Positions 1 to 64,000 of a stretch of 64,000 nucleotides of DNA are shown one piece after another (within the stretch, counting starts at the first letter, position 1; every line of letters begins with the position of its first letter). The translations under genes and the position numbers were made by a program. The notes beneath the pieces are model-generated. The model was not told the DNA's origin and did no database searches. It saw only the letters and a program-made list of their open reading frames with translations. Source of the stretch: Kaustia mangrovi (GTDB lineage Bacteria; Pseudomonadota; Alphaproteobacteria; Rhizobiales; Im1); the NCBI RefSeq assembly GCF_015482775.1, contig NZ_CP058214.1, positions 3,400,501-3,464,500 on the forward strand, in the 5' to 3' direction.

Positions 1-1
1 C

Positions 2-286
2 AAGGATGCCGCCACGACAAAGGACGAGCTCGCCTACTACACGATCACAGGGGCGGTCTATAAGGCGCTCGTCGACGCCTATGATCGGTTGCGGAAAGAG
101 GGAGTGGATCCGGAGGACTTCCTTGTCGAGACCGCGCCAGCGCTGGGCTACGCGGTCTTTCAGGCGATGGCGCCGGGTTACGAAGAGGGGACGTGGCCGC
201 ACTGGCTGCCGGACGCGCTGGAAGAGGCCAAGCAATCGGCCCTCGATGCGGCGCGCAACGCGCAGAAGGTCAGGATGATCCAATGA
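2..286 (+). CDS. Phage accessory protein, 5' truncated by window edge
   Basis: The frame is open from base 2 to the TGA at 284-286, so the start lies outside the window. The visible 94 residues are acidic and helical-looking, with a tryptophan/proline patch (WPHWLPDALEEA) and no recognisable domain. The stop overlaps the ATG of the next gene (ATGA at 283-286), typical of a compact phage operon. A downstream ATG at 89 is inside the same frame but has no better ribosome site. Function unknown; membership of the element is inferred from the genes that follow. Confidence 0.6.
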   Translation, partial: KDAATTKDELAYYTITGAVYKALVDAYDRLRKEGVDPEDFLVETAPALGYAVFQAMAPGYEEGTWPHWLPDALEEAKQSALDAARNAQKVRMIQ

Positions 287-525
287 CACGCGACGAAGCA
301 CTGCACGTCGCCGGCGCCGTCCCCATCGTGGCGGCGGCGCTTCTGCTTCCCTGGGGGCTCGGCGCGGTTGTCGTCAACGCCGCGCTCTGGATCCTCCGGG
401 AGGTGGCGCAGAACGGATGGGCGGTCCATGAGTGGTCATGGCACGTCCACAGGGAATGGCTCTTTCCGGCGGCGGCGGGCGCCATCGTCTGGGGGCTATG
501 GGCGATCTGGACGATGGTGATCTGA
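283..525 (+). CDS. Small membrane protein of the mobile element
   Basis: This 80-residue protein has two hydrophobic segments: one at about residues 10-32, rich in Ala/Leu/Val, and one at the C-terminus, ending WAIWTMVI. They are separated by a Trp/His-rich loop. That is the shape of a small two-pass membrane protein such as a holin-like or superinfection protein, but no family is recognised. It is translationally coupled at both ends: its ATG overlaps the upstream stop and its TGA overlaps the ATG of the XRE gene. Confidence 0.6.
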   Translation: MTRDEALHVAGAVPIVAAALLLPWGLGAVVVNAALWILREVAQNGWAVHEWSWHVHREWLFPAAAGAIVWGLWAIWTMVI

Positions 526-797
526 TGGAAGCACATACGCACTACAAGCTCGACTACAGGGCCTTCGGCGCGGCGGTTCGGGATCGGCGCAAGGCGCTCG
601 GTCACAGCCTGCGGAAGGTCGAGAAGGAGAGTGGGGTGACGCACAGCGTCATCAACTCTGTCGAGGCCGGCAAGGCCTGTCAGGCGGAGACCTTCTTCAA
701 CCTCTGCAAGTGGCTGGAGACGGTCCCGACCACCTTCATGCAGGAGAAGCCGGTCGACGAAGAGATCGAAGACGAAGAGGAAAAGGAGGTGACCTAG
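525..797 (+). CDS. XRE-family helix-turn-helix regulator
   Basis: A 90-residue protein. Residues about 14-60 form a lambda-repressor-like helix-turn-helix (RDRRKALGHSLRKVEKESGV, then a second helix starting THSVINSVE). The C-terminus is very acidic (EEIEDEEEKEVT). The start at 525 overlaps the previous stop; longer in-frame starts would run through that gene. It is the only DNA-binding regulator in the element part of the window, so the repeated sites at 1082-1146 are plausible targets, which is inference. It is followed by a plus-strand terminator. Confidence 0.75.
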   Translation: MEAHTHYKLDYRAFGAAVRDRRKALGHSLRKVEKESGVTHSVINSVEAGKACQAETFFNLCKWLETVPTTFMQEKPVDEEIEDEEEKEVT

Positions 798-831
798 ACC
801 AATACCCTGAGCCGATACATTGCCTAACTCG

Positions 832-863
832 CGCCCTGGCCGCTCTCCCGGCCGGGGCGTTTT
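832..863 (+). terminator. Rho-independent terminator after the XRE gene
   Basis: An 11-bp stem (832-842 with 849-859, one G-T pair) with a six-base loop is followed directly by TTTT. It lies 35 bases after the XRE stop and should end the small-gene operon. Confidence 0.75.
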
Positions 864-874
864 CGTATGCGCGG

Positions 875-965
875 AAAAACGAAGCCCCACGGCCGGGGAA
901 CCGTGGGGCTTCTGTGTATCCGGCCCGAAGACCGTGAGGGATGAGAGATACACAACAGACGCGTG
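875..965 (-). ncRNA. Possible minus-strand small RNA 1
   Basis: A perfect 12-bp stem (881-892 with 901-912, loop of eight) is followed on the minus strand by a T run (875-879), so it reads as a minus-strand terminator. No minus-strand gene exists here. Upstream on the minus strand lies a TTGACT box (plus 992-997) with a weak -10 (TAGCGT) 17 bases further on, which would give a transcript of about 90 bases. The terminator is clear; the promoter and the RNA are inferred. Confidence 0.35.
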
Positions 966-999
966 AGAGACGCTAGAAGCGTATGATGCGATAGTCAAC

Positions 1000-1060
1000 A
1001 AAAAAAGGCCCCGCCGAAGCGGGGCCTAGTGCAGGGAGGAAACGCCCAGATGAAGGGCAA
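1000..1060 (-). ncRNA. Possible minus-strand small RNA 2
   Basis: A 9-bp stem (1006-1014 with 1019-1027, CGAA loop) is followed on the minus strand by seven T, a textbook terminator. Facing it is a good minus-strand promoter: -35 TTGACG (plus 1090-1095), 16-base spacer, -10 TAATAT (plus 1068-1073). Together they would make an RNA of about 60 bases. There is no reading frame of note. It could be an antisense or regulatory RNA of the mobile element. Confidence 0.45.
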
Positions 1061-1067
1061 CGCGCAG

Positions 1068-1146
1068 ATATTATCAGAGCCACAAATGACGTCAACGCAT
1101 ATATGATGCGATAAAATTGACAAATGAAGCGTTTGATGTCATTTGT
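1068..1146. promoter_or_regulatory. Control region with operator-like repeats and promoter boxes
   Basis: ACAAATGACGTCAA at 1082-1095 and TTGATGTCATTTGT at 1133-1146 form an inverted repeat with one mismatch. A third half-site, ACAAATGA, lies at 1120-1127. The word TGATGCGATA occurs at 984-993 and 1104-1113. A TTGACA box (1117-1122) points right towards the next gene, and the minus-strand promoter overlaps the left half-site. This arrangement looks like a phage-type operator controlling divergent transcription; the XRE protein is the natural candidate ligand. Confidence 0.5.
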
Positions 1147-1186
1147 AGCGAAACGCTACAGACGGGTTTGCACGGAGGATAGGAAG

Positions 1187-1363
1187 GTGAAGAAGGGAGA
1201 CACGGTTTTCATTCAACAGGGCGGCCATCGCATGCCGGTCAAGCTGATCTCCATAGACGGCCCCCTCGCGACCATTGAGGTGGATGGCGCCCATTATTGG
1301 GAACGCGGCCCGCGCATGGAACGTCGCGTTGTCCGCACGGCCGTACTCCACGAGACCGCGTGA
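1187..1363 (+). CDS. Small hypothetical protein of the mobile element
   Basis: A 58-residue protein starting at GTG 1187, preceded by GGAGG at a good distance; the longer in-frame ATG at 1124 lies inside the operator region and lacks a ribosome site. The sequence alternates beta-prone stretches (GDTVFIQQGG, PVKLISIDG, ATIEVDGAHYW), suggesting a small beta-barrel. No family recognised. Composition matches neighbouring element genes. Confidence 0.55.
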   Translation: MKKGDTVFIQQGGHRMPVKLISIDGPLATIEVDGAHYWERGPRMERRVVRTAVLHETA

Positions 1364-1418
1364 CCCGCCCCGGCGGCATCTCCGGGTGCCGCCCAGCCGG
1401 AGCACGGAGGATCGTCCC

Positions 1419-1652
1419 ATGCATAAACCCAAGCGCATTCAGATCGAGCACGGCGGCAGGGCCGGCACGTTCTACGCCAGCGTTGAGATCCAGGAGCTCG
1501 ATCCCGTTACGCCGCCGCATCGCCTCCGCCCATTCCGCATCACACTCTGGAACGACGGTCTGGAGGCTCGTGCTGATCTCGGTCTCGACCATCTCCGCGG
1601 CCTCGCAGAGTGGATCGACCAGGCGCTGCGGGCGCATGAGGGCGAGGACTAG
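1419..1652 (+). CDS. Small hypothetical protein of the mobile element
   Basis: A 77-residue protein starting at ATG 1419, with GGAGG 9-13 bases upstream. The N-terminus is basic (MHKPKRIQIEH) and the C-terminal half is a probable helix (LDHLRGLAEWIDQALRAHE). No signal peptide, membrane segment or known domain is visible. It sits in a same-strand run of tiny genes, which suggests co-transcription. Confidence 0.55.
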   Translation: MHKPKRIQIEHGGRAGTFYASVEIQELDPVTPPHRLRPFRITLWNDGLEARADLGLDHLRGLAEWIDQALRAHEGED

Positions 1653-1693
1653 CGCGGGCGCGCCGGTCCGCAGCATCACGGAAGGACGCAACG

Positions 1694-1909
1694 ATGCCGG
1701 TTATCCATGACGAGATCGATGCCAGGCGCCTTGGCCGCGAAAGGCGGGAACGCCAGCGGCGGGCGGTAATCCGCGTGCTTTCGCTCTTGGCGGTGGTGAT
1801 CGTGGGCTTTGTCATCGCTGCACTGATGGCGCCACCGGACGAACCGGTCACCGCCGCCGAGAAGCGCTCCAAGCTCTTCTACGACCGCATCGAGCCGGAG
1901 GATCAGTAA
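1694..1909 (+). CDS. Single-pass membrane protein
   Basis: The 71-residue protein has an Arg-rich N-terminal half (RRLGRERRERQRR), one hydrophobic helix at about residues 26-46 (VLSLLAVVIVGFVIAALMA) and an acidic tail. This predicts an N-in, C-out small membrane protein. Its stop shares a base with the next ATG (1909), so translation is coupled. No family recognised. Confidence 0.55.
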   Translation: MPVIHDEIDARRLGRERRERQRRAVIRVLSLLAVVIVGFVIAALMAPPDEPVTAAEKRSKLFYDRIEPEDQ

Positions 1910-2091
1910 TGCCGGACCAGATCCGACAAGCCTTTAGCGCGTGGTGGCGCAGTGGCGAGCGCATCGAGGGACGCATCAACGAACACGCCCGCGCCCGCGA
2001 GGACTTCGAGGCCGGGTTCAATGCCGGCAAGGCGCAGGCCTATGCCGAGATCGAACGGGAACGGGCCCGGATCCGGGCCGGCATCGGGTAG
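1909..2091 (+). CDS. Small charged helical protein
   Basis: A 60-residue, almost entirely helical and highly charged protein (repeated Glu/Arg, for example YAEIERERARIRAG), coupled to the preceding membrane protein. It could form a short coiled coil. Function unknown. Confidence 0.5.
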   Translation: MPDQIRQAFSAWWRSGERIEGRINEHARAREDFEAGFNAGKAQAYAEIERERARIRAGIG

Positions 2092-2103
2092 GGGAAAGCA
2101 GCC

Positions 2104-2193
2104 ATGATCGACATCGACGACATCGTATCCGCCGCCTTCGTGGCGATCCTCTTCGGCGGCATCGCCATGCTCTGGATCGGGTTGCCAGCATGA
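2104..2193 (+). CDS. 29-residue membrane peptide
   Basis: A very short frame starting at ATG 2104 after GGGGAAAG. It encodes an acidic N-terminus (MIDIDDI) and one hydrophobic helix ending IAMLWIGLPA. Its TGA overlaps the next ATG (ATGA, 2190-2193). The coupling and membrane-peptide character support it as a real micro-gene of the element. Confidence 0.45.
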   Translation: MIDIDDIVSAAFVAILFGGIAMLWIGLPA

Positions 2194-2767
2194 CCTGTAT
2201 CGTGGGACTTGCGCATCATGGCATCGTCTATATCGGCGGTGACAGCGCCGCCGTCGACGGCCACGGTACGACGTTTCTCCAGAAGGCGCCGAAGGTGTTC
2301 AGCGTGGGCCCTTCCTGATCGGCTACACGACATCGTTCCGCATGGGCCAGATCCTCGCCCATCACCTGGAGGTTCCCGACTACCGGATCGGCAGCGACGT
2401 GGAGCACTTCATGGCGACGGAGTTCGTCGATGCCGTTCGGTCCTGCCTGTCCTCTGGTGGGTTTGCCACGAGCAAGGACGGCCGTGAGGCCGGCGGCGAC
2501 TTTCTCGTCGGCTTCGTGGGCCGGCTCTTCATGGTGCAGGAGGACTTCGCGGTGACGGAGCCGGCCAACTCCTTCGCGGCTGTGGGAAGCGGCTGGCAGC
2601 TTGCGCTCGGCGCCATGGCCGTCTCGACGCGGAGAGCGCCAGCGAAGCGGATCGCCGCTGCGCTCGGCGCGGCGGCGCAGATGCACAGCTATGTCCGCGA
2701 GCCATTCTGTATCCGCGCCATGAGCTGGGGCACCGTGCAAGGCCATCTCAGGGCATACGAGATATGA
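2190..2767 (+). CDS. Ntn-hydrolase (proteasome-beta-like) protein in two frames
   Basis: Residues MTCIVGLAHHGIVYIGGDSA match the start of phage and bacterial 20S-proteasome-beta-like proteins, with Thr2 as the expected nucleophile after Met removal. The frame stops at 2316-2318, but the next frame continues without loss (FLIGYTTSFRMGQ) to 2767. A -1 shift gives a 192-residue protein. The switch falls on G GGC CCT at 2306-2312, which is a canonical X XXY YYZ slippery heptamer in the correct phase. Either programmed frameshifting or one lost base (mutation or sequencing error) would explain it. Substrate unknown. Confidence 0.65.
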
Positions 2768-3042
2768 CCGAACGCCTCGATCATGCCGTTGCCGTTCAGC
2801 CGGAGCCGATGTTCGTCTCCGAGGCCGAACTGAGGCGCCGTCTCGGCATGGGAGAGAAGAAGTGGCGGCGGGTCCGCGCCGAGTTCGAGCGCATCGGGAT
2901 GCCGCCGGCCGACCATATCACCGGCATGTGGTTCTGGCCCGCCGTCAAAGCCTTCCTCTACCGCCGCGCCGGGCTTGAGACTAGTCTGGATCCGTCAAGG
3001 TCAATCTCCGTTCACGAGAAGGAGTATTGGGATGAGACGTGA
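2764..3042 (+). CDS. Excisionase-like / small DNA-binding protein
   Basis: A 92-residue protein overlapping the previous stop (ATGA, 2764-2767) and overlapping the integrase start by 11 bases. Residues 17-60 (FVSEAELRRRLGMGEKKWRRV, then a MWFWP segment) resemble the winged-helix fold of excisionases and MerR-like adaptors. A small basic protein directly before a tyrosine integrase is the usual place for xis. The assignment rests on position and fold impression rather than a diagnostic motif. Confidence 0.5.
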   Translation: MTERLDHAVAVQPEPMFVSEAELRRRLGMGEKKWRRVRAEFERIGMPPADHITGMWFWPAVKAFLYRRAGLETSLDPSRSISVHEKEYWDET

Positions 3043-4258
3043 TCCCACCGACCCGCTGTGGTCGCCAGGTCTCAAGACACGACAGAACCGCGACGGATCG
3101 ACAACCTACTACTGGGTCGCCGGCAAGGTGGTCCGCGATACCAAGGGCTTTCTCCCGAAGACGGCCAGGCTGATCGGGGACACCGAAGCGGACCGCGCCG
3201 CGGAGTGCCGACGGCTGACCGCCGAGTTGCGGGAATGGCTTGCCGGGAAACAGCGATCCCGCCTGCAGTTCGACGGGACCGTCAACAGCGTTCTGGACTA
3301 CTACGAGCGCCACGACGACAGCCCGATGCAGTCCGTGAAGTGGTGTTCGGCGGAGAGCTATCGGTCCGCGATCAAGACGATGCGCAAGGCCATCGGCCAC
3401 AAGAAGCTCGTCAACATCGTCGGCATCGATCTCAAGCGATGGTACCGCGAGCTCGCGAAACCAGCGAAACCAGGTGGAAAGGAACGGGTGCCCCGCGCCC
3501 ACTTCTATTGCTGCCGCCTCCGGGATGCTGTTGCCTTCGGTGTCTCGCTGGGTCTGCCGGAGTGCGACCGGTTGCACCGGGCCTTTTCCGAGGTCCGCCT
3601 GCAGGCGCCGACACCGCGCGAGGACTATCTCACCTACGACCATGTCGTCGCCATCATCGGTGAGGCGCATCGGCGGGGGCGGCACAGCCTCGCGCTGGCG
3701 CAGGCGATCCAGTACGAGTTGACGCTCCGCCAGAAGGACGTGATCGGGGAGTGGGTCCCGCAGTCCTACGCCCCGGACGTCTCCGGGATCCGCAACGATC
3801 ACGGAAAGGTCTGGATGAACGGCCTGCTCTGGTCGCATATCGATGCGGACCTGATCCTGCGGAAGAAGACGACGAAGACCGGCCAGGAGGCCGTCTTCAA
3901 CCTTCGGCTTTATCCGCTCGTGATGCAGGAGCTGGAGCGTGTCCCCGCCGGCAAGCGCGTCGGCCCCATCATCATCAACGAGAATACCGGCCGCCCGTGG
4001 ACCCGGGCGACCTTCACGGCGGTCTGGCGCAAGATCGCCGATGCGGTCGACGTCCCGTCCACGGTGCAGAGCCGTGACAGCCGCGCCGGCGGCCTGACAG
4101 AGCTCGGCGACTACGGCGTCGACGTCGAGCTGATGCGGCATCACGCCCAGCACCGGAACATCTCCACGACTGGGCGCTACAACCGTCGCACACTGGAGAA
4201 GACGTCGAGGGTTGCGGAGCTGCGCGCGGCGGCGCGTAGGAACGCGACCGGAACGTAA
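3032..4258 (+). CDS. int: Tyrosine recombinase / phage integrase
   Basis: A 408-residue site-specific recombinase that would join the element to the chromosome. Catalytic residues visible: Arg233 (LTLRQKD), a Lys-rich strand at 278-282 (RKKTTK), Arg351 (RDSRAGG), His374 (HHAQHRN) and the nucleophile Tyr383 (TGRYNRR). The residue two before the second Arg is not His (QSRDSR), a known variation. An N-terminal arm and core-binding domain precede residue 200. ATG 3032 was chosen because GGAG lies 9-12 bases upstream; 2975 would run back through the excisionase-like gene. It is the last element gene, pointing to the chromosomal junction. Confidence 0.9.
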   Translation: MRRDPTDPLWSPGLKTRQNRDGSTTYYWVAGKVVRDTKGFLPKTARLIGDTEADRAAECRRLTAELREWLAGKQRSRLQFDGTVNSVLDYYERHDDSPMQSVKWCSAESYRSAIKTMRKAIGHKKLVNIVGIDLKRWYRELAKPAKPGGKERVPRAHFYCCRLRDAVAFGVSLGLPECDRLHRAFSEVRLQAPTPREDYLTYDHVVAIIGEAHRRGRHSLALAQAIQYELTLRQKDVIGEWVPQSYAPDVSGIRNDHGKVWMNGLLWSHIDADLILRKKTTKTGQEAVFNLRLYPLVMQELERVPAGKRVGPIIINENTGRPWTRATFTAVWRKIADAVDVPSTVQSRDSRAGGLTELGDYGVDVELMRHHAQHRNISTTGRYNRRTLEKTSRVAELRAAARRNATGT

Positions 4259-4281
4259 CGTCGGAACGTCGGTCGGAACGA
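4239..4281 (+). repeat. GGAACG direct repeats at the integrase 3' end
   Basis: The octamer CGGAACGT occurs at 4249-4256 and 4262-4269, CGGAACGA at 4274-4281, and a partial copy GGAACG at 4239-4244, that is, at 10-13-base spacing across the integrase stop. Regularly spaced direct repeats beside int are typical of integrase arm-type sites. This is inference. Confidence 0.35.
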
Positions 4282-4570
4282 ATAACTTTGATGATTGCAG
4301 AACAGGCGTGATTTCAGGACCTTGACAGATCACAGCCAAAGGTTTCGCTTTAAAAAAGCGCTAAAAAGTGAGGGACAAAATCGCCAGAAATGCCCGCGGC
4401 CTGCACGCGAACGGAAGGGTCCGGGCGGTGCCGAAAGGGTCGGACAGGGCGAAAAACCGGGGCGTATCCCGGGGGTTACAGGCTACCACTTGTGATTTTG
4501 CATTTGCCTGCACCATATTGATCGCCATATACCGACGCACGAACGAGGCAGGTATTCGACCGATAATCTC
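4259..4570. other. Non-coding junction between integrase and mnmA
   Basis: No convincing gene. It holds the repeats above, an AT-rich inverted repeat (CGCTTT AAA AAAGCG, 4346-4360) and the mnmA upstream region. The element/chromosome junction (attachment site) should lie here, but it cannot be defined because the other end of the element is outside the window. I could fold no tRNA in it. Confidence 0.4.
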
Positions 4571-5830
4571 ATGCTGACCGGGACGACGACAGACTGCGTG
4601 GGGGCGCTGTGCGCGGGCCATGGGCCCGACGGCATGGACCTGCCCGGCCATCCGTCGCAGACGCGCGTCGTGGTCGCGATGTCGGGCGGTGTCGATTCCT
4701 CGCTGGTCGCCGCCCTGCTCAAGCGTGCGGGCTACGACGTCGTCGGCATCACCCTCCAGCTCTACGATCACGGTGCGGCCACGGCGCGCGGGCGCACATG
4801 CTGCGCCGGCCAGGACATTCACGATGCCCGCCGGGTCGCGGAGGCGATCGGCATTCCCCATTACGTTCTCGACTACGAATCCCGGTTCCGCGATTCAGTC
4901 ATCGAGGACTTCGCCGACAGCTATCTGGCCGGCGAGACGCCCATACCCTGCGTGCGCTGCAATCAGGGGGTCAAGTTCCGCGACCTGCTCGGCATGGCCC
5001 GCGATCTGGGCGCACAGGCGCTCGCCACGGGCCACTACATCGCGAGCCGCGACCGCGGAGACGGGTCGGGCCACCGCGATCTCCTGACGGCAGCCGATCC
5101 CGATCGCGACCAGAGCTATTTCCTGTTCGCCACCACACAAGACCAGCTCGACTATCTTCGCTTCCCGCTCGGGACGATGACCAAGCCGCAAGTCCGACGG
5201 CTCGCCGCGGAGTTCGGCCTCGCGGTCGCCGACAAGCCGGACAGCCAGGATATCTGCTTCGTGCCGGACGGGCGCTATGCCACGGTCGTGGAGCGGCTGC
5301 GTCCGCATGCCGGCGAGCCGGGCGATATCGTCCATATTGACGGGCGGGTCCTCGGGCGCCATCGCGGCATCGTGCACTATACGATCGGCCAGCGCCGCGG
5401 GCTGGGCGTGGCGGACGGCGAACCGCTCTTCGTGCTCCGCATCGAGCCGGCGACGCGCCGCCTTATTGTCGGCCCGAAAGAAGCCTTATTGTGCCGCACC
5501 ATGATATTGCGCGACGTCAACTGGCTGGGTGCGGCCGGTCTGGACGATGTGCCGGAAGAGGGGATCGACCTCCATGTCCGCATCCGGTCCACGCGGCCTC
5601 CCATGCCGGCGCGGCTGACGGTGCGCGACGGGCGGGCGAGCGTGTGCCTTTCGGACGGCGATTACGGCGTTTCGCCGGGGCAGGCATGCGTCTTCTACGA
5701 GGCGCCGGGCTCCGGCGCACGAGTGCTGGGCGGTGGCTGGATCGCCTCCGCCCCGACGGAATGGGAACTGGAGGCGGAGCGTCACGCCCATTTTGCCGAC
5801 AACCGGCAAATGGTGGCGGTGGGCCGCTGA
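4571..5830 (+). CDS. mnmA: tRNA-specific 2-thiouridylase MnmA
   Basis: MnmA thiolates U34 of Lys, Glu and Gln tRNAs in the cytoplasm, using ATP and sulfur relayed from cysteine desulfurase. Visible marks: PP-loop MSGGVDSS (about residues 37-44), the catalytic Cys of CVRCNQG (residues 126-132), the second catalytic Cys in [10 protein letters not shown] (about 225), and the GQRRGLGV segment of the central domain. At 419 residues it is full length for alphaproteobacteria. ATG 4571 gives a 31-residue lead before the core; ATG 4634 is an alternative. As a housekeeping gene it marks the chromosomal side of the element. Confidence 0.93.
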
Positions 5831-5838
5831 CGAGGATT

Positions 5839-6597
5839 ATGATGCCGTATCGCGCGGCGAAAAGGGAGCGGTCATTGAGCAAGCTCACGGAGATGAAGGA
5901 GGAGGCGGTACGCCGCGCCTATGCGCGCTGGGCGCCGGTCTACGACATGACCTTCGGCCTGGTCGCGGAGTTCGGGCGCTCGCGGACGGTCGACTTCATC
6001 AACCGTCGCAGGGGACGGGTTCTCGAAGTCGGTGTGGGTACGGGCATGTCGCTGCCGCGCTATCGCCCCGAGATCGAGGTCACGGGCATCGACCTGAGCC
6101 CGGAGATGCTGGCCAAGGCGCGCGCCCGGGTGGCGCGCCGCGGGCTCGACAATGTCGCCGCCATCGAGGAGATGGACGCCTCCGACATGGCGTTCGAGGA
6201 CAACAGCTTCGATGTCGTCGTCGCCATGTATGTGATGACGGTGGTGCCCGATCCCGAGCGCGTGATGCGCGAACTCGCGCGGGTCTGCCGGCCCGGCGGC
6301 GAGGTGCTCGTCGTCAACCATTTCAGCCAGGATCACGGTATTCGCGGCGCGGTGGAGAAGGGCATGGCCCGGTTTGCCGAGGCGCTCGGCTGGCGTCCTG
6401 AGTTTCCGCTCGACACGGTACTCGTCTGCGAGGATCTGGAGCTGAAGGAGGAGCAGCCGCTCAAGCCCTTCGGCCTGTTCACCATGCTGCGTTTCGTGAA
6501 GACGGAGCCGGGGGCTGCCCGCCCGCTCGCCCCGAAGTCGGGCACCAGCACGGTCGGCCAGCCGGGCGGCGTGCGCGTCGGCGACGTTCCTGCCTGA
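5839..6597 (+). CDS. pmtA: Phosphatidylethanolamine N-methyltransferase (Rhodobacter type)
   Basis: A SAM-dependent class I methyltransferase that converts phosphatidylethanolamine stepwise to phosphatidylcholine. The core contains YARWAPVYD, the SAM loop VLEVGVGTG, GIDLSPEML, and VVAMYVMTVVPDPERVM, which is the pattern of Rhodobacter-type PmtA (UbiE-like) rather than the Sinorhizobium type. The C-terminus carries about 40 extra residues rich in Pro/Gly/Ser. Start: ATG 5839 or 5842, but TTG 5875 has a better GGGAG ribosome site and begins closer to the conserved part. It follows mnmA by only 8 bases. Confidence 0.82.
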   Translation: MMPYRAAKRERSLSKLTEMKEEAVRRAYARWAPVYDMTFGLVAEFGRSRTVDFINRRRGRVLEVGVGTGMSLPRYRPEIEVTGIDLSPEMLAKARARVARRGLDNVAAIEEMDASDMAFEDNSFDVVVAMYVMTVVPDPERVMRELARVCRPGGEVLVVNHFSQDHGIRGAVEKGMARFAEALGWRPEFPLDTVLVCEDLELKEEQPLKPFGLFTMLRFVKTEPGAARPLAPKSGTSTVGQPGGVRVGDVPA

Positions 6598-6620
6598 ACC
6601 CGCTCCCGGAACCCGATCTC

Positions 6621-6645
6621 TGAGGCCGGTTACGAGCCGGCCTCA
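6621..6645. terminator. Hairpin between convergent pmtA and DUF72 gene
   Basis: TGAGGCCGG (6621-6629) pairs perfectly with CCGGCCTCA (6637-6645) around a seven-base loop, and it overlaps the DUF72 stop. There is no T run, so it may act as a bidirectional, weak or Rho-assisted terminator. Confidence 0.5.
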
Positions 6646-7446
6646 GGATGCGCTGTCGGCCATGCCGTCGAGCAGGGCCTGCATCCTCAGCGCGTTGCGC
6701 ACCGCGTCGTCGTCGGTGTCGGTATTGTCGAAATAGATGTGGATGTCGCGGCCCTTCGCGCGCTCGCCATGGAGCCATTCGGCCCAGTCGCGGAGCGCGT
6801 CCTCGTCATAGAGGCCGCGATAGGCAGCCTCGCGCCCATGAAGTCGCACATAGACGAAGGGGGCCGTGACGATGCGCGGCGCCGAAAGCGGGCCGATCTC
6901 GAAGGGCACGAAGGCGACGCCGTGCTTCTCCAGGCAGGCGAACACTTTCTCGTCATGCCAGCTCGGGTCCCGGAACTCCATGGCGCAGTGCTGGTTCGCC
7001 GGCAGCCTGGCGAGAAAGGTGTCGAGGCGTTTCAGGTCTTTTGCGAAGTTCGGAGGAAGCTGGAACAGGACGGGGCCGCGCCGGTGCCCGAGCGCGCGCG
7101 TGGCCGCGAAGAATGCTGCCAGATGGTCGGCGCAGTCCCTCAGCCGCTTCATGTGGGTGATCGCGCGCCAGGCCTTGAGAGAAAAGCGGAAGCCGTGGCC
7201 CGGCGTCGCCTCGGCCCAGTGCTGGATCATCTGCTCGGAGGGCGGGCGGTAGAAGGTGGCATTCACCTCGACGCTTCTCAGATGGCCGGCATAGTGCCCG
7301 AGCCAGTTCCGCTGGGCGAGCCCGCGCGGATAGAACCGCCCGCGCCAGGTCTTGTAGCTCCAGCCCGATGTTCCCACCCAGGCATCGGCCACGGCAGGAC
7401 CTCTCCAGTCGTCGACGGGCCCGCGCGGAACGCTGGGGCCGGACAT
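6643..7446 (-). CDS. DUF72 (YecE-like) TIM-barrel protein
   Basis: A 267-residue member of the DUF72 family. Typical segments: WVGTSGWSYKTWRGRFYP, VEVNATFYRPPS, GPVLFQLPPNF, MEFRDPSWH, VYVRLHGR and the C-terminal IYFDNTDTDDDAVRNAL. The family is widespread, has a TIM-barrel fold and lacks a firmly established reaction. I chose ATG 7446; frames further upstream read into low-complexity sequence. It is convergent with pmtA and stands alone. Confidence 0.85.
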   Translation of the reverse strand: MSGPSVPRGPVDDWRGPAVADAWVGTSGWSYKTWRGRFYPRGLAQRNWLGHYAGHLRSVEVNATFYRPPSEQMIQHWAEATPGHGFRFSLKAWRAITHMKRLRDCADHLAAFFAATRALGHRRGPVLFQLPPNFAKDLKRLDTFLARLPANQHCAMEFRDPSWHDEKVFACLEKHGVAFVPFEIGPLSAPRIVTAPFVYVRLHGREAAYRGLYDEDALRDWAEWLHGERAKGRDIHIYFDNTDTDDDAVRNALRMQALLDGMADSAS

Positions 7447-7542
7447 TCGCGTTTTGGGCAGCGGCGCACGCCGCGATCCCACATGAGTACCCCAGCGTGC
7501 GAGACGAAAACGACAAGAGTGTGGGCACCGCCCACCCGCCGC

Positions 7543-7571
7543 TTGACTTGCCGCGGTCACCCCCCTTATAT
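7543..7571 (+). promoter_or_regulatory. Promoter of tRNA-Met
   Basis: -35 TTGACT (7543-7548), 17-base spacer and -10 TTATAT (7566-7571), about 40 bases before the tRNA. It is one of the best sigma-70-type matches in the window. Confidence 0.65.
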
Positions 7572-7611
7572 CGGCGCCAGCGGGCCGCACCGACCGGTCG
7601 GCCCACCCTGT

Positions 7612-7688
7612 GGCGGAGTAGCTCAGCTGGTTAGAGCAGCGGAATCATAATCCGCGTGTCGGGGGTTCAAGTCCCTCCTCCGCTACCA
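7612..7688 (+). tRNA. tRNA-Met (anticodon CAT), CCA encoded
   Basis: A 77-base cloverleaf. The acceptor GGCGGAG pairs with CTCCGCT (with a G-T first pair), the D-loop contains AGCTGGTTAGA, the anticodon stem GCGGA/TCCGC encloses ATCATAA, and the T-loop is TTCAAGT. It ends ACCA. The G1-T72 pair and stem sequence fit the elongator Met tRNA of alphaproteobacteria. A lysidine-modified Ile tRNA shares the anticodon, but the body does not suggest it. Confidence 0.95.
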
Positions 7689-7701
7689 AATCTCCTTGAT
7701 T

Positions 7702-8613
7702 TTATTGGCAATTTTTAGAGGTCTCGATTCTACTCGCCTGCAGTCGAGGGTCGGCTCCGGGCGTGCCCTCATCGGCCCGGAACGCCCGCCGGATCGCATC
7801 CCCCATGGCGTCGGCGACATGGCCGGTTCCCGCGCGAGACCGTCGCAGCACCAGCCATGAGAAGGTCCGGGCACGCATGCTCGACAACGGGACCAGCTCG
7901 TCATGACCGTCGAATTCACCGAGGAGCCCCGCTGCGATCCCCGCGCGAACCGCCGAGCGGACCCCGATTGCGCTTTCGCTGGAGAAGACCACCCGATACC
8001 GGCGATTGGCCGCTTCGAGCCCGGCCAGGGCGGCTTCCCTCCACCAGCAGTCGCGGTCGAAGACTGCGACCGGCAGGATCTCCTCGTTGTCGAGATCGGC
8101 ATCCCGGCGCGCCATCCAGGTCAAGGCACCCCGGCGCAGCACATCGTCCCGGTCCGAGGGTTCGGGAACCTCGAAAACGGCAATGTCGAGTGTGCCGTCG
8201 GCCAATGCGGCTTCGAATCCGGCTCCCAGTGCGCAATGCACGGTCAGTTCGACATCGGGATGCCGCGATCCGAAGTCCGCGATAATGCGAGCGAGCGCTA
8301 TGCGGCTGTGATCGTCGGGAATGCCGATCCTGAGCTTGCCCCGCAGGCCTTCTCCCAGAAGGTCCGCCAGGGCCGTATCCAGCGATGCCGTCACACGACG
8401 TGCGACCGGAAGGAGCCGTTCGCCGATCGCGGTAGGGGTGACCCCGCGCCCATGCCTGCGGAACACCCGCTGACCGATGATCTCTTCGAGCTGCCTGATC
8501 TGGAGGCTCGCCGCCGATTGCGAGCGGTGAATGCGCCGGGCGCCTCCCGTCACACTCCCGGTCTCGGCGACGGCGAGGAAGGTTCGAAGGAGATCGCTGT
8601 CCAGACGGCGCAT
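7702..8613 (-). CDS. LysR-family transcriptional regulator
   Basis: A 303-residue LysR protein: N-terminal winged helix at residues 5-62 (LLRTFLAVAETGSVTGGARRIHRSQSAAS) and an effector-binding domain from about 90. It is divergent from the ArsP-type permease gene with 97 bases between starts, so the permease is its likely target. The effector is unknown. The intergenic region contains AT-rich TTCGAATTTTCGAT-like sequence suited to LysR binding. Confidence 0.85.
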   Translation of the reverse strand: MRRLDSDLLRTFLAVAETGSVTGGARRIHRSQSAASLQIRQLEEIIGQRVFRRHGRGVTPTAIGERLLPVARRVTASLDTALADLLGEGLRGKLRIGIPDDHSRIALARIIADFGSRHPDVELTVHCALGAGFEAALADGTLDIAVFEVPEPSDRDDVLRRGALTWMARRDADLDNEEILPVAVFDRDCWWREAALAGLEAANRRYRVVFSSESAIGVRSAVRAGIAAGLLGEFDGHDELVPLSSMRARTFSWLVLRRSRAGTGHVADAMGDAIRRAFRADEGTPGADPRLQASRIETSKNCQ

Positions 8614-8710
8614 TGATATTCGAATTTTCGATGGCTGAATTCAAACCTACTCGTTTCACAAATATCTGGCAATGCCACATGGTCTCCGGGAGAGGTTTCT
8701 GGAGCCCGTC

Positions 8711-9742
8711 ATGTCCGTTCCCCGGATCGCCCATTCGCGCCGCCTGGGCCTCAGGCACGTTTGCCTGTCGATGGCCGTTGCCGTCGCGGTTCTGGTGTTG
8801 TGGCAGCCGGCGTTCGTGTGGGAGATCTTCGCGTTCGTCATTGCCGGGCTGGTCCATGTCACGCCGATCGTGATCCCGGGTATCCTGCTTGCGGCGTGGA
8901 TTACAGCCAGCGGTGCCGGCGACCGGGTTGCAGCCGTGTTCCATGGTCGGACCGTTCGAACGGTTATCGCGGCGACGGTGACCGGCGCGCTCATCCCGGT
9001 CTGCGGTGTCACGGTCCTCCCGCTGATGGCAGGGCTTCTGGCCGCCGGCGTTCCGCTTGCTCCGGTGATGGCATTCTGGCTGGCCTCCCCGGTCACCGGG
9101 CCGGCGATGCTGTCGGCCACGGTGGCGACGCTCGGCTGGGAGTTCGCCATCGGCAAGGCGCTGGCAGCCCTGGGGCTTGGACTGCTCGGTGGCTGCGCGA
9201 CGAGCCTGTTTGCCGGTTGCGAATGGGCGCGAACGCCGCTGCGGTCCAACAGGCTTGTCGGCTCCCTCGGGGCGGCATGCGGCACCTGCGGCGACCGGGC
9301 CGCCGGTTTCGACCCGCGCATCTGGCGGGATCCGGCAAAGAGAAGGCGCTTTGCACGGGAAATCCTGTCGCTTGGCCGATTGATCGTTCTCGTTCTCTCG
9401 CCGGCCTTTGCGGCCGAGTTCCTGCTCAATAGCTGGCTGCAGCCCGATGCGTTCACCGGCTATGTCGGCAGCGGCAATGTCTGGGCCGTTCCCACCGCCG
9501 TGGTGATTGGCGGCCCGGCCTATATCGACGGATATGCCGCCCTTCCTTTGACCCGAGCGTTGCTGGAGCATGGAATGTCGCCCGGCGCGGCGATGGCTTT
9601 CCTGGTTTCGGGCGGTGTCGTCAGCATCTGGGGCGCGATGGCCATCTTCCCGGTCCTCAGGCTCAAGCCGTTTCTTCTGTATCTTGGCCTCGCAGCCGTC
9701 GGGTCGATGCTGTCGGGCTGGGCATTCGGGGCGTTGTTCTGA
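8711..9742 (+). CDS. Permease of the ArsP (DUF318) family
   Basis: A 343-residue polytopic membrane protein with about eight hydrophobic segments. The conserved half-repeats TGALIPVCGVTVLPLM...PVMAFWLASPVTGPAM and VIGGPAYIDGYAALPL are the signature of the PF03773 permeases, which include the trivalent organoarsenical exporter ArsP. A CGTCGD cluster in the central cytoplasmic loop could bind thiophilic metal or arsenic, which is inference. Start ATG 8711, with GGAG upstream. No other ars gene is adjacent. Confidence 0.7.
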   Translation: MSVPRIAHSRRLGLRHVCLSMAVAVAVLVLWQPAFVWEIFAFVIAGLVHVTPIVIPGILLAAWITASGAGDRVAAVFHGRTVRTVIAATVTGALIPVCGVTVLPLMAGLLAAGVPLAPVMAFWLASPVTGPAMLSATVATLGWEFAIGKALAALGLGLLGGCATSLFAGCEWARTPLRSNRLVGSLGAACGTCGDRAAGFDPRIWRDPAKRRRFAREILSLGRLIVLVLSPAFAAEFLLNSWLQPDAFTGYVGSGNVWAVPTAVVIGGPAYIDGYAALPLTRALLEHGMSPGAAMAFLVSGGVVSIWGAMAIFPVLRLKPFLLYLGLAAVGSMLSGWAFGALF

Positions 9743-9783
9743 TCGCGTCCGGGCATGGCACGGATCGAGTCCTGCTTCTCTGC

Positions 9784-9990
9784 ATTCCCTCAAGCCGGAG
9801 CAGAAAGAAACCTTATCCCTATGACAAGAGCTTCTACCGCCAGCGCCACAAGGTCGAAAACCGTTTCGCCAGGCTCAAGGACTGGAGGCGAATTTGCAAT
9901 CCGATACGACCGATGCGCCTACACCGTCTTCTCAGCCATCTGCATCGCAGCCATCGTCATCTTCCGGCTCCAATCGCTGAATCCTGAGCC
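9784..9990 (+). pseudogene. IS5-like transposase C-terminal relic
   Basis: Residues PYPYDKSFYRQRHKVENRFARLKDWRRI (9811-9894) and, one frame over, IRYDRCAYTVFSAICIAA match the C-terminal end of IS5/IS427-type transposases. One extra T near 9895 breaks the frame. The catalytic N-terminal part is absent and no full terminal inverted repeat was found, so this is a dead fragment about 200 bases long. Confidence 0.75.
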
Positions 9991-10001
9991 TAGGCCATCG
10001 G

Positions 10002-10895
10002 TCACGCCTGGAACGCGGCGACCTCCTGCCTGAAACAGTCGAGGAAGTCGCGCGCGATGGTGCTCTGGATGGACTGCTTGGGCGTCACCTCCGCGAAGGA
10101 GAACTCGATCTTCTGCTTCAGGGGGCGGATGACATAGCCGCAATGGGCGTGCGCGCGGGCGGTGAAGGGCTCGATGATCGCGACGCCCAGCCCTTGCGCG
10201 ACGAAAGCCGCGACGGACGCCGACCAGCGGGCCTCGAGACCGCCCGCGCGGGCGATATTGGCGGCGCGGAACGCGGCATCGATCCTGATGCGCGTCGTCG
10301 TGTTCTCCGCAAGCGATATGAAGGGCTCGCCGCGCAGGTCCTCAAGCGAGATGCGCTCCTTCGCGGCGAGCCGGTGGCCATGCGGCAGGAGGCATACGCA
10401 CGGGGCCGTCATGACCGGACTGACATTGACCGCATAGCTGTCGATCGGCGTCATGGTGATGCCGATGTCGGCATGGCCGAGCGCCACGAGGTCGACCACC
10501 TCCTCGTTGTTGTAGGTGTCGAGAGTTATCTCGACACGATGGCCGGACTCCAGGAAGACACGGACGACCTTCTGGAGGAACCCGGTGGTGAGCGCGGGCA
10601 CGGAGACGATCCTCAGGCGCCCCTGACGGCCGGCCCGGATGCGTTGGGCGGCCCGCGCGATCTTGTCGAGACCGAGAAAGGACTTCCTGACCTCCATGTA
10701 GAGCGCATGCGCCTCCGGCGTGGGCTCGAGCCCGCCCTTGCGCCTGGAGAAGAGGACGAATCCCAGCTCGTCCTCCAGCTCGTGCATGATCTTGGAGACG
10801 GCGCTCTGGGTGACGGAGAGGATGCGCGCGGCACCGGTCATGCTGCGGGTCAGCATGACGGCGCGGAATGCTTCGATCTGGCGCGGCGTGATCAT
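10002..10895 (-). CDS. LysR-family regulator (OccR/NocR-like)
   Basis: A 297-residue LysR protein. The helix-turn-helix lies at residues 5-60 (IEAFRAVMLTRSMTGAARIL, then TQSAVSK), a start that recalls the opine-type regulators OccR and NocR. It is divergent from the oxidoreductase/ABC/lyase operon with 132 bases between the start codons, and so is the likely regulator of that operon; the inducer would be the imported amine or amino-acid conjugate. The opine comparison is from memory of the family, not a search. Confidence 0.85.
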   Translation of the reverse strand: MITPRQIEAFRAVMLTRSMTGAARILSVTQSAVSKIMHELEDELGFVLFSRRKGGLEPTPEAHALYMEVRKSFLGLDKIARAAQRIRAGRQGRLRIVSVPALTTGFLQKVVRVFLESGHRVEITLDTYNNEEVVDLVALGHADIGITMTPIDSYAVNVSPVMTAPCVCLLPHGHRLAAKERISLEDLRGEPFISLAENTTTRIRIDAAFRAANIARAGGLEARWSASVAAFVAQGLGVAIIEPFTARAHAHCGYVIRPLKQKIEFSFAEVTPKQSIQSTIARDFLDCFRQEVAAFQA

Positions 10896-10898
10896 GAT

Positions 10899-10936
10899 AT
10901 GAGTTTTACGACTTTATAAGTGAATTTTTATGAGTT
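10899..10936. promoter_or_regulatory. LysR operator candidate before the FAD oxidase operon
   Basis: ATGAGTT occurs twice (10899-10905 and 10930-10936) around an ACTT-TAT-AAGT near-palindrome (10911-10921), in an AT-rich gap between divergent genes. The spacing fits tandem LysR tetramer sites. Confidence 0.4.
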
Positions 10937-11027
10937 GACCACATGGTATCCGCTCTGGCCTGCTTTGTCATGCGGGCGTCGCATCCGTTCCATCGGGACG
11001 GTGGCGCGCGGGGGAGGAGCATGATCC

Positions 11028-12329
11028 ATGCGGGATACCGATGTCTTCTCGACGGCTGTCAGCTTCGAGCCCTATTGGTGGGAGGCGGCGCCTCGTCCGG
11101 AGCCTCGGACAGAGAACCTGCCCGCAAATGTCGACATGGCCATCGTCGGATCGGGCTTCGCCGGACTGTCGGCCGCCCTGACCGCGGCGCGGCACGGCCT
11201 GTCCGTTCTCGTCCTCGAGGCGGAGGCGCTGGGGCAGGGGGCCAGCACGCGCAATGGCGGCGCGGTCGGGGACACGCTGCGCATCTCGTTCTCCGCAATG
11301 GAAGCCCGCTTCGGGCAGGACGCCGCGGTGAACTACTATCTCGGCGTCCGCGAGGCCCGGCAGCATCTGGAGCGGCTGATCGCTCAGCACGGCATCGCCT
11401 GCCATTACCGCAAGGCGGGCCGGTTCATCGGCGCGCACAAGCCGGCCGACTACGAGGCCATGGCCCGCGACCTGGAGCGACGGCGCGCCGCCATCGGCTT
11501 CGAGGCGGAAATGGTGCCTGCCGGCGAGGTGCGCTCCGCCATAGGCTCGGATGCCTTTGCCGGCGGCAGGATCATCCATACGGACGGCAATCTCCATCCC
11601 GGCCTGTTCCACCAGGGGCTCGCCGACGCCGCCAAGGCGGCCGGCGCCACGATCGCCGACCGGACACGGGTCACCGGGTTCGACCGGGCAGGCTCCGGCT
11701 TCGCCGTCGCGACCGAGCGCGGCCCGGTCCGCGCGGACAGGCTCATCGTGGCGACCAACGGCTATACGGGACGGCTGAGCGCCTGGCTGGCGCGCCGGTT
11801 GATCCCCATCCAGAGCCAGATCATCGCGACCGAGCCGCTGGGCAAGGACCTTGCAGAGAGGCTGGTTCCCGCCGGCCGGCAGATGGGCGACACGCGCAAG
11901 CTGCACAATTACTGGCGCCTGTCGCCGGATGGCACACGGCTCCTGTTCGGCGGCCGTGCCGGGGCCAGCGAGCTGCGCGACAGGCGCCGCGCGGCGCTGA
12001 TGCTGCGCGAGCAGATGCTCAGCATCTATCCGGAGCTCCGCGACGTCGCGATCACGCATGCCTGGGCGGGCTTCATCGCCTATACCTTCGATGCCCTGCC
12101 GCACATGGCGAGCCATGACGGCATCCACTATGTCGGCGGATGCTGCGGCTCCGGCGTCGCCATGCAGCCCTATCTCGGACACAAGGCCGCGCTGAAGGCG
12201 CTCGGCAGTCCGGAGGCGGCCACTCCGTTCGACAGGATCCATCCGACCTTTCCCGGCTACGGGGGCAATCCGTGGTTCATGCCGGCCGTCATTGCCTATT
12301 TCGGCCTGCGTGATCGCCTGAAGCGATGA
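11028..12329 (+). CDS. FAD-dependent amine oxidoreductase (PuuB/DAO-like)
   Basis: A 433-residue DAO-superfamily flavoenzyme: Rossmann FAD motif AIVGSGFAGLSAAL (about residue 38), LEAEALGQGASTRNGG, and the C-terminal GGCCGSGVAMQPYLG. This layout is that of gamma-glutamylputrescine oxidase PuuB and related secondary-amine oxidases, which oxidise a C-N bond with O2 to an aldehyde plus amine and H2O2. No signal peptide, so cytoplasmic. ATG 11028 follows GGGGGAGGAG at ideal spacing. It is the first gene of an operon with an amino-acid ABC importer and an ArgH-like lyase, so its substrate is probably the imported compound or a lyase product. Confidence 0.75.
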   Translation: MRDTDVFSTAVSFEPYWWEAAPRPEPRTENLPANVDMAIVGSGFAGLSAALTAARHGLSVLVLEAEALGQGASTRNGGAVGDTLRISFSAMEARFGQDAAVNYYLGVREARQHLERLIAQHGIACHYRKAGRFIGAHKPADYEAMARDLERRRAAIGFEAEMVPAGEVRSAIGSDAFAGGRIIHTDGNLHPGLFHQGLADAAKAAGATIADRTRVTGFDRAGSGFAVATERGPVRADRLIVATNGYTGRLSAWLARRLIPIQSQIIATEPLGKDLAERLVPAGRQMGDTRKLHNYWRLSPDGTRLLFGGRAGASELRDRRRAALMLREQMLSIYPELRDVAITHAWAGFIAYTFDALPHMASHDGIHYVGGCCGSGVAMQPYLGHKAALKALGSPEAATPFDRIHPTFPGYGGNPWFMPAVIAYFGLRDRLKR

Positions 12330-12362
12330 CGCGCGCGTCATCAGGAAGAGGAGGGAGAAGAC

Positions 12363-13208
12363 ATGGTGAGGATAGTGAGTAGAGGCGGTCTCTTGGCCGC
12401 CATTGCGGGGGTGTTGTGCACCGTGGGCGCGCAGGCCGCGGAGATGCCGCCGCTGCCCGACCAGATCGAGCAGCAGGGCGTCGTCCAGGTCGGGGTGAAG
12501 TGCGACTACCCGCCCGACGGCTATCTCGACGCCAGCGGCAAGCCGGTCGGCATCGAGGTGGAGATGGCGCGCGAGCTCGCCGAATACGCCTTCGGCAGCC
12601 GCGACAAGGTGGAGCTGACCTGCGTGACGAGCTCCAACCGCGTCCCGTCCCTCGTCGGCAGCAAGGTCGACCTGCTGATCGCCACCATGGGCGTGACACC
12701 GGCGCGCGCCGAGGTCGTCGATTTCACCCGGCCCTATGCCTGGAGCGCGTCGAGCGTCCTCGTCCCGGCCGACAGCGATATCCAGTCCATGAAGGATCTC
12801 GACGGCAAGACGGTCGGACTCGTCAAGGGCGCGTGGCAGATTTCGTGGTTCGACGAGAACATGCCGGGCGTGGAGCAGATGCGCCTCGACTCCGTGTCCG
12901 ACGTATTGCAGGCCATGATGCAGGGGCGTGCGGTCGCCTATGCGCATGACTTCCCCGTCCAGCTCGGGCTTGCCACCAAGAACGACCGGCTGCGCATGCT
13001 CGACGACCGCTACAAGATCGGCACGCGCGCGGCGGCAGCGCGCAAGGGCGAGACGGACTGGGTCGCCTATGTGAATGCCGCCCTGGACCGCATGGCGGAG
13101 ACGGGTCGGTTCGAGGAGTGGATCCGCAAATATGAGGACGATCCGGGCCTCATCGAGGCCAAGCTGAAGCTCTGGGACGTCTCCCAGATGCCCAAGGCGG
13201 CCGAGTAG
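12363..13208 (+). CDS. ABC importer, polar amino-acid substrate-binding protein
   Basis: A 281-residue periplasmic binding protein. The signal peptide ends at about residue 25 (LCTVGAQA). The mature part has the SBP family 3 pattern: GVVQVGVKCDYPPDGY, GKPVGIEVEMARELA, NRVPSLVGSKVDLLIATMGVTPAR. It would bind a polar amino acid or conjugate and feed the two permeases directly downstream. The usual Phe of YPPF is replaced by Asp-Gly (PPDGY), which hints at an unusual ligand. Confidence 0.85.
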   Translation: MVRIVSRGGLLAAIAGVLCTVGAQAAEMPPLPDQIEQQGVVQVGVKCDYPPDGYLDASGKPVGIEVEMARELAEYAFGSRDKVELTCVTSSNRVPSLVGSKVDLLIATMGVTPARAEVVDFTRPYAWSASSVLVPADSDIQSMKDLDGKTVGLVKGAWQISWFDENMPGVEQMRLDSVSDVLQAMMQGRAVAYAHDFPVQLGLATKNDRLRMLDDRYKIGTRAAAARKGETDWVAYVNAALDRMAETGRFEEWIRKYEDDPGLIEAKLKLWDVSQMPKAAE

Positions 13209-13288
13209 GAGACGTGCGGGACCGGCGGGGCCGTCGGCGGCTCCGCCGGTCCCGCCCGGCACGGATTCACCGGGGCGGACGCACGGCC

Positions 13289-13960
13289 ATGAGCTACGAT
13301 TTCTCGTTTTCCTATATCTGGGGCGCGGGGCCCGACCTGATGAGCGGGCTGTGGATGACGATCCGCATCAGCCTCCTGTCGATCGTCTTCTCCGTAGTGA
13401 TCGGAACGGTCGGCGCGGCGCTGCGCGTGTTCCACGTGCCGGGGTTGTCGCATCTTGTGGCAGGCTATGTGAACTTCATCCGTTCGACGCCGTTGCTCGT
13501 CCAGCTCTTCTTCGTCTTCTACGGGCTTGCCTCCATCGGCATTCCCATCTCCGATTTCTGGTCCGGCGTGCTCGCGCTCAGCCTGTGGGGCGGCGCCTAC
13601 AACACGGAGAATATCCGCGGCGGGTTCCTGGCGATCCCGAAGGGGCTTGGCGAGGCCGCCGGTGCGCTTGCCCTGCGCTCCTCCCACTATCTCCTGCTGA
13701 TCGCCCTGCCGGTCGGGCTCAGGGTCTCCATCCCGGCCATGCTGAACACATCCGTCTCCGTGCTCAAGAACTCCGCCTATCTCCAGGCCATCGGGCTCGC
13801 CGAGCTTACCTTCGTCGCCATGGACCGGGTGGCCATGGATTTCCGGACGCTGGAGATGTTCGCCGCCATCGGTGCCATCTATCTGGCGCTCGTTCTGGCG
13901 CTGTCGTTCTCGGTGCGCGGTATCGAGCACGTGCTGCAGAAGCCCTTCAGGGCAAGCTGA
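13289..13960 (+). CDS. ABC importer permease, polar amino-acid type (1)
   Basis: A 223-residue inner-membrane permease of the HisM/GlnP family. It has the N-terminal GLWMTIRISLLSIVFSVVIG helix, the NFIRSTPLLVQLFFVFYG segment and the EAA-type loop (AAGALALRSSHYLLLIALPVG). ATG 13289 begins the conserved part; the longer frame adds an Arg-rich stretch. It pairs with the next permease as a heterodimer. Confidence 0.88.
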   Translation: MSYDFSFSYIWGAGPDLMSGLWMTIRISLLSIVFSVVIGTVGAALRVFHVPGLSHLVAGYVNFIRSTPLLVQLFFVFYGLASIGIPISDFWSGVLALSLWGGAYNTENIRGGFLAIPKGLGEAAGALALRSSHYLLLIALPVGLRVSIPAMLNTSVSVLKNSAYLQAIGLAELTFVAMDRVAMDFRTLEMFAAIGAIYLALVLALSFSVRGIEHVLQKPFRAS

Positions 13961-13972
13961 GGGAGGCGCGTC

Positions 13973-14689
13973 ATGGACCTGATCGTGCAGACATTGCCGC
14001 TTCTTGCCCGGGGGCTTGCGGCCACGTTCCAGCTCGCTCTCATCACGCTCGCGGTCGCCGCGCTCATATCGGTCGTCTTCGGCCTCATGGGCACCTCGCG
14101 CCGGCGCAGCCTGCGCTGGTCGGCGATGGCGTTTGTGGAATTCTTCCGCGACATCCCGCTCGTGGTGAACCTGCTGTTCGTCTATTTCGGCGCGCCGCTC
14201 GTGGGCGTTCCGCTGGAACCGTTCTGGGCGGCGGTCGTGTCGCTGTCGAGTTGGGGCGGGGCCAATGGAGCCGAGATCGTGCGCGGCGGGTTCAACGCCG
14301 TCTCCAAGCATCAGCGCGAGAGCGCGGCCGCCCTCGGGCTCAAGCCGTGGGAGGTGCTCTACTATGTGCTGGCTCCTCAGGTGCTGCTGCCCATCCTGCC
14401 GCCCTTCACCGGCCTGTTCAGCATCCTCATCCAGGCGACTTCGCTCGCCTCGCTCGTCGGTGCGCTGGAATTCTTCCGCACCGCCCAGATCATCGTGGAA
14501 CGCGCGACGCTCATGACCGGCCACAGCCCGGCCTTCGCCGTCTTCGGCTTCGTATTGTGCGTCTATTTCGTCATCTGTTTCTCCCTCGCCACGTTCACGC
14601 GCCGGCTCGAGCGCCGGCTGGCGGACCGCACGAGCAAGCGTGGAATGAAGGTCCAGTCCCTCAAGCAGGAGGCCGCCGAGAGCATCTGA
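13973..14689 (+). CDS. ABC importer permease, polar amino-acid type (2)
   Basis: A 238-residue HisQ/GlnP-family permease, 12 bases after its partner. Typical segments: LARGLAATFQLALITLAVA, EFFRDIPLVVNLLFVYFG, and an EAA loop (SAAALGLKPWEVLYYVLAPQ). The C-terminal tail is charged. With the binding protein and the ATPase at 16272 it completes a polar amino-acid importer. Confidence 0.88.
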   Translation: MDLIVQTLPLLARGLAATFQLALITLAVAALISVVFGLMGTSRRRSLRWSAMAFVEFFRDIPLVVNLLFVYFGAPLVGVPLEPFWAAVVSLSSWGGANGAEIVRGGFNAVSKHQRESAAALGLKPWEVLYYVLAPQVLLPILPPFTGLFSILIQATSLASLVGALEFFRTAQIIVERATLMTGHSPAFAVFGFVLCVYFVICFSLATFTRRLERRLADRTSKRGMKVQSLKQEAAESI

Positions 14690-14736
14690 AGCGGGCCTCG
14701 GCGCAGCGCGACTGCATGTCGATTACGGAGAGTTCG

Positions 14737-16275
14737 ATGGAATCGAAAGTCAGCGGCTTTCTCAAGGAAACCATGGCGCCGGAGATCCTGGACGGCTTCA
14801 TGGCTCCGGCGCTGGAGCGCACATTCGCCGTCACGCTGCCCTTCATGAGCGCCATCAACAAGGCGCATGTGGTCATGCTCGGCGAGCGCGGCATCCTCTC
14901 CGGGGCTGCGACACGCGCCCTGCTGGAGGCGATTTCCGACCTCGAGACGGAGGGGGCGGACGCGTTCGCACTCGATCCGGCGCGCGAGGAAGCGTATTTC
15001 AACTACGAGGCGGAGGTCATCCGGCGGCTCGGCGCGGAGGTCGGCGGGCGCATGCATGTGGCGCGCTCGCGCAACGATCTGAAATCGACGGTGGACCGCT
15101 TGCATGCGCGCGAGAAGGCCCTCGCCATCATGGCGGCCACGAACGCATTGCGCCGTACACTGCTCGACCGGGCCGAGGCTTATGCCGATACGGTGATGCC
15201 TGGCTACACCCATCTCCAGCCGGCCCAGCCGGTCACCTATGGCTGGTTCCTGCTCGGCGTGGCGAACGGGCTGGAACGGGATCATGCGCGGCTCAGCGAT
15301 TGCTATGGCCGGCTCAATCTGTCGCCCCTCGGCGCCGGCGCGATCGCGGGCACGTCGTTTCCGATCGATCGTGTGCGCACGGCAGAACTCCTGGGCTTCG
15401 ACCGCCCGGTGCCGCATGCCCAGGACGCCATCGCCTGCCGCGATGCGGTTATCGAGCTCGTGTCCGCATCGACCTTCCTGATGACAACCGTCGGGCGGCT
15501 GGCGCAGGACTATTACGTCATGACGACCTACGAGTTCTCCACCATGGAGCTGCCCGACCGTGTGGCGATCACCTCCTCGATCATGCCGCAGAAGAAGAAC
15601 ATGGCGGCGCTGGAGAACCTGAAGGGACGCGCCGCCTATCTTCTCGGGGCGCTGACCACGGCGTTCGCCAACTACAAGGGCGTGCCCTACAGCCATGCCC
15701 AGGACGGTACGGCCGACAGCTTGCGCTGGGCGTGGGATGCGCTCGACGAGGCGGTACGCGCGGTGCCGGTCGCGCGCGTGATCGTGGAGAGCGCCACCCC
15801 CCGGCGCGCGCGCATGCTGCAGCTCGCGGGCGAGAACTACTCGACCGCGACCGATCTGGCCGATGTGCTGGTGCGCGAGGCGGGGCTGTCCTTCCGGGAC
15901 GCCCATCACGTGGTCGGTCGGGTCGTTCGCCTCGGGCTCGATGCGGGGCTGAAGGCCGACGACATCGGCGCGGCTCTCGTCGACCGGGCAGCACAGGAGA
16001 CGCTGGGCCGGCCGCTGGGATTGGGCGAGGAGACGATCCGCACGGCCATGGATCCTGTGAAGGCGGTTGAGAGCAGGCGCCATACGGGAGGGCCGTCAAG
16101 GGCGGACACGGCGGACATGATCGCGGAGGCGCGCGACGTCCTGGAGCGCGACGAGGCCGGGCTCCGGGCGCGCCGGGCCCGGATCGCGGAGGCGGACGCG
16201 GCCCTGCAGGCGGCCGTCGACGCGATCCGCTTCGGACCGGTCGGTGCGGCGCGGGCCGGGGAGATGCCGACATGA
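14737..16275 (+). CDS. Argininosuccinate-lyase-like enzyme in an uptake operon
   Basis: A 512-residue member of the fumarase/aspartase superfamily. Signature loop SSIMPQKKN, plus [16 protein letters not shown] and [11 protein letters not shown], as in ArgH and EDDS lyase. These enzymes cleave a C-N bond beta to a carboxylate and release fumarate. The gene sits between amino-acid permeases and their ATPase, not with arg genes, so it probably cleaves an imported N-succinyl-type amino acid or opine-like conjugate rather than argininosuccinate. It is longer than usual ArgH (about 460). ATG 14737 has GGAG upstream; ATG 14716 does not. It overlaps the ATPase gene by four bases. Confidence 0.75.
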
Positions 16276-17021
16276 GCGGACCCGGCGATGTACCCGTGAT
16301 CAGGGCCACCGGCCTCGTCAAGCGCTTCAAGGGGCACACCGCCCTCGACGGGGTCGATCTGGAGGTCGGCAGGGGGCAGGTCCTCGTGGTGATCGGCCCG
16401 TCGGGATCGGGCAAGTCCACGCTGATCCGCTGTCTGAACGGCCTGGAGGAGGCCGATGGCGGCGAGATCGAGATCGAGGGCACACCGGTGCATCGTGCGT
16501 CGCAGGCGGACTGGCGAACCGTGCGCCAGCGCATCGGCATGGTCTTCCAGGACTATTCGCTGTTCCCGCATATGACGGTCATGGACAATCTCTGCCTCGC
16601 GCCGGTTCGCGCCGGACACCATGATCGCGACAGGGCGCGCGCCGCCAGCGCCGGGCTTCTCGACCGTGTCGGCCTCCGGCACAAGGCCGACAGCTATCCG
16701 GGCGAGCTCTCCGGGGGCCAGCAACAGCGTGTGGCCATTGTGCGCGCGCTGGCCATGAAGCCCCGCGCCATCCTCTTCGACGAGCCGACTTCCGCCCTCG
16801 ATCCGGAGATGATCGGCGAGGTGCTGAACGTCATGCGCGAGCTCGCCCGGGAGGGCATGACCATGGTGGTCGTCACCCACGAGATGGGCTTCGCCCGCGA
16901 GGTGGCCGATGCGGTGATCTTCATGGATCAGGGGCGGGTCGTGGAAACGGCAGCCCCTGCGGACCTGTTCGAGACCCCCCGCCACGACCGCACGCAGGCC
17001 TTCCTGTCGATGATCCTGTAA
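16272..17021 (+). CDS. ABC importer ATPase, polar amino-acid type
   Basis: A 249-residue GlnQ/HisP-type ATPase: Walker [11 protein letters not shown]-loop [13 protein letters not shown], signature LSGGQQQR, Walker [16 protein letters not shown]-loop VVVTHEMGF. It is the last gene of the operon started by the FAD oxidase, coupled by ATGA to the lyase gene. It energises the importer at 12363-14689. Confidence 0.9.
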
Positions 17022-17108
17022 TGGCCACCCCGCCCGCAATCGCTGCCCGGCTGCTTTCGCGGTCCGGCATGGGTCGGAGAGAAGGGGCCAGGCACGAACC
17101 CTCAAGGG

Positions 17109-17951
17109 TCAGTGCGAACGGGCCGCGTTGCGCTGCCCGCGCTTGAGCCATGAGCGGGGCGTTTCGCCGGTCATGCGCCGGAACATGGTGATGAAGGCGG
17201 CGACGCTCTCATAGCCGAGGTCGAGCGCGACGGCGGTCACAGTCTCGCCGTCGGCAAGGCGTGGCAGGGCGGCCAGGAGGCAGGCCTGCCGGCGCCACAT
17301 GGACAGGCTCAGGCCCGTCTCGCGGCGAAAGGCGCGCGTGAAGGTGCGCCGGCTCATGCCCGCCGCGCCGGCCCATTCGTCGGTCGTGCTGTGCGGCGAG
17401 GGGGCCTCGATGAAGCGCCGGCAGAGCAAAGCGAGGCGCCGGTCGGAGGGGAACGGAAGGGCCAGCGGCCGCTCCGACAGGTTGGGGATCTCGTGCAGGA
17501 GAAGGTCCAGGACGAGCGCGCTGCGGCCGGTGTGCGTCTCTTCGTGCGGCAGGGCCATCGCCGCCACGACCAGGCTGCGCATCAGGTCGGTCATGGCGAA
17601 GACCTTGAGACCGTCGGGCAGGCCCGCAATCGCGCCCGGGCGGACATAGATGGAACGCATCTGGACGTCGCCCAGCATGTCCACCGAATGGTCCACACCC
17701 GCCGGCAGCCAGATCGCATGTTCCGGCGGCACCAGCCAGCGGCCCCGGCCCGTATTCACCATGACGACGCCGGAGAGCGCATAGAGAAGCTGCGACCGGC
17801 TGTGGCGATGGGTTTCCACGCGATGGCCGTCGGGATAGTCGGCCGGCAGCGCGACCACGTCGCTGCGCGCCGTCTCGATCCACTCGCGCCGCCATTGGCT
17901 GGCGTCGGCGGAATGCCCGTCCCCGGTACTGTCCGGATGCCGTCCGATCAT
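17109..17951 (-). CDS. AraC-family transcriptional regulator
   Basis: A 280-residue protein. The N-terminal cupin (RVETHRHSRSQLLYALSG, PPEHAIWLPAGVDHSV) is followed by two helix-turn-helix units at about 185-270 (WAGAAGMSRRTFTRAFRRET and ALDLGYESVAAFITMFRRM). It is divergent from the MFS exporter with 96 bases between starts, the common arrangement for an AraC activator of an efflux pump. Confidence 0.88.
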   Translation of the reverse strand: MIGRHPDSTGDGHSADASQWRREWIETARSDVVALPADYPDGHRVETHRHSRSQLLYALSGVVMVNTGRGRWLVPPEHAIWLPAGVDHSVDMLGDVQMRSIYVRPGAIAGLPDGLKVFAMTDLMRSLVVAAMALPHEETHTGRSALVLDLLLHEIPNLSERPLALPFPSDRRLALLCRRFIEAPSPHSTTDEWAGAAGMSRRTFTRAFRRETGLSLSMWRRQACLLAALPRLADGETVTAVALDLGYESVAAFITMFRRMTGETPRSWLKRGQRNAARSH

Positions 17952-18047
17952 GCTTGGCCCGTTTGCGAAACTTTTGGACTAAAACACGAAAGAAGGACGC
18001 CGGCAATTCGCCTATGACTGACCGGCCCGATCCCGTAGGAGGCGATC

Positions 18048-19268
18048 TTGACCGAGACGTCCGCCATCACTGCCAGACACCCTGCCGAGACCACCGTATT
18101 CGCCGTGATCGCGGCGGTCAGCGTCTGCCATCTCATCAACGACGTGATGCAGTCCCTGCTCGCCGCGGTCTATCCGATGCTGAAGCGGGATTACGGCCTC
18201 GACTTCTGGCAGATCGGCCTCCTGACCATGACCTTCCAGGGAACGGCATCGCTTCTGCAGCCCATGATCGGGCTCTATGCCGACCGGCGGCCGCTGCCCT
18301 ATTCGCTGTCGGTCGGCATGGGCTCGACCATTGTCGGGCTGATGGTCCTCGCCTTTTCGAGCCAGTACGGGATGCTCGTTCTGGGGGCGGCGCTGATCGG
18401 GCTCGGCTCGGCGATCTTCCATCCGGAATCCTCGCGCGTGGCGCGGCTCGCCTCCGGCGGGCGCTACGGGCTGGCCCAGTCGCTCTTCCAGGTCGGGGGC
18501 AATTTCGGCTCCGCCATCGGGCCGCTGCTCGCCGCCTTCATCGTCGTCCCGCGCGGCCAGACGAGCGTCGCCTGGTTCTCCGTCGCGGCATTTCTGGGGA
18601 TGATGATCCTCTGGCGGGTCGGGCGGTGGTATGCCCGCTACCATGCCGGCACGGTCCGGCGGTCGGGCGCCATCCCGTCGCTGACGATGCCGAGGCGCAA
18701 GGTCGCCATCGCGCTCGCGGTGCTGGCGATCCTCACCTTCTCCAAGAACATCTACATGGCCAGCATCTCCAGCTTCTACACCTTCTATGTCATCGAGAAA
18801 TTCGGGGTGTCGGTGCAGATCTCGCAGGTGCTGCTCTTCGTCTTCCTCGGGGCGGCCGCGGCGGGCACGATCCTCGGCGGCCCGATCGGAGACCGGATCG
18901 GGGCGAAGGCGGTGATCTGGGTATCCATTCTCGGTGCGGTTCCGTTCACGCTGGCACTGCCCTACGTCAATCTCGAATGGACCATCGTCCTGTCCGCTAT
19001 CATCGGCCTTGTTCTGGCCTCGGCCTTCCCGGCCATCGTCGTCATGGCCCAGGAGCTCGTGCCGGGCCGGGTCGGGATGGTCGCCGGCATCTTCTTCGGC
19101 TTCGCCTTCGGCATTGCGGGGATCGCGGCGGCGCTGCTCGGAGTGCTCGCCGACGCGAGGGGCATCGGCTATGTGTACTGGATCTGCTCCTTCCTGCCGC
19201 TGCTCGGCCTGCTGACCGTCCTGCTGCCGGACACCAGACAGGCGGGCCGGCAGGCCGCGGCCGGGTAG
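18048..19268 (+). CDS. MFS transporter, fosmidomycin-resistance (Fsr) like
   Basis: A 406-residue major facilitator with 12 predicted helices. Fsr-like features: SVCHLINDVMQSLLAAVYPMLK, FHPESSRVARLA and a C-terminal half beginning near FSKNIYMASISSFYTFYV. It probably exports small toxic organic compounds. The start is TTG 18048, chosen because TAGGAGG lies 6 bases upstream; no ATG has a comparable site. Likely controlled by the divergent AraC gene. Confidence 0.8.
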   Translation: MTETSAITARHPAETTVFAVIAAVSVCHLINDVMQSLLAAVYPMLKRDYGLDFWQIGLLTMTFQGTASLLQPMIGLYADRRPLPYSLSVGMGSTIVGLMVLAFSSQYGMLVLGAALIGLGSAIFHPESSRVARLASGGRYGLAQSLFQVGGNFGSAIGPLLAAFIVVPRGQTSVAWFSVAAFLGMMILWRVGRWYARYHAGTVRRSGAIPSLTMPRRKVAIALAVLAILTFSKNIYMASISSFYTFYVIEKFGVSVQISQVLLFVFLGAAAAGTILGGPIGDRIGAKAVIWVSILGAVPFTLALPYVNLEWTIVLSAIIGLVLASAFPAIVVMAQELVPGRVGMVAGIFFGFAFGIAGIAAALLGVLADARGIGYVYWICSFLPLLGLLTVLLPDTRQAGRQAAAG

Positions 19269-19288
19269 GCCAGGGGCGGCACGTTGGC

Positions 19289-19843
19289 TCAGAAGGTCGG
19301 CGGGGTGCAGGCGCTGACCACGTGGCAGGGCTCGCTTCCGGGGTTGCGGAAGCGATGGGGCAGGTGGCTCTCGAAGGCATAGGCATCGCCGGGGCCGAGA
19401 TGCTTGCGCTGCCCGTCCACCGTGACCTCGAGCCGCCCGGAGAGCACAAGCCCCACCTCCTCGCCCTGATGGCTGAGCGGGACCTTTCCCGTATCGGCGC
19501 CGGGCTGGTAGACCTCCGCGAGCATCTGCAGCGCCCGCGCCGTTCCGCTCTCGCCGATTTGGCGGTAGGAAATCCTCCCCTTGCCGATCTCCCTCAGCTC
19601 GTGGGCGGCGAAGAAGTAGCGCTTCGGGGCCTCCGGCTCGAAGGCGAAGAACTCCGCAAGCCCGACCGGTATTCCGTCGAGGATGCGCTTGAGCGCACCG
19701 ATGGTCGGGTTGCTGCGCCCGGATTCGATCAGCGAGATGGTGGAGTTGGGCACGCCGACGCGCCGCGCAAGCGCGCGTTGCGAGAGGCCGCGGGCGGTGC
19801 GGATCTGGCGCAGCCTGGCTGCGATGTCGATATCCGTGGTCAC
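19289..19843 (-). CDS. XRE/cupin regulator, PuuR-like
   Basis: A 184-residue repressor, the same size as E. coli PuuR. Residues 5-60 form a helix-turn-helix (ARLRQIRTARGLSQRALARR), and the C-terminal cupin contains HQGEEVGLVLSGRLEVTVDG and ends VVSACTPPTF, closely resembling the PuuR ending. PuuR represses putrescine catabolism. GTG 19843 is chosen because AGGAACG lies before it and the helix-turn-helix begins just after; the longer frame adds an unrelated leader. Divergent from the aminotransferase it presumably controls. Confidence 0.8.
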   Translation of the reverse strand: MTTDIDIAARLRQIRTARGLSQRALARRVGVPNSTISLIESGRSNPTIGALKRILDGIPVGLAEFFAFEPEAPKRYFFAAHELREIGKGRISYRQIGESGTARALQMLAEVYQPGADTGKVPLSHQGEEVGLVLSGRLEVTVDGQRKHLGPGDAYAFESHLPHRFRNPGSEPCHVVSACTPPTF

Positions 19844-19884
19844 GAGCCGTTCCTGTTGATCAATATAGGTCAAACCGGAAATTT

Positions 19885-19897
19885 TTATCATTATATA
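19885..19897 (-). promoter_or_regulatory. Possible PuuR-type operator
   Basis: On the minus strand the sequence reads TATATAATGATAA, close to the AT-rich site I recall for E. coli PuuR (AATATAATGAACA). It is centred between the divergent puuR-like and aminotransferase genes. The comparison is from memory. Confidence 0.3.
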
Positions 19898-19988
19898 ACA
19901 AGCGTTTGGAGATTCCATATAAAGGATTGTGCAGCTTGCTGGAAACAGCCGAAAATCGGTCCACCCTCAAGAGACGCGGACCGGAGCC

Positions 19989-21362
19989 ATGACCCAGCTG
20001 CCCAACGATCTCACCCACATCGTCGAAGCCGACCGTGCCCATGTCTGGCACCACCTTCTCCAGCACAAGCCGCTGGAGACCTCCGATCCGCGCATCATCG
20101 TCAGGGGGCACGGGATTCGTGTCTGGGACCAGAACGGCCGGGAATATCTGGACGCCGTCTCCGGCGGGGTCTGGACGGTGAATGTCGGCTATGGCCGGCA
20201 GAGCATCGCCGATGCGGTGCGCGACCAGCTCGTGGAGATGAACTATTTCGCGCAGAGCGCGGGCTCGGTCCCCGGCTCGCTCTTCGCGGAGCGGCTGCTG
20301 GCCAAGATGCCCGGCATGAGCCGCGTGTACTATTCCAACTCCGGCTCGGAGGCCAACGAGAAGGTCTTCAAGATGGTGCGCCAGATCTCCGCGCAGCATC
20401 ATGGCGGACGCAAGTCCAAGATCCTGTTCCGCGAGCGCGACTATCACGGCACCACCATCGGTGCGCTCGCCGCGTGCGGCCAGCCGCAGCGCGCGGAACT
20501 CTACGGGCCCTTCCCGGACGGCTTCGTGGAAGTGCCGCACTGCCTCGAATACCGCAAGCAGTGGGATGTGGAGAATTACGGCGAGCGCGCGGCGGATGCC
20601 ATCGAGGAGGTGATCCTGCGCGAGGGGCCCGACACGGTGGGCCTGCTGTGCCTGGAGCCGGTCACCGCCGGGGGCGGCGTGATCGTGCCGCCCGCCGGCT
20701 ACTGGGAGCGGGTGCAGGAAATCTGCCGCAAATACGACATTCTGCTGCATATCGACGAGGTGGTCTGCGGCATGGGCCGCACGGGCGAGTGGTTCGGCTA
20801 CCAGAATTACGGCGTCGAGCCGGACTTCGTGACCATGGCCAAGGGGGTGGCGAGCGGCTATGCCGCGATCTCCTGCACGGTGACCACGGAGGCGGTGTTC
20901 GACATGTTCAAGGAGGCCGCCGCCGATCCGATGAGCTATTTCCGCGATATCTCGACCTTCGGCGGCTGCGCTTCGGGGCCGGCGGCGGCGCTTGAGAACC
21001 TGCGCATCATCGAGGACGAGGGGCTGCTGGCGAACACCCGCACCATGGGCGCGCGCCTGAGGGCCAACCTGGAGGCGCTGATGGACAAGCATCCCGTGAT
21101 CGGCGATGTGCGCGGCGCCGGGCTCTTCGTGGGCGCGGAGCTGGTCGCCGACCGCGGCACGAAGGAGCCGATCGCGGAGGCGGTGGTCCAGAAGGTGGTG
21201 GCGGAGGCCGGCGCGCGCGGCGTCATCATCGGCATGACGAACCGCTCCCTGCCGGGGCTCAACAACACGCTGTGCTTCAGCCCGGCGCTGATCGCCACCG
21301 AGGACGATATCCAGGAGATCACGGACGCCGTCGATGCCGGGCTGACCGCCGTCTTTGGCTGA
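19989..21362 (+). CDS. Class III omega-aminotransferase (taurine-pyruvate type)
   Basis: A 457-residue PLP enzyme. Segments such as LDAVSGGVWTVNVGYGRQSI, YYSNSGSEANEKVFK, FRERDYHGTT, the PLP-Asp in LLHIDEVVCGMGRTG and Lys in TMAKGVASGYA match taurine-pyruvate aminotransferase closely. The family transfers terminal amino groups of taurine, diamines or beta-alanine to pyruvate. No sulfoacetaldehyde acetyltransferase is nearby, and the adjacent PuuR-like gene points to a diamine or similar amine instead. Start ATG 19989 after a GGAG site. Confidence 0.82.
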   Translation: MTQLPNDLTHIVEADRAHVWHHLLQHKPLETSDPRIIVRGHGIRVWDQNGREYLDAVSGGVWTVNVGYGRQSIADAVRDQLVEMNYFAQSAGSVPGSLFAERLLAKMPGMSRVYYSNSGSEANEKVFKMVRQISAQHHGGRKSKILFRERDYHGTTIGALAACGQPQRAELYGPFPDGFVEVPHCLEYRKQWDVENYGERAADAIEEVILREGPDTVGLLCLEPVTAGGGVIVPPAGYWERVQEICRKYDILLHIDEVVCGMGRTGEWFGYQNYGVEPDFVTMAKGVASGYAAISCTVTTEAVFDMFKEAAADPMSYFRDISTFGGCASGPAAALENLRIIEDEGLLANTRTMGARLRANLEALMDKHPVIGDVRGAGLFVGAELVADRGTKEPIAEAVVQKVVAEAGARGVIIGMTNRSLPGLNNTLCFSPALIATEDDIQEITDAVDAGLTAVFG

Positions 21363-21516
21363 CGGGATCCGCCCCCGCGCCATCTGGGCTTGGCGGACAT
21401 CGGCGACGACTCTCGCCTGTTCACGGGGCCCCTCCGCTCTTATGATCCGTCGGGATCGAGAGTGGCCCGGGGGTGACGCCGAGGTGTCCCCCGGGCGAAC
21501 GCGCCGGGGAGGATGT

Positions 21517-22407
21517 ATGTCCGCGATGAAGACGGCCCGTGTGGGCATTGCCGGTGTCGGCCTGATGGGCCATGGCATCGCCACGACCCTTTTGAAGCAC
21601 GGCCACAGGCTGGCCTTTCTCGATCATCCCGGAAACCAGCCGGTGGACGATCTGCGCCAGATGGGGGCGGAGGCCCTGCCGACCGGCGCGGCGGTCGCCG
21701 AGGCGAGCGACATCGTGATCCTCTGCGTGACCGGCACGCCGCAGGTGGAGGATGTGCTCCTGCGGGCGGACGGTATTATTGCGGGGCTGAGGCCGGGCAC
21801 GACCGTCATCGACTGTTCGACGGCGGTCGCGTCGTCCACCCGTGCGATGGCCGGCCGTGTCGCCGAGGCCGGAGGGCGCTTCATGGACGCCGCCATGACC
21901 CGGACGCCGAAGGAGGCTGCCGAAGGGCGGCTCAATCTCATCGTCGGCGCGCCGGACGAGCTGTTCTCGGAGCTTCTGCCGTTCCTGCGCACCTTCGCGG
22001 AGAATATCGTCCATGCCGGCCCGGTCGGGGCCGGGCACGAGCTGAAGCTCCTGCACAATTTCGTCTCGCTCGGTTTCTCCGCGATCTTCGCGGAGGCCGC
22101 GGCGGCGGCCCGCAAGGCGGGCGTGGCGACCGGCCCGTTTCTGGAGGTCCTCGGCGCGGGCGCCGGCAAGGGCGTGGTGTTCGACCGGCTCAAGCCCTTC
22201 ATGGAGACGGGCGACAGTGCGGGCTTTCGCTTCTCGCTGGCGAACAGCCTGAAGGATCTCACCTATTATGAGACGATGGCGACGGAGCTCGGCGCGCATC
22301 GCGGGATCGCCGAGGCGGTCCGTGCGCTCTATGGCGAGGCCGTCGAGGCCGGCCACGGCAGCGATGCCGTGCCGGAACTGATCGCAATCCTCTCCGACGA
22401 GACCTGA
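21517..22407 (+). CDS. NAD(P)-dependent beta-hydroxyacid dehydrogenase
   Basis: A 296-residue 3-hydroxyisobutyrate-dehydrogenase-family enzyme: NAD(P) motif GIAGVGLMGHGIA, substrate loop DAAMTRTPKEAAEGRL, catalytic Lys in GHELKLLHNF and the C-terminal helix GAGKGVVFDRLKPF. It interconverts a beta-hydroxyacid and its semialdehyde. It follows the omega-aminotransferase by 154 bases, so it may reduce or oxidise the semialdehyde that enzyme makes. ATG 21517 follows GGGGAGG. Confidence 0.8.
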   Translation: MSAMKTARVGIAGVGLMGHGIATTLLKHGHRLAFLDHPGNQPVDDLRQMGAEALPTGAAVAEASDIVILCVTGTPQVEDVLLRADGIIAGLRPGTTVIDCSTAVASSTRAMAGRVAEAGGRFMDAAMTRTPKEAAEGRLNLIVGAPDELFSELLPFLRTFAENIVHAGPVGAGHELKLLHNFVSLGFSAIFAEAAAAARKAGVATGPFLEVLGAGAGKGVVFDRLKPFMETGDSAGFRFSLANSLKDLTYYETMATELGAHRGIAEAVRALYGEAVEAGHGSDAVPELIAILSDET

Positions 22408-22465
22408 CGAGCCGGGCGCGTGCCCGGCAGGCGTGCCGGTGTCGCGGCAAGGATCGGGGACAGGA

Positions 22466-23089
22466 TCATGCGGGGTCGGGCGCCTGTCCGGACGGTTCGC
22501 GCTTGTCGAGAACCCGGTCGACGAGCCCCCATTCCCTGGCCTCTTCTGCCGTCATGAAGCGGTCGCGGTCGAGCGCCTCTTCGGCCTCCTCGTAGGTGCG
22601 TCCGCAATGCTCCGCATAGAGCCTTGTGATGCGGCGCTTGGTCTGCTGGATCTCCTCGGCATGGATGAGGATGTCCGATGCCTGGCCCTGCACGCCGCCG
22701 GACGGCTGGTGGACGAGCACGTTCGCATTGGGCAGTGCGGCGCGGTGGCCGGGCTCTCCGGCCATCAGCAGGAACGACCCCATGGACCGGGCCGTGCCCA
22801 TGCACAGCGTGTGCACCGGCGCGCGGATATGGTGCATGGTGTCGTAGAGGGCGAGGCCGCTGGTAATCACGCCGCCGGGGGAGTTGATATAGAGGCTGAT
22901 CGGCTTTTTCGGGTTTTCCGCCTCCAGGAACAGGAGCTGCGCGCAGATGAGCGCGGATACGGTGTCGTCGATCTGGCCGTTGAGAAAGACGATCCGCTCG
23001 CGCAGGAGCCTGGAGTAGATGTCGAAAGAGCGCTCGCCGAGAGTCGACTGCTCGACGACCATGGGGACGAGTTGCATCGCTTCGCGCAT
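22466..23089 (-). CDS. clpP: ATP-dependent Clp protease proteolytic subunit (paralogue)
   Basis: A 207-residue serine protease subunit forming the ClpP barrel. The triad is visible: Ser102 (GTARSMGSF), His127 (VLVHQPSGG) and Asp176 (LDRDRFM). The substrate-strand [16 protein letters not shown] is intact. No clpX or tig is adjacent, unlike the housekeeping clpP locus, so this is probably the second ClpP common in alphaproteobacteria. Monocistronic. Confidence 0.9.
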
Positions 23090-23136
23090 AGGCGAACTCC
23101 GGTCTTCGTGATGGCAATGGGGTGTGTTGCGCAGCC

Positions 23137-23493
23137 TCAGGCCGCGCGCATCAAGGGCGGTGAATTGCCGTTGGCGGCGCGCAGCATCCGGCCGAACCTG
23201 CCGTCGGCAAGCTCGTGAATGATCCTGAGGCTGGTCCCGCCGGACGGGGTGGGGAACAGCTGGAAGGTGACCACGCTTTCCAGATAGGGCGGCTCGCTGT
23301 CGCGCATCCTGTAGCGGATCTCCCGCCCCGGATCGAGCGAGAGAGCCTCCTGGTCGGCGAGGTTATGCTGCGGCAACCAGCGGTCCCTGTATTCCCGGAC
23401 GCTGACTGCCCGCCAGACCTTTTCGGGCTCGGCATCGAGATCGTACTCGAACACCAGCCTGTCCGCCTCCGGGTCTTCCGGCCGATCGTTCAT
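23137..23493 (-). CDS. SRPBCC / AHSA1-domain protein
   Basis: A 118-residue START-like domain: [27 protein letters not shown] and a later [19 protein letters not shown]. It is co-transcribed with and overlaps (ATGA, 23490-23493) an upstream ArsR gene, a very common pair in which the SRPBCC partner binds an unknown hydrophobic ligand. Confidence 0.82.
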
Positions 23494-23804
23494 TGGTCCA
23501 TGCCCCTCAAGAGATCCTTCAACGCATCGATACGGGCCGGCCAGAAGCTGCGATATTTCTGCAGCCAGCGGGCAACCGGAACGAGCCCCCGGGGGTCGAC
23601 CTCGTATCGGACGAAACGTCCCTGGCGTTCCTGCCTGACCAGCCGCGCCGCGCGCAGCACGGCAAGGTGCTGGGACATGGCCGGCTGGCTGATCGCCATG
23701 CCCTCGCGCAGCTCGCTGGCGTTCATCCGGCCATTCGCCAGCTTCTCGAAGATGGCGCGGCGCGTCGGATCGGCCAGGGCCTTGAAGACATCGTTCTCGA
23801 TCAT
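23490..23804 (-). CDS. ArsR-family winged-helix repressor
   Basis: A 104-residue regulator: FKALADPTRRAIFEKLANGRM, then the recognition helix SQPAMSQHLAVLRAARLV and the wing RQGRFVRYEVD. It has no CxC metal site in helix 3, so it belongs to the metal-independent subgroup paired with SRPBCC proteins. ATG 23804 starts the conserved part; the long upstream frame is spurious. Confidence 0.88.
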   Translation of the reverse strand: MIENDVFKALADPTRRAIFEKLANGRMNASELREGMAISQPAMSQHLAVLRAARLVRQERQGRFVRYEVDPRGLVPVARWLQKYRSFWPARIDALKDLLRGMDQ

Positions 23805-23812
23805 GCGAATAC

Positions 23813-23828
23813 ATAAGCACAGACTTAT
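23813..23828. promoter_or_regulatory. ArsR operator candidate
   Basis: ATAAG (23813-23817) and CTTAT (23824-23828) form an inverted repeat with a six-base spacer, 9 bases upstream of the ArsR start codon. The position suggests autorepression. Confidence 0.45.
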
Positions 23829-23922
23829 TCGATTCGCAAGCCTCGGACCCACAGGGAGCGCGATTGCCCGCGCTCCAAGGGGCAAAGCGGCGTTCAAGTC
23901 CGTGTCGTGCCAGCAGCCGACG

Positions 23923-24752
23923 TTATTCCGCCGCGGATGCGTCATGCTCGGCGGCGGTGTCGGGAATGCGGTAGATGCGGCCATCGCCCCAGGAACCGAC
24001 CAGCAGGGCTCCGTCGCCGTCGCGTCCAAGGGCAACGGGGCTGCCTCCGACGTCGGTCGCGACAACCGTGGCGGTGCCGTCGAAGGCGACGCGGCGCACG
24101 CTGCCGCCACCATAGTCGACGGCGATCACGGCGTTCTCCCCGTCAGCCAGAATGCCCACCCCCGGCCGCACGAAGGAGGCGCCGAGCTCCTCGCGATCAC
24201 CGCCCGGGGCAACCCGCGTGAGGCGGCCGCCATATTGCGAGACGACGATGCTGCCATCGGGCATCTGGACGACGCCGACGGGGGTGGAGAAGCCATCCGC
24301 CAGCACCTCGTGCCGTCCCGTGGCCGGGTCCATCGTCAAGACCTCGCCCGCAGCCCTGTTGGCAATCAGAAGCCGGCCGTCTTGGCCGAAGGCGAGCCGG
24401 CCGGCGTCGCGAGGCCCTCCGCGACGACATCTCCGCTGCCTGCCTCCTCGTAGCGCAGGATCGTGTCGCCGGAATAGGTGGCGATATAGACGGCGCCGTC
24501 TTCCCCGACCGCGACCCCGGCGGGCGAGGCGAGACCATCGGCGAACACGGTACGCGTGCCGTCGGGCGCGATCCGCTCGACGCGGCCGCCGCTCCAGCTG
24601 GACACATAGAGCGCGCCGGCATCGTCGGTGGCGATGCCGACCGGTGCGCTGAAGCCTTCGTGGATCGGCTCGGCGGCGACCGACGGGGAAACCATGACGA
24701 TGGCGGCGGTGGCCGCAGCGAGAACCGCGACGACGGGATCAATCCGTTGCAT
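23923..24752 (-). CDS. Secreted NHL/SMP-30-type beta-propeller, frameshifted
   Basis: A predicted 276-residue exported protein. The signal peptide ends near residue 27 (VSPSVAAEP). It is followed by about six 40-residue repeats of the pattern [23 protein letters not shown], the NHL/SMP-30 propeller. The frame stops early at 24366, but the next frame continues the repeats from TMDPATG to 23923. Restoring one base near 24395 (in a GCCGGC context) joins them. Its start overlaps the upstream carboxymuconolactone-decarboxylase-like gene by 14 bases. Substrate unknown. Confidence 0.65.
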
Positions 24753-25134
24753 GGTCGAAAACCTCCTTGGCCGAGAACAGGCCGTTGAGTGCGGCCGGAA
24801 AGCCCGCATAGACGGCCATCTGCATGATCGTCTCGACGATCTCCTCGCGGCTGCAGCCCACATTCAGGGCGGCCTGGATATGCACCTTGAGCTGCGGCGC
24901 GGCATTGCCCAGCGCCGTCAGGGCCGCCACGGTCGCCAGCTCCCGCGACTTCAGGTCCAGACCGGGACGCGAATAGATGTCGCCGAACGGAAATTCGAGC
25001 ACGTAGCGGGCGAAATCGGGGGCAATGCCGGCGAGCGCATCGACGACGGCCTGGCCGGCCTCGCCGTCGATCTCGGCGAGCTTGTCGAGCCCCCGCTGAT
25101 ATCGCGTCTGGGAAGCGTTGTCGGTCTCCGGCAT
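24739..25134 (-). CDS. Carboxymuconolactone-decarboxylase / AhpD-like protein
   Basis: A 131-residue CMD-fold protein: [41 protein letters not shown]. Only one Cys lies in this region, so it lacks the CxxC of AhpD peroxidase and is closer to the gamma-carboxymuconolactone decarboxylase subgroup. It is co-transcribed with the propeller gene and divergent from a LysR gene. Confidence 0.78.
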
Positions 25135-25193
25135 GTGGCACCTCGTCTTCGTGGATGACGGGGCGCATTGTCGTCGGGATCGTCACCATGTTT

Positions 25194-25208
25194 CCAATTC
25201 ATTGTTGG
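25194..25208. promoter_or_regulatory. LysR operator candidate
   Basis: CCAA-N7-TTGG at 25194-25208 is a LysR-type inverted repeat lying between the divergent CMD and LysR genes, suggesting control of both. Confidence 0.4.
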
Positions 25209-25249
25209 TATGGAGTATATGTACTGAATTCATTATGGAGGTGACGGCC

Positions 25250-26188
25250 ATGCGCAGGATCAATCTCGCGGGCGTGGATCTCAATCTGCTTGTGGTCTTC
25301 AACGCCATCATGCAGGAGCGGCACGTGACGCGCGCGGCCGAGCGCATCGGCATGACGCAGCCGGCGGTCAGCCACGCGCTGAAGCGCCTGCGGGGCCTGT
25401 TCGGCGATCCCCTTTTCGTGAGGGTGCCCGGCGGCATGGAGCCGACACCCGCCGCTATCGAGGCGGGGGAGGCCATAGGATCGATCCTTGAGACCATAGA
25501 GGCCGTGATCGCCACGCATCGCGGTTTCGAGCCCGCCACCGTCCACCGGACCTTCACGGTCGGCCTGTCCGACTATGCCGCCTTCGTGGTGCTGCCGGCG
25601 CTTCTGGAGCACGTCCGGCGCGAGGCGCCGAATGTCCGGCTTCTGGTCCGGCACACGAGTCACGTCCAGGGCCACGACATGCTGGATGCCGGCGAGGTGG
25701 AGCTGATCGCGGGCAATTTTCCGCAAAGCCCCGACCATCTGGAGGACGAGCTGATCTTCGAGGAGGATTTCCTCTGCGCGGCCCGCCGGTCCACGGCAGG
25801 CTTCGATCCGGACCTCTCCCTTGAGACCTATCTCGGCCTCGGCCACCTGCATGTCTCCCTGATGGGCGAGCCGCGCGGCTATGTGGACCGCCATCTGGGC
25901 CGCAAGGGCCTGCGGCGCGATATCGTCGCGACGGTGGGGCACTTCCTGCTGGCGCCCTTCACACTCGCGCGCAGCGACCTGGTGGCGACCGAGCCCAGGC
26001 GGATCCTGGAGCCGTTGGCGAAGGATCTGGATCTCGCCCTCGCTCCGCCGCCCTTCGAGGTCCCGCCATTCCCCGTCACCCAGGTCTGGCACAAGCGGCA
26101 TACGGCGGATGCCGGCCATCTCTGGCTGCGCGGGCAGATCCAGCGGGCGGCGGAGCCCCTGCCGCCGTCCGGCCCGGCGGGACCGTGA
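25250..26188 (+). CDS. LysR-family transcriptional regulator
   Basis: A 312-residue protein beginning RRINLAGVDLNLLVVFNAIMQ, the NodD/SyrM/LinR subgroup pattern. The helix-turn-helix lies at 20-60 (HVTRAAERIGMTQPAVSHAL), and the effector domain includes the typical SDYAAFVVLPALLEHV. ATG 25250 follows GGAGG; ATG 25235 is an alternative. Likely regulates the divergent CMD/propeller pair. Confidence 0.87.
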   Translation: MRRINLAGVDLNLLVVFNAIMQERHVTRAAERIGMTQPAVSHALKRLRGLFGDPLFVRVPGGMEPTPAAIEAGEAIGSILETIEAVIATHRGFEPATVHRTFTVGLSDYAAFVVLPALLEHVRREAPNVRLLVRHTSHVQGHDMLDAGEVELIAGNFPQSPDHLEDELIFEEDFLCAARRSTAGFDPDLSLETYLGLGHLHVSLMGEPRGYVDRHLGRKGLRRDIVATVGHFLLAPFTLARSDLVATEPRRILEPLAKDLDLALAPPPFEVPPFPVTQVWHKRHTADAGHLWLRGQIQRAAEPLPPSGPAGP

Positions 26189-26204
26189 CGGCCGTCGCGC
26201 CCGT

Positions 26205-27083
26205 CTACGATACCGTCTCGATCCGGTCGCGGCTGACGCCGAAGAACAGGTCTACCAGCGTGTTGCCTCCCGACTGGCGCGCGAAGATATACTCGATGCG
26301 CTCCGCCGCCATCTCCTCGCAGGGAACCTGGACGAAGCCTCCGACCCGGCTCGTGCCCCTGTCCCACATGAAGCCGACGCCGAGATTGTTCGCCACCGCG
26401 TCGAAGACCCCGTCGCGCGTGTCGAGGACGATGGCCGGGCGCGGCTTGAGCCCCGAGCGGCGGAACGCGTCGTCCACTACCTTCTGCGTCGACGATCCGC
26501 GCGCGCGGAAGATCAGCCTTTCCTGCATGAGATCGGCGCAGCGCACCATATCGCGCGTGGCGAGGGCGTGCCCGGGCGGCACCACCGCGACGACGCACTG
26601 GCGCGCGCAGGCCTGTCGCCGGAACCGCCCGTCGCCCGGCACGTCGGGCAGGATCCCCAGATGCACCCGGCCCTCCGTCACCGCGTCGAGGATCCGCCCC
26701 CAGCTTCCCATCTCGATCTGCAGCTCAAGTCCGGGGCAGAGCTTCTGGAACCGGTCGAGCAGTGCCATGCCCGGCATGGCATTGCCCAGGCCGACGCGCA
26801 ACTCGCCGTCCAGCAGGTCGCGATGGCGCGTGAGCACATGCAGGGCTTCGGCCTCGCCCTTCAGGATGCGTCCCGCAATGTCATGAAGCCGCAGGCACAG
26901 CGCGCTCGGCACCAGCTCGCGCCCCCGCCGCTCCAGCAGTGACACGGAGAAGGCCGTTTCCAGATCGCGCAATTGCTGGCTGACGGAGGCCTGGCTTTGC
27001 CCGAGCCGCCGGGCCGCTGCGGAAAACCCGCCGGTCTCCACGACCGCATGCAAGGCGCGCAGGCGCGAAAGCGTCAGCCCCAT
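26205..27083 (-). CDS. LysR-family regulator
   Basis: A 292-residue LysR protein (helix-turn-helix LSRLRALHAVVETGGFSAAARRLGQSQASVSQ). It is divergent from the Ugp-like ABC operon with 141 bases between starts, making that operon the likely target. It is convergent with the preceding LysR gene, 16 bases apart. Confidence 0.86.
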   Translation of the reverse strand: MGLTLSRLRALHAVVETGGFSAAARRLGQSQASVSQQLRDLETAFSVSLLERRGRELVPSALCLRLHDIAGRILKGEAEALHVLTRHRDLLDGELRVGLGNAMPGMALLDRFQKLCPGLELQIEMGSWGRILDAVTEGRVHLGILPDVPGDGRFRRQACARQCVVAVVPPGHALATRDMVRCADLMQERLIFRARGSSTQKVVDDAFRRSGLKPRPAIVLDTRDGVFDAVANNLGVGFMWDRGTSRVGGFVQVPCEEMAAERIEYIFARQSGGNTLVDLFFGVSRDRIETVS

Positions 27084-27224
27084 TCCAGTCCTCCATCCGG
27101 CCTGTCCGTTGTCCGCCGCCCGTCAGGCTTTGGCTGCGCCTTCCATAGGCTTTGCCTGTAACTGAAACATGACTGTCGCAATGAAAACCTATTGAGCGGG
27201 CAGTTCATCGTCGGAGGACGCCAG

Positions 27225-28364
27225 ATGGCAACGCTCGCGCTCAGGGGCCTGAGCAAATCGTTCGGGACGACGCAGATCCTGAAGCAAGTCGACCTGTCGG
27301 TCGCCGATGGGGAGTTCCTGTCGCTGGTCGGGCCGTCGGGATGCGGAAAGTCCACCCTCCTGCGCATCGTGGCGGGGCTCGAGAGCGCCGACGAGGGCAG
27401 TGTCGAGATCGGCGGGGTGCCGGCCGGCCATCTTCGGGCCGCCGACCGCGATCTGGCGATGGTGTTCCAGAGTTACGCGCTCTATCCCCACCTCACCGTG
27501 GCCGGCAACATCGCGGTACCGCTCCGCATGAGGCGGCTGACGGCGGCGCAGCGCCTGCCGCTCCTCGGTCCGGTCCTGCCCGGTGCGCGAAGCCGGGGCC
27601 GGGAGATCGAGGCGCGCGTCCGCGCCGTCGCCGACATGCTCGATATCGCCCATCTGCTCGACCGGCGGCCCGGACAGCTCTCCGGCGGCCAGCGACAGCG
27701 TGTGGCGCTCGGGCGTGCGATGGTGCGCGAGCCGGCCGCCTTCCTGCTCGACGAGCCGCTCTCCAATCTCGACGCGAAGATGCGCCTGCAGACTCGCACC
27801 GAGATCGCCGCGCTGAACCGCAGGCTTGGAACGACCTTCCTCTACGTCACCCACGACCAGATCGAGGCGATGACCATGTCGGACCGGATCGCGGTGATGA
27901 TGGACGGGGAGATCCTGCAGCTCGGCACGCCGGAGGAGCTTTACGACCGCCCGGCCGATATCCGCGTCGCGCGGTTCATCGGCTCGCCCGCCATCAACAT
28001 CCTGCCCGCCGAGACCGACGCCTCGGGGCATGTGTTGCTGTGCGGGCACGATACGGGGATGCGCGCGGCGGCGGGCGGCCGGATCGCGCATCTGGGACTG
28101 AGGCCGGAGGCGCTGGCCCCGGCGCCGCACGGGCCGGTGGCGGGCCGGGTCCGCGCGGTGGAGAACCTCGGATCGGACATCTATGTGCAGATCGGCGTTC
28201 TCGGCGCCGAAAGCCCGGTTACCGTGCGCTGCGCGCCGACCGTCTCGCCACGGCCGCGGATCGGCGAGACTCTCTTTGCCGCGCCGGTCGGGCGCATGAT
28301 CGCGTTCGACGCCGCCGGAAAGGCCGTGCCGCTGGTGCGCGCAGAGGTCGCCGCTCATGTCTGA
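27225..28364 (+). CDS. ABC importer ATPase, UgpC/MalK type
   Basis: A 379-residue ATPase with Walker A GPSGCGKST, Q-loop MVFQSYALYPHLT, signature LSGGQRQR and Walker B FLLDEPLSNLDAK, plus a C-terminal TOBE/OB regulatory domain (HLGLRPEALAP). This form serves CUT1-type importers for sugars and glycerol-3-phosphate. A short insertion lies between Q-loop and signature (LLGPVLPGARSRGREIE). ATG 27225 follows GGAGG. It is the first gene of a six-gene operon. Confidence 0.87.
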   Translation: MATLALRGLSKSFGTTQILKQVDLSVADGEFLSLVGPSGCGKSTLLRIVAGLESADEGSVEIGGVPAGHLRAADRDLAMVFQSYALYPHLTVAGNIAVPLRMRRLTAAQRLPLLGPVLPGARSRGREIEARVRAVADMLDIAHLLDRRPGQLSGGQRQRVALGRAMVREPAAFLLDEPLSNLDAKMRLQTRTEIAALNRRLGTTFLYVTHDQIEAMTMSDRIAVMMDGEILQLGTPEELYDRPADIRVARFIGSPAINILPAETDASGHVLLCGHDTGMRAAAGGRIAHLGLRPEALAPAPHGPVAGRVRAVENLGSDIYVQIGVLGAESPVTVRCAPTVSPRPRIGETLFAAPVGRMIAFDAAGKAVPLVRAEVAAHV

Positions 28365-29328
28365 GCCACGCCCGGAGATACGCCAGGCCCGGGCCGGATA
28401 TCTGCTCTTCCTGCCGGCGCTGGTGCTGATGATCGTCCTTCTGATCCTGCCGGTGGCTATCGCCGCGGTGCTGTCGGCGAGCGACTACGCGCTCGGCAAT
28501 CCGGGCTTCGACTGGGTGGGGACGGACAACTATTCGCAGCTCCTGTCGCGATCGGCCTATCGCAAGATGATGGTCGCCACGCTCGCCTATGTGCTGATCG
28601 TGACGCCCGCCTCCGTCGGGCTGGGGCTCGGCGCGGCGCTGCTGATCCGTTCGCTCCGCGTTGGGCAGGCGCTCTACAAGACCGTCTACTTCCTGCCCGT
28701 CATGGCGTCGCTGCTGGCGATGGCGATCGTGTGGGAATTCGCGCTCCACCCCACGCTTGGCATCGTCAATCGCGGGCTCGAGGCGCTTTGCGGGGTCGAC
28801 GGGCTGCGTGCCGCGCTCAGCGGAAGCTGGGCCGGGCTCGCCCCCGGCGCGACGTGGTTCGGCCGGGGCTGCGTGCAGGGGTTCCCGCTGTGGCTCGGCG
28901 ATCCGGACTACGCCATCTGGAGCATCTCCTTCATCGGCATCTGGCAGGGTTTCGGCTTCAGCATGGTGCTCTATCTCGCGGGCCTTTCGGGCATACCGCC
29001 GGAGCTCTACCACGCCGCGGAGATGGACGGTGTCCGCAGCGGATGGGAGCGGTTCCGGCTCCTCACCTGGCCCATGCTCGCCCCCACGACGGTATTCGTC
29101 GTGACCGTGACCACGATCCGCTCCTTTCAGGTGTTCGACACGGTGGAGGCCCTGACCGATGGCGGTCCGGTACGGTCGACCTACACGATCCTGTTCGCGA
29201 TCTACGAAAAGGCGATCCGCCAGAACCTGGTCGGCGTCGGCGCGGCGCTCACCGTGGTGTTCCTGGCCGTCGTCATGGCGGTCAGCCTGATCCAGCGCCG
29301 CCTCGTCGAAAGGAAGGTGCACGCATGA
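28357..29328 (+). CDS. ABC importer permease, UgpA type
   Basis: A 323-residue permease with six helices and the EAA loop YHAAEMDGVRSGWERFRLLTWPML. A large periplasmic insertion (about residues 145-180) resembles UgpA-like proteins. It overlaps the ATPase gene by eight bases and its partner permease by four, so translation is tightly coupled. Confidence 0.85.
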   Translation: MSEPRPEIRQARAGYLLFLPALVLMIVLLILPVAIAAVLSASDYALGNPGFDWVGTDNYSQLLSRSAYRKMMVATLAYVLIVTPASVGLGLGAALLIRSLRVGQALYKTVYFLPVMASLLAMAIVWEFALHPTLGIVNRGLEALCGVDGLRAALSGSWAGLAPGATWFGRGCVQGFPLWLGDPDYAIWSISFIGIWQGFGFSMVLYLAGLSGIPPELYHAAEMDGVRSGWERFRLLTWPMLAPTTVFVVTVTTIRSFQVFDTVEALTDGGPVRSTYTILFAIYEKAIRQNLVGVGAALTVVFLAVVMAVSLIQRRLVERKVHA

Positions 29329-30218
29329 TCCGGCAGTTCTCCGCCTCCCAGACACTGGCGCATCTGGTGCTGCTGATCGGCGCGGTCGTGGTGCTCCTGC
29401 CCTTCTATGTGATGGTCGCCACCTCCTTCAAGTCGCCTTCGGAGATCATGACCGCAACCGGCGGGGCCTTCGGGGCCCAGGCGCCGGTGGTCAGCCGGTC
29501 CTGCCTTGCCCGGGGCGGAACGGATGCGGACTGCGCGACCCTGCCGGTCGTCGAGAACTACCGCGAGGCCTTCGCCAAGGCCCCCCTGTGGCGCTACATG
29601 CTGAACGGCGTGGCCGTGACCGTCTCGATCTTCCTCTTGCAGGTTCTCGTGGCCCTGCCGGCCGCCTATGCCCTGGCGAAGCTCAGATTCTGGGGGCGGA
29701 ACGCCGCCTTCGCGCTGGTGATGTTCTGCCTGCTGATCCCCGTCCACGCCATCGCCCTGCCGCTCTACGTCCTTCTGGCCCGGCTGGGACTGACCGACAG
29801 CTATGCCGCGCTGGTTCTGCCGTGGACGGTCTCCGCGTTCGGCATCTTCCTCATGCGCCAGTTCTTCCTGACGGTGCCCGACGACCTTGTCGACGCGGCG
29901 CGCATGGACGGCATGGGGGAGTTCGCCATCGTCTGGCGGGTTATGCTGCCTGCCGCCATTCCCGCCCTCCTGGCCTTTGCGATCTTCAGTGTCGTGGCCC
30001 ACTGGAACGACTATTTCTGGCCGCGCGTCGTCATCACCGGCAACCGGGACCTGTTTACCCCGCCCTTGGGCCTCCGCGAGTTCAAGGGCGATCTCGACGG
30101 CAATTTCTACGGTCCGATGATGGCCACCGCGACCGTCATCGTGACACCGCTCGTCGTGGCCTTCCTCCTGGCGCAGCGCCGCTTCGTCGACGGCATCGCC
30201 ATGGCGGGCATGAAGTGA
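29325..30218 (+). CDS. ABC importer permease, UgpE type
   Basis: A 297-residue permease with the EAA loop DAARMDGMGEFAIVWRVMLP and an N-terminal helix ending LPFYVMVATSFKSPSEI. Between the first and second helices a periplasmic stretch carries two Cys (SCLARGGTDADC) that could form a disulfide. Partner of the upstream permease. Confidence 0.85.
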   Translation: MIRQFSASQTLAHLVLLIGAVVVLLPFYVMVATSFKSPSEIMTATGGAFGAQAPVVSRSCLARGGTDADCATLPVVENYREAFAKAPLWRYMLNGVAVTVSIFLLQVLVALPAAYALAKLRFWGRNAAFALVMFCLLIPVHAIALPLYVLLARLGLTDSYAALVLPWTVSAFGIFLMRQFFLTVPDDLVDAARMDGMGEFAIVWRVMLPAAIPALLAFAIFSVVAHWNDYFWPRVVITGNRDLFTPPLGLREFKGDLDGNFYGPMMATATVIVTPLVVAFLLAQRRFVDGIAMAGMK

Positions 30219-30249
30219 CCCCCGACATTCCCAACCAAGGACCGCCCTC

Positions 30250-31485
30250 ATGAAGCGTTATCTCTGCCTTGCCGCCTTCGCCGCCTGCTTCGCCGGCCCG
30301 GCCCAGGCCGTCGAAATCCAGGTCGGCTATGCCTATGGCTCGATCTTCGACGAGACGATGCGACAGATCGTGGAGGGCTTCAGTGCCGCCCATCCCGATA
30401 TCGAGATCACCTTCCGCGCCAGCTACGAGAACTACGAGGACGCCACCAACACCGTCCTGCGCGAGGCTGTGGCGGATACCCTGCCGGATGTCAGCTTCCA
30501 GGGGCTGAACCGGCAGGCGGTCCTCGTCGAGCGCGGGATCGCCCGGCCCCTCGATCCCTTCATCGCACAGGAGACCGATTTCGATGCGGATGGCTACCAT
30601 CGGGCGATGCTGAAGCTGTCGACCTTCGACGGGGGGATCTACGGGTTGCCGTTCTCCGTCTCCACGCCTATCGGCTACTATAACATGGACATGCTCGAGG
30701 CCGCTGGCGTCGAGGGCCGGCCCGAGACCTGGGACGAGGTCGCGGAGGCCTGCCGGAAGATCGTGGCGAACGGGCAGGACGCCGCCTTCCTGCACTGGAA
30801 CATCACCGGCAACTGGCTGCTGCAGGCCGCGCTCTGGTCGCAGGGCGTTCCCACGATCCGCGACGGCAGGCTGAACATGGAGAATCCGCAAGGCGTCGCC
30901 GCGCTGGAGAGCATCCGCACGGTCGTGCGCGATTGCCGCATGAAGAACGTCTCCGGCGGGGACGCGCTGAAGTCCTTCGCCGCGGGTGAGCTCGCCATGA
31001 TGTTCACCACCACCGCCTATGTCGCGACGGTGGACGGGACGCGCGTCGGCGACTGGGCGTTCGTCACCGGCCCCTATCCGGGGATCGGCGGTGCGCCGAA
31101 GGCCCTCCCTGCCGGCGGCAATGCGGCGATGCTGACCTCCACATCGCAGGATCCGGAGGTTCTCGAGGCGGCGTGGCAGTTCATCAAGTACGCCACATCC
31201 GGCGAGGGGGCGGCCGTAGTCGCGCGCACCACCGGCTACATCCCCCCGAACAAGGTCGCCAACGAGGTTCTCCTGGCCGACTTCTATGCCCGTAACCCGA
31301 ACAAGGAGACCGCTGTGAAGCAGCTGCCGCTGCTGGCGGAGTGGTTCGCCTATCCGGGCGACAACGGGCTGGCCGCGACCCGGACGATCGAGGACTATCT
31401 CGAAGAGATCGTGGTGGGTGGTGCCGACGACATGCCGGGCCTGCGCGACGAGATGGTCGCCGACGTCAACGATCTGCTGAACTGA
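30250..31485 (+). CDS. ABC importer substrate-binding protein, UgpB-like
   Basis: A 411-residue periplasmic SBP family 1 protein. The signal peptide ends at about residue 20 (CFAGPAQAVE). The mature part contains YAYGSIFDETMRQIVEGFSAAHPDI, VLREAVADTLPDVSFQG and the C-terminal YPGDNGL segment. Given the phosphodiesterase and phosphatase downstream, the ligand is probably a glycerophosphodiester or glycerol-3-phosphate; sugars cannot be excluded. Confidence 0.8.
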   Translation: MKRYLCLAAFAACFAGPAQAVEIQVGYAYGSIFDETMRQIVEGFSAAHPDIEITFRASYENYEDATNTVLREAVADTLPDVSFQGLNRQAVLVERGIARPLDPFIAQETDFDADGYHRAMLKLSTFDGGIYGLPFSVSTPIGYYNMDMLEAAGVEGRPETWDEVAEACRKIVANGQDAAFLHWNITGNWLLQAALWSQGVPTIRDGRLNMENPQGVAALESIRTVVRDCRMKNVSGGDALKSFAAGELAMMFTTTAYVATVDGTRVGDWAFVTGPYPGIGGAPKALPAGGNAAMLTSTSQDPEVLEAAWQFIKYATSGEGAAVVARTTGYIPPNKVANEVLLADFYARNPNKETAVKQLPLLAEWFAYPGDNGLAATRTIEDYLEEIVVGGADDMPGLRDEMVADVNDLLN

Positions 31486-31536
31486 ACCCGGTCGGCCGGC
31501 AGGCGACTGCCGGCCGCTCCGCAATCGGGGACCCCC

Positions 31537-32394
31537 ATGACCGAACCGCTCCGCTTCGCCATCCTGACCGATACGCATTTCGTCCCCGAAGGGCAGACGA
31601 TCTACGGTTTCGATCCGCGTGCCATGCTGGGCCATGCCCTCGGCTTCATCCGCGACAAGCTGCCCCGCGTCGATTTCCTGATCGTCACGGGCGATCTGAC
31701 GGACCGGGCGGAGCCGGAGGCCTATCGCAGCCTTGCCGGCATGCTCTCCGGTCTGCCCTTTCCGGTGATCGCGATGCTCGGCAATCATGACCGCCGGGCG
31801 CCCTTCCGGCAGGCGTTTCCGCTCGCGCCGGACACGGGCGGCTTCGTGCAGACGGTGCGTGTGCTCGATCAGGCCACGATCATCGCCCTCGACACGCTGT
31901 GCGAGGACGAGCCCGGCCATCACGGCCGCCTGTGCGGGGTCCGCCTGGACTTCCTGGAGGAGGCGATGGCCGCGGCGCCGCGCGACCGTCCGGTTCTGCT
32001 GTTCCAGCATCATCCCCCGCTCGACCTCTCCATCCCGCCCATGGACGCGATCCGCATGGTCGATGCGGAGGCGGAGCTCGCCGTCTTCGAGCGCGTCGGG
32101 CGCAAGCCGGACCACATGTTCTTCGGCCATGTGCACCGGCCGATCTCCGGCTCGTGGGAGGGCATACCGTTCCATCTGCAGCGCGCGCTGATGCACCAGG
32201 TCGCCGCACGCTTCGACGAGCCGGGGCGGATCCGCGGTGCGGTCGAGCCACCGGATCTCGGCTACGTCTCCGTCTCGCGCGGCAATGTGGTGATCCATTC
32301 CTGCCCGTTCCTGTATGACGGGCCGGTCTTCGACCTGGAAAGCCCTGCCGCCGCCGCGGCGGCGAGCCCCGCCGAGCTCGGCGTCCACGGATGA
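31537..32394 (+). CDS. GpdQ-like metallophosphodiesterase
   Basis: A 285-residue calcineurin-like enzyme with all metal motifs: TDTH, GDLTDR, GNHDRR, FQHHPP and GHVHRP. This is the GpdQ/Rv0805/CpdA subgroup, which cleaves glycerophosphodiesters or cyclic nucleotides. No signal peptide, so it would act on imported substrate. Position between a Ugp-like importer and a HAD-IIA phosphatase favours glycerophosphodiester hydrolysis. The C-terminal 20 residues are an Ala-rich tail. Overlaps the next gene by ATGA. Confidence 0.82.
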   Translation: MTEPLRFAILTDTHFVPEGQTIYGFDPRAMLGHALGFIRDKLPRVDFLIVTGDLTDRAEPEAYRSLAGMLSGLPFPVIAMLGNHDRRAPFRQAFPLAPDTGGFVQTVRVLDQATIIALDTLCEDEPGHHGRLCGVRLDFLEEAMAAAPRDRPVLLFQHHPPLDLSIPPMDAIRMVDAEAELAVFERVGRKPDHMFFGHVHRPISGSWEGIPFHLQRALMHQVAARFDEPGRIRGAVEPPDLGYVSVSRGNVVIHSCPFLYDGPVFDLESPAAAAAASPAELGVHG

Positions 32395-33161
32395 GGTTCG
32401 ACGCGTTCGACGCCTATCTCTGCGATCTGGACGGATGTCTGATCGCGGAGAACGCGCTCCTGCCCGGAGCGGCGGAGCTGATCGCGCTCGCGGGAGACCG
32501 CCTGAGGGTGTTTTCCAACAATTCCACGCAGACGCCGGCCACGTTGTCCCTGCGTCTCGCGCGGCTCGGACTCGACATTCCGGCGGAGCGGATCCTGCTG
32601 GCGGGTGCGGCGGCCGTGGAGGTGCTGGCGCGCCGGCCCGGCATCCGGCTGGCCCTCTACGGATCGGCGGGGCTCCGCGCCCATGCCCGCGCATGCGGCC
32701 TCGATCCGGCGGCGACCGAGCCGACCCATGTCCTCGTGACCGGCGACCGCGGGCTGACCTGTGCCGATCTCCACGCCATCGTCGCCCACGCGGCGCGCGG
32801 CGCGGCGGTGATCGGGGCCAATCCGGACGCCAGCAGGCCCGGTCCGGACGGCATCCCCATCCCCGAAACCGGGGCGTTGCTGGCGGCCATCCGCACGGTC
32901 CTGCCGGACATCCGCCTCAGCACCTTCGGAAAGCCGTCGGGCGAGTTCTACCGATACGCGCTGGAGCGGACAGGACCCGGGCGCCGGGTGCTGGCGATTG
33001 GCGACACCCCGGAGACCGACGGTCTGGGGGCCCGGCGGATGGGGCTTCCAGTCGCCATTGTGGGGCCCGCATCGCAACGGTTCGCATCCCTGCCGGAGCT
33101 GATCGGTGCGAATCCGGATTTCGGCCTCGACCGGCACCGCGCGGATCTGTGCGCTGGGTGA
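32391..33161 (+). CDS. HAD-IIA phosphatase (NagD / glycerol-3-phosphate phosphatase like)
   Basis: A 256-residue HAD hydrolase: motif I DAYLCDLDGCL, motif II FSNNST, motif III Lys in STFGKPSGEFY, motif IV AIGDTPETDG. The cap is the C2 (NagD) type. Homologues include glycerol-3-phosphate/phosphoglycolate phosphatase and p-nitrophenyl phosphatase. Coupled to the phosphodiesterase, it would dephosphorylate the released sn-glycerol-3-phosphate. The position of motif I Asp as DLDG is conserved. Confidence 0.82.
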   Translation: MRFDAFDAYLCDLDGCLIAENALLPGAAELIALAGDRLRVFSNNSTQTPATLSLRLARLGLDIPAERILLAGAAAVEVLARRPGIRLALYGSAGLRAHARACGLDPAATEPTHVLVTGDRGLTCADLHAIVAHAARGAAVIGANPDASRPGPDGIPIPETGALLAAIRTVLPDIRLSTFGKPSGEFYRYALERTGPGRRVLAIGDTPETDGLGARRMGLPVAIVGPASQRFASLPELIGANPDFGLDRHRADLCAG

Positions 33162-33257
33162 CGCGCTCCGAGGGGCTTTATCGCGGCGCCTGCCTGTGCG
33201 AGCATTGCGACGACCTTCCCGTCCCACTCTCTCCATTTTCGAAACGGACCGGCAGCC

Positions 33258-35540
33258 ATGCGATATACCTCCAGCCACTGGGGCCTCTACGAGGTCCGGG
33301 ACACTGCCGATGGCGGCGTCGCCACGAGGCCGCTGGCGGATGACCCCGACCCCTCCGGCATCGGCATGGATCTCGCCCAGCCCGGCTTGCAGCGGCTCCG
33401 GGTGCGCCGGCCGGCCGTGCGCAAGAGCTGGCTTGAGGGCGGGCCGGGCGCGGCGCCGGAGCGGCGCGGGCACGACCCCTTCGTGGAGGTGAGCTGGGAC
33501 AGGGCGCTCGATCTCGTCGCGCAGGATATCGACCGCGTGCGTACCGATTTCGGCAACGAGGCGATCTTCGCCGGCTCCTATGGCTGGGCGAGCGCCGGGC
33601 GGTTCCATCACGGCCAGAGCCAGGTGCACCGCTTCATGAACGCCGTCGGCGGCTATGTCCGGCATCTCAATTCCTACAGCCTCGGGGCGGCGCATGTGCT
33701 CATGGCGCATCTCGTTGCGCCGATGAAGGAGCTGATGGCCGACCACACCTCGTGGGACGTCATGGCGCGCCATACCGAGCTCTTCGTCACTTTCGGCGGC
33801 GTGCCGCGCAAGAACGCGCAGGTTTCGCCGGGCGGGGTGCGCCGGCACCTCACGCGCGGCGGCATGGAGGCGTTGCGGGCGTCCGGCACCCGCATCGTCA
33901 ATATCGGGCCGGTCGGCGACAATCTCGACGCGCCGGAGGCGGAATGGCTTCCGGTCCGGCCGAACACCGACACCGCGGTCATGCTGGCGCTCGCCCATGT
34001 GCTTCTCGAGGAGGGGCTCCACGCGCAGGATTTTCTGAAGCGCTATTGCGTGGGTTTCGAGACATTCGCCCGATACCTCACCGGCGCCGATGGCGGTACG
34101 CCGCGCACGCCGGAATGGGCGGAGGCGATCTCCGGCATGCCCGCCGGCCGCATCCGCTCGCTTGCCCGGGAGATGGCGTCGTCGCGCACCATGCTCAACA
34201 TGGCCTGGTCGCTGCAGCGCGCCAGCCATGGCGAACAGCCCTGCTGGATGCTGCTGACGCTTGCGGCGATGCTCGGCCAGATCGGCCTGCCCGGCGGCGG
34301 TTTCGGCTTCGGCTACGGCGCGGTCAATGCGCTCGGCAGCCGGTTTCCGCTGGCGTCCGGCCCCGTCCTCGCACAGGGGAAGAACCCGGTTTCCGCCTTC
34401 ATTCCGGTCGCGCGCATTGCCGACATGCTCCTGAACCCCGGCGCACCGTTCGATTATGAGGGCGAGCGCCACACCTATCCCGACATCCGCATGGTCTACT
34501 GGGTGGGCGGCAACCCCTACCACCACCATCAGGATCTCAACCGGCTGGAGCGCGCCTGGCGCAAGCCGGAAACGGTCGTCGTGCATGAGCAGTACTGGAC
34601 GGCGACCGCCCGGCGCGCCGACATCGTGCTGCCCTCGACCACGGTTCTGGAGCGCAACGATATCGGCTTCGCCACACGCGAGGGCCACATCGTCGCCATG
34701 CGCAAGGCGATGGAGCCGGCCGGCGAGGCGCGCAGCGACTTCGACGCCTTCTGCGGTCTGGCCGACCGGCTCGGCGTGCGCGAGGCCTTCGCCGAAGGTC
34801 TCGACGAGGAGGGTTGGCTCCGGCGCATGTACGAGGAGAGCCGGGAGAAGGCCGGCAGGGCCGGAAACCGCCTGCCGGATTTCGACACCTTCTGGGAGCA
34901 GGGCCTGATCGCCTTCGACGAGGCGAACGAGCCGGTGGTGATGCTGGAGGCCTTCCGGGCCGACCCGGACGCGGCGCCGCTCAAGACGCCGTCGGGACGG
35001 ATCGAGATCTTCTCGGACACCATCGCCGGCTTCGACCTTGAGGATTGCCCCGGCCACGCGGTCTGGCTGGAGCCTCATGAATGGCTCGGCATGGAGGGTA
35101 TCGGGGAGGATGGGCTTCACATGCTGTCCGACCAGCCGGTGCGGCGCCTGCACAGCCAGCTCGATGCGAGCGAGCACAGCCGGGCCGGCAAGGTCGGCGG
35201 CCGCGAGCAGGTTGCGATCAATCCGCGCGATGCCGCCAGGCGCGGCATAGGCGAGGGCGATGTGGTGGAGCTGTCCAATGCGCGCGGGCGCCTGCTTGCC
35301 GCCGCCCGGCTGAGCGATGCCGTCATGCCGGGGGTGGTGCGCCTGTCGACGGGGGCCTGGTACGATCCCGACGAGACGGGGCGCGACAAGCACGGCAACC
35401 CCAATGTGCTGACGCTCGATGTCGGCACGTCGCGCTTCGCCCAGGGCTGTGCGGCGCAGACCTGCATCGTCCAGCTTAGCGGGCCGATAACGGACGCGCC
35501 GCCCGTCACTGCCTTCGACCTCCCGCGTTTCGAGCGCTGA
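33258..35540 (+). CDS. Molybdopterin oxidoreductase, BisC/TorZ-like
   Basis: A 760-residue DMSO-reductase-family enzyme without an N-terminal [4Fe-4S] Cys set or Tat signal, as in cytoplasmic biotin-sulfoxide reductase BisC. The expected Mo ligand is Ser112 in the loop SYGWASAGRFH. Other family segments: GGVPRKNAQVSPGG, NLDAPEAEWLPVRPNTDTA, WVGGNPYHHHQDLNRL and GGREQVAINPRDAARRG. It may reduce methionine or biotin sulfoxide, or another S/N-oxide. Monocistronic. The adjacent OxyR/peroxiredoxin genes make an oxidative-repair role plausible. Confidence 0.82.
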   Translation: MRYTSSHWGLYEVRDTADGGVATRPLADDPDPSGIGMDLAQPGLQRLRVRRPAVRKSWLEGGPGAAPERRGHDPFVEVSWDRALDLVAQDIDRVRTDFGNEAIFAGSYGWASAGRFHHGQSQVHRFMNAVGGYVRHLNSYSLGAAHVLMAHLVAPMKELMADHTSWDVMARHTELFVTFGGVPRKNAQVSPGGVRRHLTRGGMEALRASGTRIVNIGPVGDNLDAPEAEWLPVRPNTDTAVMLALAHVLLEEGLHAQDFLKRYCVGFETFARYLTGADGGTPRTPEWAEAISGMPAGRIRSLAREMASSRTMLNMAWSLQRASHGEQPCWMLLTLAAMLGQIGLPGGGFGFGYGAVNALGSRFPLASGPVLAQGKNPVSAFIPVARIADMLLNPGAPFDYEGERHTYPDIRMVYWVGGNPYHHHQDLNRLERAWRKPETVVVHEQYWTATARRADIVLPSTTVLERNDIGFATREGHIVAMRKAMEPAGEARSDFDAFCGLADRLGVREAFAEGLDEEGWLRRMYEESREKAGRAGNRLPDFDTFWEQGLIAFDEANEPVVMLEAFRADPDAAPLKTPSGRIEIFSDTIAGFDLEDCPGHAVWLEPHEWLGMEGIGEDGLHMLSDQPVRRLHSQLDASEHSRAGKVGGREQVAINPRDAARRGIGEGDVVELSNARGRLLAAARLSDAVMPGVVRLSTGAWYDPDETGRDKHGNPNVLTLDVGTSRFAQGCAAQTCIVQLSGPITDAPPVTAFDLPRFER

Positions 35541-35555
35541 CGGCGCGACCACGGT

Positions 35556-36482
35556 TCAGGCCGCGGGCGCCTCGGCTCGTCTCTCGTCGGCCAGGGCCTT
35601 GCGGGCGTCGCGCAGCAGGCCGGCGATCTCGCGCAGGAGATCGGCGCGGGCCGATGTCGCGCGCCAGGCGAGAACCACATGGCGCGGGCAGGCGCCGGAC
35701 AGCGGCGCGAGGACGAGGTCGCTGCCGCGCGTCACCCCCGCATCGATGGCCAGATCGGGCAGCAGGGTGATGCCGAGCCCCTCCGAGACCATCGCGATGA
35801 GGGTCTGAAGGCTCGTCGCGCAGAAGCTCTCGTCCTGCTCGATCCCGGCATCGGGATAGGCCGACAGCGCATGGCGCTGCAGGCAATGGCCCTTTTCCAG
35901 GAGCATGAGCTTGTGGCCCTCGAGATCGCGCCCCGTCGCCGGCCTCGAGGCCGGCCCCGGAAAGCCGGGCGGGGCGGCCAGATGATATCCGTCGTCGAAC
36001 AGCGCCTCGGTTTCCAGCGTGCCGAGATCGAAGGGCCGGGCCACGATGGCGGCGTCCAGCCGGCCGGTATTGAGGCCGTCCAGCAACTGCTCGGTCAGTT
36101 CCTCGCGCAGATAGAGGCGGAGATCCGGAAAGGCCTTGCGGATGCGGGGCAGGACGCGCGGCAACAGGAACGGCCCGACGGTCGGGATGGAGCCGAGCCG
36201 CAGGTCGCCCGCGTGCGGGTCGCGGTGACGGGCGGCAAGCGCCTCGATCTCGCGCGCGCCGATCAGCAGACTGCGGGCGCGTGCCGCAATCTCCTCGCCC
36301 GCCGGCGTCATGACCACGGAGCGGCGCGTGCGCTCGGCAAGCTGCACGCCCAGCATGTCCTCCAGCTCCTTGAGACCGGAGCTGAGCGTCGGCTGGGTGA
36401 CGTGGCAGACCTCCGCCGCGCGCGAGAAGTTCAGCTCGTCGGCGAGGGCGACAAGAAAGCGGAGCTGGCGCAGATTGATCAT
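35556..36482 (-). CDS. oxyR: OxyR, peroxide-sensing LysR regulator
   Basis: A 308-residue LysR protein with OxyR landmarks: LRQLRFLVALADELNFSRAA, VTQPTLSSGLKELEDMLG, GSIPTVGPFLLPRVLP and LLEKGHCLQRHAL. Cys200 equals the E. coli sensing Cys199, but the position of the resolving Cys208 is Tyr209; another Cys occurs at 221 (ESFCATS). So sensing would need Cys221 or a mono-Cys mechanism. It is divergent from a peroxiredoxin gene with 109 bases between. ATG 36482 begins the canonical N-terminus. Confidence 0.85.
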   Translation of the reverse strand: MINLRQLRFLVALADELNFSRAAEVCHVTQPTLSSGLKELEDMLGVQLAERTRRSVVMTPAGEEIAARARSLLIGAREIEALAARHRDPHAGDLRLGSIPTVGPFLLPRVLPRIRKAFPDLRLYLREELTEQLLDGLNTGRLDAAIVARPFDLGTLETEALFDDGYHLAAPPGFPGPASRPATGRDLEGHKLMLLEKGHCLQRHALSAYPDAGIEQDESFCATSLQTLIAMVSEGLGITLLPDLAIDAGVTRGSDLVLAPLSGACPRHVVLAWRATSARADLLREIAGLLRDARKALADERRAEAPAA

Positions 36483-36498
36483 CTGATATTCACAATAT

Positions 36499-36523
36499 CT
36501 ATCATAGTCAGTCAATATATTGA
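36499..36523. promoter_or_regulatory. OxyR binding region candidate
   Basis: CTAT-C-ATAG (36499-36507) is followed four bases later by a perfect 12-bp palindrome TCAATATATTGA (36512-36523). ATAG/CTAT words at this spacing resemble OxyR sites. It lies between oxyR and the peroxiredoxin gene and could serve both. Confidence 0.5.
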
Positions 36524-36591
36524 TTTCACATATAAGTATTCAAGCCCTATCTCGGAAGTGTCGCAACATTCTTCCCGAAAGGAGACGCTCC

Positions 36592-37236
36592 ATGACCGAG
36601 ACCGCCCAGCCCGCAATGCCCCGCCTCAACGAACCGGCGCCGGCCTTCGACGCGGTGACCACCCATGGCCGCCGGACGCTCGAGGACTACCGGGGCAAGT
36701 GGCTCGTCCTGTTCTCGCATCCGGCTGACTTCACCCCGGTCTGCACCACGGAATTCATGGCATTTGCCAGGCGCCAGGCCGACTTCGCTGAGCGCGGCGC
36801 GGAACTCCTGGGGCTATCGATTGACAGCAACTTCTCGCACATCGCCTGGATACTGAACATCAAGGAGAAATTCGGGATCGAGGTCGGCTTTCCCGTCATT
36901 GCCGATCTGAACATGAAGGTCGCCCAGGCCTATGGCATGATCCAGCCCGGCGCCTCCGACACCGCGGCGGTCCGCGCAACCTTCCTCATCGACCCGGACG
37001 GCGTGCTGCGCGCCATGGTCTACTACCCCATGAATGCCGGCCGTTCCGTGGCCGAGATCCATCGGCTGTTGGTCGCGCTCCAGACGTCGGATGAGAACCA
37101 GTGCGCCATGCCCGAGAACTGGGTTCCGGGCGATGAGGTGATCGTCTCGCCGCCGGCCACCGCCGAGGCGGCCGAGGCCCGCAAGGACGAAGGTTACAAC
37201 ACGGTGGACTGGTACTTTTCCACCCGCCCGCTCTGA
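36592..37236 (+). CDS. Peroxiredoxin (Prx6/AhpC-TSA type)
   Basis: A 214-residue thiol peroxidase. The peroxidatic Cys51 lies in HPADFTPVCTTEF, and the Prx6-type C-terminal extension includes YFSTRPL and KDEGYNTVDWY. A second Cys at about residue 172 (DENQCAMPENW) corresponds to the additional Cys found in some Prx6 proteins. It reduces H2O2 and organic peroxides in the cytoplasm. GGAGACG precedes ATG 36592. It is divergent from oxyR, so peroxide-inducible expression is expected. Confidence 0.9.
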   Translation: MTETAQPAMPRLNEPAPAFDAVTTHGRRTLEDYRGKWLVLFSHPADFTPVCTTEFMAFARRQADFAERGAELLGLSIDSNFSHIAWILNIKEKFGIEVGFPVIADLNMKVAQAYGMIQPGASDTAAVRATFLIDPDGVLRAMVYYPMNAGRSVAEIHRLLVALQTSDENQCAMPENWVPGDEVIVSPPATAEAAEARKDEGYNTVDWYFSTRPL

Positions 37237-37345
37237 GCGGGTTTTGCCCACCGCCGCATCACGCGCCATCCTGCACCCGGGCCACGCCGCCCGGGTGCCG
37301 CACACGCGACTGATTCGTTGGAGAGAGCCTGAGGAGAGAACAGCC

Positions 37346-38227
37346 ATGTCGCAGATCCCTGTCGTCAAGCCGTTCTGGGACGAACCGACCGGAAGCTGGC
37401 AATATGTCTTCCACGATCCCGATACGATGAAGGGCGCGATCGTGGATCCCGTGCTCGACTACGATCCGCTGTCGGGCAGCACCGCGACCCGCAATGCGCA
37501 GACGATTCTCGACTATGTGCACGAGGCGGGCATCGACATTGTGTGGATCCTCGATACCCACCCCCATGCGGACCATTTCTCCGCCGCAGCCTGGCTGAAG
37601 GAGCACACAGGCGCCCCGACAGCCATCGGCGAGCATGTGGTGGAGGTCCAGGCACTGTGGACCGATATCTACAACCTGCCCGGCGACATCCCGACGGATG
37701 GCCGTCAGTGGGACAGGCTGTTCGCCGACGGCGACACGTTCACGGTGGGCGGGATTCCGGTCCGGGTGATGTTCTCGCCGGGCCACACGCTTGCCTCCGT
37801 CACCTATGTGGCTGGCGACGCGGCCTTCGTGCACGACACGCTGATGATGCCCGACAGCGGGACCAGCCGGGCCGATTTCCCCGGCGGCAATTCCGGTGTG
37901 CTCTATGAGAGCATCGAGGCGATCCTCGCACTGCCCGACGAGACGCGCCTGTTCGTCGGCCACGACTATGCGCCGGGCGGGCGGGCGCCGGCCTGCGAGG
38001 CGACGGTCGCGGAGCACAAGGCGGAGAACATCCACCTGAAGGGCGCGCCGTCGGAAGAAGAGTACCGCGCCGTGCGCGATGCCCGCGACGCAACGCTGCC
38101 CCTGCCGCGCCTGATGCTCGCCGCCCTGCAGATCAACATTCGCGGCGGTCGCAAGCCCGACCCGGAAGCCAACGGCCGCTCCTACCTGAAAATCCCTCTG
38201 GACTATTTCGAGGAACGTCAGGCCTGA
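37346..38227 (+). CDS. MBL-fold hydrolase, ETHE1 / persulfide-dioxygenase-like
   Basis: A 293-residue metallo-beta-lactamase-fold protein: HxHxDH motif THPHADHF (His72-His77), FSPGHTLASVTY, FVHDTLMMPDSGTSRADFPGG and the DE/D.RL.VGHDYAPGG segment. The mononuclear-iron ETHE1-like subgroup oxidises glutathione persulfide to sulfite; the related glyoxalase II subgroup is less likely given the PDSGTSRADFPGG segment. Located 109 bases after the peroxiredoxin on the same strand, probably part of the same stress response. Confidence 0.78.
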   Translation: MSQIPVVKPFWDEPTGSWQYVFHDPDTMKGAIVDPVLDYDPLSGSTATRNAQTILDYVHEAGIDIVWILDTHPHADHFSAAAWLKEHTGAPTAIGEHVVEVQALWTDIYNLPGDIPTDGRQWDRLFADGDTFTVGGIPVRVMFSPGHTLASVTYVAGDAAFVHDTLMMPDSGTSRADFPGGNSGVLYESIEAILALPDETRLFVGHDYAPGGRAPACEATVAEHKAENIHLKGAPSEEEYRAVRDARDATLPLPRLMLAALQINIRGGRKPDPEANGRSYLKIPLDYFEERQA

Positions 38228-38288
38228 AACGCCATACAGGCCGCGATGGAGACGCAGCCGGGGCGCCTCGTCTCCCGCGTCCCCGCCG

Positions 38289-39227
38289 TCAGGTCTCGGC
38301 GAGTTCGGCCAGGACCCGTTCGAGCCGGGCGCGGGCCTCGCGTTCGAGTTCCTCGCCCCGGGCGGCGGTGATCCGGTGGAAGCGGACGGGCGATCCCGAG
38401 GGCGCCTGGGCGAGGCGGGGCAGGTCGGCGGAGGCGACGGTGGCGATCTTGGGATAGCCGCCGGTCGACTGGCGGTCGGCCATGAGCACGATGAGCCGGC
38501 CCGACGAGGGGACCTGGATAGAGCCCATCAGCGTGCCGTCGGAGACAATGTCGTGGCCGCGATGGGCACGGACCGGCACGCCGTCGAGCATCATGGCCAT
38601 GCGGTCGCGCATGGAGGCGACGGTAAAGGGCTTCGACAGGAAGAGAGACCAGGCCGCCTCGTCGAAATAGTCGTCCTGCGGGCCGGGGATCACCGCGATC
38701 CGGCCGCCTTGCGGCCTGAGCGGCGAGACCAGCCGGCGCAGCGGCGCGCCGGTGTCCTCGCCGACGGGCAGGATGTCGCCGGGCTCGAGGCGGCGGCCCT
38801 CATGCCCGCCAATGGCGCTGCGCAGATGCGTTGCCCGGCTGCCCATCACGGGCTCGGTCTCGATGCCGCCCGAAATCGCCACATAGCCCCATACCGCACC
38901 GCGCAAGGCCCCGATATGGATCTCGCTGCCCGCGCGCACGCGATGGGCGGCCCAGGGCGCAAGGCGCGCGCCTTGCGCGGCGATGTCCACCATGCCGCCC
39001 GTGATCGCGACGGTGCGGTCCTGCGACAGCCGGAGCGTGCCGCCGGTCAGCGCGAATTCGAGCACGGCGCAATCGGCGTCGTTGCCGACCAGCGCATTGG
39101 CGACGGCGAAGCTGTCGCGGTCCATCGGTCCGGACGCGGAGACGCCGTATCTCAGATAGCCCCGGCGGCCAGCATCCTGGACCGTCATCATCGGCCCGGC
39201 CTGCAGGATCTCTACGGTTCCAGGCAT
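38289..39227 (-). CDS. pxpC: 5-oxoprolinase subunit PxpC
   Basis: A 312-residue protein of the KipA/PxpC (biotin-dependent carboxyltransferase) family: VEILQAGPMMTVQDAGRRGY, SGPMDRDSFAVANALVGN, GYVAISGGIE, PVRAHRGHDIVSDGTLMGSIQVP and LMADRQSTGGYPKIATV. With PxpA and PxpB it hydrolyses 5-oxoproline to glutamate at the expense of ATP. It abuts pxpB with no gap (stop and start at 39228/39227). Confidence 0.9.
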   Translation of the reverse strand: MPGTVEILQAGPMMTVQDAGRRGYLRYGVSASGPMDRDSFAVANALVGNDADCAVLEFALTGGTLRLSQDRTVAITGGMVDIAAQGARLAPWAAHRVRAGSEIHIGALRGAVWGYVAISGGIETEPVMGSRATHLRSAIGGHEGRRLEPGDILPVGEDTGAPLRRLVSPLRPQGGRIAVIPGPQDDYFDEAAWSLFLSKPFTVASMRDRMAMMLDGVPVRAHRGHDIVSDGTLMGSIQVPSSGRLIVLMADRQSTGGYPKIATVASADLPRLAQAPSGSPVRFHRITAARGEELEREARARLERVLAELAET

Positions 39228-39962
39228 CTATCCGTCCCGCTCCAGTCCGGTGTCGCCATTGGCGATTCTCTCCTCGATATCCGCGAACTCGTCCGCCCCG
39301 ACCCGCCGGAAGCGGACCCTGTCGCCGGCCGAAAGCAGGAATGGCCTCTCGCGATGGGGGTCGAAGAGCTTGAGCGGCGTCTGCCCGATGAAATGCCATG
39401 CGCTCGGGCTTGCGACCGAGTTCACGCAGGCCTGCGCGCCGCCAATGCCGACCGCGCCCTCGGGCACGCGCTGGCGTGGCGCGGGCTTGCGCGGGGTGTG
39501 GAGCGCGTCCGGCAGGCCGCCGAGATAGGCAAAGCCCGGCGCGAAGCCGATCATGTAGACGCGATAGTCGCCTGACAGGTGCAGGGCGATGACCTCCTCG
39601 CGGTCCATGCCCTTCGACGCCGCCATCTCCTCCAGATCGAGGCAGGCCTCGCCGCCGTAATGGACGGGTATGGATAGCTCCCCGCCGGCCCGCTCGATCT
39701 GCGGCAGGCTGTCCAGCCGGGCTCGGATCGCCTCAGCCAGCTCGCCATGACCGGTGCGGACGGGATCGTAGAACACGAGCAGGGAGCGATAGGTCGGGAC
39801 GATTTCGTCGAGCCCGTCCGGCGGGCCGTCCTCGAGCGCGCGGGCAAGAGCGAGCACCGTCTCGTTCACGGTCTCGTCCACCCGGTCGGAGAGCTCCACG
39901 GCGAGGGCCCGGTCGCCACAGGCCGCAAAACGCGGAAACGCCTCTGGCTGAATGTCAGGCAC
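39228..39962 (-). CDS. pxpB: 5-oxoprolinase subunit PxpB
   Basis: A 244-residue KipI/PxpB-family protein: AACGDRALAVELSD, PTYRSLLVFYDP, YRVYMIGFAPGFAYLGGLP and GAVGIGGAQACVN. GTG 39962 is chosen because AAGGG precedes it and conserved sequence begins at once; the longer frame adds a basic leader. It forms the ATP-using heteromer with PxpC. The third subunit gene, pxpA, lies at 47723-48508. Confidence 0.88.
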   Translation of the reverse strand: MPDIQPEAFPRFAACGDRALAVELSDRVDETVNETVLALARALEDGPPDGLDEIVPTYRSLLVFYDPVRTGHGELAEAIRARLDSLPQIERAGGELSIPVHYGGEACLDLEEMAASKGMDREEVIALHLSGDYRVYMIGFAPGFAYLGGLPDALHTPRKPAPRQRVPEGAVGIGGAQACVNSVASPSAWHFIGQTPLKLFDPHRERPFLLSAGDRVRFRRVGADEFADIEERIANGDTGLERDG

Positions 39963-40344
39963 GGAGCAACCCTTTCGCTGGCGGTTCTGCCGCGCGGCGA
40001 GCGCGGATCGTGGACGGGAGGTGCCGAAACGACGGGACCGTTCCGGCATGCGGCCCGGCCCGGCGCCGGCGCCAGACGCGGTTAGCACGGAACGGCCACC
40101 TCTTCCAGAGCGCCGCGTCACAGCGCCGGGAAGACCGGCCGGGTCTGCACAAAATCAGATCAATCACCGAGAATGCCTGCCCGATATGCACGTTTTTTGG
40201 ACGTTCTGTCGTTATCTCGCCGGTTCCTGTCGAATTCGCTTTGAATTCCTTCGGTATACCGGCTAGCCTCCAAAAGAAAGACGAAAAATTCGAACCATTT
40301 CGGAGCGGCCTCCCGGGCTATGCTCCGGGCAGCCGAGGGGAAGA
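39963..40344. other. Divergent intergenic region, pxpB / DUF1989 operon
   Basis: A 382-base gap with no gene. It is AT-richer around 40190-40300. A hairpin (CCCGG at 40313-40317 with CCGGG at 40325-40329) sits just before the DUF1989 ribosome site (GAGGGG, 40335-40340). Two promoters are expected. I looked for guanidine riboswitch signatures and found none. Confidence 0.4.
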
Positions 40345-40977
40345 ATGGCAGAAGGCGACGTGCGGTCGACGGTAGTTCCGGCGGGCAGGGGCGTGGCGAT
40401 TTCGGTCCGGCATGGCGAGATCGTGCGGCTGACCAACACATACGGCTCCCAGGTCGTGGATCTGTGGGCCCTGGGCGGCGAGGATCCGGCCGAACACTCC
40501 TCCATGGATCACACCCGGTCGAAGAACAGCAACATCTTCTTCAAGACCGGCATGACGGTCTACAGCAGCGAGCGCCGGGCGATGCTCACCATGGTCGAGG
40601 ACAGGGCGGGGCTCTGCCACGATACGCTCCTGTGCCCCTGCAACGCGGCGATCTATCGCGAGCTCGGCTGCAAGGGCGCGCATCGCAGCTGCACCGGCAA
40701 TTTCCACGAGGCGCTGGAGCGTGTCGGGCATACCTGCCCGTTCACGCCGGCGTCCCTCAACGTGTTCATGAACGTTCCCGTGCAGATGGACGGGACGGTC
40801 GACCGGGTGCCGCCGGCCAGCATGCCGGGCGACTATGTGCGCCTGCGCGCGGAGATGGACCTGACGCTCGTCCTGTCGGCCTGCCCGCAGGACGTCACCC
40901 CGATCAACGGCGCGGAGCGGCAGGTGCGTGACGTCCATGTCGATATCGCGCCCGCAGCGCCCGGAGGCGTCGCATGA
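40345..40977 (+). CDS. DUF1989 (urea-carboxylase-associated) protein
   Basis: A 210-residue DUF1989 protein: [72 protein letters not shown]. In guanidine catabolism, paired DUF1989 proteins act as carboxyguanidine deiminase (CgdAB). Here only one copy exists and no carboxylase is present, so it may deiminate another guanidino compound. First gene of an operon with an ABC importer and a ureohydrolase. ATG 40345 has GAGGGG upstream. The specific reaction is inference. Confidence 0.75.
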
Positions 40978-41783
40978 GCACGCCGGCGGCCGGCGGGCCG
41001 CTGCTCTCCGTCAGGGACATCCGCAAGAGCTTCGGGGAGGTGGAGGTCCTCAAGGGGGTCTCCCTCGACGTGGCGGTGGGCGAGGTCGTCTCGGTCATCG
41101 GGGCGAGCGGCTCGGGCAAGAGTACCTTCCTGCGCACCATCAACGTGATGGAGATGCCGCAGGCGGGCCGGCTCGAATTCGGCGACTACAGCTTCGACTT
41201 CGCCAAGGGGTCGCGCCTGCGCCCCACAGAGGCGCAGCTCCAGACATTGCGCTCCGAGATCGGCATGGTTTTCCAGAGCTACAATCTCTGGCCGCACATG
41301 ACGGTTCTGGAAAACGTCATCCACGCGCCCATCAAGGTTCACGGCCTTCAGCGCAGGGAGGCCATCGCGCGCGCCGAGCAGCTTCTGGAGCGGATCGGCC
41401 TTGCGGAGAAGCGCGATACCTACCCCTTGCGCCTGTCAGGCGGCCAGCAGCAGCGCGTGGCGATCGTGCGCGCGCTGGCGATGAAGCCGAAGCTGATGCT
41501 GTTCGACGAGGTGACCTCCGCGCTCGATCCCGAGCTCGTGGAGGAAGTTCTGGAGCTCATGGCCTCGCTCGCCGCCGACGGGATGACGATGATCCTCGTC
41601 ACCCACGAGATCGCGTTCGCCCGCGACGTGTCCGACCGCGTCGTCTTCTTCGATCAGGGCGTGATGGCGGAAAGCGGCCCGCCCTCGCAGGTGCTGCGCA
41701 ATCCCAAGAGCGACCGGTTGCGGCAGTTCCTGCACCGCATCCTTCACGACAGGACCACGGCCGCTGTGGAGGGGGACGAGTGA
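40974..41783 (+). CDS. ABC importer ATPase, polar amino-acid type
   Basis: A 269-residue HisP/GlnQ-type ATPase: Walker [11 protein letters not shown]-loop [13 protein letters not shown], signature LSGGQQQR, Walker [15 protein letters not shown] (Val instead of the usual Pro). It overlaps the DUF1989 gene by four bases and the permease by one. It has the longer linker typical of systems with a [16 protein letters not shown] segment. Confidence 0.9.
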
Positions 41784-42439
41784 TGGACGCGATTCTTGCA
41801 GAGATCGGCCTTTACGGCCCGGGCTTCCTGAAGGCGTCGTGGACCGTCTTGTGGCTCACGGTCCTGACCATCGTGGTGAGCTGGATCTGCGGGCTGGCCG
41901 CGGCGCTTGCACGGGCCTCCTCGGTGGTCCCGTTCCAGGCGACGGCACGCTTCTACATCTGGTTCATGCGCGGTACGCCGGCGCTGATCCAGATCTTCAT
42001 CATCTATTTCGGCTTGCCGCAGCTCGGCGTGAGGCTCTCGCCCTACACGGCGGGCATCCTCGCGCTCGGCATCAATAGCGGTGCCTATGTGGCGGAGATC
42101 GTGCGCTCGGGCCTGAGCGCCATTCCGCGCGGCCAGACGGAGTCGGCGCTGGCCCTCGGGCTCGACCGGCGCGAGATCATGCGCAGCATCATCCTCCCGC
42201 AGGTCTTCCGCATCATCGTGCCGCCGGTCACCAACGAGGCGATCACGACGCTCAAGAACACCTCGCTGCTCTCGACGATCACCGTTCTGGAGCTCACGCT
42301 CTACGCCCAGACCCTGATCGCGGCGACCTTCCGGCCCTTCGAGTTCTATATCGCGGTGGCCGTCATCTATCTGGTGCTGACGACCATCCTCTCCCAACTC
42401 GCGGGCTGGCTGGAGCGGCACTATGCGCGGCTGAGCTGA
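41783..42439 (+). CDS. ABC importer permease, polar amino-acid type
   Basis: A 218-residue HisM/GlnP permease: ASWTVLWLTVLTIVVSW, FYIWFMRGTPALIQIFIIYFGLP and EAA loop SALALGLDRREIMRSIILPQ. Only one permease gene is present, so a homodimer is expected. Its ATG overlaps the ATPase stop (TGATG at 41781-41785). Confidence 0.9.
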   Translation: MDAILAEIGLYGPGFLKASWTVLWLTVLTIVVSWICGLAAALARASSVVPFQATARFYIWFMRGTPALIQIFIIYFGLPQLGVRLSPYTAGILALGINSGAYVAEIVRSGLSAIPRGQTESALALGLDRREIMRSIILPQVFRIIVPPVTNEAITTLKNTSLLSTITVLELTLYAQTLIAATFRPFEFYIAVAVIYLVLTTILSQLAGWLERHYARLS

Positions 42440-42482
42440 TCGATGGCCGCCGCATTCCGAACCGCCTGACTGAGGAGGCATC

Positions 42483-43424
42483 ATGTCCGCTTTGCCCACC
42501 GACTCGCTGGAGACCCCGAGATTCTGCGGCATCCCGACCTTCATGCGCCTGCCGCAGGCCGACACGCTCGACGGTCTCGACGCCGCGGTCATCGGCATTC
42601 CCTCCGATTCGGGCGCGCCGTTCCGCACGGGCGCGCGCTTCGGCCCGAACGCGGTGCGCCAGATGTCGATCATGCTGCGCCCGATCAATCCCTATCGCGG
42701 CGGTCTCGACGTCTTCGAGCGCATCCGTGTGGCCGATGTCGGCGACACGCCGGTCGTGCCGGGCTACGAGGTGCGCTCTCTGGAGCGCATCGAGGCCTCG
42801 GTCTCCGCCCTGGTGGAGGCCGGCATCGTTCCCTTCGGGATCGGCGGCGACCACTCCGTCACGCTCGCCGAGCTGCGCGCGGTGGCGAAGCGCCACGGGC
42901 CGGTGGCGCTCATCCAGTTCGATTCCCACACCGACACCTGGGACAAGTATTTCGCCGGCGAGCGCTACAGCGCCGGCACGCCCTTCCGCCGGGGGGTGGA
43001 GGAGAACATCATCGATCCGGCCCATTCCATCCAGATCGGCATGCGCGGCTCGCTGTTCCAGCCGTCCGATGTGAGCCAGTCGCTCGATCTGGGCTTCGAC
43101 GTGGTGACGACGGACGAGCTGTTCGAGATGGGGTTCGATGTGCTCGCCAGCCGTATCGCGGAGCGTGTGGCGGGGCGCCCGGCCTTCATCACCTTTGATA
43201 TGGACTTTGTCGATCCGGCCTCCGCGCCGGGTGTGCAGACCCCGGAATCGGGCGGCGCCAGCGCGCGCGAGACCCTGGACCTCGTCCGTAGGCTTCACGG
43301 CATCGATCTGGTGGGCTGCGATGTGGTGGAGATCAATCCGCAATATGACGGGCCGGGCCAGATCACCGCGCTGCTCGGCGCCACGGTGCTGGCGGAATTC
43401 CTCGCGCTGCTCGCAGACCGCTGA
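42483..43424 (+). CDS. Ureohydrolase (agmatinase / guanidino-acid hydrolase family)
   Basis: A 313-residue arginase-superfamily enzyme with Mn or Ni ligands in GGDHSVT, FDSHTDTWD and FDMDFVDPASAPG. It releases urea from a guanidino compound. The N-terminal PRFCGIPTFMRLP and RTGARFGPNAVRQ match the guanidinobutyrase/agmatinase branch. Ser instead of Ala and Trp in the DSHTDTWD loop are seen in some agmatinase-annotated alphaproteobacterial proteins, so the true substrate is open. No urease or speA is nearby. GAGGAG precedes ATG 42483. Confidence 0.82.
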   Translation: MSALPTDSLETPRFCGIPTFMRLPQADTLDGLDAAVIGIPSDSGAPFRTGARFGPNAVRQMSIMLRPINPYRGGLDVFERIRVADVGDTPVVPGYEVRSLERIEASVSALVEAGIVPFGIGGDHSVTLAELRAVAKRHGPVALIQFDSHTDTWDKYFAGERYSAGTPFRRGVEENIIDPAHSIQIGMRGSLFQPSDVSQSLDLGFDVVTTDELFEMGFDVLASRIAERVAGRPAFITFDMDFVDPASAPGVQTPESGGASARETLDLVRRLHGIDLVGCDVVEINPQYDGPGQITALLGATVLAEFLALLADR

Positions 43425-43495
43425 GGATGACGGGGGCAAGACGCTGAATTGCAACGATAACCTGACTGACGACTGCACGATGGAGGGAGTTGACG

Positions 43496-44281
43496 ATGAT
43501 TAGACAGATAATGTTGTCCGTGGCGATGCTCGTCGGCATCGGGTCCGCCACGATGGTCCAGGCGGAGGAGTACGAGCTGCTCGAGCCGGGCAAGCTGCAG
43601 GTGGCGACAGAGGGGACCTATGCGCCATTCAGCATGCGCGCGCCGGACGGCACGCTGGACGGGCTGGAGATCCGGGTGATGTCGGAGATCGCGAAACGGC
43701 TCGACCTCGAATATGTGCCCGTTCTCATCAAGTGGGATTCCCTGCTGGTGGGCCTCCAGGCGAACCAGTTCGACGTGATCAGCGCCGCGATGGACATCAC
43801 CGAGGCGCGTCAGGAGCAGGTGACCTTTGCCGATGGCTGGCTGGAATCCGGTGGCCGGGTGGTTATTCCCCTCGAGTCCGACATCAAGTCGGCGGCCGAT
43901 ATCAAGGGCAGGACGGTCGGCGCGCTGGTCGCCTCCAACTGGAGCAAGATCGCGGAGGAAAAGGGCGCAAGCGTCAAGACCTACAAGGCGGAATCGGATG
44001 CGATGCAGGATCTCGTGAACGGCAATATCGATGCCGTCATCACCGATTCCATCGCCGCGGCCTACGCGATCACGGACGCCAAGATGCCGTTGAAGATGAC
44101 GGACGACTATGTGAGCCACGTCCAGAAGGGCTTCGCCTTCAAGAAGGGCAAGCCGAAACTCGTTGCCGCGGTGAACGAGGCTCTGGCAGAAATGATCGCA
44201 GACGGAACCTATGCGGAGCTCACGACCGAGCTGGTCGGCTTCAGCCCCGCGCCGAAGGACCCGATCAAGACGATCGAATGA
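43496..44281 (+). CDS. ABC importer substrate-binding protein, amino-acid type
   Basis: A 261-residue SBP family 3 protein. The signal peptide ends near residue 23 (SATMVQAEE). The mature part reads KLQVATEGTYAPFSMRAPDG, LDGLEIRVMSEIAKRL and FDVISAAMDITEARQEQVTF. It supplies the single-permease importer upstream. ATG 43496 is chosen for GGAGGG at eight bases; a TTG six bases earlier is possible. Confidence 0.88.
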   Translation: MIRQIMLSVAMLVGIGSATMVQAEEYELLEPGKLQVATEGTYAPFSMRAPDGTLDGLEIRVMSEIAKRLDLEYVPVLIKWDSLLVGLQANQFDVISAAMDITEARQEQVTFADGWLESGGRVVIPLESDIKSAADIKGRTVGALVASNWSKIAEEKGASVKTYKAESDAMQDLVNGNIDAVITDSIAAAYAITDAKMPLKMTDDYVSHVQKGFAFKKGKPKLVAAVNEALAEMIADGTYAELTTELVGFSPAPKDPIKTIE

Positions 44282-44331
44282 CAAGGTGGCCGGGCGCCGG
44301 TCGTCCGGCCCCCATCCGGGGGATGATATCG

Positions 44332-45006
44332 ATGAGCGTTGAAGGCAAGCCCCAACCGAGCTTTGTCGGCGAGTCTGCGACCAGCCTGAGCGACCGGGCC
44401 TATGAGCGCCTGCTGGACATGATCGTCCAGCGCGAGTTGCCCGCCGATACGGTGCTTCAGGAACGCCCGCTGGCGGAGTTTCTCAAGATCTCCCGCACGC
44501 CGCTGCGCCAGGCGCTCAACCGGCTGGAGAGCGAGGGGCTTCTGGAGCGTTCGCCGGGTCGGGCGCTCGTGGTGAAGAAGATCTCGCCGCGCGAGCTGAT
44601 CGAGGCGCTCCATGTGCGCATGCTGCTCGAGGTCGAGGCGATCTCGCTCGCCATCGGGCGGATCCCGGCAGAGGCGATCGATGCCGTGGAGGCCGATATC
44701 AGGAGTCTCCTGGAGCGGCCCAATGCGAGCGGGGCGGAGGACTGGGAGGTCGACAGCGCCTTCCACGGGCTGATCGCCAGGGCGAGCGGCAACCGCGTGC
44801 TTGCTGAGATGATCGAGGCGCTGCGCCTGCGCACCCACATGTTCAATGTCGACCGTGTTCCCGAGCGCTTTGTCATCGGGCACGAGGAGCATCTGGCGAT
44901 GCTCGACGCGCTGCGCCGCGGCGACGAGCAGGCCGCGCGCTCAGGGATGCAATCCCATATCGCCAATGTGAAGGCGAGCATCCTGCAGAAGCTCGGCGAG
45001 GTCTGA
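44332..45006 (+). CDS. GntR-family (FadR/VanR-type) regulator
   Basis: A 224-residue regulator: winged helix at 20-85 (LSDRAYERLLDMIVQRELP, ISRTPLRQALNRLESEGLL, VVKKISPRELIE) and an all-helical FCD effector domain with metal-binding His residues (FHGLIARASGN, HEEHLAMLDALRRGD). It lies inside the guanidino/carbamoyl cluster on the same strand and is its likely local regulator. ATG 44332 or 44323. Confidence 0.86.
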   Translation: MSVEGKPQPSFVGESATSLSDRAYERLLDMIVQRELPADTVLQERPLAEFLKISRTPLRQALNRLESEGLLERSPGRALVVKKISPRELIEALHVRMLLEVEAISLAIGRIPAEAIDAVEADIRSLLERPNASGAEDWEVDSAFHGLIARASGNRVLAEMIEALRLRTHMFNVDRVPERFVIGHEEHLAMLDALRRGDEQAARSGMQSHIANVKASILQKLGEV

Positions 45007-45118
45007 GTGCCAGGGGGAGTGGGCCCGTGCCCGGACAATCGGATAGGATGGGCCGGACCTGCGATTCCACCGGGTCCGACGCCCCGAGACCACCCGCAAA
45101 CACGTTCTGGAGAAGCCG

Positions 45119-46372
45119 ATGACGGATGTGATACGCGACACGATCGACCGGATTCTGACGCGGGTGAACGCCATTGGCGCGGGCGGGCCGGGCTTCACGC
45201 GCCCCTCCTACAGCCCGCTTGAAACCGAGGCCCACGGGGTGATCGAGGAGGAGGCCGGCGCGCTCGGCCTTGGCGTCACGCGCGATGCCGGCAGCAACCT
45301 GTTCGCGCGCCTGCCGGGGCGCGACCGGTCCGCGCCGCCGCTCTATATCGGATCCCATCTCGACACCGTGCCCATGGGCGGCGCCTATGATGGCGTGGCG
45401 GGCGTCGCCGCCGCGATGGCGCTCGTCGCCCATTTCGTGGAGCGCGGGGAAACGCCGCCTTGCGATATCGTGGCAACCGTCACGCGCGCGGAGGAGAGCG
45501 TCTGGTTCCCGGTCTCCTATATCGGCTCGCGTGCGGCGCTGTCGCGCCTGACGGCGGAGGAGATGGAGGCGCGCCGCGCCGATACGGGCCGCACGCTCGC
45601 CGACCACATGCGCGAGGAGGGCGGCGACCCCGACCGTGTGCTGGCCGGCCCCGGCCTGCCGGCGGCGACATTCCTGGAGCTCCATATCGAGCAGGGTCCG
45701 CTGCTCGACACCGCGCATGAGCCCTTCGCGCTGATCGAGGGGGTGCGCGGGGGCCTGCGCTACCGCTTCGCGGCCATCGAGGGCGTGTGGGCTCATTCTG
45801 GTGGCGCACCACGCCATCTGCGCTCCGATGCCGTCTTCGCGCTCGCCGACATGATTTCGGCGCTCGACCGCGACTGGGCGGAGATGCTGGAGGCCGGTCA
45901 CGACCTCGCCGTCACCGTCGGGCGGGTGGACGCGGCCACCGACGAGCACGCCTTCGCCAAGGTGCCCGGCCGCGTCGGGTTCTGCCTCGACATGCGCAGC
46001 ATCGACCCCGCCGTGCTCGACGAGATGGACCGCCGCCTCGGCCGGATCGTCTCGCGCATCGAGGAGGCGCGCGGCGTGACGTTCCGCCTTGGCCCATCGT
46101 CCAGAAGCACGCCGTCAGCCCTGTCGAAGACGCTCGCCGACCGGCTGGAGGAGGCCGCGGGGCCCCTTGGCTTCTCGCCGCGGCGCATGGTGTCCGGCGG
46201 CGGGCACGACGCGGCTGCCTTCGCCGCTGCGGGCTGGACATCGGGCATGGTCTTCATCCGGAACTGGGATGGCAGCCACAATCCCGACGAGGGGATGGAC
46301 CCCGCCGACCTCGCCGACGCCGTGCGCTGCGTGGCCGCCGCCTGGGCCGACGCACAGGCCCGGCCCGCATAG
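45119..46372 (+). CDS. M20 amidohydrolase (N-carbamoyl amino acid / allantoate type)
   Basis: A 417-residue M20/HyuC-family metallohydrolase: GSHLDTVPMGGAYDGVAGVAA, catalytic EES in VTRAEESVWFPVSYIGSRA, FLELHIEQGPLLD, and C-terminal GGGHDAAAFAAAG. Members hydrolyse N-carbamoyl amino acids, ureidoglycine or allantoate, releasing NH3 and CO2. Placed directly after the ureohydrolase/DUF1989 operon, it could remove a carbamoyl group produced from a guanidino substrate. GGAG precedes ATG 45119. Confidence 0.83.
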   Translation: MTDVIRDTIDRILTRVNAIGAGGPGFTRPSYSPLETEAHGVIEEEAGALGLGVTRDAGSNLFARLPGRDRSAPPLYIGSHLDTVPMGGAYDGVAGVAAAMALVAHFVERGETPPCDIVATVTRAEESVWFPVSYIGSRAALSRLTAEEMEARRADTGRTLADHMREEGGDPDRVLAGPGLPAATFLELHIEQGPLLDTAHEPFALIEGVRGGLRYRFAAIEGVWAHSGGAPRHLRSDAVFALADMISALDRDWAEMLEAGHDLAVTVGRVDAATDEHAFAKVPGRVGFCLDMRSIDPAVLDEMDRRLGRIVSRIEEARGVTFRLGPSSRSTPSALSKTLADRLEEAAGPLGFSPRRMVSGGGHDAAAFAAAGWTSGMVFIRNWDGSHNPDEGMDPADLADAVRCVAAAWADAQARPA

Positions 46373-46443
46373 GCCGAAAGATCAAAGCAACCGTCCGCCG
46401 TCAGGCCTATTTGCTGTTCTGCGCCCCAACCCGTCTCGTCCGC

Positions 46444-46599
46444 CATGCCTGGGCTCGACCCGGATATCCATGACGGACCGCTGCCTTGCCTTCTTGCCGA
46501 CGGAACTGGCAAGCGGCATTTGCTATCCGTCATCCCCGCGGAAGCGGGGATCCATATCTTTGACGCTGCTTATGGATTCCCGCTTTCGCGGGAATGACG
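46444..46599. repeat. REP-like palindromic repeats (BIME-type)
   Basis: A large inverted pair at 46528-46599: CGTCATCCCCGCGGAAGCGG facing CGCTTTCGCGGGAATGACG. A further imperfect palindrome lies at 46444-46472 (CATGCCTGGGC ... TATCCATG), and a partial GGGAATGACGAAG copy at 46609-46621. These words are dispersed in many alphaproteobacterial genomes. They lie between convergent genes, the usual place. Confidence 0.75.
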
Positions 46600-46629
46600 A
46601 AGGGAGGTGGGAATGACGAAGAGGGGCGT

Positions 46630-46667
46630 CAGACTTAAGGGTTGGCGCCAGACGCAAGGGTTGGCGA
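46630..46667 (+). repeat. Two-copy 19-base tandem repeat
   Basis: CAGACTTAAGGGTTGGCGC (46630-46648) and CAGACGCAAGGGTTGGCGA (46649-46667) are adjacent near-copies. Nothing else is seen in the rest of the 393-base gap 46373-46765 apart from these and the REP-like palindromes. Confidence 0.5.
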
Positions 46668-46765
46668 CGGACGCCTGCGCCGGCGGCGACGTCGTTAGGC
46701 AATAAGCGCCGGAACGGTGCCGGAGTTTATTACCGAGATGCGGACACGCCTGAATTCATCGGGCC

Positions 46766-47716
46766 CTAATAGCCCCGGGCGATGTCGACCATAGGCGGGA
46801 TAGTGCCATCCACCCTGTAGGCGGAGATGTTCTCCGCGACGATGCGGGCGGCGGAGCGCTTGTCGGTCGGTGCGGAGATATGGGGCAGGACGGTCACGGA
46901 CGGGTGGTCCCAGAGCGGGGAGTCCGCTGGCAGGGGCTCGGTGTCGAAGACGTCGAGGACGGCGTGATCGAGATGGCCCGAATCGAGTGCGGCGATCAGG
47001 TCGCCGGTCGCCACGATGGGCCCCCGGGCGAAATTGACGAGCGATGCGCCCTCGCGCATCTGCCCGAACCGCGCGGCGTCGAGAAGGCCTCGCGTCCCTT
47101 CCGTCAGCGGCAGCAGGCAGACGAGGATATCGGCCGCCGCCAGAACGGTCTTGAGCCCGTCCTCGCCCGCATGGCAGGCAACGCCGTCTATGGATTTCGG
47201 CCGGCGGCTCCAGCCCGCGACCCGGAAGCCGGCCTCGCCGAGCCGCAGTGCCGCGGCCTGCCCGAGCGCACCGAGCCCCAGGAGCGCCACCGTCATCTCC
47301 TCCGCGCGGCGATAGGGCCGCTGTTTCCAGAGATGGGCGCGCTGCTGGCGCGCATAGGCGGGCATGTCGCGGAAGAGGTAGAGCGTCCAGGCGAGAACGG
47401 CTTCCGCCATCTTGTCGGCGAGCGCCGGGTCGACAAGGCGGACGATGGGCACCGGCCGGTCGGCGAGCTCGGCGACGAGCCGTTCCACGCCCGCCCAGAC
47501 GCTCTGGATCCAGCGGCAGTTCGGCAACAGCGCGATGTCGGCCGGGTCCGGATTGGCGACGATGGCGATCTCACACCGCTCGCGCTCCTCCGGCGTCATG
47601 GACCGGACGCTCGTCACCGTCTCGTCGAGCAGGGCGGCGTTGAGCGCGTCGGCCCAGGCGTCCTCCTCTTCCGGGGACAGCCGGGTGACAAGGGCAATCG
47701 GGCAAGCCATCTCCAC
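46766..47716 (-). CDS. D-2-hydroxyacid dehydrogenase (GhrA-like)
   Basis: A 316-residue NAD(P)-dependent D-2-hydroxyacid dehydrogenase of the glyoxylate/hydroxypyruvate reductase A type. NAD motif VALLGLGALGQAAA, catalytic Arg in VNFARGPIV, Glu in VFDTEPLPADSPLW and His in PHISAPT. It reduces glyoxylate, hydroxypyruvate or a related 2-oxoacid. Starts at GTG 47716 or ATG 47710. It is co-transcribed with pxpA, six bases downstream of it. Confidence 0.86.
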   Translation of the reverse strand: MEMACPIALVTRLSPEEEDAWADALNAALLDETVTSVRSMTPEERERCEIAIVANPDPADIALLPNCRWIQSVWAGVERLVAELADRPVPIVRLVDPALADKMAEAVLAWTLYLFRDMPAYARQQRAHLWKQRPYRRAEEMTVALLGLGALGQAAALRLGEAGFRVAGWSRRPKSIDGVACHAGEDGLKTVLAAADILVCLLPLTEGTRGLLDAARFGQMREGASLVNFARGPIVATGDLIAALDSGHLDHAVLDVFDTEPLPADSPLWDHPSVTVLPHISAPTDKRSAARIVAENISAYRVDGTIPPMVDIARGY

Positions 47717-47722
47717 GCCGCC

Positions 47723-48508
47723 TCAGGCCGTCGCCGGCGCCGAAGTGCGGAAGGGCGCGATCCCGATGCCGGCGCGCTCCAGTTCCTCGCGCAGCTTGCG
47801 CGCGACCGCGACCGCGGCGGGATTGTCGCCATGGATGCACAGCGTGTCCGCCTTGACCGGAAGCTTCCTGCCGCCGGTGGTGGGGATATGGCCGTCGAGG
47901 ATCATGTGAAGCACCTGGGCGAGGCTCTGGTCGGGATCGTGGATCACCGCGCCAGCCTCCTTGCGCGGCGTGAGCCGGCCCTCGTCGGTATAGGTGCGGT
48001 CGGCATAGATCTCGCTGGCGACATGGAGGCCGGCCTCCTCGGCGGCATGCATGGTCTGCGAATAGGGCAGGGTGACGAAGGTGAGCGTCGGGTCGACCGC
48101 GATGACCGCGTCGACGCAGATCCGCGCGAGCTCCGCGTCCTCCGCGGCCATGTTGCCGAGCGCGCCATGGGTCTTCACATGAGTGAGGCGCGCACCGGCC
48201 GCCTCCGTGAGCGCCTTGACCGCGCCGATCTGGTAGATGAGCTGGGCCTTCAGCGCTTCCGGCGTCTCGCCCGCAATGCGCCGACGTCCGAAACCGTAGA
48301 GGTCCATGAAGGAGGGATGGGCCCCGACCGACACGCCGTTCTCACGCGCCTGGAGCACGGTGCGGTGGATCACCTCCGGATCGCCGCCGTGGAAGCCGCA
48401 GGCGATGTTGGCGGATGTGATGAGTTCCAGCATCGCCGCATCGTCGCCGATGGTGTAGGCGCCGAAGCTCTCGCCCATGTCGCAGTTCAGATCGATGGTC
48501 TTGGTCAT
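47723..48508 (-). CDS. pxpA: 5-oxoprolinase subunit PxpA (LamB/YcsF family)
   Basis: A 261-residue protein: IDLNCDMGESFGAYTIGDD, SANIACGFHGGDP, VGAHPSFMDLYGFGRR, VKTHGALGNMAAEDAELA and CIHGDNPAAVAVA. It is the TIM-barrel-like subunit of ATP-dependent 5-oxoprolinase. It is separated from pxpBC by about 8 kb, where most genomes keep the three genes adjacent. ATG 48508 starts the conserved part. Confidence 0.9.
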   Translation of the reverse strand: MTKTIDLNCDMGESFGAYTIGDDAAMLELITSANIACGFHGGDPEVIHRTVLQARENGVSVGAHPSFMDLYGFGRRRIAGETPEALKAQLIYQIGAVKALTEAAGARLTHVKTHGALGNMAAEDAELARICVDAVIAVDPTLTFVTLPYSQTMHAAEEAGLHVASEIYADRTYTDEGRLTPRKEAGAVIHDPDQSLAQVLHMILDGHIPTTGGRKLPVKADTLCIHGDNPAAVAVARKLREELERAGIGIAPFRTSAPATA

Positions 48509-48668
48509 TTTATCCGTGCTGCATGTTCGGTGTGGTTTGGGTGTTGCGCCGCTGCCGGCAATAGGATAGCACGCTGATATCCCGGCGGTATACCGGATGT
48601 GTATCGCTGTTTCCATCGCGATCCCGCCTCCCGGACCGCATCGCCAAGCCATGAACGGAGCATGAGAG

Positions 48669-49520
48669 ATGACAAGGACCGTGTATCTGAACGGGCAGTG
48701 GCTGCCCGAGGGCGAGGCGCATGTGTCGGCGTTCGATCGCGGCTTCCTGTTCGCCGATGCGATCTACGAGGTGGTGGCGGTCGTCGGCGGCAGGCTCGTC
48801 GACTACGAGGCGCATGCCGCCCGCCTGCGCCGCTCGCTGTGCGAGCTCGGCATGGCCTGTCCGTTCGATGAGGCATCCTTGCTGGCGCTTCACAGGGACA
48901 TCGTCTCCCGCAACGGTGTCGAGGAGGGGTTGATCTATCTCCAGATCAGCCGCGGTGCGGCCGACCGGACCTTCGTCATCCCGAAGGACACCGAGCCCAC
49001 CGTGCTCCTGTTCACCCAGAAGAAGGCGGTGCTGGAGAACCCGCAGGCGGCGGCCGGCATCTCGGTCGTCACGCTGCCGGATCTTAGATGGGCGCGCCGC
49101 GATATCAAGACGGTGCAGCTCCTTTATCCCTCGCTGGCCGCCAGCGAGGCCGCCGCGAAGGGCGCCGACGACGCCTGGCTCGTCGAGGACGGCCTGGTGA
49201 CCGAGGCGAGTTCGGCCACCGCCCATATCGTGCTTGGCGGCCGCATCGTCACGAGGCCGCTCGGCACGGAGATCCTCCACGGCGTGACGCGCGCCTCGGT
49301 GCTCGATCTCGCCCGGATGGACGGCATCGGCGTCGAGGAACGGCCCTTCACGGTGGAGGAGGCATGCTCGGCGGAGGAGGCCTTCATCACCTCCGCCACG
49401 AGCTTCGTCGTGCCCGTCGTCGCCATAGACGGCACCCCGGTCGGCACGGGCAAGCCCGGCCCCGTCGCCAGGCGGCTGCGCGAGATCTACATGGCCGACC
49501 GGCTGGCCGGCGCCATATAG
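48669..49520 (+). CDS. dat: D-amino-acid transaminase
   Basis: A 283-residue fold-type IV PLP enzyme. AFDRGFLFADAIYEVV, YLQISRGAADRTF, catalytic Lys in RRDIKTVQLLYPSLA, and VTEASSATAHIV match D-alanine aminotransferase, which exchanges amino groups between D-amino acids and 2-oxoacids. Located divergent from pxpA and ghrA, it would feed D-amino-acid nitrogen into the same set of acids. Branched-chain or aminodeoxychorismate activity is less likely because of the DRGFLFADAIYEV loop. Confidence 0.87.
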   Translation: MTRTVYLNGQWLPEGEAHVSAFDRGFLFADAIYEVVAVVGGRLVDYEAHAARLRRSLCELGMACPFDEASLLALHRDIVSRNGVEEGLIYLQISRGAADRTFVIPKDTEPTVLLFTQKKAVLENPQAAAGISVVTLPDLRWARRDIKTVQLLYPSLAASEAAAKGADDAWLVEDGLVTEASSATAHIVLGGRIVTRPLGTEILHGVTRASVLDLARMDGIGVEERPFTVEEACSAEEAFITSATSFVVPVVAIDGTPVGTGKPGPVARRLREIYMADRLAGAI

Positions 49521-49574
49521 ACAGGACAGGACCTTCGGGAGCGGTGCCCGCCCCCATGCCCGGTCCGTCCGGCC

Positions 49575-50693
49575 TCAGGCCTCGACCTCCAGGGCGGTGA
49601 GGGGGCGCGAGCAGCAGGCAAGGATGAGGCCGTCGGCGATCTCGTGGTCGAGAATGCCGCCATTGTGGCTCATCTCCACATCGCCGGAGCACTTCACCTT
49701 GCAGGTCCCGCAAAGTCCGAGCTCGCAGGCTGCCGGAATGCGCACGCCGGCGGCGCGGGCGGCCTGCAGCACCGTCTGGCCGGGCACGCTCTCCGTCTCC
49801 GTGTCGGACAGGGTGAAGCGGATCGCCACGGCCTCGCCGTCGGGGCTCGCATCCCCGGCAAGCTCAGCCGCCGCCGCGCTGGTCTCGATGGCCTCCGCGA
49901 GGCTTTCCTCTGGCGGCGTGCCGAAGCTTTCCTGATGATAGGCGGGCATGTCGAAGCCCGCCGCCTTCAGCATCTCGCGCACGGCGCGCATGAACGGCTC
50001 CGGTCCGCAGCAGAAGACCTCGCGCTCGTGGAAGTCCGGCACCAGGAGCGGCAGCCTGACCGCATCGATCCGGCCGCGCTGGCCGAAGCCGCCGTCCCGG
50101 CTCGACCGGTTCTCGACCAGAAAGTCGAGCGACAGGCCCGGCATCCGGTTGCCCAGAAGGTCGAGCTCCTTGCGGAATATGATGTCCTCCGGCGTGCGCG
50201 CGCAATTGACGAAGGCGACATCGGTCCACGGCGCACAGTCATTGAGCCAGCGCAGCATGGACATCATCGGCGTGACGCCCGAGCCCGCCGACAGAAACAG
50301 ATACTTTGCCGCGGGATACTCGTGCAGCGAGAACGACCCTGCCGGCCCGTAGGCCTTGATGTGGCCGCCAGGCCGGAGGTTGTCGAACATCCAGCGCGTG
50401 CCGAGGCTCGCCGCCTGCGCCTTCGCCGTCACGGAGATCGTGAAGGGCCGCGACGGGCTGGAGGAGAGCGTATAGGTCCGGTGGACGGGCTCCTCGTCCA
50501 CGGGTAGCTCGAGCGTGATGAACTGGCCCGGCCGGTAGCGGAACCAGGTCTGGTTGTCGGAGCGGAAGGTGAAGGTCCGCACCTCCGGCGCCTCCTCCAC
50601 CACGCCGACGCATTCGAGCACCTGGAGCGTGTCGTCCCAGGGCGTCATCTCGTCGAGATGCTTGTAGAGGGAGTCCTCTTGCGCTGCGGTCAT
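49575..50693 (-). CDS. gbcB: Glycine betaine monooxygenase, reductase subunit
   Basis: A 372-residue flavin/NAD(P)H ferredoxin reductase fused to a C-terminal [2Fe-2S] domain. FAD site HRTYTLSSSPS, NAD site YLFLSAGSGVTPMMSML, FCCGPEPFMRAVREML, and plant-type ferredoxin Cys in CELGLCGTCKVKC plus a final CC. It passes electrons from NAD(P)H to the Rieske oxygenase encoded just upstream. ATG 50693 is 17 bases after gbcA. The order oxygenase-reductase matches gbcAB operons. Confidence 0.87.
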   Translation of the reverse strand: MTAAQEDSLYKHLDEMTPWDDTLQVLECVGVVEEAPEVRTFTFRSDNQTWFRYRPGQFITLELPVDEEPVHRTYTLSSSPSRPFTISVTAKAQAASLGTRWMFDNLRPGGHIKAYGPAGSFSLHEYPAAKYLFLSAGSGVTPMMSMLRWLNDCAPWTDVAFVNCARTPEDIIFRKELDLLGNRMPGLSLDFLVENRSSRDGGFGQRGRIDAVRLPLLVPDFHEREVFCCGPEPFMRAVREMLKAAGFDMPAYHQESFGTPPEESLAEAIETSAAAAELAGDASPDGEAVAIRFTLSDTETESVPGQTVLQAARAAGVRIPAACELGLCGTCKVKCSGDVEMSHNGGILDHEIADGLILACCSRPLTALEVEA

Positions 50694-50710
50694 CGTGCCT
50701 CTCCCCCACC

Positions 50711-51958
50711 TCAGGCGACGCCGAGCAGCGCCGGCGCCTCGGTCTCCGCCAGCCGTGGCTCGACGAAGCGGCAATACCAGTCCACGAACTGCATGACGCC
50801 ACCCTCGTGAACCGGCGAATAGGGGCCGGGCTCATAGGCCGGCGAGGCGATGCCGGCGGCGTTCTCCTCCACGATCCGGCGGTCCTGGTCGTTCGTCTCC
50901 GTCCAGACATGGGTGAGCTCGGCCAGGTCGTAATCGACGCCCTCGACGGCATCCTTGTGGACGAGCCATTTGGTCGTGACCGCCGTCTCCGTGGCGCTGA
51001 CCGGGAGCACGCGGAAGGTCACGGCGTGATCGCCGAGCACATGGTTCCAGGTGGTGGGGTAGTGATAGAGGAGCAGCGAGCCGATGCGGTCGGCCTCCAC
51101 CGCGTCGCTCAGCCGGCGGCGGACAGCCGGCCGGCCGCTCATCGTGTAGCTGACCGCGTCTCTGAGAAGTGGCACGCGGATCATGCGGTACTGGCCGCCT
51201 CTATCGATGCGGAAGGCGCTCGCCAGCCCGGCCGCCTCGCAATGGGCCCAGTGGGCGGCCATCTCGGGATCCTCGCCCGACATCTCCACGCCCGAATTGG
51301 TCGGCGCTTCGGGGAAGGTCTTGCAGAGCTCCGGGTGGTTGCCCGCGCAGTGATAGCACTCCCGGTTGTTCTCCCAGACGAGCTTCCAGTTGGCCTTCTC
51401 CACGATGGTGCTCTCGAAGGCGACCTTGGCCTCGGCAAGCCTGTGCGGGGCGAAATAGGGCGCCATGGCCGCGCGCACGGGCGCGAAATCGGCGGGCTCG
51501 TCGGCGAGGCAGACGAAGATGTAGCCGCACACCGCCTCGCAGGCGACGGGCTTGAGCCCATAGCGGCCCATATCGAAATCCGGGCCCATCTGGCGCGCGA
51601 AGACCAGGCGGCCGTCGAGGTCGTAGGTCCATTGGTGATAGGGGCAGACGAGCTTGGCGGAGGTTCCCTTCGCGGCGGTGCACACACGCGAGCCGCGGTG
51701 CCGGCAGGAATTGTGGAAGGCGCGGATCTCGCCGGCGGTGTCGCGCACCACGACGACCGGATGGTCGCCGATCTGGACGGTGAAATAGCTGCCGGTGCGA
51801 GGCAACTCGCAATCGTGGCCGACGAACAGCCAGTCGCGATACCAGATGAGATCCAGATCGAGCCGGAAGTAATCCGGATCGGTATAGAAGGGCCGGTCGA
51901 GGCTGAAGCCCGGTTGCCGGTTGCGGAGCCGGCGAAGCATGTCTGCGCGCACGTCCAT
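50711..51958 (-). CDS. gbcA: Glycine betaine monooxygenase, Rieske oxygenase subunit
   Basis: A 415-residue Rieske non-heme iron oxygenase. The Rieske ligands are Cys85/His87 (NSCRHRGSR) and Cys105/His108 (CPYHQWTYDLDG), and iron ligands His203 and His208 lie in NNRECYHCAGNHPE. TTKWLVHKDAVEGVDYD, TNDQDRRIVEENAAGI and YEPGPYS are shared with GbcA, which demethylates glycine betaine to dimethylglycine with release of formaldehyde. A related quaternary amine (proline betaine) is possible. ATG 51958 has GAGGA upstream. The long leader carries a cobalamin riboswitch. Confidence 0.88.
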   Translation of the reverse strand: MDVRADMLRRLRNRQPGFSLDRPFYTDPDYFRLDLDLIWYRDWLFVGHDCELPRTGSYFTVQIGDHPVVVVRDTAGEIRAFHNSCRHRGSRVCTAAKGTSAKLVCPYHQWTYDLDGRLVFARQMGPDFDMGRYGLKPVACEAVCGYIFVCLADEPADFAPVRAAMAPYFAPHRLAEAKVAFESTIVEKANWKLVWENNRECYHCAGNHPELCKTFPEAPTNSGVEMSGEDPEMAAHWAHCEAAGLASAFRIDRGGQYRMIRVPLLRDAVSYTMSGRPAVRRRLSDAVEADRIGSLLLYHYPTTWNHVLGDHAVTFRVLPVSATETAVTTKWLVHKDAVEGVDYDLAELTHVWTETNDQDRRIVEENAAGIASPAYEPGPYSPVHEGGVMQFVDWYCRFVEPRLAETEAPALLGVA

Positions 51959-52112
51959 GTCCAGTCCTCGTTCTGTCCCAGGGACTGAGCTGGTGGTGAT
52001 GGAGGAGGACACGGACTTCGCCTGCCGGGCCCGGAGACTTGTCCCGACGGATCCGACCGAAGCGATCCCCTCCTGACCGCCCACCGCGATCAGTCGGTTG
52101 CACACCGCCCAA

Positions 52113-52290
52113 GGCTGGTTTCCGGGCTCAGGAGCGTGTCCCTTGGGGGACTGGCGCGGCACCTTCCCGGACACCGGGTTCGGGTCCAGTGGCTTTTCGC
52201 CGCGATTGACGCTCCACTACCGTTGCGGGGGCAGCGCCGGGTTTCGACCGGCTTCCCAATTCTCCGCCACCTCCCTCCGTGGCGGCACCT
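52113..52290 (-). promoter_or_regulatory. Cobalamin (B12) riboswitch in the gbcAB leader
   Basis: Read on the minus strand, all conserved blocks occur in order. They are GGGAAGCCGGT (52257-52247), CCCCGCAACGGTA (52230-52218), the B12 box GCCACTGG (52193-52186) with CGGGAAGG (52169-52162), and the 3' block GAGCCCGGAAACCAGCC (52129-52113). GGAGCGT pairs with ACGCTCC as the enclosing helix. About 155 bases further lies the gbcA start, and no other minus-strand gene intervenes. A hairpin at 52076-52096 could be the expression platform; it lacks a T run, so control may be translational or Rho-based. Confidence 0.9.
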
Positions 52291-52416
52291 CGAGCATGGC
52301 CATCAGACCATCGCTCGCGTGCGCCAGCGAGTGCGAAAGCGACACGCCGCATTCGATGGGCGACACGGGCGATTTTCCATGTGCCGAGCGGTCGCCGGGC
52401 GGCTCGACGAACACAA

Positions 52417-52450
52417 GAAAAATGGCCGATCCCCATGTCGGGGACCGGCC
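52417..52450 (-). terminator. Terminator of the fds / OFA transcription unit
   Basis: GGCCGGTCCCC (minus strand, from 52450) pairs with GGGGATCGGCC (one mismatch), followed by ATTTTTCTTG. It separates the formate operon from the riboswitch-controlled gbcAB unit, so the riboswitch should start a new transcript between here and 52290. Confidence 0.8.
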
Positions 52451-52541
52451 GTAAACCGATGTTTCCGCTTTCGTTTCGTCCGCGGGGGAAGGCGCGGCAG
52501 ATCGGCCTGCCCCCGCGGTTTTCGACCCCCGGTCGCGGGCC

Positions 52542-54261
52542 TTACTCGCCCGGCTGCGAGGCGGGCGCCTCGCGCAGCGGCTGCTTGGCCTCGTGCGTCT
52601 CCATGAAGTGGCGGTCGGCCACGGGACGCACCAGGATGTTGCACACCAGCCCCACCAGCAGCAGGCCGGCCATGGTGAACATGGTCGTGTTGTAGAGGCT
52701 CGGTGTCGGGTCGATCGTGCCCTCCGGGGCGATCGCCATCAGCTTGGAGATGGTGACCGTGTTGGCGGCGATGAGCTGGTCGAGGTTCTGGATCGTCGCC
52801 CCGAAGGTCTCCTGGAACCGCGCCGGGTCGACCTTGGCGGCGAGATCGTGCAGGGCCTGGGCGCGCGAACTCTCCCTGAGCGAGGTGATCGCCAGGGGGC
52901 CGAGCACGCCCGCCGTGCTCCAGGCGGTCAAAAGCCGGCCATGGATGCCGCCGACATATTTCGTCCCGAAGATATCGGCGAGATAGGCCGGAATGGTCGC
53001 GAACCCGCCGCCATACATGGTGAAGATGATCATGGTGGCGGCATAGAAGAGCACGAGCCACATCACCGCCGGGTCGGCGTTCACGGCCTGGGCGGTGAAG
53101 GGGATGGACATGTAGAGCACGAAGCCGAGCACGAAGAACGCGTAATAGGTGTTCTTCCGGCCGATATAGTCGGACATGCTCGCCCAGAAGAACCGGCCGC
53201 ACATGTTGAACACCGAGATCATCAGCACATAGGTCGCCGCGAAGGCGCCGTTGACGATCGTCGGCAGCGTGGTGCCGAAGATCTCGATCATCATGGTCTT
53301 GGCGACGCCGATCACGCCGATGCCGGCGGTCACGTTCATGCACAGCACCATCCAGAGCAGGTAGAATTGCGGCGTCTTGAGCGCCTGGTCGATATGGACG
53401 TTGTTCTGCGTGATCATGCGTTTGGCTGCGGCATCCTCCGCCGGCGGCGTCCAGCCTGCCGGCAGCCAGCCCTCGCGCGGCACGCGATAGGAGAAGGCGG
53501 CGACCATCATGACCGCGAAGTAGACGATGCCGAGCGTGAGGAAGGTCTCCATCGCGCCGGTCGAGCCGGTGCCGACCACATAGACGCCCTCAGGCCCCGG
53601 AACCGGCATCTGGGCGACCTCGTTGGCGCCCACCACGACGACCTCCTTCATGGCGCCGGCCGCCCTCCGTGACGAGCTGGACCTGGTCTACCGTGCCGAG
53701 ATATTCCGGGGCGCGGTAGAACAGGCCGAGCAGCCATTCCTTGAGCGGCGCGGCGATCATCGCGCCGCCGCCGAAGCCCATGATGGCCATGCCGGTCGCC
53801 ATGCCGCGCCGGTCCGGGAACCACCGGATCAGCGTGCTGACCGGCGAGACATAGCCGAGCCCCAGCCCGCAGCCGCCGAGCACGCCATAGCCCAGATAGA
53901 TGAGCCAGAGCTGATGGGTGGCGATGCCGACGGCGGAGATGATGAAGCCGCCGCCCCACAGGAGTGCGGCGACCGCGCCGACCATGCGCGGGCCGACCTC
54001 TTCCAGCCACTTGCCGGCAAACGCCGCGGCAAGGCCCAGGAACACGATGGCGACGGAAAAGATCCAGACGACGGAGCTCAGGGACCAGTCGCCGGGAGCG
54101 CTGGCGACGACGCCGAGCTCGCGGGTCAGCGGCGGGTTGAAGATACTCCAGGCATAGACCGATCCGATACACAGATGGATCGCGATGGAGGCCGGTGGCA
54201 CCTTCCATCGATTGAAGCCCTCAGGGGCTACGATATGCTCCTTCTTCAGCGCGTCGAACAT
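52542..54261 (-). CDS. OFA-family MFS transporter (oxalate/formate type), frame broken
   Basis: The N-terminal half (to about 53660) starts MFDALKKEHIVAPEGFNRWK and contains CIGSVYAWSIFNPPL and WFPDRRGMATGMAIMGFGGGA. The C-terminal half starts near KEVVVVGANEVAQ and contains NVTAGIGVIGVAKTM and YGGGFATIPAYLADIFGTKYVGGIHGRLLTAWS. Both belong to one OFA transporter of about 572 residues. The frames are offset by one base near 53655-53665 (one extra or two missing bases). Intact, it would move formate, oxalate or related carboxylates and fits the adjacent formate dehydrogenase. Confidence 0.75.
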
Positions 54262-54526
54262 CAGGGGTTTCCTCCGTTTGCTTCTGATGCTGGTATCCTG
54301 CTCCGTCCGAAGGCGGCGGCTTGCGGATCTGCTCCGCCGCTCTCACGACGACGTCGCGCAGGCCCTCGCCACCGTCCGCGAGGTGGTCGAAGAGCTGCCG
54401 GCGCATGCGCGGTTCCCAGAAGCTGTTGATGTGGCCGGCGATGCCCGCTTCCGCCTCTTCGGGCGGATAGGAGGCGAAGAAATCCGCGATCTGGTTGGCC
54501 ATGCGCACGATCTTTTCATGAGACAT
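54221..54526 (-). CDS. fdsD: Formate dehydrogenase delta subunit FdsD
   Basis: A 101-residue protein: EKIVRMANQIADFFASYPPEEAEAGIAGHINSFWEPRMR is the FdsD family core; the last 25 residues are a hydrophilic tail. FdsD supports assembly or stability of the FdsGBA complex. Its start overlaps fdhD by 11 bases and its end overlaps the transporter start by 41 bases. Confidence 0.85.
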   Translation of the reverse strand: MSHEKIVRMANQIADFFASYPPEEAEAGIAGHINSFWEPRMRRQLFDHLADGGEGLRDVVVRAAEQIRKPPPSDGAGYQHQKQTEETPDVRRAEEGAYRSP

Positions 54527-55337
54527 CGGCCGTAACCTCCGCAGCGATCCGGTGGGGATGGGTGAAGATCTCGAACCCGTCGTCGCGGGCGATGGCGCAC
54601 AGCGTGATGCCGGCAGCCTCGGCGGTCCTGAGCGCGAGCGCGGTCGGCGCGGAGACGGCGACGATGACAGGCGCGCCGATGACGGCCGCCTTCTGCACCA
54701 TCTCCACCGACACGCGGCTGGTGAGCAGCAACAAGCCGTCGCCGGCTTCCGTGCCTTGCCGGGCAAGGGCGCCGGCGAGCTTGTCGAGGGCGTTATGGCG
54801 GCCGACATCCTCGCGCAGCTCGACGAGCCCCGTCTCGCGCGACCACAGGCCGGCGCCGTGCACCGCACGGGTCTCCCGGTGGAGAGCCTGTGCCATGGGC
54901 AGGGCCGCGAGCGCGGTGGCGATGTCGCGCGGCGCGAAGCGGCATTGCGAGGCGACCCGGCGGGCGGGCCGCATGACGTCCTCCAGCATCTCCAGCCCGC
55001 ACAGCCCGCAGCCCGTCGGCCCGGCCATGCGCCGCCGGCGCTCGATGAGCGGGGCGGCCCGGTCCGCGGTGAGCCAGATCTGCAGGTCGATGCCGTCCGG
55101 CGTCTCCACGACGTCGAGGCTCTCGATGTCGCCGGGCTTCTCGATGATGCCTTCGCTCAGGCCGAAGCCCACGGCAAAGTCGGCGAAGTCGGCGGGCGTG
55201 GCCATCATCACCGCATGGGTTCCGCCATTGAAGCTCAGGGCGACGGCCGTCTCCTCCGGCACGGCACGGCGTCCGCGCCCGGCGATGCCGCCGCGAATGG
55301 AAAGCCGCTCGGCATGATGGACGGGCCCCACGGTCAC
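54516..55337 (-). CDS. fdhD: Formate dehydrogenase accessory sulfurtransferase FdhD/FdsC
   Basis: A 273-residue protein that transfers sulfur to the Mo-bisPGD cofactor of formate dehydrogenase. The CxxC site lies in GPTGCGLCGLEML, and further motifs are GFGLSEGII, VHGAGLWSRETGLVELREDVGRHNALDKLAG and SRVSVEMVQKAA. GTG 55337 starts six bases from the fdsA stop. The position between fdsA and fdsD equals fdsC of the Ralstonia-type operon. Confidence 0.87.
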   Translation of the reverse strand: MTVGPVHHAERLSIRGGIAGRGRRAVPEETAVALSFNGGTHAVMMATPADFADFAVGFGLSEGIIEKPGDIESLDVVETPDGIDLQIWLTADRAAPLIERRRRMAGPTGCGLCGLEMLEDVMRPARRVASQCRFAPRDIATALAALPMAQALHRETRAVHGAGLWSRETGLVELREDVGRHNALDKLAGALARQGTEAGDGLLLLTSRVSVEMVQKAAVIGAPVIVAVSAPTALALRTAEAAGITLCAIARDDGFEIFTHPHRIAAEVTADVS

Positions 55338-55342
55338 CGCCG

Positions 55343-58188
55343 CTACTCCGCCGCATCCATGGCGGATGCGATCTGCCGGCTGCGGCGCGAGAAGGCGTCG
55401 TACTCCTCCTGCCACGGCGTCGGGCCGTTGGAGGGAGAGACCTGGACGGCTGTGACCTTGTATTCGGGGCAGTTGGTCGCCCAGTCCGAATAGTCCGTCG
55501 TCACCACATTGGCCTGCGTCGCGGGGTGGTGGAAGGTCGTGTAGACGACGCCTGGCGCGACGCGTTCGGTGATGAGCGCGCGCAGCGTCGTCTCGCCGGA
55601 CCGGCTCTGGAGCCTCACCCAGTCGCCGTCGCGCACGCCGCGCTGCTCGGCATCGTGGGGGTGAATCTCCAGCCTGTCCTCCTCATGCCAGACCACATTC
55701 GCGGTGCGCCGCGTCTGGGCGCCGACATTGTACTGGCTGAGAATGCGGCCCGTGGTCAGGAGCAGCGGGAAGCGCGGACCGGTCTTCTCGTCGGTCGCGA
55801 CATATTCGGTGATCATGAACCTGCCCTCGCCGCGTACGAAGCGGTCGACATGCATCACCGGAGTGCCCTCCGGGGCGGCCTCGTTGCAGGGCCACTGCAC
55901 CGAACCCAGCGCGTCGAGCGTCTCGTAGGAAACGCCCGCGAAGGTCGGCGTCAGCCGGGCGATCTCGTCCATGATCTCGCCGGGATGGGCATAGTCCATG
56001 GCAAAGCCCATGGCGTTGGCGAGCGCCATGGTGATCTCCCAGTCGGCATAGCCCGAGCGCGAGCGCATCACCTTGCGCACCCGCTGGATGCGCCGTTCCG
56101 CATTGGTGAAGGTGCCGTCCTTCTCCAGGAAGGTGGAGCCCGGCAGGAAGACATGGGCGTAATTGGCGGTCTCGTTCAGGAACAGGTCCTGGACGACGAC
56201 GCATTCCATGGCCCGAAGACCGGCGGCGACATGGTGCGTGTTGGGATCGGACTGCAGGATGTCCTCGCCCTGGATGTAGATGCCCCTGAAGCTGCCCTCG
56301 ACCGCCGCGTCGAGCATGTTGTTGATGCGCAGGCCCGGCTCGCTGTCCAGCTCGGCGCCCCACAGCGTCTCGAACATGGTGCGCGTCGCGTCGTCGCCGA
56401 CATGGCGGTAGCCGGAGAATTCGTGCGGGAACGAGCCCATGTCGCAGGAGCCCTGCACGTTGTTCTGGCCGCGCAAGGGGTTCACGCCCACGCCCGGCCG
56501 GCCGAGATTGCCGGTCGCCATGGCGAGGTTGGCGATGGCCATGACGGTGGTCGAGCCCTGGCTGTGCTCGGTGACGCCGAGGCCGTAATAGATCGCCGCA
56601 TTGCCGCCGTTGGCATAGAGCCGGGCCGCCTCGCGGACGGTCTCCGCCGGCACGCCGGTCATGGGCTGGACGGCCTCCGGGCTGTTGCGCTCCTCGCTCA
56701 CGAAGGCGGCCCAGTGCTCGAAAGCCTCCCGGTCGCAGCGCTCGCGCACGAACGCCTCGTCGACGAGGCCCTCGGTCACGATCACATGGGCGAGCGCGTT
56801 GAGGACCGCGACATTGGTGCCGGGCCTGAGCGGCAGGTGGCAGGCGGCCTCCACATGGGGCGTGCGCACCAGATCGATCCGGCGCGGATCGACGACGATC
56901 AGCTTCGCCCCCTCGCGCAGGCGTTTCTTGAGCCTGGAGCCGAAGACGGGGTGGCCGTCCGTCGGATTCGCGCCGATGACCACGACCACATCCGCCTGCT
57001 CCACGGAATCGAAGTCCTGGGTGCCGGCGGAGGTGCCGAAGGTGGTCTTGAGCCCGTAGCCCGTGGGCGAGTGGCAAACCCGCGCGCAGGTATCGACATT
57101 GTTGTTGCCGAACCCGCCGCGCACGAGCTTCTGGACGAGGAAGGTCTCCTCGTTGGTGCAGCGCGAGGAGGTGATGCCCCGACGGCGCCGCGCCCGTAAG
57201 TGTGCTGTATGCGACGGAATTCCGTGGTGACATAGCGGATCGCCTCTTCCCAGGAGACCTCGCGCCACGGCTCCTCGATACTGTCGCGTACCATGGGCGT
57301 CGTGATGCGCTCCTTGTGGGTGGTGTAGCCCCAGGCGAAACGGCCCTTCACACAGGAATGGCCGCGATTGGCCTTGCCGTCCTTGTAGGGGACCATGCGC
57401 ACGACCTCCTCGCCGCGCATCTCCGCCTTGAAGGTGCACCCCACGCCGCAATAGGCGCAGGTGGTGACGACGGAATGCTCCGGCTGGCCGATCTCGATCA
57501 GCGACTTCTCCGACAGTGTCGCCGTCGGGCAGGCCTGGACGCAGGCGCCGCAGGAGACGCATTCCGACGACAGGAACGGCTCGTCCATGCCGGCGGCGAC
57601 CCGCGAGCCGAAGCCGCGCCCGTCGATCGTCAGCGCGAATGTGCCCTGGACCTCCTCGCAGGCACGCACGCAACGCGAGCAGACGATGCACTTGGACGGG
57701 TCGTAGGTGAAATAGGGGTTCGACTGGTCCTTCTCGTCGCCGAGATGGTTCTCGCCCTCATAGCCGTAGCGCACGTCGCGCAGGCCCACCGCGCCGGCCA
57801 TGTCCTGCAGTTCGCAGTCGCCATTGGCCGCGCAGGTCAGGCAGTCCAGCGGGTGATCGGAGATATAGAGCTCCATCACCCCACGGCGGAGTTTCTTCAG
57901 ACGCTGCGACTGGGTGGTCACCGCCATGCCCTCGGCGACCGGCGTCGTGCATGAGGCGGGCGTGCCGCGCCGGCCCTCGATCTCGACAAGGCACATGCGG
58001 CACGAGCCGAAGGGCTCCAGCATGTCGGTCGCGCACAGCTTGGGGATCTCCGTGCCGGCCTCCATGGCCGCGCGCATCACCGAGGTGCCCTCCGGCACCG
58101 TGACCGCGACGCCGTCGATGGTGACGGTGACCGTCTTCGCAGAGGGCGATGCCGGGGTGCCGTAGTCGGTTTCGGTCACGAGTGTCAT
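55343..58188 (-). CDS. fdsA: NAD-linked formate dehydrogenase catalytic subunit FdsA, frameshifted
   Basis: Expected 948 residues. An N-terminal [2Fe-2S] domain (PFGSCRMCLVEI), a His-Cys cluster region, two [4Fe-4S] ferredoxin motifs (CIVCSRCVRACEE, CVSCGACVQACP), the MGD-domain cluster (CAYCGVGC), then the molybdopterin domain with Cys as Mo ligand in DTCARVCHSP. Coding breaks after YGRGAVG. One G missing from the run at 57177-57180 explains it, since the other frame resumes with ITSSRCTNEETF. The active-site residue is Cys, so it is not a selenocysteine UGA. It oxidises formate to CO2 and passes electrons to FdsB. Confidence 0.88.
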
Positions 58189-58210
58189 GGGGCGGCCTCC
58201 TTACGTGTCG

Positions 58211-59770
58211 CTACTCGGCTGCCTCTCGGCGCATCGGCGATGCACCGAAATCCTCGGGGAAATGGTGGAGTGCGCTGCGCACCGGATAGGGCGTGAAGCC
58301 GCCGAGCGCGCACAGCGAGCCGAACTCCATCGTGTCGCAGAGATCTTCCAGGAGCGCGATATTGGCGTCGCGCTCCTCATTGGCGACGATGCGGTCGATG
58401 ACCTCCACGCCGCGCACCGCGCCGATCCGGCAGGGGGTGCACTTGCCGCAGGATTCCACACCGCAGAACTCCATGGCGAAGCGCGCCTGACGGGCCATGT
58501 CCACCGTGTCGTCGAACACCACGATGCCGCCATGGCCGATGAGGCCCGAGCGCTCCGCGAAGGCCTCGTAGTCGAAGGGCGTGTCGAACAGGGCGGGCGG
58601 GAAATAGGCGCCGAGCGGTCCGCCGACCTGGACGGCGCGTACCGGGCGGCCCGTGGCCGTGCCTCCGCCGATCTCCTCCACCAGCGTGCCGAGCGTCATG
58701 CCGAAGGCGGTCTCGAACAGCCCGCCATGGCGCACATTGCCGGCGAGCTGGATGGGCATGGTGCCGCGCGACCGGCCCATGCCGAAATCCCGGTACCGTT
58801 CCGCCCCGTCGGCAAGGATGCCGGGCACGGCGGCGAGCGAGAGCACGTTGTTGACGACGGTCGGCTTGCCGAACAGACCCCGATGCGCAGGCAGCGGCGG
58901 CTTGGGGCGCACCAGCCCGCGCTTGCCCTCCAGGCTGTCGAGAAGCGAGGTTTCCTCGCCGCACACATAGGCGCCGGCGCCCATGCGCAGCTCGATGTCG
59001 AAGGCATGGGACGAGTCCATCACGGCAGGCCCCAGAAGCCCTGCGCGCCGCGCCGTGGCGATGGCCTTGCCCATGATGGCGCCGGCATGGGGATATTCGG
59101 AGCGCAGATAGATGTAGCCCTTCGTGGCCCCGACCGCGAGGCCGGCGATGGTCATGCCCTCGATGAGCACGAAGGGATCGCCCTCCATGATCATGCGGTC
59201 GGCGAAGGTGCCGCTGTCGCCCTCGTCTGCATTGCAGACGATGTATTTCTGCGGCCCATCGGTCTCCGCCACCGTGCGCCACTTGACGCCGGTCGGGAAG
59301 CCTGCGCCGCCGCGCCCGCGCAGACCCGAAGCCACGACCTCCTCCACGGTGTCCGGGGCGCCGAGCGACAGGGCGCGGCCGAGCCCGGCATAGCCGCCAT
59401 GGGCCTCGTAGTCCTCAAGCGACAGCGGATCGATCACGCCGCAGCGCGCAAAGGTCAGGCGCGTCTGGCGCGCAAGGAACGGGATCTCCTCGGGCGCACC
59501 GAGCCGCAAGGGATGGGCGGCGCCGTCGGCGAGCCCCGCCTCGACGAGGCCCGGCACGTCGGCGGGCGTCACCGGGCCGTAGGCGATGCGGCCGGCGGCG
59601 CTGGCGACCTCCACCATCGGTTCGAGCCAGTAGAGCCCGCGAGATCCGGTGCGCACGATGCGCGCCTCGATGCCGGCCCGGGCGAGGGTGGCGGCAAGCG
59701 CGTCGGCGACGGCGTCGGCTCCGACCGCCAGGGCTCCGGCATCGCCCGGCACGTGGAGGGTCAGGGTCAT
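58211..59770 (-). CDS. fdsB: Formate dehydrogenase beta subunit FdsB (NuoF-like)
   Basis: A 519-residue NADH/FMN-binding subunit: GLRGRGGAGFPTGVKW, VCNADEGDSGTFADR, YIYLRSEYPHA, GAGAYVCGEETSLLDSLEG and the [4Fe-4S] motif ESCGKCTPCRIG. An N-terminal thioredoxin-like domain of about 120 residues is typical for FdsB. It reduces NAD+. Overlaps fdsG by four bases. Confidence 0.92.
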   Translation of the reverse strand: MTLTLHVPGDAGALAVGADAVADALAATLARAGIEARIVRTGSRGLYWLEPMVEVASAAGRIAYGPVTPADVPGLVEAGLADGAAHPLRLGAPEEIPFLARQTRLTFARCGVIDPLSLEDYEAHGGYAGLGRALSLGAPDTVEEVVASGLRGRGGAGFPTGVKWRTVAETDGPQKYIVCNADEGDSGTFADRMIMEGDPFVLIEGMTIAGLAVGATKGYIYLRSEYPHAGAIMGKAIATARRAGLLGPAVMDSSHAFDIELRMGAGAYVCGEETSLLDSLEGKRGLVRPKPPLPAHRGLFGKPTVVNNVLSLAAVPGILADGAERYRDFGMGRSRGTMPIQLAGNVRHGGLFETAFGMTLGTLVEEIGGGTATGRPVRAVQVGGPLGAYFPPALFDTPFDYEAFAERSGLIGHGGIVVFDDTVDMARQARFAMEFCGVESCGKCTPCRIGAVRGVEVIDRIVANEERDANIALLEDLCDTMEFGSLCALGGFTPYPVRSALHHFPEDFGASPMRREAAE

Positions 59771-60240
59771 TGCCGGACCTCCGCGAGGATGTCGTCGAGC
59801 GCGGTATCGTCGAGCCGCCCGCGGAGCCTGCCGTCGACCATCGCCGCCGGTGCGCAGGCGCACAGGCCAAGGCAATAGACGGCGTCGAGCGTGACGGTCC
59901 CGTCGGCCTTCGTCTCGCCGAAGCCGATACCGAGCGCGTCCTGCAGCCGTGCGGACATGCGATGCCCGCCGGCGGCCTGGCAGGCCTCGGCACGGCACAG
60001 CTTCACGACATGGCGGCCCGCCGGCGCGGCGCGGAAGTCGTGATAGAAGGACACGACCCCATGGACCTCCGCGCGCGACAGGTTCAGCACCTCCGCAATC
60101 ACCGGTACGGCGGCCTCCGGCACATGGCCGAAGGTCTCCTGTATCTCGTGCAGGATGGGCAGCAGAGGCCCCTCGCGGCCAGCATGGGCCCGAGCGATTT
60201 CGACAGTGCGGTCGGCAGTCCAGGGCTCGTATCGTGGCAT
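59767..60240 (-). CDS. fdsG: Formate dehydrogenase gamma subunit FdsG (NuoE-like)
   Basis: A 157-residue thioredoxin-like [2Fe-2S] protein. The ligands are Cys in CRAEACQAAGG and in VYCLGLCACAPA, and PLLPILHEIQETFGHVPEAA is the helical N-terminus. First gene of the fdsG-fdsB-fdsA-fdhD-fdsD operon, 192 bases downstream of the LysR gene. Confidence 0.92.
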   Translation of the reverse strand: MPRYEPWTADRTVEIARAHAGREGPLLPILHEIQETFGHVPEAAVPVIAEVLNLSRAEVHGVVSFYHDFRAAPAGRHVVKLCRAEACQAAGGHRMSARLQDALGIGFGETKADGTVTLDAVYCLGLCACAPAAMVDGRLRGRLDDTALDDILAEVRQ

Positions 60241-60411
60241 GGCTGTCCTTGCGCGTTTCCGTCCCGTTTTCTTGAATCAATACAGTTATAATCCCGGCTC
60301 TATCAACAAAGCTGTTCCATGTTGCGATAGCAAAACGTAATCGATGAGAATAACGAGATGTGTATTCCCGATATTCTATCGAGTGATTGGGTTTTTCTAT
60401 TGAGAAAGTCT

Positions 60412-60431
60412 GTCCGTCCGTGCGGACGGAC
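60412..60431 (-). terminator. Hairpin after the LysR (fds) gene
   Basis: GTCCGTCC (60412-60419) and GGACGGAC (60424-60431) form a perfect 8-bp stem with a four-base loop directly after the LysR stop codon. Only a moderate T run follows. The rest of the 192-base gap to fdsG is AT-rich and should hold the fds promoter. Confidence 0.55.
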
Positions 60432-60432
60432 G

Positions 60433-61359
60433 TCAGGCACACTGATAGGACGGGTCGTCGACGAGATCGGGGGCGAGCGTCTGGGCGAGATGCCGGGCTT
60501 CGGAAACGAGCGCGGCGGTCTGCGGCGTCATGGGCTCACGGTGGGGAACGACGAGGCCGACCGTGTGCAGCGCGTCGGGCTCCATGATGGGAATGGACTT
60601 CACGGTGTCCGTCAGCCCCAGCGTGTCGGCGAGCTTGGTGGGCATGATTGTTGCCCAGCGCCCGGTGCGCACATGGGCGAACAGCACCACGATGGAGTTC
60701 GATTCCAGCGTCGGCGACGGGGTGCCGCCGGCCGACCTCAAGAGCCCGTCGATGATGCGGCGGTTCTGCATGTCGGGGGTCAGGAGGCACAGCGGCAGTT
60801 GCGCGACCTCCGCCCAGGTGACCCTGTCCCGGTCGCCGAACTGGGCATCGGGGGCGGTGAGGAGATGGTAGCGCTCGCGATAGAGCGGCACGGTGCTGAC
60901 CCGCCCCAGGGGCTCGTTGTCGAGATAGGTGATGCCGGCGTCGATCTCGAGGTTCTCCAGAAGCGTGAGCACTTCCACGGAGGTTCGCGAGATGATGGTG
61001 AAGCGGACATTGGGGTGGCGCGCGCGATAGGGTGTGGTGAGACCCGCCACCATGGCGAGTGCCGTCGGGATGGCTGCGATCCGCAGATGGCCGGCCAGCC
61101 CCGTCTTGAGCGCTTCCACCTCTTGGCGCATGGCGCGTGCGTCGCCGACGATGCGGCGCGCCCAGTCGAGCACCCGCTCGCCCTCGGGCGTGAAGCCGAG
61201 AAATCGCGAGCCGCGCTGCACGAGCAGGACGCCGAGCGCGCCCTCGAGCTGCTTGATGCCAGAGGACAGCGTGGGCTGGGACACGCCGCAGGCTTCCGCC
61301 GCGCGCCCGAAATGGCGTTCGCGGGCAAGCGCGATGATGAATTCCAGCCGGTCCAGCAA
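60433..61359 (-). CDS. LysR-family regulator of the fds operon
   Basis: A 308-residue protein: MLDRLEFIIALARERHFGRA, then SQPTLSSGIKQLE, with an effector domain from about 90. It is encoded directly upstream of fdsG on the same strand, the position of FdsR in Cupriavidus-type operons, where it is a formate-responsive regulator. The function is inferred from position and family. Confidence 0.82.
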   Translation of the reverse strand: MLDRLEFIIALARERHFGRAAEACGVSQPTLSSGIKQLEGALGVLLVQRGSRFLGFTPEGERVLDWARRIVGDARAMRQEVEALKTGLAGHLRIAAIPTALAMVAGLTTPYRARHPNVRFTIISRTSVEVLTLLENLEIDAGITYLDNEPLGRVSTVPLYRERYHLLTAPDAQFGDRDRVTWAEVAQLPLCLLTPDMQNRRIIDGLLRSAGGTPSPTLESNSIVVLFAHVRTGRWATIMPTKLADTLGLTDTVKSIPIMEPDALHTVGLVVPHREPMTPQTAALVSEARHLAQTLAPDLVDDPSYQCA

Positions 61360-61669
61360 GCGTTCCCCGTATGGTGGTGCGTGCGCCCTGTCGATCCGGT
61401 CGGCCCGTCCAGGCTGCGGTGACCGTGGGAGCTTATATCGCTTTGAACTTCAAGGGAAAATGGATTTGGATTTCAAATCATCCGATCACGTTTAAGTATT
61501 GTTATCGGAAATACTTCCAAAAATCGCCAGGCTGTCGTGTTTTGTGCTTGTCGCGATCCGGCTTCGGGAGATCTGCGGGCGCGCGGCTAAGGTGTTCTCC
61601 ACGATTGCAGAAACTGTATCGAAATACGAAAAAATGTGAATGACGGAATTAAAGCGTAATTATGCCTGA
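61360..61669. other. AT-rich non-coding gap
   Basis: 310 bases without a convincing gene. It contains the LysR gene's upstream region, with ATTTG-GATTT-CAAAT (about 61464-61478) as a possible operator, and the 3' flank of the peptide importer. A plus-strand frame exists but has no ribosome site or protein-like composition. Confidence 0.45.
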
Positions 61670-62604
<935 letters not shown>

Positions 62605-62608
<4 letters not shown>

Positions 62609-63597
62609 CGTTCGCTCTCCTCGCTCTCCCGCGCCTCGAGCCAGCAGGCGACCTCGCGTGTGCCCGACTTGAAGAGCGGCGGACGCTCGTCGCAGCGCGC
62701 AAGGCGCCGCTCGCAGCGATTTGCGAACAGGCAGCCCGCCGGCAGGGCACGCGGGTCCGGCACGGTTCCGGGGATGGAGGGCAGGGGTTCCCTTGGCGTT
62801 CCCTGGTCGGGCAGGGCCTTGAGGAGCGCGCTCGTATAGGGATGGCGCGGCGCGTGGATGATGTCGCGCGTCGCGCCGGTCTCCATCACCGAGCCCGCAT
62901 AGAGCACATAGACGCGGTGGCAGATCTGGCTCACCACGGCGAGGTCGTGGGTGATGAGCAGGACGCCCGAGCCCGTCTTCTCCGCCATCCGGCGCAGGAG
63001 CAAAAGGATCTGTTTCTGCACCGTCACGTCGAGCGCGGTGGTCGGCTCGTCGGCGATGATGAGCTTCGGGTTGCAGGAATAGGCCATGGCGATGAGCACG
63101 CGCTGGCGCATGCCGCCGGAGAGCTCGAAGGGATACTTGCCGAGCGTCTGTTCGGCATCGCCGAGCTGGACCTCGCGCAGGAGATCCGCGGCGAGCCGTT
63201 TCGCGCCGGCGCGGTCGATGTCGCGGTGCTGGCGGATCACCTCGCACATCTGGTCGCCGATGCGCCGCGTCGGGTTGAGGGCGGTCATCGGCTCCTGGAA
63301 GATCATCGCCGCGTCGCGGGCGCGCATGCGCGACAGCTCCCGCTCCGACATGGCAAGCACGTCGCGCCCGAGAATGGCGATCCGGCCGGAGCGCACGCGA
63401 TAGGCCTTCTCCTCGATCAGCCGCATGGCCATCATGGCGGTGACCGACTTGCCGCTGCCCGATTCGCCCACGAGCCCGACGATCTCGCCCGCCTTCACCG
63501 CGAGAGACACGCCGTTGAGGGCGGCGACGTCGCCCTGGAATGTGGGCAGGTCGATACCGAGATCGTGAATGTCGAGAACGGTCGTGTCCGTGGTCAC
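62605..63597 (-). CDS. Peptide/opine ABC importer ATPase (DppD/OppD type)
   Basis: A 330-residue ATPase: Walker A GESGSGKSV, MIFQEPMTALNPT, signature LSGGMRQR, Walker B LIIADEPTTALDVT, and C-terminal GCLFANRCERRLARC. GTG 63597 is the start, overlapping the upstream permease stop by four bases. It forms a heterodimer with the next ATPase. Confidence 0.88.
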
Positions 63598-64000
63598 CGG
63601 CCTCTCTCCTTCGGGTCGAGGATGTCGCGCAGGCCGTCGCCGAACAGGTTGAAGCCGGAGGCGGCGACCAGGATGGCGAAGCCCGGAAAGGCGGAGTACC
63701 ACCATTGGTCGAAGATGTAGGTGCGCCCTGTGGCGACCATGGCGCCCCATTCCGCGGTCGGCTGCTGGGCGCCGAGCCCGATGAAGCTGAGCGCGGACGC
63801 CATGAGGATCGCCGCGCCGAGATCGAGGGTCGCCTGCACGATGATCGGCGAGAGCGTGTTCGGTCCGACATGCCAGCGGATGAGGTGCCACCGCGACGCG
63901 CCGAAGCTGCGCGCGGCCTGCACATAGCCGATCTCGCGCAGGCTGAGCGTCTGGCCGCGCGTGAGCCGCACATAGAAGGGGATGCGCACCAGCGCGATGG
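63594..64000 (-). CDS. Peptide/opine ABC importer permease (DppC/OppC type), 5' end outside window
   Basis: The 135 C-terminal residues of a DppC-family permease: LREIGYVQAARSFGASRWHLIRWHVGPN is the EAA loop, followed by QATLDLGAAILMASALSFIGLG and the DGLRDILDPKERGR tail. The frame remains open to the window edge, so the start lies beyond 64000. Substrate (peptide, opine or nickel) cannot be told from this part. Confidence 0.9.
   Translation of the reverse strand, partial: IALVRIPFYVRLTRGQTLSLREIGYVQAARSFGASRWHLIRWHVGPNTLSPIIVQATLDLGAAILMASALSFIGLGAQQPTAEWGAMVATGRTYIFDQWWYSAFPGFAILVAASGFNLFGDGLRDILDPKERGR

Follow-up and report, generated by a model that had tools for sequence, protein, structure and literature searches.

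A cobalamin riboswitch ahead of a GbcAB-like betaine demethylase gene pair, read as a backup to a corrinoid-dependent route

Cobalamin riboswitches are known to control B12-independent isozymes, as with metE beside metH. The 2003 surveys of B12 elements by Rodionov and by Vitreschak reportedly placed a dioxygenase/ferredoxin-reductase-like gene pair, ardX-frdX, next to a B12 element; we presume that this may be the same pair as the gbcAB-like genes studied here, in which case the interpretation of the linkage, and not the linkage itself, may be what is new. To our knowledge, ardX-frdX has been linked neither to betaine nor to MtgBCD. Isozymes of B12-dependent enzymes form a named regulon class under cobalamin riboswitches (PMC3766115), and the words 'dioxygenase' and 'betaine' are absent from the main text of that study, whose regulon tables are supplements and may hold an entry. 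For betaine itself, MtgBCDE of Ruegeria pomeroyi was shown experimentally in 2025 to be an aerobic, cobalamin-dependent glycine betaine demethylase that serves methionine synthesis (PMC12478193). The main text of that paper has 'riboswitch' only in a reference title and reports no B12 control of gbcAB; in searches of the open-licence PMC literature, no paper was found to connect a cobalamin riboswitch with gbcA or with a Rieske betaine demethylase. As a class of mechanism, B12 riboswitches on B12-independent isozymes are established; for this particular pair of enzymes, the open literature searched offered no example.

We analysed a window of 64,000 nucleotides from Kaustia mangrovi (contig NZ_CP058214.1, positions 3,400,501 to 3,464,500 of the forward strand). 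As in the metE/metH class, an RF00174 element precedes an enzyme that would do without B12 what another does with it; unlike that class, the target here is a putative O2-dependent catabolic demethylase, and the presumed partner is MtgBCD, not MetH or ribonucleotide reductase. We propose, with a probability of roughly 80%, that this cobalamin riboswitch represses a gbcAB-like O2-dependent betaine N-demethylase that acts as backup to the corrinoid route. With B12 plentiful, the riboswitch would keep the oxygenase low, because an MtgBCD corrinoid methyltransferase in the same cell (with MtgE and a RACo-like reactivator) would then demethylate betaine. With B12 short, the aptamer would be empty, the ribosome site of gbcA would open and the Rieske enzyme would take over, yielding formaldehyde instead of methyl-tetrahydrofolate.

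The cobalamin riboswitch leader

The RF00174 covariance model matched over its full length (1-189) at 52307-52096(-) with 98.9 bits (E 1.7e-23), far over the gathering score of 31.5. The initial annotation had placed a B12 riboswitch on the minus strand at 52113-52290, and this span proved to be the core of the match. The aptamer (52096..52307, minus strand) carries the L5 loop CUGCCCCCGC and ends 137 nt before the start codon of the gbcA-like gene; the leader is predicted to bind cobalamin, and gbcA would respond to B12. Four RF00174 matches were found in the whole 4.63 Mb genome, the gbcA leader being one of them. Behind the other three lie the gene of a Peripla_BP_2 protein (btuF-like), a TonB receptor gene (btuB-like) and a gene run with cobW, targets that look like ordinary B12 genes.

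On its upstream side, the leader is set apart from the preceding MFS and formate dehydrogenase genes by an intrinsic-terminator-like hairpin at 52450-52424(-), with a 12-pair stem and a T-tail, about 90 bases past the end (52542) of the upstream MFS-type frame. The terminator that had been predicted at 52417-52450 was thus recovered, in a scan that found 1 against an average of 0.6 in shuffles, a count that is not significant by itself. No sigma-70 consensus promoter was found in 51900-52600. Further upstream, the MFS transporter (lactate or oxalate/formate type; 52542-54261(-)) is divided between two frames, both of which match half of the family profile, and the formate dehydrogenase alpha subunit (55343-58188(-)) appears split over the overlapping frames 56899-58188 and 55343-57691, suggestive of a frameshift or of an indel in the assembly. 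At the other end of the window, an RF00519 (suhB/mmgR) small RNA was matched at 1065-991(-) with 53.1 bits.

The regulatory hairpin and predicted switching

Cobalamin riboswitches generally have an L5 loop and, further downstream, a regulatory hairpin whose loop is complementary to it. Directly 3' of the aptamer we found a P13-like hairpin (52073..52093, minus strand), whose loop L13 reads GCGGUGGGC at 52087-52079(-) and is complementary to L5. We then compared 57 leaders, comprising the window's, those of 53 of the 54 riboswitch-bearing named loci described below (L095 omitted) and L012, L013 and L014; the set retains near-identical leaders from Mesorhizobium and stops short of the riboswitch-bearing loci obtained later. 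L5 has the same sequence in all of them (57/57), and L13 reads GCGGNGGGC, complementary to L5, in 56/57. The P13 stem covaries in these relatives: its four stem pairs were 96.2% paired across 26 distinct hairpins (86.2% in shuffles), and its covariation score of 0.527 was attained neither in any of 500 shuffles nor in a slid version.

These features weigh on the possibility that the leader is a relic or serves something else, gbcA being transcribed from a downstream promoter of its own and lying outside B12 control. Such a reading would fit the 137 nt between aptamer and start codon and the fact that no promoter has been mapped; it sits badly with the retention of L5 and L13, with the covariation of P13, with an aptamer-to-start gap of 92-137 nt across the 57 leaders bar three at 214-217, and with the decayed state of the sole riboswitch found without MtgC (L095, below). 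We consider it scarcely credible, and retain repression by a working riboswitch as our reading.

As to how the switch might operate, an anti-P13 strand, CCACCAGCUCAGUC (51983..51996, minus strand), has the loop of P13 and its 5' arm as predicted pairing partners. When anti-P13 is not formed, this strand is predicted to pair instead, through CAGUCC at 51987-51982(-), with the ribosome-binding region, where sequence and predicted folding place a Shine-Dalgarno-like region of gbcA, GAGGACUGG (51961..51969, minus strand). When the window's leader was forced into either state, the predicted openness of the ribosome site was 0.78 with anti-P13 versus 0.35 with P13. Across the 57 leaders, counting changes above 0.1, the site was more open with anti-P13 than with P13 in 29, less open in 2 and within 0.1 in 26. 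This was the only folding comparison that separated the two states: forcing P13 took mean openness in the 57 leaders from 0.41 to 0.38 (9 down, 2 up), going from native to P13-forbidden folding took it from 0.36 to 0.40 (7/57 up by more than 0.1, 0 down), and the anti-P13 duplex was not stronger than in shuffles (mean z -0.4; 4/57 in the best 5%). Attenuation by a terminator within the leader was considered and set aside; a translational platform is preferred because the terminator scan gave only the terminator upstream of the leader. We therefore infer a translational mode that would act through mutually exclusive P13 and anti-P13 pairings; the folding comparison weakly suggests a shut-off stabilised by B12, and repression by B12 would be the direction of control.

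The Rieske enzyme pair and its corrinoid-dependent counterpart

The first gene 3' of the leader encodes a gbcA-like Rieske oxygenase of 415 aa (50711..51958, minus strand; ATG 51958) of the quaternary-ammonium demethylase family, intact and full length against its relatives. Its stop codon is followed after 17 bases by the ATG (50693) of a gbcB-like ferredoxin/FAD reductase of 372 aa (49575..50693, minus strand). The initial annotation had called these genes gbcA and gbcB; their identity as Rieske oxygenase and reductase holds, but both proteins fall under the curated cut-offs and the oxygenase belongs to a separate clade. GbcA (NF058607, cut-off 670) is the best NCBIfam family of the oxygenase, which scored 525 bits on it; the reductase, scored in a form one codon longer than the 372 aa one, reached 382.6 bits on NF058606, whose cut-off is 500. 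The riboswitch-bearing relatives L009, L012 and L014 gave 500-519 bits on NF058607 (517-519 for two clade mates). At E <= 1e-10 the oxygenase is the sole gbcA-type homologue in the genome. The nearest solved structures are PDB 3vca and 4qup (543 bits over 399 residues), with entry names of a ring-hydroxylating dioxygenase and a demethylase, which we take to be the stachydrine demethylase Stc2 of S. meliloti. Similarity to this solved GbcA/Stc2-type member runs over the full length of the protein, and the Rieske Cys/His motifs are kept.

We placed the oxygenase in a 132-row FastTree phylogeny that includes 7 over-cut-off GbcA rows and has several long branches. In this tree the window's clade of 95 rows stands apart from the GbcA and Stc2 clades and nearer to Stc2 than to GbcA. 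The locus thus resembles GbcAB of Pseudomonas and Chromohalobacter in its oxygenase-reductase pair and best-matching families and differs in its scores and clade, and also in its leader, since none of the 20 over-cut-off GbcA loci scanned had a riboswitch within 1.5 kb; Stc2 is its closest solved relative, but from a different clade. By homology the pair is GbcAB-like, not certified GbcAB, and the oxygenase is most readily classed as a quaternary-ammonium N-demethylase; its score under the GbcA cut-off and the position of its clade nearer Stc2 make any assignment to one particular betaine tentative.

Glycine betaine or a close relative is the probable substrate. A 70% identical orthologue on pTAV3 of Paracoccus versutus has as neighbours a GlxA-type regulator, ETF, folD, a formaldehyde dehydrogenase and a BCCT transporter, a glycine betaine breakdown-type context that favours glycine betaine. 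Alternatively, the enzyme might act on another betaine (proline betaine/stachydrine or a carnitine-like compound) with a different MTTB homologue as partner, under the same OFF-switch logic. The resemblance to the structures taken as Stc2, the sub-cut-off GbcA score and the position of the clade all speak for this alternative, as does the existence of MTTB homologues for several betaines described in PMC12478193. Set against these are the Paracoccus gene context, which suggests glycine betaine, and the plasmid records of S. meliloti, which hold both Stc2-like genes (~57%) and closer relatives (~70%) of the window's enzyme. We regard a different betaine as a serious possibility that we would nevertheless bet against, and continue with glycine betaine or a close relative.

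For the corrinoid side of the proposal, we found three MTTB-family genes in the genome. Two of them share one cluster with genes of the mtgC type (corrinoid protein; PF02310, PF02607), the mtgD type (pterin-binding methyltransferase; PF00809) and the mtgE type (homocysteine methyltransferase; PF02574), together with those of a RACo-like reactivator and a DUF1638 protein. This MTTB, MtgC, MtgD, MtgE and reactivator complement is homologous to that of Ruegeria pomeroyi (PMC12478193). The mtgB/C/D/E-like and RACo-like genes are, as judged by homology, a B12-dependent betaine demethylase set, so that a B12-dependent counterpart enzyme appears to be encoded alongside the Rieske pair in the same genome; that the MTTB enzyme and the Rieske enzyme share one betaine is putative. 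Of the genes that the initial annotation had suggested looking for, those of the mtg type were therefore present, and metE was represented by one partial match below the cut-off, with no full-length metE found in the genome. A metE/metH pair was accordingly rejected here.

Conservation of the leader and its association with MtgC

We sought relatives by scanning GTDB genomes with a seven-protein alignment; as six of the seven carry the riboswitch, the 80 named loci (the best 80 of at least 588 relatives) are near relatives by design. With a riboswitch covariance model built from nine hits (R1), the riboswitch was found directly upstream of the gbcA-like gene in 54 of these best 80 of at least 588; a regex search returned the same set minus L095. 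The link between leader and gbcA, whose conservation had been left as a question, is therefore kept in relatives, and it also tracks MtgC. The riboswitch likewise precedes the gene on pSymB of S. meliloti Ak57, and five of the six plasmid loci tested had none, including the window-clade members L153 and L156. In a family of the same class outside the window's order, 3 of 7 genomes carried it (L143, L159 and L160). Some members of the Stc2 clade carry it (L014, L143), and the Stc2-like locus L157 does not. None was found at the homologues L015-L037; among 29 loci from relatives, 20 were scanned with Rfam and nine (L027-L031, L034-L037) with model R1.

Several other features were observed at these loci. 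At L101 (5508-5313(-)), L108 (5488-5293(-)), L102 (8968-8760(-)) and L160 (1758-1950(+)), a further cobalamin riboswitch was found close to that of gbcA, on the opposite strand. In several lineages, represented by G050, G061, G087, G385, G571 and L102 (9031-12864), no more than ~5 kb separates the gbcA-like gene from one resembling metH. The genes of two records, one titled Bacillus subtilis SK6B4 (L117) and one Sphingomonas paucimobilis NBRC 13935 (L069), group with Brucellaceae and Paracoccus, a misplacement due to contamination, mislabelling or transfer.

We then recorded MtgC (>=69% identity) in the 80 named genomes, the best of at least 588, and found it in 54. Riboswitch and MtgC occurred together in 53 and were both missing in 25, leaving one genome with the riboswitch without MtgC (L095) and one with MtgC without the riboswitch (L097). 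Four genomes were counted as positive from fragments (L051, L055, L059 and L066; 69-84% identity), and MtgC-like matches of 31-38% identity that lay within large frames were attributed to MetH and left out of the count. The L095 aptamer, still at 57.9 bits on RF00174, has lost the CCACTG and GGGAAGG blocks and has an altered L5, as expected of a decaying element. Over the 84 rows of the window's clade the association gave a Fisher's p of 2e-19, a value that ignores descent.

To take descent into account, we used a quick IQ-TREE tree of 105 rows (66 with both, 34 with neither, 4 with MtgC only, 1 with the riboswitch only). This set excludes the distant homologues L019-L037, over-cut-off GbcA rows, the six plasmid loci and Stc2, as well as L009, L011 and L150, whose genomes were already represented; L147, apparently from the same genome as L050, was kept. 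Eight independent contrasts fell on supported branches, 4-6 of them concordant; in the remainder MtgC did not differ, and no contrast ran in the opposite direction. A sign test over these contrasts was borderline, with a median p of 0.06 under the original scoring and of 0.03 when L095 was treated as degraded. MtgC was present in 66/67 riboswitch-bearing rows, the exception being L095.

A Rieske gene that lacks the riboswitch also coexists with MtgC, in L097 of the window's clade, in G466, G519 and G553 of the Stc2 clade, and, where the Rieske homologue is more distant, in G004, G070, G106 and G278. In this sample the rule therefore runs in one direction: MtgC accompanies an intact riboswitch, but a riboswitch does not always accompany MtgC. 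Among the 20 genomes with an over-cut-off GbcA, which has no riboswitch there, MtgC was found in 1. In G278, an over-cut-off-GbcA genome outside the class, the MtgC (C1:56058-56732) is 74% identical, possibly through transfer.

A general loss of B12 riboswitches was rejected as the cause of their absence from gbcA, since all 33 genomes tested that lack an intact gbcA riboswitch had an RF00174 match elsewhere, over the cut-off in 32; G175, for instance, has a decayed gbcA leader and two other RF00174 matches. The same genomes bear on a further interpretation, in which B12 shortage would turn on betaine breakdown so that glycine and C1 units become available for making B12 (5-aminolevulinate, SAM), the riboswitch being part of a B12 biosynthesis regulon and not of an isozyme pair. 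Betaine feeding raises the B12 yield of industrial producers (PMC8123684), and a cobW gene lies behind another riboswitch of the genome (L008). This interpretation does not predict that riboswitch and MtgC should be absent together, as they are in genomes that keep other B12 riboswitches and large MetH-type matches, and we hold it to be very unlikely. Our preferred reading remains the one already put forward in the initial annotation, a B12-independent, O2-dependent isozyme that is off under B12 and paired with a corrinoid route, which gains support from the mtg genes and from the conserved link that tracks MtgC.

Taken more widely, it seems somewhat probable that a B12 riboswitch sets the choice between corrinoid-dependent transfer to folate and methionine and O2-driven formaldehyde production across Hyphomicrobiales and at least one further family of the class, only where both routes coexist. 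If the switch works as read, it would show how such cells choose between the cobalamin-dependent demethylase (PMC12478193) and the oxygenase, and it would explain why these genomes retain two enzymes for one step. It would also provide a genomic marker, an intact riboswitch on gbcA predicting MtgC in the same genome, and would tie betaine turnover in soil, rhizosphere and ocean to the supply of B12.
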